Positions 1 to 64,000 of a stretch of 64,000 nucleotides of DNA are shown here, piece after piece. The notes below the pieces were generated by a model. It was not told the origin of the DNA, did no database searches, and was given only the letters and a program-made list of their open reading frames with translations. This stretch comes from Nocardioides cavernae (GTDB lineage: Bacteria > Actinomycetota > Actinomycetes > Propionibacteriales > Nocardioidaceae): NCBI RefSeq assembly GCF_016907475.1, contig NZ_JAFBCA010000001.1:4402001-4466000 (forward strand), written 5' to 3'. A program made the translations under genes and the position numbers. Within the stretch, counting starts at the first letter, position 1. The number at the start of each line of letters is the position of its first letter.

Positions 1-1144
1 CCACGGCGATCTCGCCCTTGCCGGACAGCCCCACCCGGCGGGCCGGGGCGGTGGCCATCCAGCGCACCACCTCGGCGAGGGGCACGCCGCGCTCGCGGGC
101 GCCCGTCCAGACGACCGGCAGGCCCAGCTGGAGCGAGGCGATCCCACCCCAGGCGTCGGCGAAGTCGCCGGTCTCCTGGCGCTTGAGGTCGACGGTGCAC
201 GGCGAGTGGTCGGTGACGACGAGGTCGATGTCGCCCGCGACGAGCGCCCGCCAGAGGGCGTCGCGATTGGTCGCGTCGCGGATCGGCGGGCAGCACTTGA
301 GCGCGGTGGCGCCGTCGGCGATCGTCGCCGCGTCGAAGTGCAGGTAGTGCGGGCAGGTCTCCACGCTCACGTCGACACCGTCGGCCCGGGCGGCCCGCAG
401 CGCCGGCACGGCGCCCGAGGCGCTGAGGTGCACGACGTGGGCGCGAGCACCCGTGCGCCGGGCGGTGTCGATGACGAGCGCGATCGCCTGCTCCTCCGCG
501 GCGTCCGGCCGGCTGTCCAGGAAGCCGCGGTAGGCCGCACCGTGGGCGCACTCCGTGATCTCGTCGGCGTCCTCGGCGTGCACGACCATGAGGGAGCCGA
601 TCCGCGCGACCTCGGCCATCGCGTCGGCGAGCTCGGCCGGCGCGAGGTGGGGGAACTCCTCCACGCCGGAGTCGAGCAGGAAGCACTTGAAGCCGAAGAC
701 CCCGGCGTCGTCGAGCGGCGCCAGGTCGGCGACGTTGCCCGGGACCGCGCCACCCCAGAAGCCGACGTCGACCCAGGCCTGGTCGGCCGCGACCGCCCGC
801 TTCGCGTCCAGCGCCGCGACCGTGGTGGTCGGCGGGATGCTGTTGAGCGGCATGTCGACGATCGTCGTGACACCCCCGGCAGCCGCGGCGCGGGTCGCGC
901 TGGCGAAGCCCTCCCAGTCGGTGCGACCCGGCTCGTTGACGTGGACGTGCGTGTCCACGAGTCCCGGCAGCAGCACCTCGTCGTCGGCCAGCTCGACGAC
1001 CTCTGCACCCGCGGCGGCGGCGTCGTACGCACCGACGGCGACGACGAGCCCGTCGCGGAGACGGACGGAGGCCGGCCGCTCGGCACCGCCGATGACCGCG
1101 CGGCCGGCCCGCACGAGGGTCTCCGGCGCGGTCTCCTGGGCCAT
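1..1144 (-). CDS. allB: Allantoinase, 3' end cut by window edge
   Basis: Amidohydrolase that opens the allantoin ring to allantoate; cytosolic, last gene seen in the purine-degradation operon. The ATG at 1144 gives a protein starting MAQETAPETL, and 381 codons are visible before the window begins. The metal-binding start of the barrel is seen as GLVDTHVHVNEPG (about residue 60), the candidate carboxylated lysine in GVFGFKCFL (about 150), then HAEDADE, HLSASGAV and a TDHSPC segment with the late catalytic Asp region. It lies 2 nt after the hydroxyisourate hydrolase stop, so the two are surely cotranscribed. Allantoinases are about 440-460 residues, so some 60-80 C-terminal residues are missing. 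Dihydropyrimidinase is the main alternative; the neighbours make allantoinase much likelier. Confidence 0.93.
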   Translation of the reverse strand, partial: MAQETAPETLVRAGRAVIGGAERPASVRLRDGLVVAVGAYDAAAAGAEVVELADDEVLLPGLVDTHVHVNEPGRTDWEGFASATRAAAAGGVTTIVDMPLNSIPPTTTVAALDAKRAVAADQAWVDVGFWGGAVPGNVADLAPLDDAGVFGFKCFLLDSGVEEFPHLAPAELADAMAEVARIGSLMVVHAEDADEITECAHGAAYRGFLDSRPDAAEEQAIALVIDTARRTGARAHVVHLSASGAVPALRAARADGVDVSVETCPHYLHFDAATIADGATALKCCPPIRDATNRDALWRALVAGDIDLVVTDHSPCTVDLKRQETGDFADAWGGIASLQLGLPVVWTGARERGVPLAEVVRWMATAPARRVGLSGKGEIAV

Positions 1145-1146
1145 GC

Positions 1147-1467
1147 TCAGCTGCCTCGATAGGTCGAGTAGCCGAAGGGGCTCAGCAGCAGCGGCACGTG
1201 GTAGTGCTCGTCGTCCCCGACGGCGAAGGTGACGACGACCTCGGGGTAGAAGGCAGCGATCCCCTGCGCGGCGAACCACGCGCTGGTGTCGAAGCGCAGG
1301 ACGTGGTCCTCCACCGCCAGGTCCGCGGCGAGGTCCCCGATCCGCCCGTCGTCGTCGGTGAGTCCCTCGGCGAGGACGCTGCCGTCGGCCGACTCCAGGG
1401 TGATCCGCAGGCCCGCGGCCGGGCGACCGCTCGCCGTGTCGAGGACATGGGTGCTCAGCGATGCCAT
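1147..1467 (-). CDS. uraH: 5-hydroxyisourate hydrolase (transthyretin-like)
   Basis: Hydrolyses 5-hydroxyisourate, the unstable product of urate oxidase, to OHCU. The 106-residue length is typical of the family. Both signature ends are present: LSTHVLDTASGRPA at the N-terminus, holding the first catalytic His, and the C-terminal YSTYRGS with the invariant YRGS. The ATG start overlaps the stop of the preceding decarboxylase gene by one base (TGATGG), which implies translational coupling. Encoded second-to-last of the genes visible in the operon. Confidence 0.96.
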   Translation of the reverse strand: MASLSTHVLDTASGRPAAGLRITLESADGSVLAEGLTDDDGRIGDLAADLAVEDHVLRFDTSAWFAAQGIAAFYPEVVVTFAVGDDEHYHVPLLLSPFGYSTYRGS

Positions 1468-1961
1468 CAGGACAACGCCTCCTTCATTCGCAGGACCGCG
1501 ATCTGGGTCAGCTGGTCGATCGTCGCAGCGCGCTCGAGCTCGTCGCTGTTGTCGAGGCGCTGCTGCAGGTGCTCGAGGATGTCGGTGCCGCTGCGGCCCG
1601 CGGCCCGGACGATGAACACCCGGCCGAAGCGGTCCTCGTAGACCCGGTTGCCCTCCTCGAGGCGACGGGCCAGGTCGGCGTCGTCCCGGTCGACGCCGGA
1701 CTGCTCGCGCGTGGAGTGGGCAGCGTCGTGCCGGTCCGCGTCGGCGCGCTCGCCGATGCGCGGGTGCCGCGCGAGCGCCTGCTCGAGCTCCTCGTCGGAG
1801 ATGGCAGCCGACGCCACGACCATGGCGGCCTCGACCTCGCCGAGGGTGTCGTACGGCCGGCCGGCCAGCACCCGGTCGGCCCACTGCGGTGCATCGAGGC
1901 AGGTGAGCAGCAGCCGGCGGGCGTCCTCGTCGGTCGCGCCGTTGAAGCGTGGAAGGTTCAC
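1467..1961 (-). CDS. uraD: 2-oxo-4-hydroxy-4-carboxy-5-ureidoimidazoline decarboxylase
   Basis: OHCU decarboxylase, which completes stereospecific formation of S-allantoin. The 164-residue protein carries the family hallmarks: HPRIGER with the catalytic His at about residue 66, STREQSGV at 83-90 and FGRVFIVRAAGRS at 112-124. The start is a GTG whose last two bases lie in the urate oxidase stop (GTGA, 4-nt overlap); a separate ribosome-binding site is not obvious, so re-initiation is likely. All residues I know to be diagnostic are intact. Confidence 0.95.
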   Translation of the reverse strand: MNLPRFNGATDEDARRLLLTCLDAPQWADRVLAGRPYDTLGEVEAAMVVASAAISDEELEQALARHPRIGERADADRHDAAHSTREQSGVDRDDADLARRLEEGNRVYEDRFGRVFIVRAAGRSGTDILEHLQQRLDNSDELERAATIDQLTQIAVLRMKEALS

Positions 1962-2833
1962 GCCGTCCCCTCCCGCACGACCTCGGCCTCGATCAGCCCG
2001 TAGGGGCGGTCGGCCGCGATGAAGACCTCGCCCGGGTTGTCCAGCCCGAACGGTTCGAGGTCGACCAGGAAGTGGTGCTTGTTGGGGGCCGAGAAGGCGA
2101 TCCGGGTGATGTCCTCGTGGGCGGTGAGCACGGCCCGACCCATCGCGTAGAGCGTCTCCTGCAGGGCCCTGCTGTAGGTCGTCGCGAAGGTCTCGAGCAG
2201 GAGCGCCCGCACGGACTCGTACGTCGTGCTCCAGTCGGGTCGCGCGCCGTCCCGGTGGTGCCAGTCCACGCGGAGCGCGGTCGCGAGGATGCGGTCGTCG
2301 GCGTCGGGGAGCGTCGTGTACTCGTCGCGGAGGAAGCCCTTGAACTCCGAGCCGGTGGACTTCAGCACCACCAGATCCTTGAGCCCGGAGGTGACCGACG
2401 GGCCCGCCGATGTCACCTCGACCACCGCGGTGCGCACCTCGCCGCCGCGGCGCACGAACGCGTGGTCGTGGCCGAAGCCGTTGACCGGGATCCGGTCCCA
2501 CGCGTACTCCTCGACCTGCACCACGGCGCCCTTCGCAGCCGGCGTGGCCTCGAGCAGGCGGGTGCCGAGCGCGATCGCGTAGTCCTCGGGCGACGCGACG
2601 CCGTGCCGCTTGGCGAACGCGAAGACCGTGTTCTTCTGGGTGTCGGTCGGCAGCACCTGCGACTGGTCGCCGTCGGTGTGCGCGGCGGCGAAGTCGCCGT
2701 ACAGCGAGGTCGACACGTTGAGGTCGTGGATCTCGTGGCGCGTCGTGTCGCGCACGATGCGAACGACGCGCGACTCCGCCTTGCCGTAGCGATTCGGTCC
2801 CAGCACGATCCCCGTGCCCTCTCGCGTGCTCAT
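1958..2833 (-). CDS. pucL: Urate oxidase (factor-independent uricase)
   Basis: Oxidises urate to 5-hydroxyisourate with O2, without a cofactor. The 291-residue protein has two tandem T-fold domains. Visible motifs are NRYGKAESRVVR with the catalytic Lys (about residue 18), LPTDTQKNTVFAFAK with the catalytic Thr (about 63), and FSAPNKHHFLVDL (about 245) holding the substrate-binding Asn and His. The ATG at 2833 overlaps the DUF6986 stop by one base and is preceded by GGAGGCAG as ribosome-binding site. Xanthine dehydrogenase is not in the window, so how urate is made is not shown here. Confidence 0.97.
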   Translation of the reverse strand: MSTREGTGIVLGPNRYGKAESRVVRIVRDTTRHEIHDLNVSTSLYGDFAAAHTDGDQSQVLPTDTQKNTVFAFAKRHGVASPEDYAIALGTRLLEATPAAKGAVVQVEEYAWDRIPVNGFGHDHAFVRRGGEVRTAVVEVTSAGPSVTSGLKDLVVLKSTGSEFKGFLRDEYTTLPDADDRILATALRVDWHHRDGARPDWSTTYESVRALLLETFATTYSRALQETLYAMGRAVLTAHEDITRIAFSAPNKHHFLVDLEPFGLDNPGEVFIAADRPYGLIEAEVVREGTA

Positions 2834-4098
2834 CAGCCACTGCCTCCTGTCTCCTTGGCGCGGTGCGCCAGCCCGGCGAGCCGGTGTGCGTCCAACCCGG
2901 TTCCCTCGCTCACCTCGGTCTGCGACAGGGCGCCGCAGTCGATCCCGCGCAGCAGGAAGTCGGCGAGCGCACGGGCGGTCGCCGGCTCGTCGAGGACGCC
3001 GGAGTCCCGGCGCTCGACATAGGTGCGCAGCCGGCCCGCCGCGGACGCGAGCCCGTCGCGGTAGAACCCGAACGTCGCCGCGAAGCGCGTCGGCAGCTGG
3101 GCCGGGTGGAGGTCCCACCCCTGGTAGTAGCCGCGCGCGAGCGAGCGGCGGACCAGTCGCAGGTGGTTGGCCCACGCAGCGGCGACCTCGTCCGGCGTGC
3201 CGACCGGCAGCACGTTGGTGGAGCCGTCGGAGAGGCGTACGCCGGTGCCGGCCGCCGCGGCCTGCATGACCGCCTTGGCGTGGTCGGCCACGGGGTGCTC
3301 GAGGCTCTGGTGCGCCGCGGCGATGCCGCAGAAGGCCGAATAGTCGTAGGTGCCGTAGTGCAGGCCGGTGCAGCGGCCGCCGGACGCGTGCACCATGCGG
3401 GCCACGAGGGCGCTGCCGTCCGGGCCGAGGATCGACTGCGGCGTCTCGACCTGGATCTCGAAGCGCAGCGCGCCGTCGTCGAGGCCCAGCCCACTCTCGA
3501 GCCGCGCGGCGACGTGGACCAGCGCCTCCACCTGCTCGACCGCGGTCACCTTGGGCAGCGTGACGACGAAGGTGTCCGGCAGCGGGCCGTCCTCGACGAG
3601 CCCGGCCAGGAAGAGCGTGAGGGTGCGCAGGCCGCGGCTGCGGGTGGGCGCCTCGAACCCCTTGAACCGGATGCCGGTGAAGGGCGCGGCGGTCCCGGCG
3701 TCGAGGGCGGCGCGCAACCCGGACGCCGCGCGTCGTACGTCGCCGTCCTCCTCCTCGTCAGACCGGGTGCCGTAGCCGTCCTCGAAGTCGATGCGCAGGT
3801 CCTCCACGGGCTCGCGCGCGAGCTTCTCGCGGACCCGCGCCAGCAGATCGCCGTCGTCGTCGAGCAGTCGGAGCAGCAGGCCCTCGTGCTCATCTGTCAC
3901 GGCCAGGGCCGCGGCGCCGTGGTCGGCGACCAGCCCCGCGTGGAACCGGTCGGCCGGGACGTACACCGTGTGGACGGGCTGGCGTCCCGCGCGCTCGCCG
4001 GGGTAGTGATGTGCGAGCGCGACGTCGACGTCCGCAAGGCGCTCGTCGAGCTCGTCGACGAGCCCTGCGAGGTCGAGACCGGCCCCGTGGCGCTCCAT
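2833..4098 (-). CDS. DUF6986-type aldolase/citrate lyase/malate synthase-like protein
   Basis: First gene of the purine-degradation operon; 421 residues. Motifs fit the HpcH/citrate-lyase-beta/malate synthase superfamily: LRIDFEDGYGTRSDEEED (about 100-118) with the metal-ligand acidic residues, FTGIRFKGFEAPT, a TLPKV strand and FEIQVETPQSILGP with the second metal-binding Glu. Such proteins are annotated DUF6986 or aldolase, with no assigned reaction that I know. Its product overlaps the uricase start, so it is expressed in step with the pathway. A role in using glyoxylate released from allantoate/ureidoglycolate is a plausible inference, not shown. The start at 4098 is chosen because the upstream bases are rich in Arg codons and lie in the divergent promoter. 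Confidence 0.8.
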   Translation of the reverse strand: MERHGAGLDLAGLVDELDERLADVDVALAHHYPGERAGRQPVHTVYVPADRFHAGLVADHGAAALAVTDEHEGLLLRLLDDDGDLLARVREKLAREPVEDLRIDFEDGYGTRSDEEEDGDVRRAASGLRAALDAGTAAPFTGIRFKGFEAPTRSRGLRTLTLFLAGLVEDGPLPDTFVVTLPKVTAVEQVEALVHVAARLESGLGLDDGALRFEIQVETPQSILGPDGSALVARMVHASGGRCTGLHYGTYDYSAFCGIAAAHQSLEHPVADHAKAVMQAAAAGTGVRLSDGSTNVLPVGTPDEVAAAWANHLRLVRRSLARGYYQGWDLHPAQLPTRFAATFGFYRDGLASAAGRLRTYVERRDSGVLDEPATARALADFLLRGIDCGALSQTEVSEGTGLDAHRLAGLAHRAKETGGSG

Positions 4099-4123
4099 GC
4101 CCGGCACCCTAGTCCGACGGCGG

Positions 4124-4150
4124 CGGTACAGACCGGTACTCGATCGGTAC
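4124..4150. promoter_or_regulatory. Three CGGTAC direct repeats in divergent promoter
   Basis: CGGTAC occurs at 4124-4129, 4134-4139 and 4145-4150, that is with start-to-start spacing of 10 and 11 bp, in the 95-bp gap between the purine operon (start 4098) and the SARP-type regulator (start 4194). SARP-family activators bind short direct repeats placed one helical turn (about 11 bp) apart. This is therefore a candidate operator for the adjacent regulator; that link is inference. Confidence 0.5.
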
Positions 4151-4193
4151 ATCGCGTGTTGACCGCCCCGAACGGCGCGCGCACCGTGTAGAG

Positions 4194-7100
4194 GTGGGTA
4201 TCTCCGTCCTCGGACCGCTCACCGTCGATGACTCGGCAGCACGGATGGGTCCCCGGGAATCACTGGTCCTCGCCGCGCTAGCGATCAGCGTCGGCGACGT
4301 CGTCAGCGCCGACCGGCTGGCCGACGCGGTGTGGGGGGACACGCCCCCGGCGTCCTGGCGCAAGAACCTGCAGACCTGCATCGTCCGGCTCCGCAAGAGC
4401 CTGGGCGCGGAAGCGATCGAGACCGTCGGTCACGGCTACCGGCTCACCGTCCCGGCCGACGTCGTGGACGCTCGGCGCTTCGAGGCCCTGGTGGCTCGGG
4501 GCAAGGAGCTGGCGATGCTCGGTGAGCACGAGCGGGCGGCGTACACCCTCGGGCAGGCCCTCGCCCTGTGGCGCGGACGCCCGCTGGAGGAGCTCGAGGA
4601 CTGGGAGCCCGGGACCCTGGAGGCCGCCCGGCTGACCGACCTGCGACTCGACGCCCAGGAGTGGTGGCTGGAGGGCATGGTCGAGGCCGGCCGCTACCGC
4701 GACGTCCTCACCGAGGCCCGGGCGCTGGTCGAGGCGGCGCCGCTGCGGGAGCGTCGTTGGGAGCTGCTGGCCCTGGCCCAGTACCGGTCGGGCCGCCAGG
4801 GCGAGGCCCTCAAGACCATCAACGACGTGCGCCGCCGGCTGGCGGACGACCTCGGGCTCGACCCCGGCTCCCAGCTCAGCGCGCTCGAGGACTCGATCCT
4901 GCGACAGGACCCCTCCCTCGAGCTCGCTCCGGTCGCCAGTTCGAGCAGCGCGGACTGCCCCTGGCTGGGGCTGATGCCGTACGACGTCGGCGACGAGGAG
5001 GGGTTCTTCGGGCGCGACCGCGATGTCGCCGCGGCGCTGGACCGGCTCGACGCGGAGGGCGTGCTGGTCGTCATCGGACCGTCCGGCAGCGGCAAGTCGT
5101 CACTCGTCCGCGCCGGCATCGTGGCCACCCTCAAGCGTCGCGGTCAGGACGCAGACGTGATCACGCCCGGCGTCCACCCGGTCGGATCGTTGCCGACACC
5201 ACGCCAAGGAGGAGCGCAGCGCGCGCTCGTCGTCGACCAGGCGGAGGAGGTCTTCTCCCTTTGTCCCGACCCCGTGGAGCGGGACCGCTTCCTCCAGGTG
5301 CTCGCCGACTGGCAGGTCGCGGGCGCCCCGCTGGTGCTGGCGCTGCGGGCGGACCGAATGGGCGATGTCTCCGCCCACCCGTCCCTGGCGCGCGTCGTGG
5401 AACGCGGCCTCTACGTGCTGGCCGCGATGACGCCGGACGAGCTGCGCGCGGCGATCGACGGCCCCGCACGCCAGGCCGGTCTGCTGGTGGAGCCGGGACT
5501 CGCGGACCTGCTGGTCCGCGAGGTCGAGGGGGAGCCCGGCGCCCTGCCCCTCCTCTCGCACGTGCTGCGCGAGGCCTGGCTCCGGCGCGAGGGGCGCACC
5601 CTCACCGTCGCCGGTTACACCGCCTCAGGCGGGATCCGTGGCGCGATCGCGCAGTCGGCCGAGACGCTGTACACCGACCTCGACCCCGACCAGCGACCTG
5701 CCCTCCACGACCTGCTGCTGCGACTGGTCCATCCGGGCGCTGAGGGCGAGCCCGTGCGCGCACGGGTCCCGCGCCGCCAGGTCGTGACCGACCCGTCGAA
5801 CGACGAGCTCGTCGACCTCCTCGTCGGATCGCGGCTGGTGACGAGCGACGACGGCGTCGTCGAGATCGCGCACGAAGCACTGGCCCGGGCGTGGCCGCGG
5901 CTGCGCGGCTGGCTCGAGGACGACGTCGAGGGCCAGCGGATCATGCACCACCTGTCCGCGACGGCCGACACCTGGAACGCGCTGGGCCGGCCACCGAGCG
6001 AGCTCTACCGGGGCGTCCGGCTGGCGCACGCGCTGGAGTGGGACGAGCGTCCCCACCCCGAGCTCACGACGACCGAGCGGTCGTTCCTCGACGCCAGCCG
6101 TGAGCTGGCGGAGGCCGAGGAACGCGCGGCCGCGGACACCGCGAGGCGCCAGGCCCGGATGATCCGGCGCCTCCGGCTCGTCCTGGGCGGAGCCCTCGTG
6201 CTGCTGCTGGCCGCCCTCGCGGCCGGCGCCTTCGCCGCCCGCCAGCAGTCCGTCGCACAGGGCAATGCACGTGACGCCGTCCGGGCCCAGACCAGCTCCG
6301 ACGCCCGTCGCGCGGGTGCTCGCGCGCTCTCGGTCGACAACGTGGACACGTCGCTGCTGCTGGCGGTCGCCGGGGTGCGGCTCGACGACTCCGAGGCCAC
6401 CCGGGCAAACCTCCAGGACGTCCTGACGAAGCGGCCGCAGCTCGTGGAGTCGACCCCGTGGGAGGGAGCGCCCGTGACGGGCCTCGAGCTGTCGCCCGAT
6501 GGCGAGCGCCTCGCCGTCTATGACCACGAAGGGAGGGTCGACCTGGTCGACCCCGACGACTGGCGGCAGCTGGCGACGTTCAGGGCCCCCGAGTCACCCC
6601 TGTCCCGTGACCGCATCGCACCGATGGCGTTCTCCCCGGACGGCGACACGCTCGTCGTCGGGATGCCCCTGCTCGCGCCGGATCCGGTGCGCCTGCTCGA
6701 CGGGAGGACGCTCGAGCCGATCGAGACCCAGCTGCCCGGGCTCTCTCCCGACGGAGCCAAGGTGCTCGACCGTCCGGTCGACCTCGCGTGGAGTGCGGAC
6801 GGGAGCACCGTGGCTGCCGTCGTGCAGCGGCTCTTCCTCAGGGACGAGATCGGCGGTACCCCGTACTGGGACTCCACCGTGCACCACCTGCTGGTCTGGC
6901 GGTTGGGACCGGAACCTCGTCTCGTGCTCCGGCACACCGTCCCGGGCCGCACGGAGCAGAGGCGAGACCGGAACCTGCTCGCCCTGAGCGCCGACGGCTC
7001 GACGGCGTGGCTGAGCCAGCCGCTCACGGCGTACGACACCAGCACTGGCGAGGCCAGGCTCCGGACAGAGCGCGACATCTTCGCCATGGACCTCGCACCG

Positions 7101-8477
7101 GACGGGAGGACCCTCGCGGTGGCCGCGGCGAACGCCGACCCCGACGAGGTGTCGCTGCTCGACTCGCGCACGGGGGCCGTGCTCGACCGGTTGCGCGGGC
7201 ACCGCACCAACGTGATCGGTGTCGAGTTCTCGCCCGACGGTCGTCGGATCGCGACCTCCGGACAGGACGGCGAGGGAGTTGTGTGGGACCTTGAAGGCAC
7301 AGAGGTCGAGCGTCTCGACCTCGCGGACTACGGCGTCCTGGGGCTCGCGTTCTCGTCCGACGGCGGGCTCCTCTACACCGCAGGTGGGGACGAAGCCATC
7401 CGGGTGTGGGACCTCGACGGCGAGGGGCGGTTCCTGGCACGCACGCGCGCACCTGACGAGTTCGGCTTCGGATGGGTCCTGCCGTCGCGCGACGGTCAGT
7501 ACACCGCTCACTCGGACGTCGACCACGGCCTGAGATTCTTCGACGCAGCCAGCGGAAAGCCGACTCCGTGGGTCGAGCCCGCCCGGCCCGACTGCTGCGC
7601 GGGCGGGGCCTTCAACAAGGACGCGAGCCTGTTCGCAGGCAGCTGGGGTGGTCGGATCTGGCTCTTCCACCCAGCCACCGGCGAGGTCGTGCGGAGCAAC
7701 ACCGGACACCGCTGGCGGGAGTTCATCGTCGATCTGACCTGGACACCGGACGAGAAGCAGATCGTCCTCACCGACGAGAGCGGCGACATGGTGCTCCTGG
7801 ACGCCCAGACCCTTGCGCCGGCGGGAGAGCCTGTCCACCTCGGCGAGTCGGCCTACGGCGTTCAGCCCGGTCCGGACAACCACTCGGCCTTCGCGCTCGT
7901 GAGCGACACCCCTCCCGAGGTCTCGGGGTCGTTCGAGTGGGGAGGGGGGCTGAGCGAGTGGGTCTTCATCGACCTCGAGACCGGCCGGGTCGACCGTGAC
8001 CAGGTGGGATTCGAGATCATGACGATGGCCGTCTCCCCGGACCACACGCGGCTGGCCGTGGGTGGGGTGAACGGCGAGGTGGCTCTGGTGGAGGTGGCCA
8101 CTGGTGAGCTCGTCCGCCCGGCACTCAAGGGCCACGGCGTGCCGACCACCTGGATCGCGTGGTCAGCTGACGGCAAGCGCTTCGCCACGACGGGATGGGA
8201 CGGAACGGTGGTGCTGTGGGACGGAGTGGAGGGCGTGACCATGGGAAGCGTGCTCATGCCGGAGCAGCTGATCACCAACGTGGCCTTCCTGCCCGACGAC
8301 GAGACGCTGCTGCTCACCCCGTACACCGACAGCTTCTATCACTGGAACACGAGCGCCGACCACGCCATCGAGTTCGCTTGCCGTGCCTCGGCGGGAGATC
8401 TCGACGAGGTGGAGTGGGAGTCGTGGTTCGGCACCCGGCCCCACCAGGAGACGTGCCCCGAGGGTGAGACTCAGTGA
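4194..8477 (+). CDS. SARP/BTAD-STAND ATPase-WD40 transcriptional regulator
   Basis: Very large (1427 residues) sensor-regulator. Domain order: OmpR/SARP-type winged helix at about 2-85; bacterial transcriptional activator domain (helical/TPR) at about 93-240; nSTAND1-like NTPase with P-loop GPSGSGKSSLVRAG at about 294-307 and an ALVVDQAEEVF Walker B-like strand near 342; one hydrophobic segment, LRLVLGGALVLLLAALAAGA, near 660-682; then WD40 repeats to the end (repeated SPDG...VWDL blocks). This architecture implies a membrane-tethered, nucleotide-gated switch whose C-terminal propeller senses a ligand or partner while the N-terminus binds DNA. The start is GTG with no clear ribosome-binding site; GTG is chosen because SARP domains start directly with a VLGPL-type strand. 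It diverges from the purine operon and may control it. No truncation seen. Confidence 0.88.
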   Translation: MGISVLGPLTVDDSAARMGPRESLVLAALAISVGDVVSADRLADAVWGDTPPASWRKNLQTCIVRLRKSLGAEAIETVGHGYRLTVPADVVDARRFEALVARGKELAMLGEHERAAYTLGQALALWRGRPLEELEDWEPGTLEAARLTDLRLDAQEWWLEGMVEAGRYRDVLTEARALVEAAPLRERRWELLALAQYRSGRQGEALKTINDVRRRLADDLGLDPGSQLSALEDSILRQDPSLELAPVASSSSADCPWLGLMPYDVGDEEGFFGRDRDVAAALDRLDAEGVLVVIGPSGSGKSSLVRAGIVATLKRRGQDADVITPGVHPVGSLPTPRQGGAQRALVVDQAEEVFSLCPDPVERDRFLQVLADWQVAGAPLVLALRADRMGDVSAHPSLARVVERGLYVLAAMTPDELRAAIDGPARQAGLLVEPGLADLLVREVEGEPGALPLLSHVLREAWLRREGRTLTVAGYTASGGIRGAIAQSAETLYTDLDPDQRPALHDLLLRLVHPGAEGEPVRARVPRRQVVTDPSNDELVDLLVGSRLVTSDDGVVEIAHEALARAWPRLRGWLEDDVEGQRIMHHLSATADTWNALGRPPSELYRGVRLAHALEWDERPHPELTTTERSFLDASRELAEAEERAAADTARRQARMIRRLRLVLGGALVLLLAALAAGAFAARQQSVAQGNARDAVRAQTSSDARRAGARALSVDNVDTSLLLAVAGVRLDDSEATRANLQDVLTKRPQLVESTPWEGAPVTGLELSPDGERLAVYDHEGRVDLVDPDDWRQLATFRAPESPLSRDRIAPMAFSPDGDTLVVGMPLLAPDPVRLLDGRTLEPIETQLPGLSPDGAKVLDRPVDLAWSADGSTVAAVVQRLFLRDEIGGTPYWDSTVHHLLVWRLGPEPRLVLRHTVPGRTEQRRDRNLLALSADGSTAWLSQPLTAYDTSTGEARLRTERDIFAMDLAPDGRTLAVAAANADPDEVSLLDSRTGAVLDRLRGHRTNVIGVEFSPDGRRIATSGQDGEGVVWDLEGTEVERLDLADYGVLGLAFSSDGGLLYTAGGDEAIRVWDLDGEGRFLARTRAPDEFGFGWVLPSRDGQYTAHSDVDHGLRFFDAASGKPTPWVEPARPDCCAGGAFNKDASLFAGSWGGRIWLFHPATGEVVRSNTGHRWREFIVDLTWTPDEKQIVLTDESGDMVLLDAQTLAPAGEPVHLGESAYGVQPGPDNHSAFALVSDTPPEVSGSFEWGGGLSEWVFIDLETGRVDRDQVGFEIMTMAVSPDHTRLAVGGVNGEVALVEVATGELVRPALKGHGVPTTWIAWSADGKRFATTGWDGTVVLWDGVEGVTMGSVLMPEQLITNVAFLPDDETLLLTPYTDSFYHWNTSADHAIEFACRASAGDLDEVEWESWFGTRPHQETCPEGETQ

Positions 8478-8478
8478 C

Positions 8479-8799
8479 TCAGTGACTCGGTGGCCGCTTC
8501 CGCTGGGGTCCGGGCCGGGTCGGGTCGTCGTCGGGCCGGTCGAACTTCTCCGGCACGACGATGGGCCGGAGGCGCGCCCACCCGACGAAGACCGCGGCGA
8601 CCACGATCAGGGCCAGCCCGGTCCACAGGTTGGCGTTGACGCCTCCGGTCTTCTCGAGCTCGGGGTCGGCGAAGATGCCGGCGAGCGTCAGGATGACGCC
8701 GTAGAGGCCCATGAGGGCGCCGATGATGTTGCGGATGTCGAAGGCGCCGGCCTTGTGCGGAGCGGCGGCGTTGTCGGACTTCCCAGACGTGTCGGACAT
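8479..8799 (-). CDS. Small two-helix membrane protein partnered with symporter
   Basis: 106 residues with two clear hydrophobic segments, IIGALMGLYGVILTLAGIFA (about 24-43) and LWTGLALIVVAAVFVGWARL (about 58-77), and a Pro/Arg-rich polar tail. It starts 16 nt after the sodium:solute symporter stop with GAAAGGGGCC as ribosome-binding site, so it is cotranscribed with it. Small accessory membrane proteins often follow SSS transporters; I cannot name the family. Its stop lies 1 nt from the convergent WD40 gene stop. The protein could stabilise the transporter or be unrelated. Confidence 0.75.
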   Translation of the reverse strand: MSDTSGKSDNAAAPHKAGAFDIRNIIGALMGLYGVILTLAGIFADPELEKTGGVNANLWTGLALIVVAAVFVGWARLRPIVVPEKFDRPDDDPTRPGPQRKRPPSH

Positions 8800-8815
8800 G
8801 GTGGTGGCCCCTTTC

Positions 8816-10531
8816 TCAGAAGGCGGCGTTGAGGATGATGACCATCACGAGCGCGATGCCGGCGAGCGGGACCGTCCGGCGGTACCACGGGTAGGACGAC
8901 TCCTCGGGATCGATGCGGTCCTCTCTCGGCGTCTCGGAGTAGACGAGACCCTTGAGCTCGGAGGCCGGCTTGGGCTTGGTCACCAATGAGACGACGATGC
9001 TGAGCACGAAGTCCACGACGAAGGCCGTGGACGCGGCGAGGAAGGCCGCACCCTGGCCGGGCAGGTCGATGACACCGGCGGCGGCCAGGCGGTCGACGGC
9101 GACAGCCGACACCGTGCCGAACACCAGGCCGACCCACGCCGCGGTCGGCGTCATCCGCTTCCAGAACATGCCCAGGATGAACGTCGCGAACAGCGGCGCG
9201 TTGAAGAACCCGAAGAGCGTCTGCAGGTAGTTCATGACGTTGTCGTAGCCCATGGCGATCTGGGCGGTGAAGATCGCGATGATGGTCGCCGCGACGGTCG
9301 CGAGACGCCCGATGCGGAGGTAGTAGTCGTCGCTGTGGTCCTTGCGGATGTAGCGCTGCCACAGGTCGTAGGAGAAGACGGTGTTGAACGCCGAGATGTT
9401 GGCGGCCATGCCGGCCATGAAGGCGGCGAGGAGACCGGCGATCGCCAGGCCGAGCAGGCCGTTGGGCAGCACCTCTCGCATCAGCAGCAGCAGGGCGTCG
9501 TTGTACGCCACCCCCTCGCCGCTCGCCCCGCCTGCGGGGGTGCCGCCGTTCTTGAGGTCGATCATCTCCTGCACCAGGACCGCGGAGACCATGCCCGGCA
9601 CGATCACGATGAAGGGGATGAACATCTTCGGGAAGGACCCGATGATCGGCGTCTTGCGAGCCGCGGAGAGCGAGTTGGAGGCCATCGCCCGCTGGACCTC
9701 GACGAAGTTGGTCGTCCAGTAGCCGAAGGACAGCACGAACCCGAGACCGAACACGATGCCGACCACCGAGAAGAACGGGGAGTCGAACCCGGAGAGGGCC
9801 TGCCCGGGCCACGACTCGAGCTGCTGGCTCGCCGGGGCGACTTCCGCAGAGGCCGGTGCGCTGTTCGCTGCGGCGGTGATCTTGTCGTTGAGGCCGTCCC
9901 AGCCGCCGACGCGGTTCAGCCCGAGGAGGGTCAGCGGCAGCAGCGAGGCGACGATGACGAAGAACTGCAGCACCTCGTTGTAGATCGCGGCGCTCAGGCC
10001 GCCGAGGGTGATGTAGGACAGCACGATCGCGCCGGCGACGACGAGCGCGATCCAGATCGGCCAGCCGAGCAGTGCGTGGAGGATGCCAGCGAGCAGCGCG
10101 AGGTTGACGCCCGCGATGAGCAGCTGGGCCACGGCGAAGCTGATGGCATTGACCAGGTGGGCCCCGGTGCCGAACCGCTTGAACATGAACTCCGGGACCG
10201 AGCGAACCTTCGAGCCGTAGTAGAACGGCATCATCACGACGCCGAGGAACAGCATCGCCGGCACCGCGCCGACCCAGAAGTAGTGGACCGTCGGGAGCCC
10301 GATCTCCGCGCCGTTGGCGGACATGCCCATGATCTCGACCGCACCGAGGTTGGCGGAGATGAAGGCCAGGCCCGTCACCCACGCCGGCAGTGAACGACCG
10401 GAGAGGAAGAAGTCGATCGAGTCCGACACCGACCGCCGGGCCATCACGCCGATGCCGAGCACGAAGCCGAAGTAGATCGCGACCAGCAGGTAGTCCAGCC
10501 AGGTCGCGTCGATCAGGGTGTCGGACGACAT
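8816..10531 (-). CDS. Sodium:solute symporter family (SSS/SGLT-like) transporter
   Basis: 571-residue integral membrane protein with about 14 hydrophobic segments, the usual number for the long SSS branch. The start region LDYLLVAIYFGFVLGIGVMA matches TM1; DFFLSGRSLPAWVTGLAFIS is the classic SSS signature after TM1; GFVLSFGYWTTNFVEVQRAM and FMAGMAANISAFNTVFSYDL (Ser/Thr Na+-site region) are also visible. It should couple inward Na+ flow to uptake of a sugar, vitamin, nucleobase or acid; the sequence does not settle the substrate. Nearness to the purine genes hints at purine-related uptake but is weak evidence because a separate promoter is likely. Forms a two-gene unit with the small membrane protein downstream. 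Confidence 0.92.
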   Translation of the reverse strand: MSSDTLIDATWLDYLLVAIYFGFVLGIGVMARRSVSDSIDFFLSGRSLPAWVTGLAFISANLGAVEIMGMSANGAEIGLPTVHYFWVGAVPAMLFLGVVMMPFYYGSKVRSVPEFMFKRFGTGAHLVNAISFAVAQLLIAGVNLALLAGILHALLGWPIWIALVVAGAIVLSYITLGGLSAAIYNEVLQFFVIVASLLPLTLLGLNRVGGWDGLNDKITAAANSAPASAEVAPASQQLESWPGQALSGFDSPFFSVVGIVFGLGFVLSFGYWTTNFVEVQRAMASNSLSAARKTPIIGSFPKMFIPFIVIVPGMVSAVLVQEMIDLKNGGTPAGGASGEGVAYNDALLLLMREVLPNGLLGLAIAGLLAAFMAGMAANISAFNTVFSYDLWQRYIRKDHSDDYYLRIGRLATVAATIIAIFTAQIAMGYDNVMNYLQTLFGFFNAPLFATFILGMFWKRMTPTAAWVGLVFGTVSAVAVDRLAAAGVIDLPGQGAAFLAASTAFVVDFVLSIVVSLVTKPKPASELKGLVYSETPREDRIDPEESSYPWYRRTVPLAGIALVMVIILNAAF

Positions 10532-10682
10532 GTCACCTCCCGAGATTCATGTGTGGGCCACCCAGCAACCTAGACCTCTCGCGTCGGTCCGCGCGACCAC
10601 CCCGTGGTGGGTCAATCCAGCCCGGATCGCACTTCCGCGGGGTGTCCGACAGTGCGATCCTCGTCGGAGGAGAGGCATCGAC

Positions 10683-11300
10683 ATGGACTACCGCGACGCG
10701 CACCGAGCGCTGCAGGACCGCTTCGACACCCGGCGGCTGGCCGACCGACTGGGCAGCGTCGCGGGCGACGACCTGACCGCCTTCACGGACTTCATCGAGG
10801 CACGTGACATGTTCTTCCTCGCGACCTCGGACGCCGACGGGCAGCCGCAGTCCTCCTACAAGGGTGGCCACCCCGGGTTCGTCCGGGTGATCGACCCGTC
10901 GACGCTCGCCTTCCCGCTCTACGACGGCAACGGCATGTTCCTCAGCGCCGGCAACGTCACCGAGAACCCGCTGGTCGGCCTGCTCTTCATCGACTTCTCC
11001 AACGGCTCGCGCCTCCGCCTCAACGGCGAGGCGTCGATCGATCCCTCGGACCCGCTCCTCGCGGAGTTCCCCGGCGCCAAGCTGGTCGTCCGGGTGCGCG
11101 CACACGCGGTGTTCCCCAACTGCCGGAGGTACGTCCACACGCACGGTCCGCAGGAGAGGTCGGTCTTCGTGCCCGTCGAGGGCGCGCAGCCGCCGGTCCC
11201 CGACTGGAAGCTCGACGAGTGGTTCGACGGCACCCTCGCGAAGGGCGACCCGGCACTCGACGCGACCAACCCCAGCGCGCCGTCCGTCCCGCAGTTCTGA
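10683..11300 (+). CDS. Pyridoxamine 5'-phosphate oxidase-family flavoprotein
   Basis: 205 residues. The split-barrel FMN-binding core begins about residue 35: FIEARDMFFLATSDADGQPQ is the typical first strand pair, followed by SSYKGGHPGFVRVID, a GNGMFLSAGNVTENPLVGLL stretch and SRLRLNGEASID. These match the general stress/PNPOx-like flavin oxidoreductase group rather than true PdxH, whose substrate motif is absent. Function is probably an F420- or FMN-dependent reductase or a flavin sensor. The ATG at 10683 is preceded by GGAGAGG. It stands alone and diverges from the symporter. Confidence 0.82.
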   Translation: MDYRDAHRALQDRFDTRRLADRLGSVAGDDLTAFTDFIEARDMFFLATSDADGQPQSSYKGGHPGFVRVIDPSTLAFPLYDGNGMFLSAGNVTENPLVGLLFIDFSNGSRLRLNGEASIDPSDPLLAEFPGAKLVVRVRAHAVFPNCRRYVHTHGPQERSVFVPVEGAQPPVPDWKLDEWFDGTLAKGDPALDATNPSAPSVPQF

Positions 11301-11304
11301 CGGG

Positions 11305-11688
11305 TCAGTCGCCGACGACGACCTCCACCTCGAAGCCCTCCGAGCTCTCGACGTAGAGCGCGACGTGCTGCTCGCCGCCGGCGTGCGGGTAGCGGTCGGC
11401 GTACAGCTCGTGCCAGCCGTGCTCGGTCGACTCCGCCCGCATCCGGTCGAGCTCGGCACGGGTGTCGACCGTGAGGGCGAGGTGGTTCACCCCGGGGCGC
11501 AGCCGGTCGTGCTCGCCGTGCTGGTCGGGAGAGTGCTCCAGGAAGAGGTAGGTGCCGTCCGGGTGCACCCACGACAGCGCCCCCTCCTCACGCTGCCAGT
11601 CGCACGAGGCGAGCAGCCAACCCCACTCCCCCTCCGCGGTGGCGAGCTCGGCGACCCAGAGGTCCAGGTGGTGCAGCGCGCGCGGCAT
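11305..11688 (-). CDS. VOC-family (glyoxalase/bleomycin resistance-like) protein
   Basis: 127 residues with the paired beta-alpha-beta-beta-beta modules of the vicinal oxygen chelate fold: ALHHLDLWVAEL at the start (first metal-ligand His) and GVNHLALTVDT near 65-75 beginning the second module, ending in a GFEVEVVVGD strand with the usual terminal acidic ligand. Could be a dioxygenase, lyase or binding protein; the substrate is not visible. Convergent with the flavoprotein gene, 4 bp apart. Confidence 0.8.
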   Translation of the reverse strand: MPRALHHLDLWVAELATAEGEWGWLLASCDWQREEGALSWVHPDGTYLFLEHSPDQHGEHDRLRPGVNHLALTVDTRAELDRMRAESTEHGWHELYADRYPHAGGEQHVALYVESSEGFEVEVVVGD

Positions 11689-11721
11689 GTCGCGACCCTA
11701 GACCTCTGACAGGGTGGCGCG

Positions 11722-12084
11722 ATGGACCCTCGGCCCGTCTCCGCACCCCTCGCCGCGGCGCTCGTCGTCCTCGGCATCGTGCTGGCCGCCGGTCCCGCGC
11801 TCCTCGCCGGCTTCACCATCTGCGGTGTCTCCGGCTGCACGGGCGGCGGCTTCGGCCGCTCCACCGACCCCGACCTGACCCGGCTCCTGCTGCTCGCCAC
11901 CGGGGTCGTCGCCGGGCTGCCGCTGGCGCTCTACGCGCTCGTACGCCGCAGCGCCCGGCTGGCGGCGTACGCGGTCGGCCTCTCCGTGCTGGCGACGCTC
12001 CTCGCCGGGCTCGTCATCGGCTCCGACCTCCGCGGCTGCCCGCGCGACGTCTCGACCGCGACCTGTCTGGAGGAGTCGGGCTGA
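11722..12084 (+). CDS. Small membrane protein, unknown function
   Basis: 120 residues with three hydrophobic segments at about 8-29, 57-73 and 80-100. The loop after the first segment holds two Cys (CGVSGC) next to GGGFGRS, and another two Cys lie in the C-terminal tail, possibly making extracytoplasmic disulphides. ATG start after GACAGGGTGGCGCG. I do not recognise the family. It is followed by a strong hairpin, so it is probably monocistronic. Confidence 0.6.
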   Translation: MDPRPVSAPLAAALVVLGIVLAAGPALLAGFTICGVSGCTGGGFGRSTDPDLTRLLLLATGVVAGLPLALYALVRRSARLAAYAVGLSVLATLLAGLVIGSDLRGCPRDVSTATCLEESG

Positions 12085-12106
12085 GGACTCGGGCTGGTTG
12101 GCGGTC

Positions 12107-12151
12107 ATCGTGGAACATCCGCGTCACCTGATGACTCGGATCTTCCACGAT
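12107..12151. terminator. Hairpin after small membrane gene
   Basis: Arms 12107-12121 and 12137-12151 pair over 15 bp with one mismatch (ATCGTGGAACATCCG against its complement), around a 15-nt loop. It is 22 nt past the stop of the plus-strand membrane gene and on the 3' side of guaA (minus), so it could end transcription from both sides. The remaining bases to guaA (12152-12265) hold nothing else I recognise. Confidence 0.55.
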
Positions 12152-12265
12152 CCTGTCCGGGAACGTGTGCCAGAGTCACACGCACCCTGGCGCCGTTTCC
12201 CGGCGTCCTGACCTACGAGATCACCCGGTCCGTATGGCTCGCGGCGCAACCCCGGCGCGGGTGGC

Positions 12266-13843
12266 TCACTCCCACTCGATGGTGCCCGGGGGCTTCGAGG
12301 TGATGTCGAGGGTGACCCGGTTGATCTCCTCGACCTCGTTGGTGATGCGGGTGGAGATCCGCTCCATCACCTCGTAGGGCAGGCGGGCCCAGTCGGCGGT
12401 CATCGCGTCCTCGGAGGTCACCGGGCGGATCACGACGGGGTGGCCGTAGGTGCGGCCGTCGCCCTGCACGCCGACGGAGCGGACGTCGGCGAGCAGCACG
12501 ACCGGCATCTGCCAGATGTCGCGGTCGAGGCCGGCGCGGGTCAGCTCCTGGCGGGCGATCGCGTCGGCGCGGCGCAGGATGTCGAGCCGGTCGGCGGTCA
12601 CCTCGCCGATGATGCGGATGCCGAGGCCGGGACCGGGGAAGGGCTGGCGCCACACCATCTCCGCCGGCAGGCCGAGCTGCTCGCCGACGAGGCGGACCTC
12701 GTCCTTGAACAGGGTGCGCAGCGGCTCGACGAGTGCGAACTCGAGGTCCTCGGGCAGGCCGCCGACGTTGTGGTGCGACTTGATGTTGGAGGTGCCGGCG
12801 CCGCCGCCGGACTCGACGACGTCGGGGTAGAGCGTGCCCTGCACGAGGAAGCCGACCTTGTCGCCGTGCTCGGCCGCCTCGCCGAGCACCTGCACCTCGG
12901 CGGCCTCGAACGCGCGGATGAACTCGCGGCCGATGATCTTGCGCTTCTCCTCCGGGTCGGTGACGCCGGCGAGGGCGGCGAGGAAGGTCTCGCGCGCGTC
13001 GAAGACGTGGAGGTTGACGCCGGTCGCGGCGACGAAGTCGCGCTCGACCTGCTCGGCCTCGCCCTCACGGAGCAGCCCGTGGTCGACGAAGACACAGTGC
13101 AGCCGGTCGCCGATGGCGCGCTGCACGATGGCCGCGGCGACGGCCGAGTCGACGCCGCCGGACAGGCCGCAGATCGCCAGGCCGCTGTCGCCGATCTGCT
13201 CGCGGACGCGCTCGATCTGCTCCTCCGCGATGTTGAGCATGGTCCACGTCTGGCGGGCACCGGCGATGTGGTGGAGGAAGTGCTCGAGCACCTTCTGGCC
13301 GTGCTCGGAGTGCAGCACCTCGGGGTGCCACTGGACGCCGGCGAGACCGCGGTCGACGTCCTCGAACGCAGCGACCGGGGTGTCCGCGGTGGACGCGAGC
13401 ACGGTGAAGCCCTCGGGCGCCCGCGCGACGGAGTCGCCGTGCGACATCCAGACCTTGTGCTCGGAGGGGATGCCCTCGAGGAGGGTGCCCGGCTCGGAGA
13501 CGGAGACCGGGGTACGCCCGTACTCGCGCGCGCCGGTGTGGGCGACCTCGCCGCCGAGGCCCTTGGCCATCAGCTGGAAGCCGTAGCACATCCCGAAGAC
13601 CGGCACCCCGGCCGTGAAGACGTGGTCGTCGATGCCCGGGGCGCCCTCGGAGTAGACGCTCGACGGGCCGCCGGACAGGATGATCGCCTTCGGCTTGCGG
13701 GCCAGCATCTCGGCCACCGGCATCGTGTGCGGGACGATCTCGGAGTAGACCCGCGCCTCGCGCACCCGCCTCGCGATCAGCTGGGCGTACTGCGCCCCGA
13801 AGTCGACGACGAGGACCAGGTCGTGCTCTCCAGGCTGCGTCAC
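12266..13843 (-). CDS. guaA: GMP synthase (glutamine-hydrolysing)
   Basis: Converts XMP to GMP using glutamine and ATP; final step of guanine nucleotide synthesis, cytosolic. The 525-residue protein has the class I glutaminase first: VFGMCYGFQ with nucleophile Cys at residue 86 and a later [12 protein letters not shown] with the catalytic His/Glu. The ATP-pyrophosphatase domain follows with PP-loop [11 protein letters not shown] (about 229-239), and the C-terminal dimerisation domain ends KPPGTIEWE, the standard GuaA terminus. Start is GTG. The 315-bp stretch between it and the next upstream gene suggests its own promoter. Part of a conserved actinobacterial gua neighbourhood with guaB3 and guaB2 further along the same strand. 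Confidence 0.98.
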
Positions 13844-14158
13844 GCGCCGAGTCTATCGACGTACGCCCCCGGGCCGGGACGGGGCTGGGATCGGGCCGGG
13901 AACGCCCCAGGGCCCGATCGGGGAGGGAGGGTGATCGGACCCTGGGGCTTGGCTCCCAGCCACTGCGAACAGCTGCCGAGACGAGAGACCCGGCCCTTGG
14001 GAGGGAGCATGACTGCCGGGCCCCTCACCCGGCCCAACGACCTCTGCGAGGGGTGGTTACGGCCCGGCCCCGACCAACTTCCGGACCACCTTCCGGACCA
14101 CCTTCCGGACCACCTTCCGGACCACCTTCCGGACCAGGTTGCGGAGAGGTCCGCCGGA
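13844..14158. other. 315-bp gap upstream of guaA
   Basis: Non-coding stretch between guaA and the ChoD-like gene, which run in the same direction. It holds the 12-bp tandem array at 14079-14136 and a G-rich segment near 13915-13935. It presumably carries the guaA promoter and leader. I saw no convincing small gene or known RNA in it. Confidence 0.5.
14079..14136. repeat. 12-bp tandem repeat, five copies
   Basis: The unit TTCCGGACCACC starts at 14079, 14091, 14103, 14115 and 14127 with perfect 12-bp register; the last copy departs after TTCCGGACCA. It lies 22 bp beyond the ChoD-like stop. Each unit contains the palindrome TCCGGA. Copy number is likely variable between strains through slippage. 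Confidence 0.9.
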
Positions 14159-15880
14159 TCAGCTGACGCCGACGATCGGCAGCCGCAGCGCCCCCGGCGC
14201 GGCGTCCGGCACGGCCGGGTTCTTCGGCTCCACCGGCGCGAGTCGGCGGTAGGCCGACCCGAGCTCCGGGCGCGGGTCGGCCTCGCCCTTGTTGGGCCAG
14301 AACGCCATCGCCCGCTCGGCCTGCGCGGTGATGGTGAGCGACGGGTTCACCCCGAGGTTGGCCGAGATCGCCGACCCGTCGACGACGTGCAGGCCGTCGT
14401 AGCCGTAGACGCGCTGGTAGGCGTCCACGACGCCCGACTCGGGCGAGTCGCCGATGGCGCAACCACCGATGAAGTGGGCGGTCAAGGGCATGCCGAGCGG
14501 CTCGCCGACGGAGCCGTAGGCCTGCCGGGCGCCCATGATGCGTGCCAGCCGTCGGACGGCGTCGTACGCCGACGCGATGTAGGTCGGGTTGGGCGAGCCG
14601 TGGCCCTGTTGGGACGACATGTAGCCGATGGACCCGCGCGTGCGCCACACGGTCGTGATCGAGTTGTCCAGGGTCTGCATGACCAGGGCGACGACGGTGC
14701 GCCGCGACCAGGTGTTCAAGGCGTAGAGGTCCTTCAGGCCGTTGCGCTGCCGCCACAGCTCCTTGCCCCAGGTGCGCCACCGCTTCTCGCCGAGCACCTC
14801 GTCGACGAGCACGGTCGCGAGCAGCGGCATCACGTTGCGCCCGTGTCCGTAGCGGACGGGCTCGACGTGGGTGTGCTCGTCGGGGTGGAAGCTGGAGGTG
14901 ATCGCCACGCCGTCGGTCCAGTCGACGGCGTCGTCGTTGGCCGTGGCCCACAGGATGGCCTCGGAGTTGGTGCGGGTCAGCACGCCGAGGCGGTCCGAGA
15001 CCCGCGGGAGCGACCCCTCGGCCTTGAGGCGGTGCAGCAGCCGTTGCGTGCCGAGCGCTGCGGCCGAGAACACGACCTGGTCGGCCGTGAACGTCCTGAC
15101 GGCTCGACCGCGGGAGAGCTTCGCCTTGGTCCACCGTGCCGTCACCTCGTAGCCGCCCTCGGCGCGGGGGCGCACGTCGGTGACGGTCGTGAGGGGGTGC
15201 ACGACGGCGCCGGCCTGCTCCGCCAGGTAGAGGTAGTTCTTGACCAAGGTGTTCTTGGCGTTGTGCCGGCACCCGGTCATGCACGAGCCGCAGTTGATGC
15301 ACGTGGACCGGTCGGGACCGGCCCCGCCGAAGAACGGGTCGGGGACCTCCTCGCCCCCCGGCTGCCCGGGTTGCCCGAAGAAGACCCCCACGGGGGTCGC
15401 GTGGAAGGTGTCGCCGACGCCCATCTCGTCGGCGACCTTCTTCATGGCCACGTCCGCCGGCGTCGTCCTGGCGTACTCGGTCACGCCGAGCATCCGCTTG
15501 GCCTGGTCGTAGTAGGGCCCGAGCTCGGACTTCCAGTCCGTGATGTGCGCCCACTGCTGGTCGCGGTAGAACGGGTCCGGCGGCTCGTAGAGCGTGTTCG
15601 CGTAGTTGAGCGACCCTCCCCCCACCCCGGCGCCCGCGAGGATGAAGCAGTCGTGCACGAGGTCGATGCGCTGGATGCCGTACATGCCGAGCTCGGGGCG
15701 GAAGAGGAACTTCCGCACCTCGCCGCCGTGCTCGGGGAGGTCGTCGTCCTCGAAACGCGCGCCCGCCTCGAGCACGCCGACCCGGTAGCCCTTCTCCGTC
15801 AGCCGCAGCGCCGAGACCGACCCGCCGAAGCCCGACCCGATGACGAGGACGTCGTAGTGCTTGATCTCGGGGGCAGTCAT
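14159..15880 (-). CDS. choD: ChoD-like GMC-family FAD oxidoreductase
   Basis: 573 residues. Dinucleotide fold DVLVIGSGFGGSVSALRL (about 9-26), then ILAGAGVGGGSLNYANTLY, a Cys-rich CINCGSCMTGCRHNAKNT segment near 200 that resembles an iron-sulphur ligand pattern, and a C-terminal GVNPSLTITAQAERA with the FAD-contacting end. The overall pattern and place next to guaA agree with mycobacterial ChoD, annotated as cholesterol oxidase, although true steroid oxidation by that branch is disputed. The ATG overlaps the stop of the aldehyde dehydrogenase upstream by 4 nt (ATGA), so the two products probably act together, perhaps alcohol to aldehyde to acid. Symbol given by similarity and position only. 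Confidence 0.83.
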   Translation of the reverse strand: MTAPEIKHYDVLVIGSGFGGSVSALRLTEKGYRVGVLEAGARFEDDDLPEHGGEVRKFLFRPELGMYGIQRIDLVHDCFILAGAGVGGGSLNYANTLYEPPDPFYRDQQWAHITDWKSELGPYYDQAKRMLGVTEYARTTPADVAMKKVADEMGVGDTFHATPVGVFFGQPGQPGGEEVPDPFFGGAGPDRSTCINCGSCMTGCRHNAKNTLVKNYLYLAEQAGAVVHPLTTVTDVRPRAEGGYEVTARWTKAKLSRGRAVRTFTADQVVFSAAALGTQRLLHRLKAEGSLPRVSDRLGVLTRTNSEAILWATANDDAVDWTDGVAITSSFHPDEHTHVEPVRYGHGRNVMPLLATVLVDEVLGEKRWRTWGKELWRQRNGLKDLYALNTWSRRTVVALVMQTLDNSITTVWRTRGSIGYMSSQQGHGSPNPTYIASAYDAVRRLARIMGARQAYGSVGEPLGMPLTAHFIGGCAIGDSPESGVVDAYQRVYGYDGLHVVDGSAISANLGVNPSLTITAQAERAMAFWPNKGEADPRPELGSAYRRLAPVEPKNPAVPDAAPGALRLPIVGVS

Positions 15881-17493
15881 GCGAGGCCGAGCTTGTTGAG
15901 CAGCCGCAGTGCCCCGGTCATCACCTTCGCGTTGGTCTCCTCCGACATCCCGAACATCGGCGCGATCGGCACCAGCCGCTGGACGGCGACGGACTGCGCC
16001 TCGGTGTAGCGGTGGATGCCCTCGGCGCCCTGCCGGCGACCGAGGCCGGACTCGCGCATGCCGCCCATCGGCGCGCCGAGCGAGCCGAAGGTGGCGCCGT
16101 AGGCCTCGTTGACGTTGACCGTGCCGCACGCGATGCGGCGAGCCAGCGCCCGCCCGCGCGCGGTGTCGCGGGTCCAGACCGAGGCGTTGAGGCCGTACGT
16201 GCCGTCGTTGGCGCGCTCGACCGCCTCGTCCTCGCTGTGGAAGCGGTAGAGCGAGACGACCGGGCCGAAGGTCTCCTTGCCGAAGCACTCCATGTCGGCC
16301 GAGACCCCCTCGAGGATGGTGGGCTCGAAGACGTAGGGCCCGAGGTCGGGTCGGTGCCGGCCGCCGGTGAGCACGCGGGCGCCCTTGGCGACGGCGTCCT
16401 CGACGTGACGGGTGACGGTGTCGAGCTGCGCCTGCGAGATCAGCGACCCGACGTCGACGGACCACTCCTGGCTGGCGCCGAGGGTCATCGCCTGCGTGCG
16501 GGAGACGAAGGCGTCGACGAAGCGGTCGTAGACCTGGTCGGCGACGAACAGGCGCTCCATCGACACGCACAGCTGGCCGGCGTTGGAGAAGACCGCGCGG
16601 GTCGCCCCCTCGGCGGCCCGGTGCACGTCGGCGTCGCGGAGCACGAGCATCGGGTTCTTGCCACCGAGCTCCAGCGAGCAGCCGATCAGCCGCTCTGCGC
16701 ACCCCTTGGCGATGATGCGGCCGGTGGCCGTGGAGCCGGTGAAGCAGACGTAGTCGGCGTTCGCGACGATCGCGCCGCCCACCTCGGGACCGGGGCCGGC
16801 GACGACCTGCCAGGTCTCGGGCGGGAAGCCGGCCTCCTCGAGCAGCTGGGCGGCGAGTAGCGCGGTGAGCACGGTCTGCGCGTCGGGCTTGGACACCACC
16901 GCGTTGCCGGCCAGAAGCGCCGGGATGCCGTCGCAGAGCGCCATCGTGAGCGGGTAGTTCCAGGGCGAGATGATGCCGACGACGCCCTTCGGCACGCGGT
17001 TGACCTCGGCACGGGTGAGCACCGGGAACATGCCGCCGACGCGCCGGGTGTCGAGGTGCTCGTGGGCGGTGCGGCCGTAGTAGCGCGCGGTGAGCGCGAG
17101 GTGGGCGACCTCGAGGTAGGCGTCCTTGCGGGCCTTGCCCGACTCCCACACGACGAGGTCGATGAGCTCCTCCTGCCGGTCGAGCAGCAGGTCGTGCAGC
17201 CTCAGGAGTGCCGCCGCCCGGTCGTCGACGGAGGTGGCCGCCCACGACGCCTGCGCCCGACGCGCCCGGGCGAACGCCTCGGCCACGTCGGTCGGGCTCG
17301 ACTGGGGGACGTGCGCGAGCGGCGTGCCGCCGATCGGCGACGCGACGGCGACCGTCTCGCCGGTGGTGCTGACGAGGCGCCGCGTCAGGCTGGCGACGTA
17401 CGCGCGGTCGAGGCCGTAGGCGGCGGTGGCGTCGTGCTCGGGGTCGGCGGGCCCGTCGGTGACAGGACCGGACGCAGGGGTCTGCTCACTCAT
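15877..17493 (-). CDS. gabD2: Succinic-semialdehyde-type aldehyde dehydrogenase
   Basis: NAD(P)-dependent aldehyde dehydrogenase of 538 residues. Catalytic Cys309 lies in NAGQLCVSMERL and the general base Glu275 in SLELGGKNPML; NAD-site motifs GIISPWNYPL (about 173) and FTGSTATGR (about 251) are intact. The sequence and length fit the GabD2 branch annotated as succinic semialdehyde dehydrogenase, but substrate range of this branch is broad. I chose the ATG at 17493 (MSEQTPASG); an ATG 60 nt upstream is possible but adds low-complexity residues. Translationally coupled to the ChoD-like gene; paired 14-bp direct repeats lie 45-90 bp upstream of its start. Confidence 0.88.
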   Translation of the reverse strand: MSEQTPASGPVTDGPADPEHDATAAYGLDRAYVASLTRRLVSTTGETVAVASPIGGTPLAHVPQSSPTDVAEAFARARRAQASWAATSVDDRAAALLRLHDLLLDRQEELIDLVVWESGKARKDAYLEVAHLALTARYYGRTAHEHLDTRRVGGMFPVLTRAEVNRVPKGVVGIISPWNYPLTMALCDGIPALLAGNAVVSKPDAQTVLTALLAAQLLEEAGFPPETWQVVAGPGPEVGGAIVANADYVCFTGSTATGRIIAKGCAERLIGCSLELGGKNPMLVLRDADVHRAAEGATRAVFSNAGQLCVSMERLFVADQVYDRFVDAFVSRTQAMTLGASQEWSVDVGSLISQAQLDTVTRHVEDAVAKGARVLTGGRHRPDLGPYVFEPTILEGVSADMECFGKETFGPVVSLYRFHSEDEAVERANDGTYGLNASVWTRDTARGRALARRIACGTVNVNEAYGATFGSLGAPMGGMRESGLGRRQGAEGIHRYTEAQSVAVQRLVPIAPMFGMSEETNAKVMTGALRLLNKLGLA

Positions 17494-17537
17494 CCCTGCA
17501 GCGTAGGTCGCCGCCGACGCCGTTGCTACCGGTTGGT

Positions 17538-17580
17538 CACTTCGTCCCAACATTCGACATATCGACCACTTTTGTCCAAC
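17538..17580. promoter_or_regulatory. 14-bp imperfect direct repeats upstream of dehydrogenase
   Basis: CACTTCGTCCCAAC (17538-17551) and CACTTTTGTCCAAC (17567-17580) are start-to-start 29 bp apart in an unusually AT-rich gap. The spacer contains TCGACATATCGA, a small palindrome. Candidate regulator sites for the dehydrogenase/ChoD-like pair or the divergent membrane gene; no regulator is identified. Confidence 0.4.
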
Positions 17581-17614
17581 GTCCGGAGCCGCTCGATCGG
17601 TCTAGGCTCGCCGC

Positions 17615-18142
17615 ATGTCGACGCCGTTGCCCACGTCCGCGCCCTTCGCGCCGAGCACCCGCATCCTGGCGGGCTCGCTGATGGGCGCCCTCGTCGTCAT
17701 CGGCGTCGCGCTGTCGGTGGTGCTGCCCGCACCCGGGTCGGTCCCGGTCGCGGTCCTCGCCGTGCAGGTGCTGGCCGGCGTCGCCGCGCACCTGCTGCTC
17801 GAGGCCGTCGGCTACCGCACCCCCGCCCTGTCGACCGCGCTCACCGACGACGACGCAGCCGCGCAGGCCCGCACCCGCTGGCAGGCGCTGATGATCATGC
17901 GGTTCGCCATCGCGGAGTTCGTGGCCATCGCCTCGGTGGCCGCCGCGTTCGTGCTCCCCGACGGCAGCATCCTCACCTACCTCGGGGGCGCCGTGGTCTC
18001 GCTCGCGCTGATGGTGGTGCACGTCTGGCCCGGCGCCCGACCGGTGGGCAAGGTCGCCGACGCCCTGGAGGCCGGCGGCAAGCGGTCCGGCCTGCGCGAG
18101 GCCTTCGGCGGGTCGGCGCCGGGTCCCGTCCAGCGCCTCTAG
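17615..18142 (+). CDS. Four-helix membrane protein, unknown function
   Basis: 175 residues with four hydrophobic segments near 18-38, 43-63, 94-112 and 118-140. The N-terminus is Pro/Ser/Thr-rich and the C-terminus is Gly/Arg-rich and polar. I do not recognise a named family. It starts at the divergent promoter shared with the dehydrogenase. Its TAG stop overlaps the TAG stop of convergent glpD by four bases (18139-18142), so there is no room for a terminator between them. Confidence 0.65.
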   Translation: MSTPLPTSAPFAPSTRILAGSLMGALVVIGVALSVVLPAPGSVPVAVLAVQVLAGVAAHLLLEAVGYRTPALSTALTDDDAAAQARTRWQALMIMRFAIAEFVAIASVAAAFVLPDGSILTYLGGAVVSLALMVVHVWPGARPVGKVADALEAGGKRSGLREAFGGSAPGPVQRL

Positions 18143-19851
18143 ACGATGTCGCGCGCCTTGACCCGCGCCTCGTCGGCCTCCTGGTCGGTCGGCATGAGCT
18201 GGCTCTGCCGCTCCGCCTCCACTCGCCGCAGGTAGTGGTCGACCTCGTCCTCGAGCTGCGCGTCGTCCCACCCCAGGCCCTCGGCCATCAGCTCCGCGGC
18301 GGGGCGCGCGGCGGCGATGCCGCGGTCGAAGGTCTCGATCGACACCCGCGTCCGCCGCGCCAGCACGTCGTCGAGGTGGCGCGCGCCCTCGTGGGTGACG
18401 GCGTAGAGCACCTCGGCCCGCAGGTAGTGCTCGGCCCCGGGCAGCGGCTCGCCGAGCTCGGGGCGACGGTGGATCAGGGCGAGCAGCTCGTCGACCAGGC
18501 CGCCGTAGCGGCCGAGCAGGTGGTCGATCACCCCGATCTCGAGGCCCGACGCGCGACTGAGCGCGACCCGCTGGTTGGTCCGCGCCTCGTGGCCCCACGC
18601 ACCCATCAGCGGCACCCGGTCGGTGATCGAGGAGGGCGTGGCGTCGAAGTCGCGGATCGCGTGGTCGACCGCGTCGCGCGCCATGACGCGGTACGTCGTC
18701 AGCTTGCCGCCGGCGACCAGCACGAGGCCGGGCACCGGGTTGGCGACCGTGTGCTCGCGGGAGAGCTTGGTGGTCTCCCCCATCTCGCCCTCCTTGCGCG
18801 TCGGCTTCAGCAGCGGCCGGAGCCCGGCGTACACCCCGACGACGTCGCGGTGGTCGAGCGGGTCCTTGAGGAGCCGGTTGGCGTGCTCGAGGACGTAGTC
18901 GATGTCGGTCTTGCTGGCAGCGGGGTGGGCGAGGTCGAGGTCCCACGCGGTGTCGGTCGTGCCGATGATCCAGAAGTCGTCCCACGGGATCACGAAGAGG
19001 ACCGACTTCTCGGTCTTGGTGATGAAGCCGCACTCCGACCGGATCCGGTCCTTGGGGACGACGATGTGGATGCCCTTGCTGGCGTCGACGTCGAGCTGGG
19101 CCTCGCCGCCCACCAGCTCCTGCACCTCGTCGGTCCAGACCCCGGCCGCGTTGATGACGACGCGGGCCCGGATCTCCAGGTCGCGCTGGCCCTCGAGGTC
19201 ACGCGCGCGTACGCCGACGACGCGGTCGCCGTCGCGCAGGAAGCCAGTCACCTTGGTGCGGGTCGCGACGTGGGCGCCGTTGTTGGCGGCGGTGCGGGCG
19301 ATGGTCATCACCAGCCGGGCGTCGTCGACCTGGCAGTCGTAGTAGCGGATCGCGCCGTGGAGGTTGTCGGTCCGGATGTCCGGCGCCATCCGGGCGAGCT
19401 GCTTGCGGAAGACGTGCTTGTGCTTGGGCACGCCCATGTCGTACCTGCCGGTCATCGCCATGGTGTCGTACAGCGCGACGCCGGCGCCGACGTAGGGGCG
19501 CTCCCACGCGTGCTCGAGCGGGTAGAGGAACGGCACCGGTCGGACGAGGTGCGGGGCGAGCCGGGTGAGCAGCAGGCCGCGCTCCTCGAGGGCCTCCTTG
19601 ACCAGCGCGAAGTCGAACATCTCGAGGTAGCGCAGGCCGCCGTGCACCAGCTTGGACGACCGCGACGACGTGCCGGAGGCGAGGTCGCGCTGCTCGACCA
19701 GCCCGACCTTGAGGCCACGCGTCACCGCGTCGAGCGCCGCTCCGACGCCGACGATCCCGCCGCCGACGACCAGCACGTCGAGCTCACCGGACCCGAGCTG
19801 CTGGAGCGCATCGGCGCGCTGATCGGCATCGAGGGCCTTGGCGAGGGTCAT
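18139..19851 (-). CDS. glpD: Aerobic glycerol-3-phosphate dehydrogenase
   Basis: 570-residue membrane-associated FAD enzyme that oxidises glycerol-3-phosphate to dihydroxyacetone phosphate and feeds the quinone pool. FAD fold LDVLVVGGGIVGVGAALDA (about 24-42), then SGTSSRSSKLVHGGLRYLE, the diagnostic GlpD motif, and LRPLLKP and KLTTYRVMARDAVD near the substrate site; a C-terminal helical GlpD domain completes it. Start ATG at 19851, 31 nt beyond a hairpin that separates it from the AbiEi-like gene. No glpK or glpF is adjacent. Confidence 0.95.
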   Translation of the reverse strand: MTLAKALDADQRADALQQLGSGELDVLVVGGGIVGVGAALDAVTRGLKVGLVEQRDLASGTSSRSSKLVHGGLRYLEMFDFALVKEALEERGLLLTRLAPHLVRPVPFLYPLEHAWERPYVGAGVALYDTMAMTGRYDMGVPKHKHVFRKQLARMAPDIRTDNLHGAIRYYDCQVDDARLVMTIARTAANNGAHVATRTKVTGFLRDGDRVVGVRARDLEGQRDLEIRARVVINAAGVWTDEVQELVGGEAQLDVDASKGIHIVVPKDRIRSECGFITKTEKSVLFVIPWDDFWIIGTTDTAWDLDLAHPAASKTDIDYVLEHANRLLKDPLDHRDVVGVYAGLRPLLKPTRKEGEMGETTKLSREHTVANPVPGLVLVAGGKLTTYRVMARDAVDHAIRDFDATPSSITDRVPLMGAWGHEARTNQRVALSRASGLEIGVIDHLLGRYGGLVDELLALIHRRPELGEPLPGAEHYLRAEVLYAVTHEGARHLDDVLARRTRVSIETFDRGIAAARPAAELMAEGLGWDDAQLEDEVDHYLRRVEAERQSQLMPTDQEADEARVKARDIV

Positions 19852-19881
19852 GGCGCCAGTCTCTCAGGGAGGCCGAACGAC

Positions 19882-19926
19882 ATCGCGGAGCCGGGAGGTC
19901 ATCGGGTGACCTCCCGGCTCCGCGAT
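19882..19926. repeat. Perfect 20-bp-stem hairpin, copy 1
   Basis: Arms 19882-19901 and 19907-19926 (ATCGCGGAGCCGGGAGGTCA and its exact complement) enclose the 5-nt loop TCGGG. It sits 5 nt past the stop of the AbiEi-like gene. A near-identical hairpin lies at 20961-21005 on the other side of that gene. It could act as a rho-independent-type terminator, though no T-run follows. Confidence 0.92.
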
Positions 19927-19931
19927 CACGC

Positions 19932-20939
19932 TCACGCGGCCTGCCTGACGGCACACCCGGGCCCACACGCGTACGCCGGCGGCCCGCCTCGTTGCACGAC
20001 CAGCGAGGAGAGCTTCGCGGCCGTCCGGCACGGCCGCCCGACCACCTGACCCCACGAGAGCCGGACGGTTCCGCGTCCGGACACCGCCGCATCGAGGTCT
20101 CGCTCGAAGTCGCGGTCGCGCTGCTCGGCCGTGTCGTGCACGAGCCGACCGTCGAGCTCGATCGGCAGGTCCAGGAGCAGCCCGTCCCGGTAGACCACCC
20201 CGCTGGCCGTCACCTCCCGCACCTGCCGCATGGCGGTGGGCAGCCCGTGCGGCCGCTCGACCCGGACGAGATAGGCGTGCTCGAGGACCGAGCACGTGCC
20301 CGAGGCCACGTCGTCGAGGACTCCCTCCAGGAACTTGCGCCGCCGTGCACGCGTCCGTTCGGACAACAGGCCTGCCATGCGGACGGCCGTCGTGTGCTGG
20401 CTCTGAACGGCACGGGCGACCGCAGCGATCGCCTCCATCTCGGTGCGTGCCTCGAGCGCGACGTCGAGCGCCGCGTCGTCGTACGCAAGCCTGGGTGGGC
20501 CGAGGTTCCAGCGAGCGCGGGCGTCGAGCCCCGCAGTGCGTACGACGACGACGCCGGGCACCTGCAGGATCCGGCGCTCGGGGGCGATGCCCACGTGGAT
20601 CGGCACCCGGTCGGCGCCAGGACGACCGGGCCCGTCGGCGGCGCGGAGTGCCGACGCCCCGATGAGCGCAGCCGGCCAGGCGTAGAGGACGGCCGCCCAG
20701 GCGCGCTGCGACCAGGTCGCCTCCCCGGTGTGGGAGAGGTAGACGCGGGGCAGCACGCGGACCAGGTCACGGCGTCGTTCGAGGCGGCGGAGGTCGCCGG
20801 GGCGCAGGCCGCACCCGAGCGCCTGGCTTCGCGAGACCACCCCGCACTGGCCGTCCAGGTGGCCGGAGAGGTGGAGAAGCGCCGGATCGTCTCGCACCGC
20901 TCCAGCCTGCTGGCACCGCTGGAGCGGGACCAGACGCAT
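19932..20939 (-). CDS. AbiEi-like winged-helix / DUF559-like nuclease protein (paralogue 1)
   Basis: About 335 residues. The N-terminal part GVVSRSQALGCGLRPGDLRR with RVLPRVYLSHTG resembles the AbiEi-type antitoxin winged helix (Q..G..... R.V..GvY). The C-terminal part resembles the DUF559/Vsr-like PD-(D/E)XK fold: DLPIELDGRLVHDTAEQRDR with E-DG-H, then RDLDAAVSGRGTVRLSW with a late R..W. No separate AbiEii toxin is adjacent. Start uncertain: an ATG at 20981 lies in the hairpin loop and is unlikely; 20939 (MRLVPLQRC) or GTG at 20897 are better. Bracketed on both sides by one hairpin family. Such proteins are numerous in Nocardioides; the biological role is not established. Function as nuclease is inference. 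Confidence 0.72.
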   Translation of the reverse strand: MRLVPLQRCQQAGAVRDDPALLHLSGHLDGQCGVVSRSQALGCGLRPGDLRRLERRRDLVRVLPRVYLSHTGEATWSQRAWAAVLYAWPAALIGASALRAADGPGRPGADRVPIHVGIAPERRILQVPGVVVVRTAGLDARARWNLGPPRLAYDDAALDVALEARTEMEAIAAVARAVQSQHTTAVRMAGLLSERTRARRRKFLEGVLDDVASGTCSVLEHAYLVRVERPHGLPTAMRQVREVTASGVVYRDGLLLDLPIELDGRLVHDTAEQRDRDFERDLDAAVSGRGTVRLSWGQVVGRPCRTAAKLSSLVVQRGGPPAYACGPGCAVRQAA

Positions 20940-20960
20940 CCGACGATCTGTGGAGGGCGG

Positions 20961-21005
20961 ATCGCGGAGCCTGGAGGTCATCGGGTGACCTCACGGCTCC
21001 GCGAT
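20961..21005. repeat. 20-bp-stem hairpin, copy 2
   Basis: Arms 20961-20980 and 20986-21005 with loop TCGGG. Differs from copy 1 only at two left-arm bases (CCTGGAGG for CCGGGAGG region) and one right-arm base, leaving two adjacent mismatches in the stem. It abuts the guaB3 stop codon (21005-21007), so it may serve as the guaB3 terminator. Confidence 0.9.
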
Positions 21006-22114
21006 CAGTGCTGGACGACGACCTCGATGCGCTGGAACTCCTTGAGCTCGGTGTAGCCCGTGGTGGCCATCGCGCGGCGCAGGGCGCCGATGAGGTTCAT
21101 GGTGCCATCGGCGACGCGGGAGGGGCCGAACATGATCTCCTCCAGCGACCCGACCGGCTCGAAGCCGACGCGCTCGCCGCGGGGCAGCTGGGCGTGCGTC
21201 GCCTCGCTCCCCCAGTGGAAGCCGCGGCCGGGAGCCTCGACGGCCCGGGCGAGCGGCGAGCCGATCATCACCGCGTCGGCGCCGCAGGCGACGGCCTTGG
21301 CGATGTCGCCCGAGCTGCCGATGGATCCGTCGGCGATCACGTGGACGTAGCGGCCGCCGGACTCGTCGAGGTAGTCGCGGCGGGCGGCGGCGACGTCGGC
21401 GACGGCGCTGGCCATCGGGACCGCGACGCCGAGGACCGTGCGCGTCGTGTGGGCGGCCCCGCCGCCGAAGCCGACGAGCACGCCGGCGGCACCGGTGCGC
21501 ATGAGGTGGAGCGCGGCCTGGTAGGTCGCGCACCCGCCCACGATGACCGGCACGTCGAGCTCGTAGATGAACTCCTTGAGGTTGAGCGGCTCGGCCTGGC
21601 TGCTCACGTGCTCGGCGGAGACCGTGGTGCCGCGGATGACGAACATGTCCACGCCGGCGTCGACGACGGCCTTGACGTGGTCCTTCGTGCGCTGCGGCGA
21701 GAGCGAGCCCGCGACGGGGACGCCGGCGGCGCGCACCTCCTTGAGGCGTTCGGTGATGAGCTCCGGCTTGATCGGCTCGGTGTAGATCTCCTGCATGCGG
21801 CGGGTGGCCTCGTGCCCGGAGAGCCCGGCGACCTCCTCGAGCAGGCCGGTGGGGTCGTCGTACCGCGTCCAGAGGCCCTCGAGGTTGAGCACCCCGAGGC
21901 CGCCCATCTGGCCCAGCGCGATCGCGGTGGACGGCGACATGACCGAGTCCATCGGCGCGGCCAGCACGGGGATGTCGAACCGGTAGGCGTCGATCTGCCA
22001 GGCCGTGCTGACCTCCTCGGGGTCGCGCGTGCGCCGCGAGGGCACGATCGCGATGTCGTCGAAGGAGTACGCGCGGCGGCCGCGCTTGGCACGGCCGATC
22101 TCGATCTCGCTCAT
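21005..22114 (-). CDS. guaB3: GuaB3-family IMP dehydrogenase-related protein
   Basis: 369-residue TIM-barrel protein of the IMPDH/GMP reductase superfamily without CBS domains. MSEIEIGRAKRGRRAYSFDD is the typical actinobacterial GuaB3 start; VLAAPMDSVMSPSTAI and YVHVIADGSIGSSGDIAKAV (phosphate-binding) are clear. The catalytic Cys loop of IMPDH (GSICTTR) is not found; the matching region reads VIRGTTVSAEHVSSQ. Known GuaB3 members are reported in actinobacteria beside guaB2; the reaction (GMP reductase or IMPDH-like) depends on lineage. Start at 22114 rather than longer upstream versions because MSEIEIGR is conserved. Confidence 0.93.
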   Translation of the reverse strand: MSEIEIGRAKRGRRAYSFDDIAIVPSRRTRDPEEVSTAWQIDAYRFDIPVLAAPMDSVMSPSTAIALGQMGGLGVLNLEGLWTRYDDPTGLLEEVAGLSGHEATRRMQEIYTEPIKPELITERLKEVRAAGVPVAGSLSPQRTKDHVKAVVDAGVDMFVIRGTTVSAEHVSSQAEPLNLKEFIYELDVPVIVGGCATYQAALHLMRTGAAGVLVGFGGGAAHTTRTVLGVAVPMASAVADVAAARRDYLDESGGRYVHVIADGSIGSSGDIAKAVACGADAVMIGSPLARAVEAPGRGFHWGSEATHAQLPRGERVGFEPVGSLEEIMFGPSRVADGTMNLIGALRRAMATTGYTELKEFQRIEVVVQH

Positions 22115-22208
22115 GCCCGGCAGCCTATCGGCGAGCATCAGGTCCGGCCGGGCCCCCACCCGACCGGACCTTCTGGACCCGGAATCCATACCCCACGTTT
22201 GGATCCAG

Positions 22209-22892
22209 TTACATAGTACCCAATTTTGGGGCGGGTGACACCCGACCGTCGCCCGAGCCGGCAGGCGGTCCGTCGACGGCCGAGCGCAGCGACCGTCGCA
22301 GCCACGCGGCATACCTCTCGACCGTCCAGCCGCGGTGCTGCGCGAGGGTCAGGTAGGTCTCAGCGCGGGTCAGCAGGTAGACCTCGTCGACGGCGTCCGG
22401 CGCCGGCTCCCCGCGCGCGAGCAGCCGCACCAGGTCGCCGCACATCGCCGCATGGCCGAGGTGCGCGCCGCGGACGAGGTCGCGCAGGGCGGGGTCCTGC
22501 TCGGCGCCGTGCGCCAGCACCAGCACCAGCGGCCCCATCGGTACGACGATGCTGCAGGCGAACTCGACGAACCGGTCGAGCCGCACCTCGAGGTCGGGCT
22601 CGTCGTCGAGCCGCAGGGCGGCGAAGGCTTCCCGCAACCCGCCGCGGCGCCCGAACCCGGCGGACCGGAAGGCCTCCATGAAGAGACCAGCCTTGCCGTC
22701 GAAGGTCTTGGTCACCAGCTCGACGGACACCCCGGACTCGGCGGCGACCAGGGCGAGGGTCGTGCCGTTCCAGCCCCGCTCGGCGAACAACCGCGCCGCC
22801 ACCTCGGCCACGTGGAGCCGTCGCCGCTCGGCGGCCGCTCGGCGCCCGCTGGCGTCGTACGAGCGGCGCTCGGGGGCTTCCCTCTCCTCCAC
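22209..22892 (-). CDS. TetR-family transcriptional regulator
   Basis: 227 residues. The N-terminal DNA-binding domain is clear: LHVAEVAARLFAERGWNGTT, LALVAAESGVSVELVTKTF is the helix-turn-helix (about 46-64), followed by FDGKAGLFMEAF. The ligand domain is helical and unassigned. The gene ends in an unusually AT-rich tract (CCAATTTTGGG, 22230-22240) that also covers the guaB3 promoter region. It lies 21 nt past the ldh start, so it may be in the ldh transcript's downstream part or read from its own promoter. Confidence 0.88.
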   Translation of the reverse strand: MEEREAPERRSYDASGRRAAAERRRLHVAEVAARLFAERGWNGTTLALVAAESGVSVELVTKTFDGKAGLFMEAFRSAGFGRRGGLREAFAALRLDDEPDLEVRLDRFVEFACSIVVPMGPLVLVLAHGAEQDPALRDLVRGAHLGHAAMCGDLVRLLARGEPAPDAVDEVYLLTRAETYLTLAQHRGWTVERYAAWLRRSLRSAVDGPPAGSGDGRVSPAPKLGTM

Positions 22893-22913
22893 GACGCGAG
22901 CGTAGGTGACGCC

Positions 22914-23837
22914 TCAGAAGCCGAGGTCGCTGGCGGTGGCACGGATGCGGTCGGCGCTCGCGCGCAGCCCTGCGAGCTCGGCCTCGCCCATCGGGACCTC
23001 GAGCCGCCGCTCGGCACCACCTGACCCGACCACCGTGGGCACGGAGAGGCAGACGTCGCTGATGCCGTGGTAGTCGGCCAGCAGCGTGGAGACCGGCAGC
23101 ACCCGCTTCTCGTCGCGCAGCACTGCCTCGATGATCCGGCTGCCGGAGACGCCGATGGCGTAGTTGGTGGCGCCCTTGCCCTTGATGATCTCGTAGGCCG
23201 CGCCCACCACCTCGGCGGCCATCGCGTCCCGCTCGTGGGCCGCCACCAGGTCGGTGACGGGCACTCCGCCGATGCTCGCGCTGCTCCAGAGCGGGATCTC
23301 GCTGTCGCCGTGCTCGCCGACGACGTAGGCGTGGACGTTCTGGACCGCGACGCCGCAGCGCGCCGCCACCAGCCCGCGCAGCCGCGCCGAGTCGAGCACG
23401 GTGCCCGAGCCGAAGAGCTGCTCGGTGCCGAGTCCGGTCAGCTTCTGGGCGGCGTACGTCACCACGTCGACGGGGTTGGTGACCATCACGAAGCGGGCGT
23501 CCGGGGCCGCCTCCACGAGGGCCGGCATCAGGGAGCGGAGCATGTTGGTGGTCGAGGCCGCGAGGTCGAGGCGGGTCTGCCCGGGCTGCTGCTTGGCGCC
23601 GGCCGTCACCGCGACGACCTGCGCCCCGGCGCACACGGAGACGTCGGCCGACCCCTCGACGTGGGCGGTGGGCAGGAACTGCAGGCCCTGGCGGAGGTCG
23701 AGCTCCTCGGCCCGCACCTTCGCCGCGTCGACGTCGTGCAGGGCGACGGTGGTGGCGACGCCGCGGACCAGGCAGGCGTAGGCGAGCGTGGAGCCGACGG
23801 CGCCGGCGCCGACGATGGCGATCTTCGCGGAGGTCAC
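22914..23837 (-). CDS. ldh: L-lactate dehydrogenase
   Basis: 307-residue NAD-dependent LDH/MDH-family protein that interconverts pyruvate and L-lactate. Dinucleotide fold KIAIVGAGAVGSTLAYA (5-21); the substrate-loop AGAKQQPGQTRLDL carries a Gln at the discriminating position (lactate rather than malate); VTNPVDVVTY and the catalytic His in VVGEHGDSEIPLW (about 178) are present. ATG start. TetR gene follows in the same direction and might regulate it. Confidence 0.95.
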   Translation of the reverse strand: MTSAKIAIVGAGAVGSTLAYACLVRGVATTVALHDVDAAKVRAEELDLRQGLQFLPTAHVEGSADVSVCAGAQVVAVTAGAKQQPGQTRLDLAASTTNMLRSLMPALVEAAPDARFVMVTNPVDVVTYAAQKLTGLGTEQLFGSGTVLDSARLRGLVAARCGVAVQNVHAYVVGEHGDSEIPLWSSASIGGVPVTDLVAAHERDAMAAEVVGAAYEIIKGKGATNYAIGVSGSRIIEAVLRDEKRVLPVSTLLADYHGISDVCLSVPTVVGSGGAERRLEVPMGEAELAGLRASADRIRATASDLGF

Positions 23838-23912
23838 GCCTCATCGTGGCAGCCGGCGCCTTCGGAGGACAGGGGCCGTGGGGGGCCGGCTCCCTGTCGG
23901 GCTCCGCCCGGC

Positions 23913-25754
23913 TCAGCCGGTGTGGTGCACCTCCTGCAGGCCGTAGACCGGCGTCTCGATCCCCTCGTGCCGCGCCTTGAGCTGGAGCGCGAGGTAGAGC
24001 GAGTAGTGCCGCGACTGGTGGAGGTTGCCGCCGTGCATCCAGAGGTGGTCGACCTGCGTCGGCTTCCACATGTTGCGCTGCTCGCCCTCCCACGGACCTG
24101 GGTCCTTGGTGGTCTCCGAGCCCAGGCCCCAGCACTTGCCGAGGCGGTCGGCGGTCTCCTGGTCGACCAGGTCGGCGACCCAGCCGTTCATCGAGTTGTA
24201 GCCGGTGGCGAAGACCACGAGGTCGGCGGGCAGCGTCGTACCGTCCTCGAGCACCACGGCATCCTCGGTGAGCCGGTCGATCTGCCCCTGCACCAGGTGG
24301 ACGTCGCCGTTGGCCACCAGCTCGGCGGCGCCGACGTCGATGTAGTAGCCGGAGCCGCGCCGGAGGTACTTCATGAACAGGCCCGACCCGTCGTCGCCCC
24401 AGTCGTGCCGGAAGCCCGACTTCTCCAGACGGTCGTAGAAGTCCTTGTCCTGCTCCGCCATCGCTTCGTACGCGGGGATCTGGAAGGTGTGCAGGATCCG
24501 GTAGGGCAGCGAGGCGAAGATCAGGTCGGCCTTCTCCGTCGTCACGCCGGCGGCGAGCGCCCGCTCGGAGTAGAGGTCGCCCAGCCCGATCTCCATCAGG
24601 CTGCTGCTCTTGACGATGTGCGTGGACGAGCGCTGCACCATCGTCACGTCGGCGTCGTGCTCCCAGAGCGCGCCGCAGATGTCGAAGGAGGAGTTGTTGC
24701 TGCCGATGACGACCGCCTTCTTGCCGGCGTACGCGTCGGGGCCGGGGTGCGCGGACGAGTGGTGCACGTCGCCGCGGAACACGTCCGTGCCGGGGACGTC
24801 AGGGATCCTCGGCTTGCCGCTCATCCCGGTGGCGAAGACCAGCTGCTGGGGTCGCAGCGTGAGCGGCTTGCCCTCGCGCTCGACCTCGACCGTCCACTCC
24901 TGGGTCTCGTCGGACCACGTCGCGCTGGTGGCGACCGTGCTCGACCAGTAGGGCACCTCCATGACCTTCACGTAGGACTCGAGCCAGTCGCCGACCTTGT
25001 CCTTGGGCGCGAAGACCGGCCAGTTGTCCGGGAACTTCAGGTAGGGCAGGTGGTCGTACCAGACCGGGTCGTGCAGGCAGAGCGACTTGTAGCGGTTGCG
25101 CCACTGGTCGCCGGGACGCGGGTGCTTGTCGATCACCAGGCTCGGCACGCCGAGCTGGCGCAGGCGCGAGCCGAGGGCGATGCCGCCCTGGCCGCCGCCG
25201 ATCACCAGGACGTAGGGCTGGGTGGCAGAGCCGAGGCTCTCCGCCTCCTGCTGGCGCCGCTCCTGCCACGTCACCCGGTCCTTGAAGGCGCCGTGCTGGG
25301 TGCCCATCGGCCGGTGCGTGCCCCGCGGCTCCTCGTGCCCCTTCAGCTCGTAGAGCGCGGTGAGCAGCGTCCAGGCGCGGTCCTCGCCGTCCTCCTCCTT
25401 CAGCCGGAGCAGACCGTTGCCGCGGCCGGTGCCGGTCTCGAACGTGATCCATGCCGTCACCACGCCGTCGGCCTCGTCGGGCGGCTCGCTGGTCGCGAAG
25501 GCGGACGCGCCCGACCGGGCACCGGCAGCACCGATGAGGTCGGCGACGCCGTCACGGCCCTCGACCGTCTTGAGGTTCCAGGTGAATGCCACCAGGTCGC
25601 GCCAGTAGCACTCCGTCGCGAACAGGTCGGCGCCCGCGGTCGCGTCGCCGGCGGCGAGGGCCGCCTCGAAGCGGGCGAGCCACGCGTCGACGCGCGCCTG
25701 CGGGTCCGGGGCGGTCGGGTCGGTGCCGGTCACGGGATCCAGGGTCTGGGTCAT
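23913..25754 (-). CDS. SnoaL-like / flavin monooxygenase fusion (NAD(P)/FAD oxidoreductase)
   Basis: 613 residues. Residues about 20-145 look like an NTF2/SnoaL-like domain (LARFEAALAAGDATAGADLF, CYWRDLVAFTWN); then FAD fold YVLVIGGGQGGIALGSRL (about 179-196), a mid-region GDQWRNRYKSLCLHD typical of flavin monooxygenases, and a second dinucleotide fold KKAVVIGSNNSSFDICGAL (about 345-363), with FATGYNSMNGW late. The family hydroxylates or performs Baeyer-Villiger oxidation of small organics; the substrate is unknown. Start ATG after GAAGGAGAA. Divergent GAF regulator next door may control it. Confidence 0.87.
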   Translation of the reverse strand: MTQTLDPVTGTDPTAPDPQARVDAWLARFEAALAAGDATAGADLFATECYWRDLVAFTWNLKTVEGRDGVADLIGAAGARSGASAFATSEPPDEADGVVTAWITFETGTGRGNGLLRLKEEDGEDRAWTLLTALYELKGHEEPRGTHRPMGTQHGAFKDRVTWQERRQQEAESLGSATQPYVLVIGGGQGGIALGSRLRQLGVPSLVIDKHPRPGDQWRNRYKSLCLHDPVWYDHLPYLKFPDNWPVFAPKDKVGDWLESYVKVMEVPYWSSTVATSATWSDETQEWTVEVEREGKPLTLRPQQLVFATGMSGKPRIPDVPGTDVFRGDVHHSSAHPGPDAYAGKKAVVIGSNNSSFDICGALWEHDADVTMVQRSSTHIVKSSSLMEIGLGDLYSERALAAGVTTEKADLIFASLPYRILHTFQIPAYEAMAEQDKDFYDRLEKSGFRHDWGDDGSGLFMKYLRRGSGYYIDVGAAELVANGDVHLVQGQIDRLTEDAVVLEDGTTLPADLVVFATGYNSMNGWVADLVDQETADRLGKCWGLGSETTKDPGPWEGEQRNMWKPTQVDHLWMHGGNLHQSRHYSLYLALQLKARHEGIETPVYGLQEVHHTG

Positions 25755-25816
25755 CGGTTCTCCTTCAACTACGCTGGTGTGACCGAGCACACACCGCCGG
25801 AGCCGGGCGCCGACAG

Positions 25817-25836
25817 GGTTGCGAGAGGTTGCAACC
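25817..25836. promoter_or_regulatory. Candidate operator with GGTTGCAACC palindrome
   Basis: GGTTGC at 25817-25822 is repeated as the perfect palindrome GGTTGCAACC at 25827-25836, ten bases on, within the 111-bp divergent gap between the monooxygenase and the GAF regulator. Plausible binding site for the regulator; unproven. Confidence 0.42.
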
Positions 25837-25865
25837 ACTCGGCCGGAGGACCCGAGGGACACTGC

Positions 25866-27086
25866 ATGACCGACCGCGACCTGCACCGCAGCCGTGAGGC
25901 CGCGCTCGCCGGTGGCGCGCGGGCTCCCCTCCCCCGCACGGAGATCGCCGCCTCGTGGCGCCGCGTCGCGGCCACCGGGCTCGACCCGGGATCGGGTGCC
26001 GACATCCCGCCGATCGACTCCGCCGAGCTCGAACGGCGACGCGTCGCGAGCGGGCTGGCCGACGTGGTGCCGCGCCTGGCCGAGTCGCTGGCGCCGGTCG
26101 TCGACGCCGGTCAGCTGGTGGTCGTCGCCGACGCCGAGGGTCGGGTGCTGTGGCGCTTGGGCAGCAGCGGCGTACGACGCCTGGCGGACGACCTCGGCTT
26201 CGTGGGCGGCTCGGCGTGGACCGAGGCCAACGTCGGTACCAACGCGATCGGCACCGCGCTGGTGCTCGGGACGGCCGTGCACGTGCAGGGACCGGAGCAC
26301 TTCGTGGAGTCGCACACCCGCTGGGGGTGCGCCGCGGCGCCGCTGGTCGACCCGTGGACGGGGCGGACGCTCGGTGTGCTCGACGTCAGCGGCCCGAGCC
26401 GCGGCATGCACCCGGCCGAGCTCGCGCTCGTCCAGCTCGCCGCACGCATGACGTCGTCGGAGATCGTCGCCCGGCACCGTGCAGCCCTCGACGGGCTCCG
26501 CGCCCGGGCCGCGCCGCTGCTCGCCAGGCTGAGCGGGGACGCGCTCGCGATCGACCACGCCGGCCACCTCGCCGCCGCCATCGGCAGCCGCAGCCCCGAG
26601 CGGGTGGCGCTCCCCGACCAGCTCACCGCCGGCCGGGTCTGGCTGCCGACGCTCGGCCACGCGACCGCCGAGCCGCTGGACGGCGGTTGGCTGCTGCGCC
26701 TGGAGTCCGGCGAGACCACCGACGCCGCGACGTCGACGCTGGTGCTCGAGCTCGACGGAGAGTCCCGGCTGGTGGTGTCCGGTCCGAGCGGGTCGTGGTC
26801 GCGCGCCCTCTCGCCCCGCCACGCCGAGATCCTGCTGTCCCTCCTCGAGGCCGGCCATGGGGGCCGCACGGCCGGCCAGCTCTCTGAGGACCTCTTCGCC
26901 GACCCCGGTCGCACCGTCACCGTCCGCGCCGAGATGTCGCGGCTTCGCCGGCTCGCGGGCAGCCTGCTGCTCTCCGGCCCCTACCGGCTGGCGCCCGGCC
27001 TGGCCACCGAGGTCCGCGGCGATCGCGCGTCCGCGCTGCCTCGCTCGTCCGCCCCGGTCGTACGCCGGTGGCGCGCCGGCACGTGA
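25866..27086 (+). CDS. GAF-domain transcriptional regulator (AcoR-like N-terminus)
   Basis: 406 residues. The N-terminal half matches the sensor part of AcoR/DhaR regulators: ELERRRVASGLADVVPRLAE, then a GAF domain with LVVVADAEGRVLWRLGS, NVGTNAIGTALVLGTAVHVQ and HTRWGCAAAPLVDPWTGRTL (about 75-180). No sigma-54 AAA domain follows, as expected in actinobacteria; instead the C-terminus has SWSRALSPRHAEILLSLLEA and AGQLSEDLFADPGRTVTVRA, a winged-helix-type DNA-binding region. ATG start after CGAGGGACACTGC. Likely regulates the divergent monooxygenase; inducer unknown. Confidence 0.85.
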   Translation: MTDRDLHRSREAALAGGARAPLPRTEIAASWRRVAATGLDPGSGADIPPIDSAELERRRVASGLADVVPRLAESLAPVVDAGQLVVVADAEGRVLWRLGSSGVRRLADDLGFVGGSAWTEANVGTNAIGTALVLGTAVHVQGPEHFVESHTRWGCAAAPLVDPWTGRTLGVLDVSGPSRGMHPAELALVQLAARMTSSEIVARHRAALDGLRARAAPLLARLSGDALAIDHAGHLAAAIGSRSPERVALPDQLTAGRVWLPTLGHATAEPLDGGWLLRLESGETTDAATSTLVLELDGESRLVVSGPSGSWSRALSPRHAEILLSLLEAGHGGRTAGQLSEDLFADPGRTVTVRAEMSRLRRLAGSLLLSGPYRLAPGLATEVRGDRASALPRSSAPVVRRWRAGT

Positions 27087-27143
27087 GCGTTCGGCAACGG
27101 CTGGTGCACAGGTCGGCAAAGCCGGTCACGCGCACCCGGTGCG

Positions 27144-28829
27144 GTGCCTACCGTCCTGCAGGTGGGGGGACGAGGGAGCAGAAGGTTCGCGCGCGCTGTC
27201 GTGGCGACCTGCCTGGCGAGTGGGGTGCTGGGTGTGGGCGCCGCGGCAGCGCACGCGGCCGACGACTATCCGTGGGCGTGGCAGGGCCAGTGCCCGATCG
27301 TGCCGCAGGCGCCGATCGAGGAGCCGGAGCCCGCTCCCGTGCCGGCACCGGAGCCCGGGCAGCCGCCGGCACCGGTCGTCGAGCCCCCGCCGCCCCCGCC
27401 GCCGGTCCTCGACCCGGTCTCCGGGCACCTCTACGACCCGCGCGGCCCGCGGCCGACGTGCGCCCGCAACGTGTGGTCCATCGACGGCTCCATCGGTGAC
27501 TCCTGGGGCTTCGTGCTCCGCAACTGCACGAGCTTCGTCTCCTGGCGCCTGCACGAGCGCAACGGCATGGCGGGCTTCGACAACCACTTCCGCGGTGAGC
27601 ACTGGGGCAACGCCGCCAACTGGGACGACGTGGCACGGAGGCTGGGCTACCGGGTCGACTCGGTGCCCGCCATCGGCGCCGTCGCCCAGACCGATGCCGG
27701 TCGCGTCGGCCACGTCGCGTGGGTGAGCGACATCGGTCCCGGAACCGTGACGATCGAGGAGTACAACTACGGCTCCGCCGGCGGCTACGGCACCCGCACG
27801 GTCCCGGTCGGCGACTTCCGCTACCTGCACCTCGCCGACGTCGCCCCCTCCCCGCTCGTCGGCTCCGACCGGCCCGTCGTGTCGGTGCCCGACGGACTCG
27901 GCGGGTCCTGGACCGCGCGCGTCGACGACGGCGGGACCCTCCTGCTGGCCGCCCCCGGCCGACCGACGCGGGAGGTCGGTCGATCGGGCGCCTTCTCCCC
28001 GGTGGTGGCACCCGCGTTGAGCCTCGACCACCGCGGCCGGCCCTGGGTGGCCGCCACCTCGCGGGACGGCCGGGTCGTGGTCGGTACGACGCACCGCGGG
28101 CGCCTGGTCCTGCGCGCCGCCGGCACCTCGGCTCTGACCGCGAGCCCGGCGCTCGCCCAGTCACGCACCCGGCGACCGGTGCTCGCGACGGTCACCGCGG
28201 AGGGCACGCTGGTCATCCGGCGCCTCACCCGCGAGGGACGGTGGACCCACCCGGACCGTGTCGGCCGGCCGGCGTCCTGGTCGACCCACAGCGCACCCGT
28301 GCTCGGCAACGACGCCACCGGTCGCACCTGGCTCGTGGGCGTCGGGTCGCGCGGAGCGACCTACGCGCAGTCCCTCGAGCGCGGGCGCCTCCTGCGACTC
28401 CGCGGACCGGCCGCGTCGCTCACGTCGACGCCAGCCCTCACCACCGCCGACGACGGTACGACCCGGCTGCACCAGGTCAGCGCGGCCGGACGGCTCGGCG
28501 TACGCACGCTCGACGGTCGTCGGTGGAGTCGTCCGACGGCACTGGCCGGCGAGTGGTCGCCGTACGCCTCACCCGCGGTCGGGGAGGTCTCCGGTGGCCT
28601 GCACGTGGCAGCCACCGACCGCACGGGCGCCGTCGTCGTCACCAGCACCGTGCCCGGGCGACCGTCCCGACGCATCCGAGCAGGGCGCGACCTCACCCGC
28701 GCCCCCGGGCTGGTGACCCGCCGCGGTGCCGAGCTCGTCGTCGCGCGCGCCGGCTCGCGCCTGCTCGCCCGACCGGCTGCGGCGCGGGTCGAGGACCTCC
28801 GTCCCGCTCGACCCGGCTTCCGGCCCTGA
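27144..28829 (+). CDS. Secreted CHAP-domain protein with C-terminal beta-propeller-like repeats
   Basis: 561 residues, exported: Arg-rich start then VVATCLASGVLGVGAAAAHA with an Ala-x-Ala cleavage site near 36-39. A Pro-rich linker (about 50-90) is followed by the CHAP amidase/peptidase domain: NCTSFVSWRLHE with nucleophile Cys at about 128, GHVAWVSDI with His at about 190 and IEEYNYGSAGGYGTR. The rest is repeats of the SPALS...RPWVAA kind that look like a lectin- or propeller-like fold. Probably cleaves peptidoglycan, or targets the wall through the repeats. Start GTG at 27144; GTG at 27162 is an equally good start. Confidence 0.85.
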   Translation: MPTVLQVGGRGSRRFARAVVATCLASGVLGVGAAAAHAADDYPWAWQGQCPIVPQAPIEEPEPAPVPAPEPGQPPAPVVEPPPPPPPVLDPVSGHLYDPRGPRPTCARNVWSIDGSIGDSWGFVLRNCTSFVSWRLHERNGMAGFDNHFRGEHWGNAANWDDVARRLGYRVDSVPAIGAVAQTDAGRVGHVAWVSDIGPGTVTIEEYNYGSAGGYGTRTVPVGDFRYLHLADVAPSPLVGSDRPVVSVPDGLGGSWTARVDDGGTLLLAAPGRPTREVGRSGAFSPVVAPALSLDHRGRPWVAATSRDGRVVVGTTHRGRLVLRAAGTSALTASPALAQSRTRRPVLATVTAEGTLVIRRLTREGRWTHPDRVGRPASWSTHSAPVLGNDATGRTWLVGVGSRGATYAQSLERGRLLRLRGPAASLTSTPALTTADDGTTRLHQVSAAGRLGVRTLDGRRWSRPTALAGEWSPYASPAVGEVSGGLHVAATDRTGAVVVTSTVPGRPSRRIRAGRDLTRAPGLVTRRGAELVVARAGSRLLARPAAARVEDLRPARPGFRP

Positions 28830-28902
28830 CCGCCCCGCTGGTCGACGTACGACGCGGCCGCCCCCGGAGGGACGACCGCGTCGCGGGTGGGACTGCTGCG
28901 GG

Positions 28903-30897
28903 TCAGCGCCCCGCGTAGGCCCAGGAGGTCACGTTCTCGGTGTCCTCGAGGCCGGTGAAGCCCTCGACCGGCGCGTAGGTGTCGGTCTGGAACTCGATGT
29001 TCTCGTCGTCAGCCGTGCCGCCCACGTTGTCGGGGCCGACCCCGTAGAGGTTCAGCCCGAAGTTGGCCCCGCCGGAGTCCATCATGTTGTGGATCTCGTC
29101 GGCGTTGTCGGTGTGGTAGCTGCCGATCGTGTGGCCGACCTCGTGGGCCGTCACGTTGGCCACCGCCGCGGTGACGAATGCGATCTTGTCGCTGTTCGCG
29201 TTGATGTAGGTGTTGAGCGACGACGCCGGCCCCGCCGGTGCACTGAGCACGTCGAGCAGCACGATCGCCTCGTCCTGGTGACCGAAGTTGCCCGGGTCGA
29301 TGTACTGGGCGATGCCGATGGTGCTGATGCCGGTTTCGGCGATCGTGCCGGCGATGTAGATGCGCGAGACGTTCTCCTGCCCGATCAGGTCCTGGTTGTC
29401 GCGGGCGTTGAGGACGTCGACGGTGACCGCCGGGTTGGTGCCGGCGATCTCGGCCTGCAGGTTGCGCCGCACCTGGTTGAGGATGCGGTTCTCCATCCGT
29501 CGGGCCTCGGTGCGGGCGATGCCCCACTGCGGCACGAACGCGGCGAACGGCGACACGTTGCGCTGGCCGGGACCGCCCCAGGTGCCGGTGTTGACCCGGC
29601 CGGGGGCGAAGTCGAGCAGCACCGTCTGCCGGCGCCCGCGGTCGCCCTGCGTGCCGGGCCGGTAGCCCTCGACCGTCACGTCGTACGCGCCGCTGCCGCC
29701 GGTGACCTCCACGGTGTACCAGCCGGCCTCCTCGGCGACGTAGGCGATGGCGGTGTTGCCGCCACCGATGAGCGGCGAGGTGGGCGGGTAGAGGGCGGAG
29801 GCGTCGGTGCCGATGCCACCCACGCGCTGCTCGCCCGACGGGGTCCGCACCGTGAGTCCGGTCGCCGAGCCCTCCGCGCCGGCCCCGACGACGTCACCGG
29901 GGCGCAGCCGCACGGAGTAGTAGTCGGTGTCCAGGGTCCGGCTCGCGATGGCGACGCGGTAGGCGCCGGTGTCGGCCCCGCCGGCACCGCTGCCGGAGTC
30001 GAACGGGTCGGCCGGCAGCGGGTCGAGGGCGTAGCCGCCGACCATCACGTAGTAGGTGCCGGGCACCTCGGGCGTGTAGGAGAGCGAGCTCAGCACGCCC
30101 GTCCCGCTGTCGTCGTCGGCGGCCACGGGCTCGCCCGCGGCGTCCCAGACGACGAGGATCGTGTCGGTGGTCGTCGCGCTGCCCTCCGTGTCGGCCGTCA
30201 GCGTCTCGCCGGCCGCGACGTCCACGGAGTAGAAGTCGAAGTCGTTGGTGCCGTCGCCGCCGGACGCGACCGGGCCGTGCGGCCCGTCGCCCAGCACCGA
30301 GCTGGTCACCGTCGCACCGCCGGCGATGCCGGTCGGCGTGGCCAGCGGGATCGAGCCCTGGTCCTCGGTGGTGGTCACCGTGCGCGGCGCCCCGACCGGC
30401 GCGGCGAGCTCACCCAGGATGCGGACGGCGGGCGTGCGGGTCGTGGCCGTGCCGAAACCGGGGATCGGCTCGGCGTCCACGTGCGAGTCGTTGGACCCCC
30501 GTGTTCCCGCGGGCTCCTCCTCGTCGTGGACGAACGGCGTGAGCACCCCGCGGGCGTCGACACCCCGTCCGTTGGTGCCGAAGGCCGCGCGACGGTTGGA
30601 CGCGAGCCTGGCGGAGTCGGCGCGGCGCCCCGCCTGCTCGTGCATCTGCTTGTTCCACGCGAAGTAGTTGGCGTCGTGGATGTCCGGCAGGTTGGCGAGG
30701 TAGGGATTGGGGTTGGTCCGAGCCGTCAGGGCGGCGACGTCGGACTCCTTGGGGGCCACCTGGATGCCCAGGTCGAGGGCCTCCTGCTGGGCCGGCGTGA
30801 CGGCGTCGTCACCGGACGGTGCGGCGACGGACAGGGCTGGGGTGACGATGGCCAGCAGGCCGGCAGAGCCGGCGGCGACCAGATACTTTCTGCGCAC
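28903..30897 (-). CDS. Secreted metzincin-type zinc metalloprotease with PPC-like domains
   Basis: 664-residue preproprotein: signal peptide RRKYLVAAGSAGLLAIVTPA, a long propeptide-like region, two pre-peptidase C-terminal-like beta domains (about 215-300, FDFYSVDVAAGETLTA ... YYVMVGG, and about 310-400), and the catalytic domain with HEVGHTIGSYH at about 585-595. That is the full HExxHxxGxxH zinc site of metzincins, followed by NMMDSGG with a Met-turn candidate. GTG start after GGGAGGAGCGCTT. The domain order, with the binding domains before rather than after the protease, is unusual. Possibly cleaves extracellular protein for nutrition. Confidence 0.85.
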   Translation of the reverse strand: MRRKYLVAAGSAGLLAIVTPALSVAAPSGDDAVTPAQQEALDLGIQVAPKESDVAALTARTNPNPYLANLPDIHDANYFAWNKQMHEQAGRRADSARLASNRRAAFGTNGRGVDARGVLTPFVHDEEEPAGTRGSNDSHVDAEPIPGFGTATTRTPAVRILGELAAPVGAPRTVTTTEDQGSIPLATPTGIAGGATVTSSVLGDGPHGPVASGGDGTNDFDFYSVDVAAGETLTADTEGSATTTDTILVVWDAAGEPVAADDDSGTGVLSSLSYTPEVPGTYYVMVGGYALDPLPADPFDSGSGAGGADTGAYRVAIASRTLDTDYYSVRLRPGDVVGAGAEGSATGLTVRTPSGEQRVGGIGTDASALYPPTSPLIGGGNTAIAYVAEEAGWYTVEVTGGSGAYDVTVEGYRPGTQGDRGRRQTVLLDFAPGRVNTGTWGGPGQRNVSPFAAFVPQWGIARTEARRMENRILNQVRRNLQAEIAGTNPAVTVDVLNARDNQDLIGQENVSRIYIAGTIAETGISTIGIAQYIDPGNFGHQDEAIVLLDVLSAPAGPASSLNTYINANSDKIAFVTAAVANVTAHEVGHTIGSYHTDNADEIHNMMDSGGANFGLNLYGVGPDNVGGTADDENIEFQTDTYAPVEGFTGLEDTENVTSWAYAGR

Positions 30898-31029
30898 TGA
30901 AGCGCTCCTCCCGAGAGAAAACGGGATCGAGCACAGCGTGCCGGTGCAAGGTCGTCGCGGGGCCCGATCCCCTGACTCCAGCCAACGTAGGCCCTGCCGG
31001 GCCGCGCTGAAATGCTACTTAGGTCGTGA

Positions 31030-32541
<1,512 letters not shown>

Positions 32542-32617
32542 CTACGGGCGGTTCGGAGCGCTCTGGGACAGTGTCAGGGTGGGGACGGTGGGGGGCGACC
32601 GGCCGGGTCCGGGCCGC

Positions 32618-34135
32618 ATGGTCTGGGCGGCGGCGGTCGTGGCCTTCCTCGCGCGCTTCCCGTCCCTGCTGTGGCCGCTGCGGCCGGACGAGGCGGGGTT
32701 CCTCATGGTCGCCCGCGCCTGGCAGCCCGAGCCCGACTCGCTCTACGGGCGCTACTGGGTCGACCGGCCCCCGCCGATCATCTGGCTGGTCCAGGCGACC
32801 GACAGGGTCGGAGGGCCGTACGCCCACCGATTGCTCGGCGCGCTCGCGTGCTCGTTGCTGGTGCTGGCCGCGGCGGCAGCCGCCCGGGAGGTGGCGGTCC
32901 GCGCCGGCGTGCTGGACCCGGCCGCGGTGCGCCGGCTGGCCGGCTGGGTGGCCGTGGCGACGGCGGCGCTGGTCAGCAACGCCGAGATCGACCCGGTCGC
33001 CGCCAAGGGCGAGCTCTTCGGCATCCCGCTAGTGATGGCCTCGTGCTGGCTGGCGCTGCGGGCCGTGCGCCGCGTATCACCGCCCGACGCGTTCCTCGCC
33101 GGCCTGCTGGCGATGCTCGCGGTGGGGATGAAGCAGAGCATCGTCGGCGGCTTCGTCTTCGGTGCCGTCCTGCTCGGCGGGTCGCTGGTCGCGCGGCAGG
33201 TGGGCCGGCGCGACGCGCTGCGCTGCGCCGGCGCCGCCGCCGCCGGGGCTGCCGTGCCGGTGGTGGTCGTCGTCGCCTGGGCGGTCGGGGCCGGCGTACG
33301 CCTGCAGACGCTGTGGTACGCCGTCGTCACCTTCCGCTCCGACGCGAGCCACGTCATCGCCACGCAGGAGTCGGAGGGCGCGACGAGCCGGATCTCGGTG
33401 CTCCTTCTGATCTTCGCCGGCACCGGCATGCTCCTCGTCGTCGCCCTCTTCGCGGTCCGGCTCCGCAGCCTCCTGAGGCACGACCCCGTGCCGGTGGTCG
33501 CGATCGCCGTCATGCTCGGCCTCGACCTGCTCGGCGTCGCGCTCAGCGGGAGCTTCTGGTCGCCGTACCTCTTCGTGCCGCTCCCCGGCCTCGCGCTCGC
33601 CCTCGCCGCGCTCGTGGCACACGACCACCTCGACCGCGTCCGCCACCGGGTCACCCCGATCGCGGTGGGTCTCGTGGTGGTCTCGAGCATCGTCGCGCTC
33701 CTCGGCTGGACGGGTGCGTGGGTGGCGGGCCGGGTCCCCGTGGAGGTCCGCACCGGGGAGGCGATCGCGGCCGCGGCCTGGCCCGGCGACCGGGTGCTGG
33801 TCTACGGCGGGCGCGCCGACATCCAGTGGGCGACCGGGGCCCAGTCGCCGTACCCGTATCTCTGGTCGCTGCCGATGCGCACCCTCGACCCGGGCCTGGA
33901 CGACCTCGAGGAGGTGCTGACCGGGAGCAACCCGCCGACGTGGTTCGTCGAGGCGACCTTCATCAGCACGTGGAGCGAGCTCGGCACCACCGCGATCCAG
34001 AGCTCGCTGATCCGCAAGTACGAGTTCGTGCAGACCGCGTGCGGCCGCTACAAGATCTACCACCTCAACACCGTCGACCCCGTCGAGGTCGACGTCGACT
34101 GCTCGACGCCCTTCCGGACGATCTGGGGACGCTGA
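32618..34135 (+). CDS. Polytopic GT-C-like membrane protein (glycosyltransferase candidate)
   Basis: About 505 residues with roughly ten hydrophobic segments. The first extracytoplasmic loop has RPDEAGFLMVARAW, the acidic pattern after the first helix seen in GT-C (ArnT/PMT-like) transferases, and DRPPPIIWLVQ later. A soluble tail of about 110 residues starts at GDRVLVYGGRADIQW. It may transfer sugar from a polyprenyl-phosphate donor. Start uncertain: GTG at 32579 is an alternative to ATG 32618. No other cell-envelope gene is adjacent. Confidence 0.75.
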   Translation: MVWAAAVVAFLARFPSLLWPLRPDEAGFLMVARAWQPEPDSLYGRYWVDRPPPIIWLVQATDRVGGPYAHRLLGALACSLLVLAAAAAAREVAVRAGVLDPAAVRRLAGWVAVATAALVSNAEIDPVAAKGELFGIPLVMASCWLALRAVRRVSPPDAFLAGLLAMLAVGMKQSIVGGFVFGAVLLGGSLVARQVGRRDALRCAGAAAAGAAVPVVVVVAWAVGAGVRLQTLWYAVVTFRSDASHVIATQESEGATSRISVLLLIFAGTGMLLVVALFAVRLRSLLRHDPVPVVAIAVMLGLDLLGVALSGSFWSPYLFVPLPGLALALAALVAHDHLDRVRHRVTPIAVGLVVVSSIVALLGWTGAWVAGRVPVEVRTGEAIAAAAWPGDRVLVYGGRADIQWATGAQSPYPYLWSLPMRTLDPGLDDLEEVLTGSNPPTWFVEATFISTWSELGTTAIQSSLIRKYEFVQTACGRYKIYHLNTVDPVEVDVDCSTPFRTIWGR

Positions 34136-34150
34136 GGGCGGCGGGAAATG

Positions 34151-34187
34151 CCGCCGGCCCGGCAGACGTCGTCTGCCGGGCCGGCGG
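34151..34187. terminator. Bidirectional terminator between GT-C-like gene and groEL
   Basis: Perfect 17-bp stem, arms 34151-34167 and 34171-34187, with a 3-nt loop (GTC), between the stops of two convergent genes. No long T-run on either side, as is common in high-GC organisms. Confidence 0.75.
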
Positions 34188-34208
34188 GTGCTGCTGGGAG
34201 CGGAGGGA

Positions 34209-35927
<1,719 letters not shown>

Positions 35928-35935
35928 GAGGAAAA

Positions 35936-36229
35936 TCAGGAGACGACGGCGAGGATGTCGCGCGCCGAGAGGATCAGGTACTCCTGGCCGGAGTACTTGA
36001 CCTCGGTGCCGCCGTACTTGCTGTAGATGACCTTGTCACCCACGGCGACGTCGAGCGGGACGCGGTTGCCGTTGTCGTCGATGCGACCGGGACCGATCGC
36101 CACGACCTCGCCCTCCTGGGGCTTCTCCTTGGCGGTGTCCGGGATGACCAGGCCGGAGGCGGTGGTCTGCTCGGCTTCGAGCGTCTGGACGACGATGCGG
36201 TCCTCGAGGGGCTTGATGTTGACCGACAC
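35936..36229 (-). CDS. groES: Co-chaperonin GroES
   Basis: 97 residues, usual length. [20 protein letters not shown] at the start, [20 protein letters not shown] near 67-86 and the mobile loop [17 protein letters not shown] (about 23-39) with the hydrophobic triad. GTG start after GGAGGTTGATCC. Transcribed from a promoter region with two CIRCE operators and read on into groEL. Confidence 0.98.
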
Positions 36230-36327
36230 TTCGGATCAACCTCCACTTTCTCAACAAGAGATCTTCAGGACGTGGGCTCGCGGTCCGGCGGCACGCCGTC
36301 GCGGGGGTCGTGCCAGGCTCGCGAGCG

Positions 36328-36354
36328 TTGGCATTCTCGGGGTGAGAGTGCCAG
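36328..36354. promoter_or_regulatory. Second, imperfect CIRCE element
   Basis: TTGGCATTC, nine bases, GAGTGCCAG (36328-36336 and 36346-36354). Each half matches the CIRCE consensus (TTAGCACTC-N9-GAGTGCTAA) at seven of nine positions with exact spacing. Lies 8 bp from the perfect copy, nearer to groES. Confidence 0.75.
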
Positions 36355-36362
36355 AGCAGACG

Positions 36363-36389
36363 CTAGCACTCTGCCCAATCGAGTGCTAG
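36363..36389. promoter_or_regulatory. CIRCE operator (HrcA site)
   Basis: CTAGCACTC, nine bases, GAGTGCTAG (36363-36371 and 36381-36389): a perfect inverted repeat with exact 9-9-9 layout. Binds HrcA, so groES/groEL are heat-inducible by derepression. It lies 28 bp before the divergent methyltransferase ATG, which might be affected as well. Confidence 0.95.
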
Positions 36390-36417
36390 CCGGAGTCGCC
36401 GCTGACAGGATGACGGG

Positions 36418-37608
36418 ATGCAGATCGAGACGCTGGACTGGCTGCGGACAGCCGAGGGAGCCCGTCTGCTGGACGACGCCACCCGGGCCTGGGCCGAGCA
36501 CGCAGGTGACCCGGTGCGGGTCGCAGCCGTCGTACGACGTCTCGAGCCGGACGCCGAGAAGGCCGCCGCGGCCACCACGCAGGCACAGCTGCGCGCGAAG
36601 GCCGTCGCGAAGTTCGGCGAGGCGGCGCACCAGATGTTCTTCACCCCCGACGCCCTCGAGCAGTCGACGCGAGCACGCGTCGCCGACCACCGGGCGGCCC
36701 GGGTGGCCGCCGCGATCCCCGGCGGCAGCGTGATCGACCTCGGCTGCGGAATCGGCGGCGACCTCCTCGCCTTCGCGCGGGCCGGGCTCGTCACGGGCGG
36801 GGTCGACCTCGACCCCGTGCGGGTGGCGATGGCCCGCGCCAACCTCGAGGCCCTGGGCCTCGCCGGTGCCGTGCAGGTGGGCGACGCCACGACGATCGGC
36901 GCGGCCGCCTTCGACGTGGCCTTCGCCGACCCGGCTCGCCGCGGCGGCCGGGGTCGGGTGTTCGACGTCGAGGGGTGGACGCCCCCGTGGCCATGGGTGC
37001 TGGACCTCCTCACCCACCGCTCGCTGGTGAAGGTCGCCCCCGGCATCGACCACGACCTGGTGCCGTCGGGCGTCGAGGCGGAGTGGGTCAGCGACGGCGG
37101 TGAGGTCAAGGAGGCCGTGCTCTGGTCGCCGGCACTCGCCACGACCGACCGCCGCGCGACCGTGATCGGCGAGCACGGGCTGGCCACGCTCACCGACGAG
37201 GACTCCCCCGCCGACGGGGAGCCCGGCACCGAGGTCCGCCCGGTCGGCGCCTACCTCTACGAGCCCGACGGTGCCGTGATCCGTGCCGGACTGGTCACCG
37301 CGGTCGCCGCCGGCGTCGGGGGCGGGCTGGTCGACCCGCACATCGCCTACGTCACCAGCGACGCCTCGTTCCGTACGCCGTTCGCCCGCGGCTACCGCGT
37401 CGTCGAGCACCTTCCCTACCGCGAGAAGCAGCTGCGCGCGGCCCTGCACGAGCGCGGGATCGGCCGGCTCACGATCAAGAAGCGTGGGGTGCAGGTCGTC
37501 CCCGACGAGCTCCGCAAGCGGCTGTCCCTGCGCGGGGACCACGAGGCCACCCTGGTGCTCACCCGGGTCTCCGGTCAGGGGACTGCCCTGCTCGTCGAGC
37601 CCTTCTGA
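36418..37608 (+). CDS. THUMP-like class I SAM methyltransferase
   Basis: 396 residues. SAM-binding motif I SVIDLGCGIGGDLLAFARAG (about 103-122), post-I acidic VDLDPVRVAMARANLEALG, and motif IV-like DVAFADPARRGGRGRVFD. The C-terminal about 110 residues (REKQLRAALHERGIGRLTI, KKRGVQVVPDELRKRLSL) fit the THUMP-like domain of putative RNA methyltransferases. Substrate unknown. The DPARR sequence resembles the DPPR/NPPY catalytic position. Shares an upstream gap of 188 bp with groES. Confidence 0.85.
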   Translation: MQIETLDWLRTAEGARLLDDATRAWAEHAGDPVRVAAVVRRLEPDAEKAAAATTQAQLRAKAVAKFGEAAHQMFFTPDALEQSTRARVADHRAARVAAAIPGGSVIDLGCGIGGDLLAFARAGLVTGGVDLDPVRVAMARANLEALGLAGAVQVGDATTIGAAAFDVAFADPARRGGRGRVFDVEGWTPPWPWVLDLLTHRSLVKVAPGIDHDLVPSGVEAEWVSDGGEVKEAVLWSPALATTDRRATVIGEHGLATLTDEDSPADGEPGTEVRPVGAYLYEPDGAVIRAGLVTAVAAGVGGGLVDPHIAYVTSDASFRTPFARGYRVVEHLPYREKQLRAALHERGIGRLTIKKRGVQVVPDELRKRLSLRGDHEATLVLTRVSGQGTALLVEPF

Positions 37609-37620
37609 GCGACGGTTCCC

Positions 37621-39423
37621 TCAGCAGCCGGGTCGTGCCACGCCCGGGACGTCGACCGGCAGCCGGCCCGGTGCCGGAGCCTGACCGGTCAGCACCTCGA
37701 CCAGCACCTGCATCGCAGCAGGCGTGTCGCCGTAGGTGGCGATCCGTGTCGGGGCCGCCACGCGACCCAGCACCCACGGGCTGTCGGTGGCCACGGCGAC
37801 CTGGCCGTCGACGGGGGCGTCGCGGTAGCCGGTGAACCCGATCTGCGTGCCGGCCGCGAGTCGCGCGTCCTCACCGGCGTGCCACGCGTCGAGGCGCCGC
37901 TCCCGGCGGGCCTCGGCCTTCGCCCAGGCGCGCACGCGCCGCTGGTAGGCGCGCTTGCGCTCCTTCTTCCTGCGATCGGGCCTCGGCTTCGCGCTGGTGA
38001 GGTCGGCCGGCGGCGAGCGGCGGGCCAGGACCGTGATCCCGGCAGCCTGGGCTGCGGGGGTGAACGCCCCGACCGCGCTCGGGTCGCCGTAGGCGTGCAC
38101 GACGTCTCCGACGAGCCGGCCCGAGCAGGCGCCGTCGGTGACCGTCACCGCAGCGGCGGAGAGTCGCCGGGACGCTGCGGCCGCCGAACCGGGCGCCGAG
38201 CTCGGCTGCTGCCCGGACGGGGCGAGGTGGGTGAGCAGGGCGATCTGCCGCGCGGCCGCCTGCTCCAGCCGCCGGCGGGGCAGGGTGCCGCCCCGCACGG
38301 CGCGCACCAGCGCTGACCGGGCCACGGCGGGCGAGGGCGGCATCAGCAGGACGTCGGAGCCGGCGCGGAGGGCCTGCACCGCCGTACGCCCGGGGTCGCG
38401 GCCGCGGGTGACGGCGGCCATCTCCAGCGAGTCCGTCACGACGAGGCCCGCGAAGCCGAGCTCGTCTCGCAGCAGCCCGGTGACCACCTTGCGCGACAGC
38501 GACGACGGCACCCGCGGGTCCACGGCGCGCACGTCGAGGTGGCCGACCATCACCGCAGGGAGCCCGGCCTCGATGCCGCGGGCGAAGGGCACGAGGTCGG
38601 ACGCCTCGAGCTGGGCCTTCGTCCTGCCCTGCACCGGCAGGGTCAGGTGGCTGTCGGCCGGCACGGAGCCGTGGCCCGGGAAGTGCTTGATGACCGGCAG
38701 GACGCCCGCCGTGCTGAAGCCGGTGGCCGCCGCGACGACGTGCTCGGCGACGACTCCGGGTCGCGACGAGGCGGACCGCGACCCGATCGTCGGGTCACCG
38801 GGGCCCGAGGTGACGTCGGCGTCCGGGGCGAAGTCGACGGTGAAGCCGAGCCCGCGCAGCTCCGCGGCCCCTGCGGCGTACGACTCCTGCGTCAGTCGCG
38901 CGTCACCAGCGGCACCCGTGCTCATGAAGGTCGGGAACCGGGTCGCCGCACCGCGCAGTCGCTCGACCACCCCGCCCTCCTGGTCGACGCCGAGGAAGAG
39001 CGGCCACTTGCGGGGGACCTGGCGGGTCAGTGCCCGGTTGACGGCCCTGACCTGCTCGGCCGAGGCCACGTTGGCACTGAAGGCGATCACGCCTCCGAGG
39101 TGCAGGTCGCGGACCATCCGCACGGGGGCGTCGGTCCCCTGCCAGTCGGCGACGATGACCTGCCCGGCGAGGTCGGGCAGCTTCATCCGGCCGACGATCC
39201 GCGCCGCCCGGTCCAGCTCGGCCCCGGTGGGACCCCACCCCTCGGCCAGCCCGAGCTCCTCCGACGGCGTCGGCGGGACGGTCGGCGTGCTCGTGGCGGC
39301 CGTGCTCTCGGCCGTCCGCTCCTCGTCCCCGTCCGGGTCCTGTCCGTCGCACGCGGCCAGCGACGCGACGAGCACGAGGGAGGCTCCGAGGCTCACCAGG
39401 GGCTTGGCGGGGCGGGAGCGCAT
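37621..39423 (-). CDS. nagZ: Lipoprotein GH3 beta-N-acetylhexosaminidase (NagZ-like)
   Basis: 600 residues with a lipobox (LVASLAAC) about 24 residues in, so it is anchored outside the membrane. GH3 domain: LFLGVDQEGGVVERLRGAAT and the NagZ signature VIKHFPGHGSVPADSHLTLP (about 260) with the catalytic His/Asp dyad; VVTDSLEMAAV has the nucleophile Asp. A C-terminal extension of about 200 residues after 400 has a Lys/Arg-rich patch (RRKKERKRAYQRRVRAWAK) and resembles the GH3 C-terminal domain only loosely. Cell-wall turnover is likely. Start ATG at 39423 chosen over 39447 to keep the signal peptide compact. Confidence 0.85.
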   Translation of the reverse strand: MRSRPAKPLVSLGASLVLVASLAACDGQDPDGDEERTAESTAATSTPTVPPTPSEELGLAEGWGPTGAELDRAARIVGRMKLPDLAGQVIVADWQGTDAPVRMVRDLHLGGVIAFSANVASAEQVRAVNRALTRQVPRKWPLFLGVDQEGGVVERLRGAATRFPTFMSTGAAGDARLTQESYAAGAAELRGLGFTVDFAPDADVTSGPGDPTIGSRSASSRPGVVAEHVVAAATGFSTAGVLPVIKHFPGHGSVPADSHLTLPVQGRTKAQLEASDLVPFARGIEAGLPAVMVGHLDVRAVDPRVPSSLSRKVVTGLLRDELGFAGLVVTDSLEMAAVTRGRDPGRTAVQALRAGSDVLLMPPSPAVARSALVRAVRGGTLPRRRLEQAAARQIALLTHLAPSGQQPSSAPGSAAAASRRLSAAAVTVTDGACSGRLVGDVVHAYGDPSAVGAFTPAAQAAGITVLARRSPPADLTSAKPRPDRRKKERKRAYQRRVRAWAKAEARRERRLDAWHAGEDARLAAGTQIGFTGYRDAPVDGQVAVATDSPWVLGRVAAPTRIATYGDTPAAMQVLVEVLTGQAPAPGRLPVDVPGVARPGC

Positions 39424-39454
39424 CACGCCATGGTGGCACGGCACCACGGATCAC

Positions 39455-39907
39455 TCACCGTCCGCGACGGTCCGGGCGCTCCCACGGCCAGGCGCTCTCG
39501 AGCCAGGCGGCCACGGCACCTGCCAGTGGCTGGTCGAGCCCGGCCCGGTCGGCGCGTACCCACGACTGCACCTTGACGTCGTGCTGGTCCGACGCGCTCG
39601 GGTAGAGGTAGACGCACCCGATCACCTCGCGGCTGCCCGGCTCGAGCACGGTGAACGTGAATCCACGCCGCGCCTCGAAGTCCGCCGCATGCCGCGCGAG
39701 GTCGGCGAGGTTGTCCTCGAGCGACATGCCGTCGACCGGCGGCCACGACCCGTCCGCGTAGCCCGGCGTCTCGCGGACGTGCGCGATGCTCGACGACCAC
39801 GCCGCGTGGTCGGACTCGTTGTGCTGCGGCCCGAGCGGCTCGAGCACGAAGTCGTCCGTCACCAGCGACGTCGGTGGCTCGAAGTCCGCGGGCACGAAGT
39901 CGTCCAT
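39455..39907 (-). CDS. GNAT-like acetyltransferase, short
   Basis: 150 residues: DDFVLEPLGPQHNESDHAAW start, then FTFTVLEPGSREVIGCVYLY (core strands of the GNAT fold), ending RGR. The acetyl-CoA loop (R/QxxGxG/A) is not evident and the tail VKVQSWVRADRAGLDQPLAG replaces it, so catalysis is doubtful. It starts 6 nt beyond the MBL hydrolase stop and may be cotranscribed with it. Confidence 0.6.
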   Translation of the reverse strand: MDDFVPADFEPPTSLVTDDFVLEPLGPQHNESDHAAWSSSIAHVRETPGYADGSWPPVDGMSLEDNLADLARHAADFEARRGFTFTVLEPGSREVIGCVYLYPSASDQHDVKVQSWVRADRAGLDQPLAGAVAAWLESAWPWERPDRRGR

Positions 39908-39913
39908 GACGCC

Positions 39914-40561
39914 TCAGCCGGCAAGGCCGGCGCGCTCCGCGCCGATCGTGGTGTCGGGACCGTGGCCGGTGTGCACGACCGTCTCGTCCGGCAGCTCGAG
40001 CAGCCGGCGACGGATCGAGTCCTTGATCTCGTCGGCGTCGCTGTAGGAGCGGCCCGTCGCGCCCGGACCGCCCTCGAACAGGGTGTCGCCGGTGAACACG
40101 CAGCCGAGGTCGTGGACGTAGAGGCACACCGCGCCCGGCGCGTGGCCCGGGGTGTGGATCACCTTGATCGCGGCACCCCCGATCGTGAGCGTCTGGTCGT
40201 CGGCCAGGTCGACGTCCCAGAGCTCGGCGCCCTCCTCGTCGCCCCCGTGGGTCAGCTCCCACAGCGGGCGGTCGTCGGGGTGCAGCAGGATCGGCGCCCC
40301 AGTGCGGCGGCGGAGCTCCGGCGCCACGCGCACGTGGTCGTCGTGGGCGTGGGTGCACACGATCGCCTTGACGGCCCGGCCGGCGACGACCGCCATGATC
40401 GCGTCGACGTCGTGGGGGGCGTCGACGACCAGGCACTGCTCGTCGTCACCGATCACCCACAGGTTGTTGTCGACGTCGTGCGTCTCGCCGTCCAGGGAGA
40501 ACGTCCCCGAGACGACGGCATGGTCGACCCGCACCGACCGGGAAGAGGGTGAGGCGCCCAT
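39914..40561 (-). CDS. MBL-fold hydrolase, mycothiol-pathway partner
   Basis: 215-residue metallo-beta-lactamase-fold protein. Zinc motif CTHAHDDHVRVAPEL (HxHxDH, about 69-83), TPGHAPGAVCLY and FTGDTLFEGG give the remaining ligands. The ATG overlaps the stop of the mycothiol-dependent dehydrogenase by one base, so the two are coupled. MBL-fold proteins in this position are candidate S-formylmycothiol hydrolases that release formate and mycothiol; that is inference by analogy with glyoxalase II-type enzymes. Confidence 0.82.
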   Translation of the reverse strand: MGASPSSRSVRVDHAVVSGTFSLDGETHDVDNNLWVIGDDEQCLVVDAPHDVDAIMAVVAGRAVKAIVCTHAHDDHVRVAPELRRRTGAPILLHPDDRPLWELTHGGDEEGAELWDVDLADDQTLTIGGAAIKVIHTPGHAPGAVCLYVHDLGCVFTGDTLFEGGPGATGRSYSDADEIKDSIRRRLLELPDETVVHTGHGPDTTIGAERAGLAG

Positions 40562-41679
40562 CAGAACACCACCACCGAGCGCAGCACGTCGCCGTGGTGC
40601 ATCTTGTCGAAGGCGGCCTCGACGTCGTCGATGCCGATCTCCTCGGTCACGAACGCGTCGAGGTCGAGCCGGCCCTGCTGGTAGAGGTCGACGAGCATCG
40701 GGAAGTCACGCGAGGGCAGGCAGTCGCCGTACCAGGAGGACTTCAGCGACCCGCCGCGGCCGAAGACGTCGATGAGCGGGATGTCCGGCACCTTCATGTC
40801 CGGCGTCGGCACGCCCACCAGCACGACGGTCCCGGCGAGGTCGCGCGCGTAGAACGCCTGCTTCCACGTCTCCGGGCGTCCGACGGCGTCGATCACCACG
40901 TCGGCGCCGCCCTCGTGGCCGGTGCCGTCCGGCGGCGGCGTCAGCGACCGGATCGCCTCGACCGGGTCGACCTCCGAGGAGTTCACCGTGTGGGTGGCGC
41001 CCATCGAGCGCGCCAGCTCGAGCTTGCGGTCGTCGAGGTCGACGGCGATGATCCGCGCCGCCCCCGCCAGGGCCGCGCCGGCGATCGCGGCCGCGCCGAC
41101 GCCGCCGCAGCCGATGACGGCCACGGTGGAGCCGCGGCCGACGTTGCCGGTGTTGATGGCGGCACCGAGGCCGGCCATCACGCCGCAGCCGAGGAGGCCC
41201 ACGGCAGCCGCACGGGCCGACGGGTCGACCTTCGTGCACTGGCCGGCGGCGACCAGCGTCTTCTCCGCGAACGCGCCGATGCCCAGCGCGGGCGACAGCT
41301 CGGTGCCGGCGAGGTCGCCCTCGGCGAGCGTCATCTTCTGGGTGGCGTTGTGGGTGGCGAAGCAGTACCACGGCTCGCCGCGGTTGCACGCGCGGCAGTC
41401 GCCGCACACGGCGCGCCAGTTGAGGACGACGAAGTCACCCGGCTCGAGCCCGGTCACGTCCGGACCGACCGACTCGACGACACCCGCCGCCTCGTGGCCG
41501 AGGAGGAAGGGGAAGTCGTCGTTGATCCCGCCCTCGCGGTAGTGGAGGTCGGTGTGGCACACCCCGCAGGCCTGGACCTTCACCACCGCCTCGCCCGGGC
41601 CGGGATCGGGGACGTTGATCGTGGTGAGCTGCACCGGCTCGCCCTTCGCGAGCGCGACGACGGCCTGGACCTGCTGCAT
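40561..41679 (-). CDS. mscR: S-(hydroxymethyl)mycothiol dehydrogenase (formaldehyde detoxification)
   Basis: 372-residue zinc-dependent class III-type alcohol dehydrogenase. Catalytic zinc: [14 protein letters not shown] (Cys41 in this motif) with [12 protein letters not shown]; structural zinc-type segment [19 protein letters not shown] fold [19 protein letters not shown] and [18 protein letters not shown]. It belongs to the branch annotated as S-(hydroxymethyl)mycothiol dehydrogenase. Oxidises the formaldehyde-mycothiol adduct to S-formylmycothiol. The downstream MBL hydrolase likely finishes the step. Divergent from the sigma factor. Confidence 0.9.
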
Positions 41680-41813
41680 GGATGTGCCTCCTGTGGATCG
41701 GGTCGACGAGAGCCTTGCAACGCAAGCCAAACAGATGCAACCACCTGCCGACGAGTCGCGTCCTCACCCGACACACCACGCGGAAGAACTCGCGGACGGA
41801 CAGGAGGTGGACG

Positions 41814-42371
41814 ATGAGCGCGACACTCGTCGACATGGGCAAGCACGACCGGCAGGCCGACAAGGACGCCGACTTCTCGGCGTACATGTCGGGGCGCCAG
41901 ACGGCGCTCTACCGGACGGCGTACCTCCTCGCCGGCGACCACGCCGGCGCCGAGGACCTGCTCCAGACGGCGTTCGCCAAGCTCTACCTCTCCTGGGACC
42001 GCATCCGCGACCGCGAGGCCCTCGACGGCTACGTCCGACGGATCATGGTCAACGAGAACAACTCGCTGTGGCGGCGGGCCTGGAAGCGCCGCGAGCACGC
42101 GACCGACACGATGCCCGAGACCGGCGCGGTCGACGTGTACGACGACGGCATGGGCGGGGCGCTCTGGTCGTTCGTCCAGACCCTGCCGCCCAAGCAGCGC
42201 TCGGTCGTCGTCCTGCGCTACTACGAGCAGCTGAGCGAGGCCGAGATCGCCGACGTGCTCGGGATCTCCGTCGGGACCGTCAAGTCGCAGGCCAGCCGCG
42301 CGCTGGCCGCGCTGCGCGCCCGTGCCCCGCACTCCCTCAACCCCCACGAGTCCGGAGACGATGCACGATGA
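41814..42371 (+). CDS. SigE-family ECF RNA polymerase sigma factor
   Basis: 185 residues. Sigma region 2: FSAYMSGRQTALYRTAYLLA and GDHAGAEDLLQTAFAKLYLS; region 4: LPPKQRSVVVLRYYEQLSEA with helix-turn-helix EIADVLGISVGTVKSQASRA (about 145-164). The SigE branch of ECF sigmas is typical of actinobacteria. ATG after CAGGAGGTGGACG. Its TGA stop overlaps the ATG of the next gene (ATGA), so the pair is coupled; the partner probably regulates it. Confidence 0.92.
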   Translation: MSATLVDMGKHDRQADKDADFSAYMSGRQTALYRTAYLLAGDHAGAEDLLQTAFAKLYLSWDRIRDREALDGYVRRIMVNENNSLWRRAWKRREHATDTMPETGAVDVYDDGMGGALWSFVQTLPPKQRSVVVLRYYEQLSEAEIADVLGISVGTVKSQASRALAALRARAPHSLNPHESGDDAR

Positions 42372-43606
42372 GCCCCACTCCCCTCGAGGACCAGGTGCAC
42401 GACGCGCTGCACCGCACCGCCGACCCCCTGCAGCGCGCCCCGTTCACCGTCACCGACGTCCGCACGCGCGCCCGTCGGATCCAGCGGCGCCGCGCCGTGG
42501 TGGCCGGTGCCGCGGTCGCCGCCGTCCTGGCGATCGCCATCCCTGTCGGCGCCGGCGTGGTCGGGCCGTCCCCGCGGAGCGACGTCCCGCCCGCGACCGA
42601 GCCGCCCGCACCCCGGATCACCGGGACCGTCCGCATCGACCCGCTCACCGCGCCCGTCGGCGCCGAGCTCGCCATGCCCCTCATCAACGTCGACGACGAG
42701 AGCCTGACCGTCGACGGCGAGACCGTCGACCTCCCCCGGCTCTACGACCAGCTGACGCCGTACGTCGAGGGGTGGATCGGCATCGCCTTCACCGACGACG
42801 TCGGCGGCCGCGCCGTGCAGGTCCTCGACCCCGACTTCCGCGTCCTCGACGAGGTGGCGCCGGCCAGCCCCCTGGCCGTGTCGCCGGACGGCTCACGCAT
42901 CGCCTGGGCCTGGTACGACGGCTCGCGCTGGACCGTCGTGGACCGGGACCGCGACGGAGCGAGGGAGGAGCGATGGACGGCGCTGCCTCCGGGTCCTCAG
43001 GACGCCCGCGTCCGTCCGGTCGGCTTCCTCCCCGGCGACGCGCTCCTGCTCGGCACGACCGATCCCGCCACCAACCGCGAGTCGGCGTCCGTCGTCGGCC
43101 CGGACGGGAGCACCACACCGCTGCCCGGCTCGCTGCGGGTGGGCTCGGTGTCGGAGGCCACCGGCCTCTACTCCGTCCAGACCAGCTTCACCGGCGACGG
43201 CTCCTGCTGGCAGGTGCGCGACGCCGGCGCAGGCGGTGCCGAGGCCTGGCAGACGTGCGACTACTCGCTGCTCGGCTTCAGCCCCGACGGTCGGCACCTG
43301 CTCGGCTTCACCGACTACCTCACACCCGACGGGTCGCCGACCATGGCGGTCCTCGACGCGGCGACCGGCGAGCGGGTGGTCGACTTCGAGCTGGTCGGCG
43401 CCCGCACCAGTGTGGTCGGCATCAACCCGGAGGTGGCCTGGGAGGACGACGACACCGTCGCGGCCACGCTCGTGGCCGGCAACCGGCAGTACGTCGTACG
43501 CCTCGCGCTCGACGGCACGGTCGAGCGGGTCGGCGGCGAGGCGGTCGACCTGCAGCCGGGTCAGGTCGCGCTCAAGCTCGCCGCCCCGGTCGACCCGCCG
43601 GGCTGA
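42368..43606 (+). CDS. Single-pass membrane protein with propeller-like exterior, sigma partner
   Basis: 412 residues: basic cytoplasmic N-terminus of about 45 residues, one TM segment AVVAGAAVAAVLAIAIPVGA (about 43-62), then an exported domain with SPDGSRIAW and SPDGRHLLGF blades that suggest a beta-propeller. Overlaps the sigma gene start-to-stop. The place and topology fit an anti-sigma-like sensor, but no ZAS zinc motif is present, so the role is inferred from position. Ends 6 nt from the convergent lipoprotein stop. Confidence 0.75.
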   Translation: MSPTPLEDQVHDALHRTADPLQRAPFTVTDVRTRARRIQRRRAVVAGAAVAAVLAIAIPVGAGVVGPSPRSDVPPATEPPAPRITGTVRIDPLTAPVGAELAMPLINVDDESLTVDGETVDLPRLYDQLTPYVEGWIGIAFTDDVGGRAVQVLDPDFRVLDEVAPASPLAVSPDGSRIAWAWYDGSRWTVVDRDRDGAREERWTALPPGPQDARVRPVGFLPGDALLLGTTDPATNRESASVVGPDGSTTPLPGSLRVGSVSEATGLYSVQTSFTGDGSCWQVRDAGAGGAEAWQTCDYSLLGFSPDGRHLLGFTDYLTPDGSPTMAVLDAATGERVVDFELVGARTSVVGINPEVAWEDDDTVAATLVAGNRQYVVRLALDGTVERVGGEAVDLQPGQVALKLAAPVDPPG

Positions 43607-43612
43607 GGAAGG

Positions 43613-44257
43613 TCACAGGCGCATCCGCTCGCTGGAGTAGCTGGCGACGACCGACTGGAACAGCTCCTGCTGCACCTCGTCCGGCACCTCGCGGTCGAAG
43701 CTCACCTGGACCTTCGTGACGTGGTTGTCCTCCCACAGAGTGGCCGCGTGCATGTCGTCGAACCTGTCCCTCGCCGTGTAGTAGCCAGCGGTCAGCCCGC
43801 CCATGAGGATGCCGTCCTGCTTCTCGTAGTTCTGCGGCTTCCGTCCGTGCGGCCAGAAGTACCTCTCGGCCTGCTTGGGCGTCAGCACGTCGCCACCCGT
43901 CGGAACCACGCTGAGCAGCACGCCACCGCTCTTCCCGTCCACGCGCCCGAGGGCGCTGTCGACGACGAAGGAGTCGAAGGTCTGCTTCCAGCCCTTGGGG
44001 ATGTTGACCCGGATGTCGCTGACATCGAGCCGCGGTCCCGATGCCGGCTCGACGGCCTCGGCCTCGGGCACGAGCAGCGGCTCGGTCGGGCTCGCGGTGA
44101 GGCTCTCGGAAGGGCTGTCCGTGGGGCTGTCGGTCGGGGACGCCGGCGAGGTGTCGGTCCCCGACGGGTCGATGCCCTCGCCGTCGCTCCCGCACGCGCC
44201 CAGCGCCAGTACGGCCGCGAGCCAGACCGCCAACGCCGCGATTCCGCGTCCACCCAT
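43613..44257 (-). CDS. Lipoprotein of unknown function
   Basis: 214 residues with signal peptide and lipobox LAAVLALGAC near 12-21. A low-complexity Ser/Thr/Pro/Glu linker (SPTDSPTDSPSESLTASPT) at about 37-57 follows, then a compact domain: VRVNIPKGW-type DIRVNIPKGWKQTFDSF and a C-terminal VKVQVSFDREVPDEVQQEL. Such short lipoproteins beside ESX-like genes are often annotated hypothetical. It diverges from the ESX-like cassette over a 142-bp gap. Confidence 0.72.
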   Translation of the reverse strand: MGGRGIAALAVWLAAVLALGACGSDGEGIDPSGTDTSPASPTDSPTDSPSESLTASPTEPLLVPEAEAVEPASGPRLDVSDIRVNIPKGWKQTFDSFVVDSALGRVDGKSGGVLLSVVPTGGDVLTPKQAERYFWPHGRKPQNYEKQDGILMGGLTAGYYTARDRFDDMHAATLWEDNHVTKVQVSFDREVPDEVQQELFQSVVASYSSERMRL

Positions 44258-44399
44258 CGTCGTACCCCCGAGTCGTTGCACGCCCAGACGGTAGCGGACG
44301 GCCCCTGTTTCCCAGCTTTTCGTCGGACGCGGGGGCGTGGTGTGAAAATGCCTTCGACAACGACGTTTCACCGCCGGGCACGGCGGGAATGGGGGACCC

Positions 44400-44846
44400 A
44401 TGCTGACCGCTGCCGACGTAGGCCTCGTGACCAACGTGATGAAGGGCATCAACGCGCCCGAGAGCCTCATCCAGAGCATCCGCACCCTGCTCACCACCAA
44501 CTCCGACGGCCTGGGCGGCACGAAGCTCATCCCCGTGGGAACCAGCCACTTCGGCGGGTCGACCAACGGCCACCGCCTCGGTGTCAACGCCCAGATGGCG
44601 CACCAGGAGGCCGAGCAGGAGTTCCAGAAGCTCGCCGACTCCCTGCGCGCCTACAGCGACGCCATCAAGCTCTGGGCCGACGACGTCCGTGACGTGGACG
44701 GCAGCACCAATGCCGAGATGACGACGCGTGCGGCTGCGCTCGCCCAGGTCAACGACACCATCGACCAGGCGCGCGACCAGTCCTCTGGCAGCACCATGGG
44801 CGACGGCCAGTACACCGAGCCCCCGGCTGCAGAGGACGGCGCCTGA
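44400..44846 (+). CDS. WXG100-like small helical protein (ESX-type substrate candidate)
   Basis: 148 residues, predicted largely helical: VTNVMKGINAPESLIQSIRT and NAQMAHQEAEQEFQKLADSL, with a helical stretch ALAQVNDTIDQARDQ near 110-125. There is no clear WXG turn, so it is a divergent relative at best. It starts with ATG after GGGGACCC and overlaps the next gene by one base. The tight pair with a long Pro/Gly-rich partner mirrors the EsxA-B/PE-PPE arrangement. Could equally be a chaperone-like scaffold. Confidence 0.6.
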   Translation: MLTAADVGLVTNVMKGINAPESLIQSIRTLLTTNSDGLGGTKLIPVGTSHFGGSTNGHRLGVNAQMAHQEAEQEFQKLADSLRAYSDAIKLWADDVRDVDGSTNAEMTTRAAALAQVNDTIDQARDQSSGSTMGDGQYTEPPAAEDGA

Positions 44847-46354
44847 TGACCGACGGAGTCGAGCGCGCCCGCCTGCGCACCTACCTCACTGGCGCCCAGG
44901 CCGAGACGAGTGACCTCGCCGGCGAGAACTGGAGGAACTGCGGCAAGATCCTCGCCGAGACCGCCGAGGCGCTGCGCAAGGGAGCCGCCAAGATCCGCGA
45001 CGGCGAGGGCGACGGGCAGGACGGTGGGCTGTCCGGGATGATGGCCGACGCCCTGCTGGCGGCCTTCGAGGACTCCTCGAGCAGCATGGAGGAGAAGGGA
45101 ACCCGCCTCGTCGGCGGCGGCGACGCCCTCATGGACGCGGCCCGTGTGATGGGCAACGCCAAGGCCGCCGAGGCCGGCATGGCCGACCTGCAGCAGCCGC
45201 CGGCCTACACGGCGCCGACCCCGCTGCCGGGCCTCCCGCCCACGCCGAAGGAGATCCAGGCCGAGGCCACCAAGCGGCACGCCGCCAACCAGGAGATGGC
45301 GTCCTACAACACGGCCCGCGCCCAGCAGGAGGCCGCCGCCGCGCAGTGGACGCAGAAGCTCGACGCCGTCTTCCTCGGCTCGATCCCGCCGATGCAGGCG
45401 ATCCACGGGCAGCCCGACCCGACCGAGCCGCCGCCGTCGGTGCCGAGCAGCCCGTCCAGCCCGTCGCTGCCGCCGACCGGGCCGCGCAGCCCCGGCACCC
45501 CCGGCGTCCCCGACCCGACGGACCCCAGGGACCCCAGGGACCCGAAGGACCCGGACAAGGACCGCGACCCGGACAAGGACCGCGACAGAGACCCCGACAA
45601 GCCCGACCCGGTCGACCCGGAGAAGCCGGACCCGGTCGACCCCACGAAGCCCGACCCGGTCGACCCGGAGCCGCGCCACCCGATCACCCACCCGACCCCT
45701 CCGACCCACCACGTGCCGGGAGAGACGAGCACGGTCACGGGCTCGTCGCAGAGCGGCGTCACCTACAACCCCTCGGCGGGCCAGGCTCCGGCCGGCCCGA
45801 GCACGGGAGGATCGGGCGGCGGCATGAACGCCGCCGCGATGGGCGCCGCAGGTGCCGCCGGAGGTGCCAGCGGCATGGCGGGCGGCATCCGGGCCGGCGC
45901 AGCTCCGGCTCCGGCCGGAAGCTCACCCGCCCGTCCGATCGGCGCGACCGGCCGCAGTGGCAGCGCGGGCGCGCTGTCGCGCCCTGCCGGCGCCGCAGGC
46001 TCGGCAGCAGCACGCGCCGGCACGGCCGGCAGCCCCGCCGCCCGCGGCGCGGGCTCGGCAGGTGCCCGAGGTGCCGGCTCGGCCGGCGCCCGTGGTGCGG
46101 GCTCGGCAGGTGCGCGCGGTGCCGGCTCGGCCGGCGGTCGTGGAGCCGGCTCGGCCGGTGGTCGCGGCGCAGGGTCCGGCACCGGGTCACGGTCCGGTGG
46201 ACGCGGATCGACCGGTGCCCGCGGCGCCGCCGGTGGCGCCAACGGTCGCGGCAGCCGCAAGGGAGACGACGACCAGGCCGCCGAGCGCGACGGTCTGGTC
46301 TACGAGCAGGACTGGCTCGGTGACGACGACGTCGCACCCGGAGTCCTCGACTGA
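44846..46354 (+). CDS. ESX-like large helical/low-complexity secreted protein
   Basis: 502 residues. Helical N-terminal domain (1-170: ENWRNCGKILAETAEALRKG, AAAQWTQKLDAVFLGS), then a Pro/Asp/Lys-rich tract with repeats such as KPDPVDP and DPDKDRD (about 200-275), a Gly/Ala/Ser/Arg tract of repeats like GAGSAGAR (about 330-475), and a terminal acidic WLGDDDVAPGVLD. The order N-helical bundle, low-complexity arm, acidic tail resembles PPE/Esx-type type VII substrates. No secretion machine (EccC etc.) lies in the window. Confidence 0.68.
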   Translation: MTDGVERARLRTYLTGAQAETSDLAGENWRNCGKILAETAEALRKGAAKIRDGEGDGQDGGLSGMMADALLAAFEDSSSSMEEKGTRLVGGGDALMDAARVMGNAKAAEAGMADLQQPPAYTAPTPLPGLPPTPKEIQAEATKRHAANQEMASYNTARAQQEAAAAQWTQKLDAVFLGSIPPMQAIHGQPDPTEPPPSVPSSPSSPSLPPTGPRSPGTPGVPDPTDPRDPRDPKDPDKDRDPDKDRDRDPDKPDPVDPEKPDPVDPTKPDPVDPEPRHPITHPTPPTHHVPGETSTVTGSSQSGVTYNPSAGQAPAGPSTGGSGGGMNAAAMGAAGAAGGASGMAGGIRAGAAPAPAGSSPARPIGATGRSGSAGALSRPAGAAGSAAARAGTAGSPAARGAGSAGARGAGSAGARGAGSAGARGAGSAGGRGAGSAGGRGAGSGTGSRSGGRGSTGARGAAGGANGRGSRKGDDDQAAERDGLVYEQDWLGDDDVAPGVLD

Positions 46355-46384
46355 GGTCCGCCTCGTTCGAGTGTCCGTGATGCA

Positions 46385-46408
46385 GGTCCCCGCTCTCGGG
46401 CGGGGACC
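46385..46408. terminator. Terminator hairpin after ESX-like genes
   Basis: Perfect 9-bp stem (GGTCCCCGC with GCGGGGACC), arms 46385-46393 and 46400-46408, 6-nt loop, 31 bp after the ESX-like stop and ahead of the tandem repeat at the tsaD 3' end. Serves both converging genes. Confidence 0.7.
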
Positions 46409-46430
46409 TTCGTCATGTCCAGGGCGGCGT

Positions 46431-46480
46431 CAGGCGACGTCAGGCGACGTCAGGCGACGTCAGGCGACGTCAGGCGACGA
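46431..46480. repeat. 10-bp tandem repeat, five copies
   Basis: CAGGCGACGT repeats at 46431, 46441, 46451, 46461 and 46471 (the last copy ends in A instead of T). The tsaD stop codon (46470-46472) lies in the array. Because the unit is 10 bp, each added copy shifts frame, yet TGA recurs in the minus strand. Confidence 0.9.
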
Positions 46481-47516
46481 CGGTCGTGATCGGTTGCGAG
46501 GAGTCGGCCGGCAGGTCGAGCCGGGACGGCGTACGACCGCGGGCAACGAGCTCGGCCCCGAGGGCAGCGACCATGGCGCCGTTGTCGGTGCACAGGCCCG
46601 GGCGGGGCACCCGCACGCGGATGCCCTGCGCCGCCGCCCGCTCCTCGGCCATCGCGCGCAGCCGGCTGTTGGCGGCCACCCCGCCGCCGATGAGGATGTC
46701 CTCGATCCCGCGGCTGGTGGCCGCGTCGATCGCCTTGCGCGTCAGTACGTCGCACACCGCCTCCTGGAAGGAGGCGGCCACGTCGGCGACGTCGATGGTG
46801 ACGCCCGCACGCTGCTGGGTCTCCACCCAGCGGGCGACGGCGGTCTTGAGGCCCGAGAAGGAGAAGTCGAACCGGTGCCGCTCGAGGTCGCGCCGGCTGG
46901 TGAGCCCGCGCGGGAAGTCGATGGCGACGCTGCTGCCGCTGCGCGCCTGCTTGTCGATGTGGGGCCCGCCGGGGAACGGCAGGCCCAGGAGCCGGGCGAC
47001 CTTGTCGAAGGCCTCCCCCGCCGCGTCGTCGATGGTCGAGCCCATCGGCTCGACGCCGACGGTGACGTCGGTGACCTCGAGCAGGCTGGAGTGGCCACCC
47101 GAGACGAGCATGGCCAGGCACGGCTCGGGGAGCGGTCCGTGCTCGAGCTGGTCGACCGCCACGTGGGCGGCAAGGTGGTTGACGCCGTAGATGGGCTTGC
47201 CCAGGCCGAGGGCAAGGGCCTTGGCGCTGGCCACACCGACCAGCAGCGCTCCGGCCAGGCCGGGGCCGCTGGTGACGGCCACGGCGTCGATGTCGCTCAG
47301 CGCGATCCCGGCCGTCTCGGCGGCGCGCTCGATCGTGGGCACCATCGCCTCGAGGTGGGCGCGGCTCGCGACCTCGGGCACCACTCCGCCGAAGCGGGCG
47401 TGCTCCTCGACGCTGCTGGCGACCGTGTCGGCCAGGAGGGTGTGCCCCCGGACGATGCCGACCCCGGTCTCGTCGCAGGAGGTCTCGATCCCGAGGACCA
47501 GCGGCTCGTCAGTCAT
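46470..47516 (-). CDS. tsaD: tRNA N6-adenosine threonylcarbamoyltransferase
   Basis: 348-residue Kae1/TsaD ASKHA-fold enzyme that transfers the threonylcarbamoyl group to A37 of ANN-decoding tRNAs. [16 protein letters not shown] start, metal ligands His114 and His118 in [13 protein letters not shown], nucleotide-site [10 protein letters not shown], and [15 protein letters not shown] with the late DNGAM segment. The ATG overlaps the rimI gene by 8 nt. Last gene of the glmS-to-tsaD operon; partner tsaB and tsaE precede it. Confidence 0.97.
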
Positions 47517-47964
47517 GGGCCGTCGCCGTGTGCTCGCGGGCGGCGCCCGGGAGCCAGCGACACATGACCAGCGCCTCGGACCCGTCGCGGTAGTAGTGGG
47601 GGCGCACGTCGATGACGCTGAACTGCCGGGCCACGTAGAAGCCCAGGGCGGGGGCGTTGGTCACGCTCACCTCCAGCAGCATCCGCGAGGCGCCCTCGGT
47701 GTCGACGAGGAGCTCGTCGAGCAGGCGCGAGGCGAGGCCTGTGCGACGCGCGTCAGGGCGTACGCCGATCCGCAGCAGGTCGACGATGTCGCCCGCGGTC
47801 ATCGTCACGGCGTAGCCGGAGAGGTCGTCGGCGACGACGAAGCGGCGCCCGAGGCCGTCGATCTCCTGGCGGATGAGCTCCTCGCTCCACGCGTCGGGTC
47901 CGAACAGCTCCTGCTCGAGGGCACGGAGCGCCGGCAGGTCGGCGAGGGTGGCGGGACGGATCAC
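47509..47964 (-). CDS. rimI: Ribosomal-protein-S18-alanine N-acetyltransferase-like GNAT
   Basis: 151 residues, GNAT fold. Acetyl-CoA loop [20 protein letters not shown] (about 71-90) and [20 protein letters not shown] with the Tyr/Asn pair (about 97-116) are typical of RimI. Encoded between tsaB and tsaD, as in most actinobacteria. It may acetylate S18 N-terminus or other proteins; acceptor not proven by sequence. Overlaps tsaB by 4 nt. Confidence 0.9.
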
Positions 47965-48599
47965 GAGACGGGCTTTCTGGGTGCGCCGGCGACCGCGTCG
48001 GGGCGGCGCAGGTAGAGGGGTTCGGGGTCCAGCAATTCTACGAGCTCGGACACGACGCCTGCTGCCAGCCAGCCGGCGCTCGGCCGGGTGGGGGCGATCA
48101 GGTGCGGGAAGGCGTCGGGGTAGAGCTCGGGCCCGGCGCCGGCGACCGGGGCGTCGGTGGCGACCTCGGCCGGACGGGTGACGACCGGTCCCTCGAGGCG
48201 GCGGCCCTCGGCGTCGTACGAGGCCAGGTAGACCTCCTTGCGCCGGGCGTCGGTGGCGACGAGGAAGCTGTCATGGGCGGTCCCGCGGCTGACGACCTCG
48301 AGCGCGACGGCGTCGAGGGAGCAGACGCCGTAGACGGGGATGTCCAGGACGAAGCCGAGGGTGCGTGCGGTCACGACCCCGACGCGGAGGCCGGTGAACG
48401 GACCGGGACCGACACCGACGGCGACGGCTGTGAGGTCCTGGCGGACGACGCCCGCCTCCTCCATGCACCGCGCGATGAGCGGCGCGAGGTGCTCCCCGTG
48501 CTTCATCGGCTGCTCGGAGGAGTGCTCGACGACCACGCGCTCGCCGTCGTGGAGCGCGACGGAGACCAGCGCGGTCGCGGTGTCGAAGGCCAGCAGCAC
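47961..48599 (-). CDS. tsaB: tRNA threonylcarbamoyladenosine complex dimerisation subunit TsaB
   Basis: 212 residues. LLAFDTATALVSVALHDG start and KHGEHLAPLIARCMEEAG, then VGVGPGPFTGLRVGVVTART identify TsaB, the inactive ASKHA partner of TsaD. GTG at 48599 chosen as start because the LLAFDTA strand begins the fold. Follows the GNAT-TsaE gene by 10 nt and overlaps rimI by 4 nt. Confidence 0.94.
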   Translation of the reverse strand: MLLAFDTATALVSVALHDGERVVVEHSSEQPMKHGEHLAPLIARCMEEAGVVRQDLTAVAVGVGPGPFTGLRVGVVTARTLGFVLDIPVYGVCSLDAVALEVVSRGTAHDSFLVATDARRKEVYLASYDAEGRRLEGPVVTRPAEVATDAPVAGAGPELYPDAFPHLIAPTRPSAGWLAAGVVSELVELLDPEPLYLRRPDAVAGAPRKPVS

Positions 48600-48609
48600 G
48601 GCGTCGAGG

Positions 48610-49500
48610 CTACTGCCCGACGATCCACCGCAGCGAAACCCGGCGGGGGTCGAGCTCGTCGCCGACCGGCGCGTCACCGACGGTCCGCTCGATCACGACC
48701 TCGAGGCGCGAGTCGGCCAGGCCCTCGGCCAGGCCCGCACCCCACTCCACGACGGTCACAGCGGAGTCGAGCGAGGTGTCGAGGTCGAGGTCGTCGAGCT
48801 CGTCGAGCCCGCCGAGCCGGTAGGCGTCGACGTGGACGAGGTCGGGCCCGTCGCCCAGGGCAGGATGCACACGGGCGATCACGAACGTCGGCGAGGTGAC
48901 GCCGCCGCGCACGTCGAGCCCCTCGCCGAGTCCCTGCGTGAAGGTCGTCTTCCCGGCCCCCAGCTCACCGGTGAGCACCACCAGGTCGCCGGCGACCAGG
49001 CCGGACCCGACGCGCCCACCGAGCTCGCGCATCGTCGCCGCGTCGGGGGCGTCGAAGGTCGTGCCGAGCCACCTCGCGAGCTCGACGTAGGGGCTCGTCC
49101 CGCCGGTGACGACGAAGTCGTGCGCCTCCCAGAATGCGACGGTGCCGGGCAGCTCCTCGCGTGCGACGACCCGCACCGCCGAGCGACCCGTCGCTGCTTC
49201 CACGGCCGCTTCCACCAGGGCCGAGGCCACTCCCCTGCCCTGGGCGGCGGGCGTCACGCCGAAGCGGCGGAGCACGAGCCCGTCGGGGTCGGGGTCGAGC
49301 ACGACGCAGCCCACGGAACGGCCGTCGAGGACAGCGAGCAGGCCACCGCGCCGCGCGAGGAGGCGCTTGACGGAGTCGATGTCCTCGCCGAGCGCGTCGG
49401 CCGGTGGGTCCAGGGCGGGCCGGGCGCCGAAGGCCTCCCGCACGACCGCGAGGACGTCGGCGGCCGCCTCGGGACCCACCCGGCGTACGACAACACTCAC
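48610..49500 (-). CDS. tsaE: GNAT acetyltransferase-TsaE ATPase fusion
   Basis: 296 residues in two parts. Residues 1-145: GNAT domain with GVTPAAQGRGVASALVEAAV acetyl-CoA loop and AFWEAHDFVVTG. Residues 146-296: TsaE with Walker A LTGELGAGKTTFTQGLGEGL, then SPTFVIARVHPA and LVHVDAYRLGGLDELDDL with Asp and Glu of the catalytic pair, and VVEWGAGL. TsaE drives the TsaB-TsaD cycle with ATP. The fusion is real, with no frameshift or stop between the two domains. Overlaps the upstream hydrolase gene by 4 nt. Confidence 0.93.
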   Translation of the reverse strand: MSVVVRRVGPEAAADVLAVVREAFGARPALDPPADALGEDIDSVKRLLARRGGLLAVLDGRSVGCVVLDPDPDGLVLRRFGVTPAAQGRGVASALVEAAVEAATGRSAVRVVAREELPGTVAFWEAHDFVVTGGTSPYVELARWLGTTFDAPDAATMRELGGRVGSGLVAGDLVVLTGELGAGKTTFTQGLGEGLDVRGGVTSPTFVIARVHPALGDGPDLVHVDAYRLGGLDELDDLDLDTSLDSAVTVVEWGAGLAEGLADSRLEVVIERTVGDAPVGDELDPRRVSLRWIVGQ

Positions 49501-50561
49501 AGCAGGCCCTCGCCCTGGGCGAGGGAGATGAGGTCATCGAGCTCGGCGGTGACCTGCTTGTGGCGCTCGAGCAGCACCATGTGGCCGGCGCCCTCGCACT
49601 CCAGCAGGCTCGAGCCGGTGATGCGGCTGTGCAGCTTCCGGCTGTGCCCGACGGAGGTGATCCTGTCCTCGGTGCCGCAGATGATCGACGTCGGCACCCG
49701 GCTGAGGGGCTCGAGGTGCTCGAAGTGGTCGAGGGTCGCGAAGGCCGGGTAGAAGTCCGCGACGACGGCGAACGGCGTCGCGTTGAGCATCGAGTAGACG
49801 AACTCCACCATCGATGCGGGTACGTCGTCGCCGAACGCATAGCGGTCGGTGAACACGTCGGCGACGGCGTGGCCCCACGCCCGCGCGACGTCGACGACCT
49901 TGTGACCGCGGTCGAGGGTGCGCACGGCGCGCCCGACGAAGCGACCGCCGAGGCCGAGCGGCAGCATCGGGAACAGGATCCGGCCGGGGTCGAGGCCGCC
50001 TGCCGTGGTCGACATGAGAGCGGCACCGACGACCGTGTCGCCGAACAGCTCGGGGTAGTGCTCGGCCAGTGAGATGACGCTCATCCCACCCATCGAGTGG
50101 CCGACGACGACGCAACGTCCGGGGACCGTGTCCTCGATGACGCGGCGCAGGTCGTGGCCGAGCTGCTCGATCGTGCAGTGCTCCTCGTCGGATCGCGCCG
50201 ACCGGCCGTGGCTGCGCTGGTCGTAGAAGACCGTGCGCACCTGGCCGCGGTAGGCGGCACGCTGGAAGTGCCAGCAGTCGAGGTTGAGCGAGTAGCCGTG
50301 CACGAAGACGACGGTCAGGTCGTCGTCGGTGGCGGGCACGCCCCCGAAGTCCTCCGGCTCGTCGATCTCGACGTAGAGGTCGACCGCGTCGTCGGTGACG
50401 GTCACGCGCGGGGGGCTGTGGAGCGCACCGAACGCCACCTCCTCACCGGCGGCACGGTTGCCGATGACGCGGTTCTGGCGGGCGATGCCCACGGCGCCGG
50501 CGGCAGCGGCCAGGCCGGCTGCGCCCACGACGGTGCCGAAGATGCGGCCCTTGATGCTCAA
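49497..50561 (-). CDS. Alpha/beta-fold hydrolase with N-terminal membrane anchor
   Basis: 354 residues. An N-terminal hydrophobic segment (GTVVGAAGLAAAAGAVGIA, about 9-27) may anchor it. Catalytic core: VVFVHGYSLNLDCWHFQ (oxyanion HG), VVVGHSMGGMSVISLAEH with nucleophile Ser in GHSMG, ICGTEDRITSV with the acid, and GAGHMVLLERH with His. Substrate unknown (lipid or ester). Start is a rare TTG at 50561 after GGAAGGA; it overlaps the alr stop (TTGA). It lies in the operon between alr and tsaE, a place seen in actinobacteria. Confidence 0.88.
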   Translation of the reverse strand: MSIKGRIFGTVVGAAGLAAAAGAVGIARQNRVIGNRAAGEEVAFGALHSPPRVTVTDDAVDLYVEIDEPEDFGGVPATDDDLTVVFVHGYSLNLDCWHFQRAAYRGQVRTVFYDQRSHGRSARSDEEHCTIEQLGHDLRRVIEDTVPGRCVVVGHSMGGMSVISLAEHYPELFGDTVVGAALMSTTAGGLDPGRILFPMLPLGLGGRFVGRAVRTLDRGHKVVDVARAWGHAVADVFTDRYAFGDDVPASMVEFVYSMLNATPFAVVADFYPAFATLDHFEHLEPLSRVPTSIICGTEDRITSVGHSRKLHSRITGSSLLECEGAGHMVLLERHKQVTAELDDLISLAQGEGLL

Positions 50562-51757
50562 CGGGTGGTCCTTCCGGAGTCCTCGGTGTCGGCGTCGGTG
50601 TCCGTCTCGGTGTCCGTCTCGGTGTCGACGTGCCTGCGGACCAGCCGGCCGCCGACGCGGGTGACGATCTCGTAGCTGATCGTGTCGACGGCGTCCGCCC
50701 AGTCCTGGGCGGTGGGCTCGCCGAGGTCGCCGGCGCCGAAGAGGACGACCTCGGTCCCGGCCGGCGGCAGCTCGCCGTGGAGGTCGACGACGAGCTGGTC
50801 CATGCACACGCGGCCGCGGATCGGCCGCTGGGAGTCGCCGACCCAGACGTGGGCGGTGTTGCCGGCTGCTCGCGGCACCCCCTCGCCGTAGCCGGCCGGC
50901 ACGACGCCGACGGTGGTGTCCTCGGCGGCGTGCCAGGTGTGCCCGTAGGAGACGCCCTCACCGGCCCGGACGACCTTGCTCATCACCAGGCGGGCACGCA
51001 CGGTCATGGCCGGCCGGAGGCCCAGTCGCGGGCTGACGCCGGGCGCCGGGTCGAGACCGTAGGTCGCGATGCCGCAGCGGACGAGGTCGAAGTGGGAGGA
51101 GGGCCGCAGGATCGCCGCGGCGGAGTTGGCGAGGTGGGTGACGTCCGGGTCGAGCCCGGCCGTCTCGGCCAGGGCGAGCGCCTCGCGGAAGGCTGCCTCC
51201 TGGGCGTCGTTGGCCGGATGGGCAGGCTCGTCGCTGGCGGCGAAGTGTGACCAGATCCCGGTGACGGTGATCCGCCCCTGCCGCTCGAGGTCGCTCGCGA
51301 CCGCGAAGAGGTGCTGCCACTCCGAGCGGGGCGATCCGCCGCGCGACAGGCCGGTGTCGACCTTGAGCTGCACCCGGGCGGGGCCCACCGCCGCGATCTC
51401 CTCGAGCTCGGTGACCGAGTAGGCGGTCACCTCGACCCCGGCCGCGACCGCGGCGGCGAAGTCGTCGCCGGGGGCGCTGAGCCAGCACAGCAGCGGGCCG
51501 TGGTCGCCGGCGGCCCGCAGCGCGAGCGCCTCCTCGATGGTCGCCACGCCGAGCCAGTCGGCGCCGGCGTCGCGGGCGGCGGCGGCCACCTCGACCATGC
51601 CGTGGCCGTAGCCGTCGGCCTTGACGACCGCCATCAGCTGCACGGGGCCGTCGACGGTCACCAGGTCCTTGAGGATGCGCACGTTGTGCCGGACGGCAGC
51701 GAGGTCCACCACGATCTCGGCGCGCGGCGGCACGGGATCGGTCATGCCCTCGATCAT
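50558..51757 (-). CDS. alr: Alanine racemase
   Basis: 399-residue PLP enzyme making D-alanine for peptidoglycan. Lys46 in LMAVVKADGYGHGMVEVA forms the Schiff base; GEGVSYGHTWHAAED has the partner Tyr (about 277), and RGRVCMDQLVVDL (about 328) the Cys-Met-Asp motif. The start ATG overlaps the nnr stop by 4 nt; ATG at 51745 is an alternative. The C-terminus carries a repeat-built acidic tail DTETDTETDTDADTED of some 18 residues not expected in Alr. Confidence 0.96.
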   Translation of the reverse strand: MIEGMTDPVPPRAEIVVDLAAVRHNVRILKDLVTVDGPVQLMAVVKADGYGHGMVEVAAAARDAGADWLGVATIEEALALRAAGDHGPLLCWLSAPGDDFAAAVAAGVEVTAYSVTELEEIAAVGPARVQLKVDTGLSRGGSPRSEWQHLFAVASDLERQGRITVTGIWSHFAASDEPAHPANDAQEAAFREALALAETAGLDPDVTHLANSAAAILRPSSHFDLVRCGIATYGLDPAPGVSPRLGLRPAMTVRARLVMSKVVRAGEGVSYGHTWHAAEDTTVGVVPAGYGEGVPRAAGNTAHVWVGDSQRPIRGRVCMDQLVVDLHGELPPAGTEVVLFGAGDLGEPTAQDWADAVDTISYEIVTRVGGRLVRRHVDTETDTETDTDADTEDSGRTTR

Positions 51758-53169
51758 CCCAGAGACCTCGATCTCGGGGCATCGAGGACGTCGCGCACCA
51801 GCCGCGGGATCTGGACCGCGACCCGGCTCGCGGTCAGCGGTCCGCCGGCTGCCGCCTGGGTCGCGGCGGCTCCGTGCAGCCACGACCCGACGGACGCGGC
51901 GTCGTACGGCTCCAGTCCCGCCGCGAGCAGCGCCCCGACCAGCCCGGCGAGCACGTCGCCGGCGCCGGCCGTGGCGAGCCACGGCACGCCGGTGGTGGTC
52001 ACCCGGACCCGCCCGTCGGGGTCCGCGACGAGCGTGTGGTGCCCCTTGAGCAGCACCACGCAGCCGAAGCGGGTCGCTGCCGCGCGCGCGTGCTCGAGCG
52101 GCGAGTCCTCGACCTCGTCGCGCTCGACCCCGACCATCGCCGCCAGCTCGCCGGCGTGCGGCGTCAGCACGCAGCCGGGCACCGTCCCGTCCACGTGGCG
52201 CAGGGCGTCGGCGTCGACGACCACCGGTACGTCGTCGGCGCGGGCCTCGGCGAGCATCGTGCCCGCGTCGTCGCCGCCGCCGGGGCCCACGACCCAGGCC
52301 TGGACGCGGCCGTCGCCGACGACCTCGGGGTGCACGCTGCGCACGGTGTCGGCGATCGCCTCCGGCCCGACGTAGCGGACCATCCCGACCAGCCCCGAGT
52401 TGGCGCCCGACACGGCCAGCAGCGCGGCACCCGGGTAGGTCCCCGATCCGGCGCGCACGCCGACCACGCCGCGGGTGTACTTGTGCGCGACGTCGTCGGG
52501 CCGCGGCAGCAGGGCGCGTACGTCGTCGGGCTGCAGCGCCTCGACCGCCGGCGGGCCGAGGTCCGAGTCGTCGAGGCCGAGGTCGACCAGGTGGACGGCG
52601 CCGCTCGCGAGGCAGGCGGGGTCGACGAGGTGGGCGACCTTGTGGGTGCCGAAGGTGACCGTCAGGTCGGCGCGGACGTGCGGGCCGTCGAGGGTGCCGC
52701 GCTCGACATCGACACCGGACGGTACGTCGACCGCGACGACGGGCACCGCGACGAAGCGCTCGAGCGCGGCCACCGCATCGGGGCGGAGCCCCGGGCGACC
52801 GCCGATGCCGACGATGCCGTCCACCAGCACGTCGGGCGCCGGGTGGAGGGTGTCGAGGTCCCGGGTCGCCCGGCCGCCGGCGGCTCGCAGGGCCGTGAGC
52901 CCGGCGTCGTGCACCCGGTCGGCGAGGAGGAGCGCCTCGACCGCCGCGCCCCGTGCCGCGAGCCGGGCGCCGGCCCACAGTGCGTCGCCACCGTTGTCCC
53001 CGGGGCCGACCAGCAGGAGCACGCGCCGGCCGTAGCCACCGTCGAGCAGGTCGAGGACCGCAGCGGCCAGGCCCGCGGCGGCGCGCTGCATCAGCGCGCC
53101 GTCGGGGAGGCGGGCCATCGCGGCCGCCTCCGCGCGGCGTACGTCCGGGACGAGGTGGGCGCGGAGCAT
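51754..53169 (-). CDS. nnr: Bifunctional NAD(P)HX epimerase/dehydratase
   Basis: 471 residues in two domains that repair hydrated NAD(P)H. N-terminal YjeF_N epimerase (about 10-210): VLLLVGPGDNGGDALWAGAR and DVLVDGIVGIGGRPGLR with the catalytic Asp. C-terminal ADP-dependent dehydratase (about 215-471), YjeF_C-type: VGVRAGSGTYPGAALLAV, VVLLKGHHTLVADPDG and VPWLATAGAGDVLAGLVGAL with the NAGxGD-type phosphate loop. ATG start 4 nt after acpS. Overlaps alr by 4 nt. Confidence 0.96.
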   Translation of the reverse strand: MLRAHLVPDVRRAEAAAMARLPDGALMQRAAAGLAAAVLDLLDGGYGRRVLLLVGPGDNGGDALWAGARLAARGAAVEALLLADRVHDAGLTALRAAGGRATRDLDTLHPAPDVLVDGIVGIGGRPGLRPDAVAALERFVAVPVVAVDVPSGVDVERGTLDGPHVRADLTVTFGTHKVAHLVDPACLASGAVHLVDLGLDDSDLGPPAVEALQPDDVRALLPRPDDVAHKYTRGVVGVRAGSGTYPGAALLAVSGANSGLVGMVRYVGPEAIADTVRSVHPEVVGDGRVQAWVVGPGGGDDAGTMLAEARADDVPVVVDADALRHVDGTVPGCVLTPHAGELAAMVGVERDEVEDSPLEHARAAATRFGCVVLLKGHHTLVADPDGRVRVTTTGVPWLATAGAGDVLAGLVGALLAAGLEPYDAASVGSWLHGAAATQAAAGGPLTASRVAVQIPRLVRDVLDAPRSRSLG

Positions 53170-53173
53170 GGCC

Positions 53174-53527
53174 TCAGCCCTCCAGCACCACGACGGCGGA
53201 GGCGATGCCGGCGTCGTGGGACAGCGAGACGTGGACGTGGGCGACGCCCATCGCCTCGGCGCGGGCGGCGACGGTGCCACGGATCTCGAAGCGCGGCCGC
53301 CCGGTCTCCTCCGAGACGATCTCGGCGTCGTGCCACGCCATCCCGACGGGCGCGCCGAGCGCCTTGGCGATCGCCTCCTTGGCGGCGAACCGCGCGGCCA
53401 GCGAGGCGGGCGGCCGCGACGCCTCGGCGTCGGTGAACAGCCGCGCCCGCAGCGACGGGGTGCGCTCGAGGGATTGCATGAAGCGGTCGATGTCGACCAC
53501 GTCGATGCCGACGCCGATGACCGGCAC
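53174..53527 (-). CDS. acpS: Holo-[acyl-carrier-protein] synthase
   Basis: 117 residues, usual size for Acp[21 protein letters not shown] has the catalytic Asp9, [16 protein letters not shown] (about 43-58) the Glu metal ligand, and [20 protein letters not shown] the C-terminal strand. Transfers phosphopantetheine from CoA to ACP; metal-dependent homotrimer. 16 nt after glmS; 4 nt before nnr. Confidence 0.97.
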
Positions 53528-53543
53528 GGAGTCGCCCCGGCCC

Positions 53544-55388
53544 TTACTCGACCGTGACGGACTTGGCGAGATTGCGGGGCTGGTCGACGTCGTGGCCGAG
53601 CTGGGTGGCCAGCTCGCACGCGAACAGCTGCAGCGGCACCACGGCGACGAGCGGCTGGAGCAGCACCGGCACCTGGGGCAGCGTGATCAGCACGTCGGCG
53701 TAGGGCGTGATGGTGGTGTCGCCCTCCTCGGCCAGGCAGAGCGTGCGGGCGCCGCGCGCACGCACCTCCTGGATGCCGCTGATCATCTTGTCGTGCAGCT
53801 GGTCGCGGCCGCGGGGTGGCACCACGCACAGGATCGGCAGGCCCTCCTCGACGAGGGCGATCGGGCCGTGCTTGAGCTCGCCGGCGGCGAAGCCCTCGGC
53901 GTGGAGGTAGGCGATCTCCTTGAGCTTCAGCGCCCCCTCGAGGGCCACCGGGTAGCCGGCGTGGCGGCCGAGGAACAGCACCGAGCGGCTGTCCACGTGG
54001 TCGCGGGCGAGGGCGTAGACCTCCTCGGCCTTGGCCAGCACCGTCTCGATGTGGCCGGGCATCTCCTCGAGCTGGTCCATGACCTGGGAGATCTCGTCGC
54101 CGAAGCGGGTGCCCTTGACCTGCGCGAGGTAGAGCGCGAGGAGGTAGCACGCGACGAGCTGGGTGAGGAAGCCCTTGGTGGACGCGACGCCGATCTCCGG
54201 GCCGGCGTGGGTGTAGATCACGCCGTCGGACTCGCGCGGGATGGTCGAGCCGTTGGTGTTGCAGATGGCGAGCACCTTCGAGCGCTGCACCCGGGCGTGC
54301 CGGATGGCCTGCAGGGTGTCGGCGGTCTCGCCGGACTGGCTGATCGCGACGACGAGGGTGGAGGTGGTGAGGATCGGGTCGCGGTAGCGGAACTCGCTGG
54401 CGAGCTCGACCTCCACCGGGATGCGGCACCAGTGCTCGATGGCGTACTTGGCCACCATGCCGGCGTAGAACGACGTACCGGCGGCGATGATGATGATCTT
54501 GTCGACGTCGCGCAGGTCCTGGTCGGACAGGCGCATCTCGTCGAGCTGCAGCAGGCCGTCGGTGCCGCGACGACCGAGGAGCGAGTCGGCGACCGCGCGC
54601 GGCTGCTCGAAGATCTCCTTGCGCATGAACCAGTCGTGGCCGTCCTTCTCGGCGGCCGAGAGGTCCCAGTCGACGTGGTAGCGGCGGCCCTCGGCCGGCG
54701 TGCCGTCGAACCCGGAGACGCTGACGCCCTCGCGGGTGATGGTGACGACCTGGTCCTGGCCGAGCTCCATCGCCTCGCGGGTGTGCTCGATGAAGGCCGC
54801 GACGTCGGAGCCGAGGAAGTTCTCGCCCTCCCCGATGCCGACCACGAGCGGGCTGTTGCGGCGGGCCGCGACGACGCGGTCGGGGTCCTGGGAGTCGACG
54901 GCGACGAGCGTGAAGGCGCCCGCGAGGTCGCGGCAGACGTTCTGCATGGCGACCGTCAGGTCGACACCCGTCTCGAGCTGCTCCTCCAGCAGGTGGGCTG
55001 CCACCTCGGTGTCGGTGTCGGAGGCCATCTCGACACCCTCGGACTCGAGGCGCTGCCGCAGCCCGGCGAAGTTCTCGATGATCCCGTTGTGCACGAGCGC
55101 GACGCGGCGCTCACGCCCGAGGTGCGGGTGGGCGTTGCGGTCGGTCGGCGGGCCGTGGGTCGCCCAGCGGGTGTGGCCGATGCCGGTGGTCACCTGCGGA
55201 AGCGGCGCGTCGGCGATGGCCTTCTCGAGGTTGGCCAGCTTGCCGGCGCGCTTGTCGGACACGATCGTGCCACCGTCGACGAGGGCGATGCCCGCCGAGT
55301 CGTAGCCTCGGTACTCCAGCCGCCGGAGGCCCTCGATCACGACGCCTTCAGCCGGCTTGGCACCTACGTACCCGACGATTCCGCACAT
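53544..55388 (-). CDS. glmS: Glutamine-fructose-6-phosphate aminotransferase (isomerising)
   Basis: 614 residues. Nucleophile Cys2 in [15 protein letters not shown] opens the glutaminase domain ([30 protein letters not shown]). Two SIS sugar-isomerase domains follow ([34 protein letters not shown]) and the C-terminus [11 protein letters not shown] ends with the channel-forming segment. Makes glucosamine-6-P for wall precursors; upstream of glmM, which lies 4.3 kb away on the same strand. The 65-bp gap to divergent coaA holds both promoters. Confidence 0.98.
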
Positions 55389-55453
55389 GGCCGGGGAGTC
55401 TATCGACAGGCCGCTGCGCGGCTGCGACCCCGTGCGGTGCCACAATCGCACCC

Positions 55454-56422
55454 ATGTCCGAGGTCGCACCGCCCTCCAACGGCAGCGAGACCTCCCCCTA
55501 CATCGAGCTCGAGCGCGCGGCGTGGGCGCAGCTGGCCGGAACGGCCGAGACGACGCTGACGCGCGAGGAGGTCGCCCGGCTGCGCGGCCTCGGCGACCAG
55601 CTCGACCTGCGCGAGATCGGGCAGGTCTACCTCCCGCTGTCGCGCCTGCTGAGCCTCTACGTCGCCGCCAACTCCCGGCTCCACCGTGAGCAGGAGGAGT
55701 TCCTGCACCGCGTCACCCCACCGCGTACGCCGTTCGTGATCGGGCTCGCGGGATCCGTGGCGGTCGGCAAGTCGACCACCGCGCGCGTCCTGCAGCAGAT
55801 GCTGGCCCACTGGCCCGAGCACCCCAACGTCGCGCTGGTGACCACCGACGGCTTCCTTCTGCCCAACGCCGAGCTCGAGCGCCGCGGCATCCTCCACCGC
55901 AAGGGCTTCCCGGAGTCCTACGACCGCCGGGCGCTCCTCAAGTTCGTCATCGACATCAAGTCCGGCCGCGACGAGGTGGAGGCGCCCATCTACTCCCACC
56001 TCGTCTACGACGTCCTCCCCGACGAGAAAGTCGTGGTCAAGCGCCCCGACATCGTCATCATCGAGGGCCTCAACGTCCTGCAGCCCGCACGGGTGCGCGA
56101 CGACGGCCGCACCGGGCTGGCCGTGAGCGACTTCTTCGACTTCTCCGTCTACGTCGACGCCGCGCTGACCGACATCAAGCGCTGGTACGTCGACCGCTTC
56201 CTCCGGCTGCGCGAGACCGCCTTCCGCGACCCAGCGTCCTACTTCCGCAAGTACGCCGCGCTCTCCCACGACGAGGCCGTCGACCAGGCCACCCGCATCT
56301 GGGACTCGATCAACGAGCCCAACCTCGTCCAGAACGTCGCCCCCACCCGCTCCCGCGCCAACCTCGTCCTCCGCAAGGACGCCGACCACTCGGTCCGCTA
56401 CGTGCGGCTGCGCAAGCTCTGA
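55454..56422 (+). CDS. coaA: Type I pantothenate kinase
   Basis: 322 residues. P-loop [20 protein letters not shown] (about 97-116), [41 protein letters not shown] and [10 protein letters not shown] identify CoaA, the first step of CoA synthesis, feedback-inhibited by CoA in known members. ATG at 55454 gives the usual length. Divergent from glmS and monocistronic, ending in a hairpin region. Confidence 0.98.
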
Positions 56423-56436
56423 CGACTGGCTCCGCA

Positions 56437-56480
56437 ACGTCATGGCGGCTGGTCGTCCTGACGACCCGCATCCATGACGT
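56437..56480. repeat. Palindrome of ACGTCATGG family (copy near coaA)
   Basis: Arms 56437-56455 and 56462-56480 (ACGTCATGGCGGCTGGTCG against ACGTCATGGATGCGGGTCG after complementing) match at 16 of 19 positions, with a 6-nt loop. It lies 14 bp after the coaA stop and 27 bp after the end of the AbiEi-like paralogue 2 (minus). Same core as 35865 and 57649. Confidence 0.8.
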
Positions 56481-56506
56481 ACGACGTGCGCGACCCGGGT
56501 TGCGGC

Positions 56507-57457
56507 TCACGCGGCCTGGCGCCAGCCGCCTGCACGCAGTCCTCGTTCGACCTGGTCGAAGAAGTCGTCCGCGGCGACGCGAAGCCCCAGCAGCGGCAGG
56601 CGCAGCACCCGGGCCTCGCCGAGGACGACCTCGTTCTGGCGAAGGGCGTCCGGCACGACCGAGGTCGCCCACGTGTGGTGGATCCCGTCGATCTCGACCA
56701 CGAGGCCGAAGGTGTCCCAGCAGACGTCGAGGTAGTAGCGGCCGTCCTTGCCGCGGCGGACCACCTGCCGGTCGGGTTCGGGTAGACCCCGGCGCCGGCA
56801 CTCCCGTGCGACGTCCAGCTCGCCGAGCGAGCGAACGCCACCGAGAAGGTCGTTGACCACCGCGTGCATGAGCTCGCGTCGGCGGTCACGCTTCACGGCC
56901 AGCAGGGCCTGGCCCAGGTGGGCGGCGGTCGTCAGCCCCTGCTGCACCGGCATCGTCAGGAGGAGCGCCGCCTGCTTGTCGCTCTCCGCCCACATGGCCG
57001 CGCGTACCGCTGCTACCGGGACGCGGGTCCGGGGCACTCCGGTCGCGACGCGATCGACGCTGGACCAGCGTCGCGTCCGACGGATGTCGAGGCCAACGCC
57101 CCGCAACGGCGTGACCCCGCGAGGCACCGACACCCGATGGACGCGCGCCTCGAAACCGGTCAACCCCGACGCCACGAGCGACGCCGCTCCGTCGAGCATC
57201 GCGCGATCCCCTCCCTCGAAGACCGCTGCCCAGTGCCGGCCGAGGATCGGGACAGGGCCGGTGTGCAGGCAGATCGAGCGGGACCACACCCGCTGCCAAC
57301 GCCGCGCCCGCAGCTGCGCCCGGACCTCGCCGCGCGTCATGCCTGCGGCGTACGCCTGTCCGCGAGACACGACGCCGCCCTGGCAGTCCGCGATCGCCGC
57401 GAGCTCGTCGATGATGCGGTCCCGCTGCTCGCGGCCGTGCCTGGTCTGTGTGCCCAT
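56507..57457 (-). CDS. AbiEi-like winged-helix / DUF559-like nuclease protein (paralogue 2)
   Basis: About 316 residues. N-terminus DCQGGVVSRGQAYAAGMTRG and WQRVWSRSICLHTGPVPILG parallels paralogue 1 (GVVSRSQALGCGLRPG). The C-terminal nuclease-like fold is fuller: LDVCWDTFGLVVEIDGIHHT (E-DG-HH), then DALRQNEVVLGEARVLRLPL with the late RQN...R strand, the pattern of DUF559/Vsr-like PD-(D/E)XK proteins. Catalytic residues appear present. No partner toxin gene adjacent. Flanked by hairpins at 56437-56480 and 57596-57692. Start could also be further upstream (57580). Role unknown; defence or genome maintenance possible. Confidence 0.72.
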   Translation of the reverse strand: MGTQTRHGREQRDRIIDELAAIADCQGGVVSRGQAYAAGMTRGEVRAQLRARRWQRVWSRSICLHTGPVPILGRHWAAVFEGGDRAMLDGAASLVASGLTGFEARVHRVSVPRGVTPLRGVGLDIRRTRRWSSVDRVATGVPRTRVPVAAVRAAMWAESDKQAALLLTMPVQQGLTTAAHLGQALLAVKRDRRRELMHAVVNDLLGGVRSLGELDVARECRRRGLPEPDRQVVRRGKDGRYYLDVCWDTFGLVVEIDGIHHTWATSVVPDALRQNEVVLGEARVLRLPLLGLRVAADDFFDQVERGLRAGGWRQAA

Positions 57458-57595
57458 GCGACGCGAGCCTCGACGCTCACCACACCGAGCGCGACGGTTC
57501 GGCGCCGCACCTGTGGAGGACGCCTGTGCGGCGAGACCTGTGGAGACCTTGTGGCCGGGCTGGTCGCGAGGTGGCCCCACCGACGCAGGGCCAGG

Positions 57596-57639
57596 ACGTC
57601 ATGGACCGAGGTCCCCATCGCAACCACTCGCCATGACGC
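57596..57639. repeat. Partial palindrome of ACGTCATGG family
   Basis: ACGTCATGG (57596-57604) and CCATGACGC (57631-57639) are inverted; the right arm reads GCGTCATGGCGAGTGGTTGC on the minus strand, matching the family core. Inner arms pair poorly, so this may be a decayed copy. Adjacent to the copy at 57649. Confidence 0.55.
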
Positions 57640-57648
57640 TGTCGTACG

Positions 57649-57692
57649 ACGTCATGGCAGGCGGTCGCTGGGGCAGCCGCTCGCCATGACGT
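57649..57692. repeat. Palindrome of ACGTCATGGC family, upstream copy
   Basis: Arms 57649-57668 and 57673-57692 (ACGTCATGGCAGGCGGTCGC against ACGTCATGGCGAGCGGCTGC) match at 16 of 20 positions; loop about four bases. Shares ACGTCATGGC(N4)GGTCG with the groES-groEL hairpin and the coaA copy. 192 bp upstream of paralogue 2 and 48 bp beyond the GNAT stop. Confidence 0.82.
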
Positions 57693-57739
57693 CCCGCGCC
57701 GGGGTTTCGGCGCATGACGCCGAGTCCGACGCCCGCTGG

Positions 57740-58774
57740 TCAGAGCTTCTTCTGCAGCTCCAACAGCGTCTCGATGGTGCGGTAGCCCAGCGCCTCGTTG
57801 ACGGCGTTCATCCAGGTGTTGACCTCCGCGTTGGAGGTGTCGACCGAGACCAGCCCGGGCCAGGTCGCGACCGCCAGGTCGTGGGTCGCCGTCTTGAGCA
57901 CCAGCCCGAGCCTCCTGCCTCGGTGCGCGGGGTCGACGATCGTGATGCCGATCTGGCCGTACGCCGGGTCGCTGTCGTCGACGCGCAGGTCGGACACGCC
58001 GGCCACGGAGCCGTCCGGGGCGATGGCCATCGCGGTCAGCAGGTGCCGCCCCACCGACACCTGCCGCTGCTCCGCCTCGCGGATGCGCTCCGGGGTCCAC
58101 TCCGACGCCTGGAGGTCGAGCTCGCCGAGCGGCACCTCCGACATCAGCATGCCCAGCAGGCGCCCGAACGACGCCAGGTGGTCCTCCGGGCACACGGTGT
58201 CGAAGGTGATGACGCGATAGCCCTCCGGGACCGGAGCCGATGCGGCCAGCGCGTCGCGGCGCGCGACGAAGTCGGCGAGCGTCAGCTCCTTGATCGACTC
58301 CCGGCTCGCCACCTCGTAGCCCAGGGCCCGCGCGAAGAGCTCGGGCCCCGTGCCGGACCCGCCCGGCGGGAGGTAGGCCTCGCTCTGGATCGTCGTACGA
58401 CCGTCGCCTGCTGCGATCACCTCGAGCTCCTCCACCAGCCGGCGGCCGATGCCCTCGCGGGTGCGGTCGGGCCGGACGTAGGCGAAGGCCATGGCGGTGT
58501 GCAGGTTCTCCTTCAGCGTGCGGATGACCAGCCCCGCGCCGACCATCTCGCGGCCGTCGATCGCGGCCACCAGGGTGACGCCGCGCTCGGGGTTCGGGGT
58601 GGGGAGCGCGACCCGGCTCTGCTCCCACAGCGGCCACGGCTTGCCGGGCCGGTCGGCGGTGGCAGCGTGCCCGACCTCCCACCACGCGCGCAGGGCCGCC
58701 TGGTTGTGCGGGTTGAACTGCTCGATGTCGACGCCCACGCCGTGACGGTAGTGGCCCGGCAGGTCGACCTGCAC
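57740..58774 (-). CDS. Tandem GNAT-domain acetyltransferase
   Basis: 344 residues with two GNAT-like halves. First half: YVRPDRTREGIGRRLVEELE (acetyl-CoA loop, about 98-117). Second half: ITIVDPAHRGRRLGLVLKTA (about 273-292) and VSVDTSNAEVNTWMNAVNEA, typical of the mycothiol-synthase-like or antibiotic-acetylating tandem GNATs. MshD (mycothiol synthase) also has two GNAT halves but its motifs differ; acceptor unknown. Start ATG at 58774, GTG at 58735 possible. Confidence 0.78.
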   Translation of the reverse strand: MQVDLPGHYRHGVGVDIEQFNPHNQAALRAWWEVGHAATADRPGKPWPLWEQSRVALPTPNPERGVTLVAAIDGREMVGAGLVIRTLKENLHTAMAFAYVRPDRTREGIGRRLVEELEVIAAGDGRTTIQSEAYLPPGGSGTGPELFARALGYEVASRESIKELTLADFVARRDALAASAPVPEGYRVITFDTVCPEDHLASFGRLLGMLMSEVPLGELDLQASEWTPERIREAEQRQVSVGRHLLTAMAIAPDGSVAGVSDLRVDDSDPAYGQIGITIVDPAHRGRRLGLVLKTATHDLAVATWPGLVSVDTSNAEVNTWMNAVNEALGYRTIETLLELQKKL

Positions 58775-58822
58775 CCCGGATAACAGGGTGCGTACGACGT
58801 CGCCGCTGCGGGAGGGTCGGGC

Positions 58823-59173
58823 ATGACCACCGACTCACCGCTCCGCACCCGGCTGCGCGCGGCCCTGCTCGAGGCCCGCAAGGCCAGGGACACCGAGACC
58901 GTGTCGACCCTGCGGACCGCACTGTCCGCGCTCGAGAACGCCGAGGCGGTGCCGACCGCTGCCCGGGCCGGTGCGATCGAGCAGGCCCCGGTCGGGGCCG
59001 GCGCCGCCGAGGCGGAGCGCCGGGAGCTCAGCGACGCCGACGAGCTCGCGCTCCTCGACGAGGAGATCGCCTCGCTGCACGAGGCGGGACGGGTGTTCGC
59101 GTCCACGGCGCCCGAGCGGGCGACGGCGGTGCGGCGCGCCGCGGGGGTGCTCGCCGACCTGAGGGAGGCCTAG
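58823..59173 (+). CDS. GatB/YqeY-like small protein
   Basis: 116 residues. LRTRLRAALLEARKARDTET and VSTLRTALSALENAEAV at the start, then ELALLDEEIASLHEAGR: charged helices with the spacing of the YqeY/GatB C-terminal domain. Family members may bind tRNA; this one is shorter than usual (about 150) so it could be a truncated or divergent form. Its stop overlaps the convergent membrane gene by 4 nt (59170-59173). Confidence 0.72.
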   Translation: MTTDSPLRTRLRAALLEARKARDTETVSTLRTALSALENAEAVPTAARAGAIEQAPVGAGAAEAERRELSDADELALLDEEIASLHEAGRVFASTAPERATAVRRAAGVLADLREA

Positions 59174-59700
59174 GGGCGCGCGGCCCGCCGTCGGCGGGCT
59201 GCTTCGATCCGGTCGGCCTCGCGGATGGACGCTCTCGCCATCACGCGCCCCCGCCAGCGCACGAGGGCGCCGATCAGGAGGACGAAGGCGGGCATGCCGA
59301 CCCCCAGCCAGAGCCAGGTGGAGAGCGGCGAGCTCGCCTCCACCGACGAACCGTCCGGCGAGACCCACAGCGTCCAGGTGTCACCGACCTCGCGCTCCTG
59401 CGGGCCCGACCGACGGAACGTCGCGGTCCGCACGTCGTCGCCCTCTGACCAGCGCAGCTCGTAGGAGGTCAGGGTCCGGTCGTCCTCCCGGGGTCGCGGA
59501 CCCTCGCTCACGGAGACGACCGTCGTCTCCCGCTGGTCGGTGCCGCCCAACAGGTGGGCGCGCGTGCCGGGCGTCAGGACGGCCAGCACGACGGCGAGCG
59601 CCAGCCCGATCCCGATCCCGAAGGCCACGTCGCCGAGCGAGAGCCACCCGCGGTGCGCCGGCTCGTGCTCCTCAGGGCCCGGCCGTGGATCGGTGGTCAC
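59170..59700 (-). CDS. DUF3592-like membrane protein, two TM segments
   Basis: 176 residues: a short cytoplasmic start, TM1 [20 protein letters not shown] (about 25-44), an exported beta-rich domain with [20 protein letters not shown] and [20 protein letters not shown], and TM2 [20 protein letters not shown] (about 128-147), then a basic tail. This layout fits DUF3592. No function is known to me. Directly follows glmM's stop on the other side by overlap of 4 nt at 59697-59700. Confidence 0.72.
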
Positions 59701-61046
59701 GGAAGTGAGAGCTGGGTGCGTACGACGTGGGCGAGCCGCGAGGCGACGCCCTCGGCCTCGTCCTCGGTGGGCGCCTCGACCATCACGCGCACGATCGGCT
59801 CGGTGCCCGACGGGCGCAGCAGGATGCGACCACGCTCACCGAGCACGGCCTCCTCCTCCGCGACGGCCGCAGCCAGCACGGCGTCCTCGTCGGCGCGCGA
59901 CTTGTCGACCCCCGAGACGTTGAGCAGGACCTGCGGGAGCCGGGACATCACCGAGGCGAGGTCGGCCAGCGACCGACCGGTGGTGGCCATCCGCTCCATG
60001 ACGTGGAGCGTGGTCAGGATGCCGTCGCCGGTGGTGGCGTGGTCGCTGAGGATGACGTGGCCGGACTGCTCGCCGCCGAGGTTGTAGCCGGAGATCTTCA
60101 TCGCCTCGAGGACGTAGCGGTCGCCGACCTTGGTCTGGCGCACCCCGACACCGCCGGCGCGCATGGCCTGCACGAAGCCGAGGTTGCTCATCACGGTGGC
60201 GACGACGGTGTCCTTCGCCAGCCGACCCTGCTCGAGCAGCGACAGCGACAGGATCGCGAGGAGCTGGTCGCCGTCGACGACGTTGCCCTCGGCGTCGACC
60301 GCCAGGCAGCGGTCGGCGTCGCCGTCGAGCGCGAAGCCGGCGTGGGCGCCGTGCTCGACGACGGCCTTCTGCAGGTCACCGAGGTGCGTGGACCCGCAGT
60401 CGTCGTTGATGTTGAGGCCGTCGGGGTCGGCGTGGATCGCGATGACGGTCGCGCCGGCGTCCTCGAGCGCACGGGGACCGGCGGCGTGCGCGGCACCCTC
60501 GGCACAGTCGAGGACGACCTTGAGCCCCACCAGCGGGTGGCTGATCGTGCTCTCGAGGTGGGCGGCGTACTCCTCGACCGCGGTCTCGTAGGTCCGCACC
60601 CGACCGACGCTGCCACCGGTGGGCCGCTCCCACGGCTCGCCCATCCGCCGCTCGATCGCGATCTCGATCGCGTCGTCGAGCTTGTGCCCGCCTCGGGCGA
60701 GGAACTTGATGCCGTTGTCGGGCATGGGGTTGTGGGACGCCGACAGCATCACACCGAGGTCGGCGCCGAGCCTGTCGGTCATGTAGGCCACACCGGGCGT
60801 CGGCAGCACGCCGAGCAGGAGCACGTCGACACCGGCCGACGCGAGGCCCGCGACCACCGCGGCCTCGAGGAACTGGCCGGAGATGCGGGTGTCGCGGCCC
60901 ACGACGGCGAGGGGTCGGTGCCCCGCGAACTCGCCGCGGTCGGCCAGGACGTGGGCCGCGCAGACCGAGAGGTCGAGGGCGAGCTCCGCCGTCAGGTCGG
61001 CGTTGGCCAGGCCTCGGACGCCGTCGGTGCCGAAGAGTCGCGTCAT
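59697..61046 (-). CDS. glmM: Phosphoglucosamine mutase
   Basis: 449 residues; converts glucosamine-6-P to glucosamine-1-P. Catalytic Ser104 in [20 protein letters not shown], metal loop [15 protein letters not shown] (about 243-257), sugar loop [12 protein letters not shown] (about 326) and phosphate-binding [15 protein letters not shown] at the C-terminus. ATG at 61046. Overlaps the DUF3592-like gene by 4 nt, so the membrane protein may be cotranscribed. Confidence 0.98.
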
Positions 61047-61103
61047 GGCCCGGGAGCCTACGGGTCGCCCGCGTCCGGTGCTGAAACGAGGCCGGACATG
61101 CGA

Positions 61104-61139
61104 CGAGGCCCGCACCGTCGGACGACGGTGCGGGCCTCG
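61104..61139. terminator. Strong terminator after rpsI
   Basis: Perfect 17-bp stem (CGAGGCCCGCACCGTCG and complement), arms 61104-61120 and 61123-61139, with a 2-nt loop, 14 bp past the rpsI stop. Ends the rplM-rpsI transcript and separates it from glmM. Confidence 0.85.
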
Positions 61140-61153
61140 AGGTGCAGGCTGGG

Positions 61154-61666
61154 TCAGCGCTTGCTGAACTGCGAGGCCTTGCGGGCCTTCTTGAGCCCGG
61201 CCTTCTTGCGCTCCACGACGCGGGCGTCGCGGGTCAGCAGACCGGCCTTCTTGAGGGCCGGGCGGTTGGCGTCGGTGTCGATCCCGTTGAGCGAGCGCGC
61301 CACGCCGAGGCGCAGGGCGCCGGCCTGGCCGGCGATGCCGCCGCCGTGGATGCGGGCGATCACGTCGAAGCGGCCCTCGAGCTGCAGCTCGACGAACGGC
61401 TCGTTGGCGATCTGCTGGTGCAGCTTGTTCGGGAAGTAGCTGTCCATCGAGCGGCCGTTGATGGTCCACTCGCCGGTGCCGGGCACGATGCGCACGCGGG
61501 CGACGGCCTCCTTGCGGCGGCCGGTGGCCGCGCCGGGGGCGATGGTGGCCGGACGGGCCGGGGTGTCGGCCGAGGCGTCGCTCTCGGACGTGTAGCTCAC
61601 GCCGTCGGCGCCGGTCTCGAAGGTCTCCTCGACCTCGCCCGAGTCCAGGGTGGTGTTCTCAGTCAT
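61154..61666 (-). CDS. rpsI: 30S ribosomal protein S9
   Basis: 170 residues. The core begins near residue 42: [20 protein letters not shown], then [40 protein letters not shown] and the C-terminal [12 protein letters not shown]. The acidic N-terminal extension of about 40 residues ([20 protein letters not shown]) is typical of actinobacterial S9. ATG 14 nt downstream of the rplM stop; second gene of the rplM-rpsI unit. Confidence 0.98.
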
Positions 61667-61680
61667 CTGTGCGTCCTCAG

Positions 61681-62124
61681 TCACTGGGAGATCTGCGAGA
61701 TCTCGAAGGGAGTGGCCTGCTGGGCCAGGTGCGGGTGGTCGGGGCCGGAGTAGACCTTGAGCTTCTTCAGCACCTGTCGACCGAGCTTGTTCTTCGGGAG
61801 CATGCCCCACACGGCGCCTTCGATGGCCTTGCGGGCGTCCTTCTCGAGGAGCTCACCGAAGGGGGTGGCCGAGAGGCCGCCCGGGAAGCCGGAGTGGCGG
61901 TAGGCCATCTTGGTGGTCTTCTTCGTCCCCGAGAGCGACACCTTCGAGGCGTTCACGATGATCACGAAGTCGCCCATGTCCATGTGGGGGGCGAAGGTCG
62001 GCTTGTGCTTGCCGCGGAGGAGGTTGGCGGTCTGGACGGCGAGGCGGCCCAGGACCACGTCGGTGGCGTCGATGACGTGCCACTCACGCTGGATGTCAGC
62101 GGGCTTGGGGCTGTACGTGCGCAC
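61681..62124 (-). CDS. rplM: 50S ribosomal protein L13
   Basis: 147 residues, the standard length. [20 protein letters not shown] start, [40 protein letters not shown] and PHMDMGDF are all L13 hallmarks; [20 protein letters not shown] (about 113-132) follows. Start is GTG at 62124. Upstream leader of about 228 nt holds a hairpin that may carry autogenous control. Confidence 0.98.
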
Positions 62125-62154
62125 GGCGGTATCCCGTTCTGGTTCGTTGGTCCC

Positions 62155-62172
62155 GGCCCTCGGACGAGGGCC
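62155..62172. promoter_or_regulatory. Hairpin in rplM leader
   Basis: GGCCCTCG and CGAGGGCC (62155-62162, 62165-62172) form an 8-bp stem with a 2-nt loop, 31 bp upstream of the rplM GTG. L13 operons are under leader-based autoregulation in other bacteria; here only the hairpin and position support such a role. The rest of the 228-bp gap shows nothing else I recognise. Confidence 0.45.
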
Positions 62173-62352
62173 GACTGGTGCTGCTGCGGCTTCTGACGAA
62201 CACGGCCCGGATCGCTCCCGAGCTCCGCGCACGGAGACGAGGGATGACGTCCGGATCTGCACCCGTCCCCGGAGAGGACGGACGCGGCAGGAGTCGCGAC
62301 CAGCAAGATTACGGCGCGCCGAGCGTGGGGGTCAAAACGGCGGAGCGTGACA

Positions 62353-63687
62353 ATGGCTGGCGTGCGCAACGGCGGCGTGTCCTTCTGGTGGCAGCAGGTC
62401 GGGCTGCCCTCCCCCACCGACCGGCTCCAGGGTGACACGTCCTGCGACGTCGCGATCGTGGGCGGTGGGCTCACCGGGCTCTGGACGGCGTACTACCTCG
62501 CGGAGGCCGACCCGACCCTCGACGTCCGGGTCGTCGAGGCGGAGTTCGCCGGCTTCGGCGCCTCGGGACGCAACGGCGGCTGGCTGTCGAGCGAGCTCGC
62601 CGGGAGCGCGCGGACGTACGCCGCCGTGGCGGGAGAGGACGGAGTCCAGCGCCTCCGGGACGCCCTGCGCGCCACGGTCGACGAGGTCGTCGGGGTGGCC
62701 GCCCGGGAGGGTATCGAGGCCGACATCGTGCGCAGCGGCGTCCTCACCGTCGCCCGCTCGGAGGCGCAGCGGCAGCGGCTCGACGGAGAGCTCACCGCCG
62801 GGCAGGTCGCCGACCGGGTCCAGGTGGCCGGAGCCGTGTCCGGCCACTTCGACCCCGACTGCGCCCGCGTGCAGCCCGCCCGGCTGGTGTCCGGCGTCGC
62901 CCGTGTCGTGCGGGAGCGCGGCGTACGCATCCACGAGGGCACCCGGGTCACGTCTGTCTCCCCCGGCTCGGTGGTGACCGATCGCGGCACGCTGCGGGCG
63001 CCGGTGGTGCTGCGCTGCCTGGAGGGTTTCACCGCCGGTCTCGCGGGGCACCGCCGCGACTGGCTGCCGATGAACTCCGCGATCGTCGTGACCGCGCCGC
63101 TCACCGACGCGCAGTGGGGCGGGATCGGGTGGGACGGCGAGGAGCTGCTCGGCGACGAGGCGCACGCCTACTGCTACGCCCAGCGCACCGCCGACGGCCG
63201 CATCGCGATGGGCGGACGGGGCATCCCCTACCGCTTCGGCTCGCGCACCGATGTCGACGGCCGCACCCAGGACCGGACCGTCGAGTCGCTGCGCTCGACG
63301 CTGTCGAGCCTGTTCCCGTCGCTCGCCGGCGTCCGCCTCGACCACGCCTGGTGCGGCGTGCTGGGCGTGCCGCGCGACTGGAGCGCCAGCGTCGCGTACG
63401 ACCCGTCGACGGGCCTCGGGCACGCCGGCGGCTACGTCGGCTCGGGGCTCACCGCGACCAACCTGGCCGGCCGCACCTTGCGCGACCTGGTGCTCGGCAA
63501 CGGCACTGACCTGACCCGCCTGCCGTGGACGGGGCACCGGGTCCGGAGGTGGGAGCCGGAGCCGTTCCGGTGGGCCGGCGTGCACGCGCTGTACGGCCTC
63601 TACCGCGCCGCGGACCGTCGCGAGGACGACGGCCTGCGACGCACCAGCCGCATCGCCCGGGTCGCGCACCGGGTCGCCGGACGGTGA
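62353..63687 (+). CDS. DAO-family FAD-dependent oxidoreductase (amino-acid oxidase-like)
   Basis: 444 residues. Dinucleotide fold CDVAIVGGGLTGLWTAYYLA (about 31-50), then VVEAEFAGFGASGRNGGWLS, the pattern of the DAO/gamma-glutamylputrescine oxidase-like branch, AMGGRGIPYRF and GYVGSGLTATNLAGRTLRD at the FAD C-terminus. Likely oxidises a secondary or polyamine-type amine; acceptor unknown. ATG at 62353 chosen; GTG at 62347 and 62365 are close alternatives. Divergent from rplM. Confidence 0.9.
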   Translation: MAGVRNGGVSFWWQQVGLPSPTDRLQGDTSCDVAIVGGGLTGLWTAYYLAEADPTLDVRVVEAEFAGFGASGRNGGWLSSELAGSARTYAAVAGEDGVQRLRDALRATVDEVVGVAAREGIEADIVRSGVLTVARSEAQRQRLDGELTAGQVADRVQVAGAVSGHFDPDCARVQPARLVSGVARVVRERGVRIHEGTRVTSVSPGSVVTDRGTLRAPVVLRCLEGFTAGLAGHRRDWLPMNSAIVVTAPLTDAQWGGIGWDGEELLGDEAHAYCYAQRTADGRIAMGGRGIPYRFGSRTDVDGRTQDRTVESLRSTLSSLFPSLAGVRLDHAWCGVLGVPRDWSASVAYDPSTGLGHAGGYVGSGLTATNLAGRTLRDLVLGNGTDLTRLPWTGHRVRRWEPEPFRWAGVHALYGLYRAADRREDDGLRRTSRIARVAHRVAGR

Positions 63688-63774
63688 CCTCGGGGCGCAC
63701 CGGCGCCCGTCCCACTGCTGGACACCTGATTCGCGGTCCTCACGGACGGCGGACTAGGTTGAGGGGACCCCACA

Positions 63775-63790
63775 GACGTACAAAGACGTA
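63775..63790. promoter_or_regulatory. Paired GACGTA direct repeats before citrate synthase
   Basis: GACGTA at 63775-63780 and 63785-63790, ten bases apart, just 15 bp upstream of the citrate synthase start. Could be a binding site of a catabolite-type regulator, or incidental. Suggestive only. Confidence 0.3.
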
Positions 63791-63805
63791 TGAACAGGAG
63801 CCGAC

Positions 63806-64000
63806 GTGACCGACGTTGCGGCCAAGGATTCCCTGACTGTCACCGACAACCGGACCGGTCAGACGTACGACATCGCGATCAACGACAACACGATCGCGGC
63901 CAAGGATCTGGGACAGATCCGACTCGACGAGGAGCAGCCCGGTCTCGCGACCTACGACCCGGGTTTCGTCAACACCGCGTCGTGCCGCTCGGCCGTCACC
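63806..64000 (+). CDS. gltA: Citrate synthase, 5' end only
   Basis: 65 codons to the window end from GTG at 63806, which has a good ribosome-binding site ACAGGAG at 7 nt. The residues TVTDNRTGQTYDIAIN, QIRLDEEQPGLATYDPGF and NTASCRSAVT match the N-terminal beta domain of the actinobacterial type II citrate synthase. Entry point of the TCA cycle. The catalytic part lies beyond the window. Confidence 0.9.
   Translation, partial: MTDVAAKDSLTVTDNRTGQTYDIAINDNTIAAKDLGQIRLDEEQPGLATYDPGFVNTASCRSAVT

Follow-up and report, generated by a model that had tools for sequence, protein, structure and literature searches.

The closest described counterparts of the locus considered here are the REP/RAYT systems. 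In these, RAYT genes are flanked by REPs and further REP copies are dispersed between genes; a single REP type goes with each RAYT gene, and the REPs also form clusters (PMC2817692, PMC6006769). For Stenotrophomonas, 37 to 427 perfect REP copies are given (PMC2817692). No description of the gene-palindrome system reported below came up in one library of open-access papers. The DNA analyzed (hereinafter the window) is the 64,000-nt stretch G000:C1:4402001-4466000 of a 4.85-Mb, single-contig genome (the host genome). Most named homologs come from Nocardioides, which is most likely the genus of the host. The features of the window are given in Table 1.

Table 1. Family genes and palindromic elements of the window (positions count from the first letter of the window)
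Feature	Position	Strand	Remarks
P1 gene	19932..20939	-	335 aa; predicted AbiEi-like N-terminal fold and endonuclease-like C-terminal domain
47-nt palindrome downstream of P1, family R1	19881..19927	.	alignment, folding, R1 model match
47-nt palindrome upstream of P1, family R1	20960..21006	.	overlaps guaB3 stop codon
Solo R1 palindrome	12106..12152 (G000 4414106-4414152)	.	E 2.5e-9; no family gene adjoining; convergent context (heuristic gene calls)
Solo 42-bp P3-family element	35875..35916	.	pattern search
P3, second family gene	56507..57457	-	316 aa; DUF559-like motif D..VVEIDG..H; Pfam DUF559 E 0.077, below cut-off
42-bp inverted-repeat element downstream of P3, CGTCATGG...CCATGACG	56438..56479	.	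pattern search
42-bp element upstream of P3, doublet member	57597..57638	.	pattern search
42-bp element upstream of P3, other doublet member, 11 bp apart	57650..57691	.	pattern search

The P1 gene lies between guaB3 (IMPDH) and glpD (DAO/DAO_C), a placement proposed in the initial annotation of the window and confirmed by Pfam matches of both neighbors. It is enclosed by two hairpins with a common TCGGG loop (19882-19926 and 20961-21005): these are present in the sequence and near-identical, as that annotation had it, and differ at two bases rather than the three it counted (45/47 positions equal between 19882-19928 and 20961-21007, i.e. 96% alike). The first has a perfect stem and the second a stem with mismatched positions; the TGA stop of guaB3 overlaps the GATC with which the upstream palindrome starts. 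Both hairpins are real and beyond chance expectation: folding against shuffles gives z-scores, for the two strands, of -9.3/-9.8 for the first and -7.9/-6.4 for the second, and 0/200 shuffles fold as well. The first has the longest stem among the 10 hairpins of the window with a stem of at least 12, and three Markov-1 simulated windows hold 4-7 such hairpins with a longest stem of 13. A search against Rfam yielded two miRNA matches only, far under the gathering score.

In many cases a gene of the P1 family stands between two copies of a palindrome that is specific to it. The upstream and downstream flanks match with a score of at least 20 in 58 of the 92 loci of the genus, against a background of 3.7% for swapped pairs and 0.65% for shuffles, and in 41 loci the gene's own partner flank is the single best of the 92; the remaining 34/92 have no flank match, and two of the 58 (L010 and L065), in coding DNA, were judged to match by chance. 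Among 241 control genes, called heuristically in the window and 16 further stretches, 12 reach a score of 20; once four family genes and a cargo gene bracketed by palindromes are set aside, 7/236 remain. P1 itself scores 24 in this control and 43 in the 92-locus test, the lower value arising because gene starts are set by the heuristic in the former. An earlier flank test including reverse strands (own median 32; swapped 95th percentile 58) was dropped because oppositely oriented flanking genes inflated the swapped pairs. When hairpins only are considered, both sides have one in 35/92 loci and 24 of these 35 match, as against 3.1% of swapped pairs; pieces of the gene bodies have hairpins in both in 0/92. 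The association between gene and palindrome is well supported.

Further copies of the palindromes of these genes are scattered over the respective genome, singly (solo) or as doublets, and lie mostly in intergenic positions. For R1, the family of the P1 palindromes, we built a covariance model on 47-nt flanking palindromes of the host genome and 14 others, using 29 of 31 (all but L020U and L022D); these training copies flank genes in 15 of the searched genomes and hence match by construction, the solo copies lying outside the training set. At E<=1e-3 the model locates R1 at 20 places in the host chromosome, 16 of them solo and the other four flanking P1 and its paralog P2. The variable arm columns of R1 pair beyond chance (e.g. 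17/20 vs 8.2 expected, with one 50-nt copy left out of this test). Across the genus, 81/196 genomes have an R1 match at E<=1e-3 (stricter filters; both strands counted). R1 matches number 4-31 in each of the 16 genomes that hold a close relative of P1/P2 (E<1e-100), including G112, with 27, from which the model took no sequence. Among the other 180 genomes, 65 have at least one match and seven have at least 10; these seven are exceptions, being R1-rich while having no close P1/P2 relative, and one of them (G044) carries, next to an R1 palindrome, a gene of 48% identity. Of the genomes without any homolog 1/19 has an R1 match, single and weak (G029, E 7e-4), and a laxer search adds G036 (3.8e-4) and weaker matches in G028 and G088; five of these 19, which are defined by the P1 search, hold weak matches to P3. 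This correlation alone is no proof of dependence, because genome groups may differ by ancestry too. The search of the host and related genomes finds the hairpin dispersed and tied to the P1 gene family: of the counter-scenario in the initial annotation, namely a hairpin following unrelated genes with no link to DUF559-like genes, the first half holds for the solo copies, while the family link is clear. As a separate observation, two R1 palindromes 1.4 kb apart in G045 (L142) enclose two ORFs, with no family homolog found there.

The second family gene of the window, P3, is flanked by three elements of a different family, two of which form a doublet. The pattern CGTCATGG-N-CCATGACG occurs at 18 places in the host genome, 17 of them exactly 42 bp in length, with 0 matches to a reversed-pattern control in that genome; four doublets have an 11-bp gap. 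Across the 17 distinct 42-bp copies the inner GG/CC columns, left free by the pattern, do not vary, and the columns in between pair no better than chance. The P3 element is not a continuous hairpin, and a full hairpin is present in only part of the palindrome families. Since pairing differs in this way between R1 and P3, the feature common to them is the inverted repeat of half-sites. At the site of the solo P3-family element of the window, G030 has an element of the same subtype; in G017, G084 and G164 the sequence that separates the aligned flanks has none. Near the P3 site in G017 (L219) and G084 (L222), the gap in which no P3 is found has an R1-like palindrome, GATCGTCGAG...CTCCACGATC.

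Sequence comparisons indicate that palindrome and protein vary together. In the 56 matched loci (L010 and L065 left out), the more identical two proteins are, the more similar are their palindromes (rho 0.34; 0/999 permutations): of the 573 cross-side pairs below 50% protein identity a share of 0.00 (rounded) reaches 20, as do 0.02 at 50-60%, 0.25 at 60-80% and 10/10 above 80%. The P3 subtype was compared by exact pattern across 30 relatives, the host included. At identities of at least 79% (n=7, host included), five have the subtype of P3 on both sides, L311 has it on one flank and a changed copy on the opposite one, and L310 has it only with a base change, as read by eye; a relative at 68% has it on both sides, and at 56-64% 0/22 match it. 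The genes closest to P3 are those of G012, G022, G141 and G112 (78-83%). The DNA of G030 is 91-98% identical to that of the host in 9/11 1.5-kb pieces (median 96%), yet the gene it carries at the P3 site shares just 57% identity with P3 and is flanked on either side by a palindrome of another subtype: gene and palindromes have been replaced there as a unit, and the letters of the palindrome go with the protein rather than with the location.

These data bear on the alternative raised in the initial annotation, that the hairpins are plain terminators of guaB3 and P1; as such they would be alike by chance or by gene conversion. Their position as strong RNA hairpins directly after stop codons suits a terminator, but no T run follows either of them in the sequence, the P3-family elements do not form continuous hairpins (their arm positions pair at chance level), the same 47-nt R1 family recurs at 16 solo places, and the letters differ between loci while matching within a locus. 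Termination as the main explanation is contradicted by the dispersal and the covariation, and we regard it as highly improbable.

Site occupancy in related genomes was surveyed at 30 guaB3 loci (the host and its nearest genomes). No P1 homolog is present in the stretch in 26 of these: glpD directly adjoins guaB3 in 20 and is missing from the stretch in six. The absence of the block from relatives, which the initial annotation had suggested looking for, is hence observed, and its presence in all relatives is not: a P1 homolog lies beside guaB3 in 4/30, i.e. the host, G164 (68%) and, as fragments, G112 and G141. The fragments are placed between guaB3 and glpD (L194 in G112; L199 in G141), and G141 has two decayed palindromes there as well. 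In G030 the guaB3-glpD gap reads as two outer palindrome arms joined; because the G017 gap is similar, an old empty site and an excision are indistinguishable at G030.

Gene-free sites are also seen in relatives elsewhere. One conserved location of family genes adjoins a gene that we take, from its sequence, to be miaB: it holds 40/92 loci, in both orientations (18 and 22). In G125 this site (L154:1140-1230) has one pair of the two palindromes and no gene, which looks like a solo remnant, and G077 has a single palindrome next to the neighbor gene. At the miaB site the R1 palindrome is paired with a further, shorter one that is GGAGTCACCGGATATCCGGTGACTCC-like (L002:1333-1358; flanks of L016, L017 and L023), on both gene sides in several genomes, the pairs being in direct order in some genomes and in inverted order in others. 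A further site in G164 (L226:9216-9820) has a 605-bp segment with a 127-aa ORF, seemingly unrelated to P1; doublets made up of two subtypes of the P3-type palindrome enclose the segment at either end, and in its place the host, G030, G017 and G084 show no more than a short gap. The P1-free guaB3 loci, the two orientations at miaB, the gene-less pair of G125 and the foreign-gene segment of G164 would all suit a cut-and-paste transposon made up of the gene together with its palindromes, the solo palindromes being what is left after loss of the gene. Against this stand the concentration of 40/92 loci at one conserved site, the presence of one to few genes per genome, and the lack of recent identical gene copies in the host genome, in which the P1 paralogs are 63% and 33% identical. 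No target duplication was seen at four window sites and two further solo sites of the host, the flanks being too diverged for one to be read. We consider such a transposon quite unlikely.

The P1 protein is modeled as an AbiEi fold combined with an endonuclease-like domain. An E-x-D-G..H motif is present in 91/92 genus loci, with the upstream D as well in 78/92, and D252, E261, D263 and H268 (P1 numbering) are invariant in 40/40 aligned sequences. The motif may be that of PD-(D/E)XK/Vsr-like nucleases, Pfam and fold matches to which are weak: Pfam DUF559 matches 1/40 sequences (P1 and 39 aligned homologs). NCBIfam gave no match above its cut-offs, and PADLOC gave AbiEi models and one weak DrmA match. 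Y1_Tnp (PF01797) has no match in P1 or the 39 aligned homologs; it is found in 1/196 genus genomes and not in the host, in a search whose control recovered 5/14 known genomes. Membership of P1 in the RAYT family is ruled out by this absence from P1, its homologs and the host genome.

The predicted AbiEi-type fold allows for a role in the service of the host, with the protein as a DNA-binding regulator or chromosome organizer, the palindromes as its binding sites or as transcription roadblocks, and the nuclease idle or used in defense only. By heuristic gene calls, the 29 solo sites of the host genome comprise 12 convergent, 14 tandem, one divergent, one unclear and one inside an ORF, the last a weak match (E 0.03); the 26/29 between convergent or tandem genes fit such a role, as do the solo sites common to different species, while the scarcity of promoter-type gaps (1/29 divergent) speaks against it. 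So do the bracketing of the gene itself and of a seemingly unrelated gene in G164, the fixed 11-bp gap of the doublets, the change of palindrome subtype along with the gene, and the retention of the E-x-D-G..H motif in 91/92 loci. We view this possibility as unlikely.

We instead consider it probable that P1 and its two palindromes form a REPtron-like unit with an enzyme other than a RAYT, and infer that P1-type proteins cut and spread the palindromes. In such a unit, the AbiEi-like part would bind the inverted half-sites, probably with two protein copies per element, and the C-terminal domain would cut or nick at or beside the half-sites. Repair from another copy, or some other copying step, would then spread the palindromes and keep them alike within a genome; they would thereby multiply in trans. 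The gene would keep one palindrome per side, and gene and palindromes would be replaced or lost as a unit via recombination at the palindromes, sometimes leaving a solo palindrome. The spread may be slow, because some solo sites are common to species and no insertion junction is readable.

The bracketed arrangement recurs outside the genus. The family has a match at E<=1e-3 in 142/394 genomes of the class and in 68/137 genera. Among the matches listed, 33 loci from outside the genus were compared (13 from the class search and 20 further loci); 17 of them have matching flanks, as compared to 2.4% of swapped pairs, though some of the 17 (e.g. L256) are repetitive GC-rich DNA; the other 16/33 have no flank match. 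In family f21, presumably Jiangellaceae, the pattern CCATGATCAT-N18-40-ATGATCATGG has 8-111 copies per genome in 17/18 genomes and 0 in three Nocardioides, and a control gave 0 in all 21 genomes. In G324, copies at 7587028 and 7588115 bracket a family gene (7587083-7587997), and eight further copies elsewhere, among the matches listed, have closely similar inner letters. Among loci named Jiangella or Phytoactinopolyspora, 13/21 have flanks matching at >=25 and 8/21 fall below, with swapped pairs at 8.3%. In a tblastn search with P1, carriage as phage or plasmid cargo was rejected: there was no plasmid match and one partial match to a phage record (44% coverage, 35.6% identity).

Taking these lines together, we lean, if only slightly, toward a REP-like class of palindromes spanning several Actinomycetes families, copied in trans by cutting and repair through an AbiEi-plus-nuclease protein, in matched and co-evolving gene-palindrome pairs, and at times carrying foreign genes (the 605-bp segment of G164). 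If true, the REP way of life would have evolved once more, this time around an unrelated enzyme and in a genus nearly devoid of Y1_Tnp (1/196). It would also assign a role to proteins that are common (matches in 68/137 genera searched) and at present labeled AbiEi antitoxin or DUF559, put many natural protein-palindrome specificity pairs on offer, and make the open question of REP spread testable with a different enzyme.

Compared to known systems, P1 resembles the AbiE type IV toxin-antitoxin systems in its modeled AbiEi fold; it differs from AbiEi in the extra C-terminal endonuclease-like domain and the dispersed palindromes, and from AbiE in that no AbiEii toxin gene lies beside P1, whose neighbors are guaB3 and glpD (a comparison made at the P1 locus only). 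Its similarity to DUF559 and Vsr-like endonucleases, including the homing endonuclease I-Bth0305I, is weak, and P1 differs from them further in sitting between genes rather than inside one and in having cognate palindromes. The lack of a following T run sets its hairpins apart from intrinsic terminators. With respect to REP/RAYT, the differences are the missing Y1/HuH transposase domain in the P1 family, the length of the elements (42-58 bp, with outer and inner half-sites), and the copy numbers: 20 (R1), 18 (P3) and 8-111 (f21) as against the 37 to 427 given for Stenotrophomonas (PMC2817692). The likenesses are a P1-type gene with its palindrome on each side (P1; 58/92 loci), the dispersal of the palindrome family between genes, the occurrence of doublets, and a separate palindrome type for each gene type with more than one type per genome. 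Of the 'REP/RAYT-style or cassette-like unit' of the initial annotation, the arrangement stands, as a dispersed hairpin tied to a gene family, and the RAYT membership does not, Y1_Tnp being absent; since the arrangements of REPs are found with a different enzyme, we describe the P1 unit as one that works like a REPtron rather than as a RAYT.
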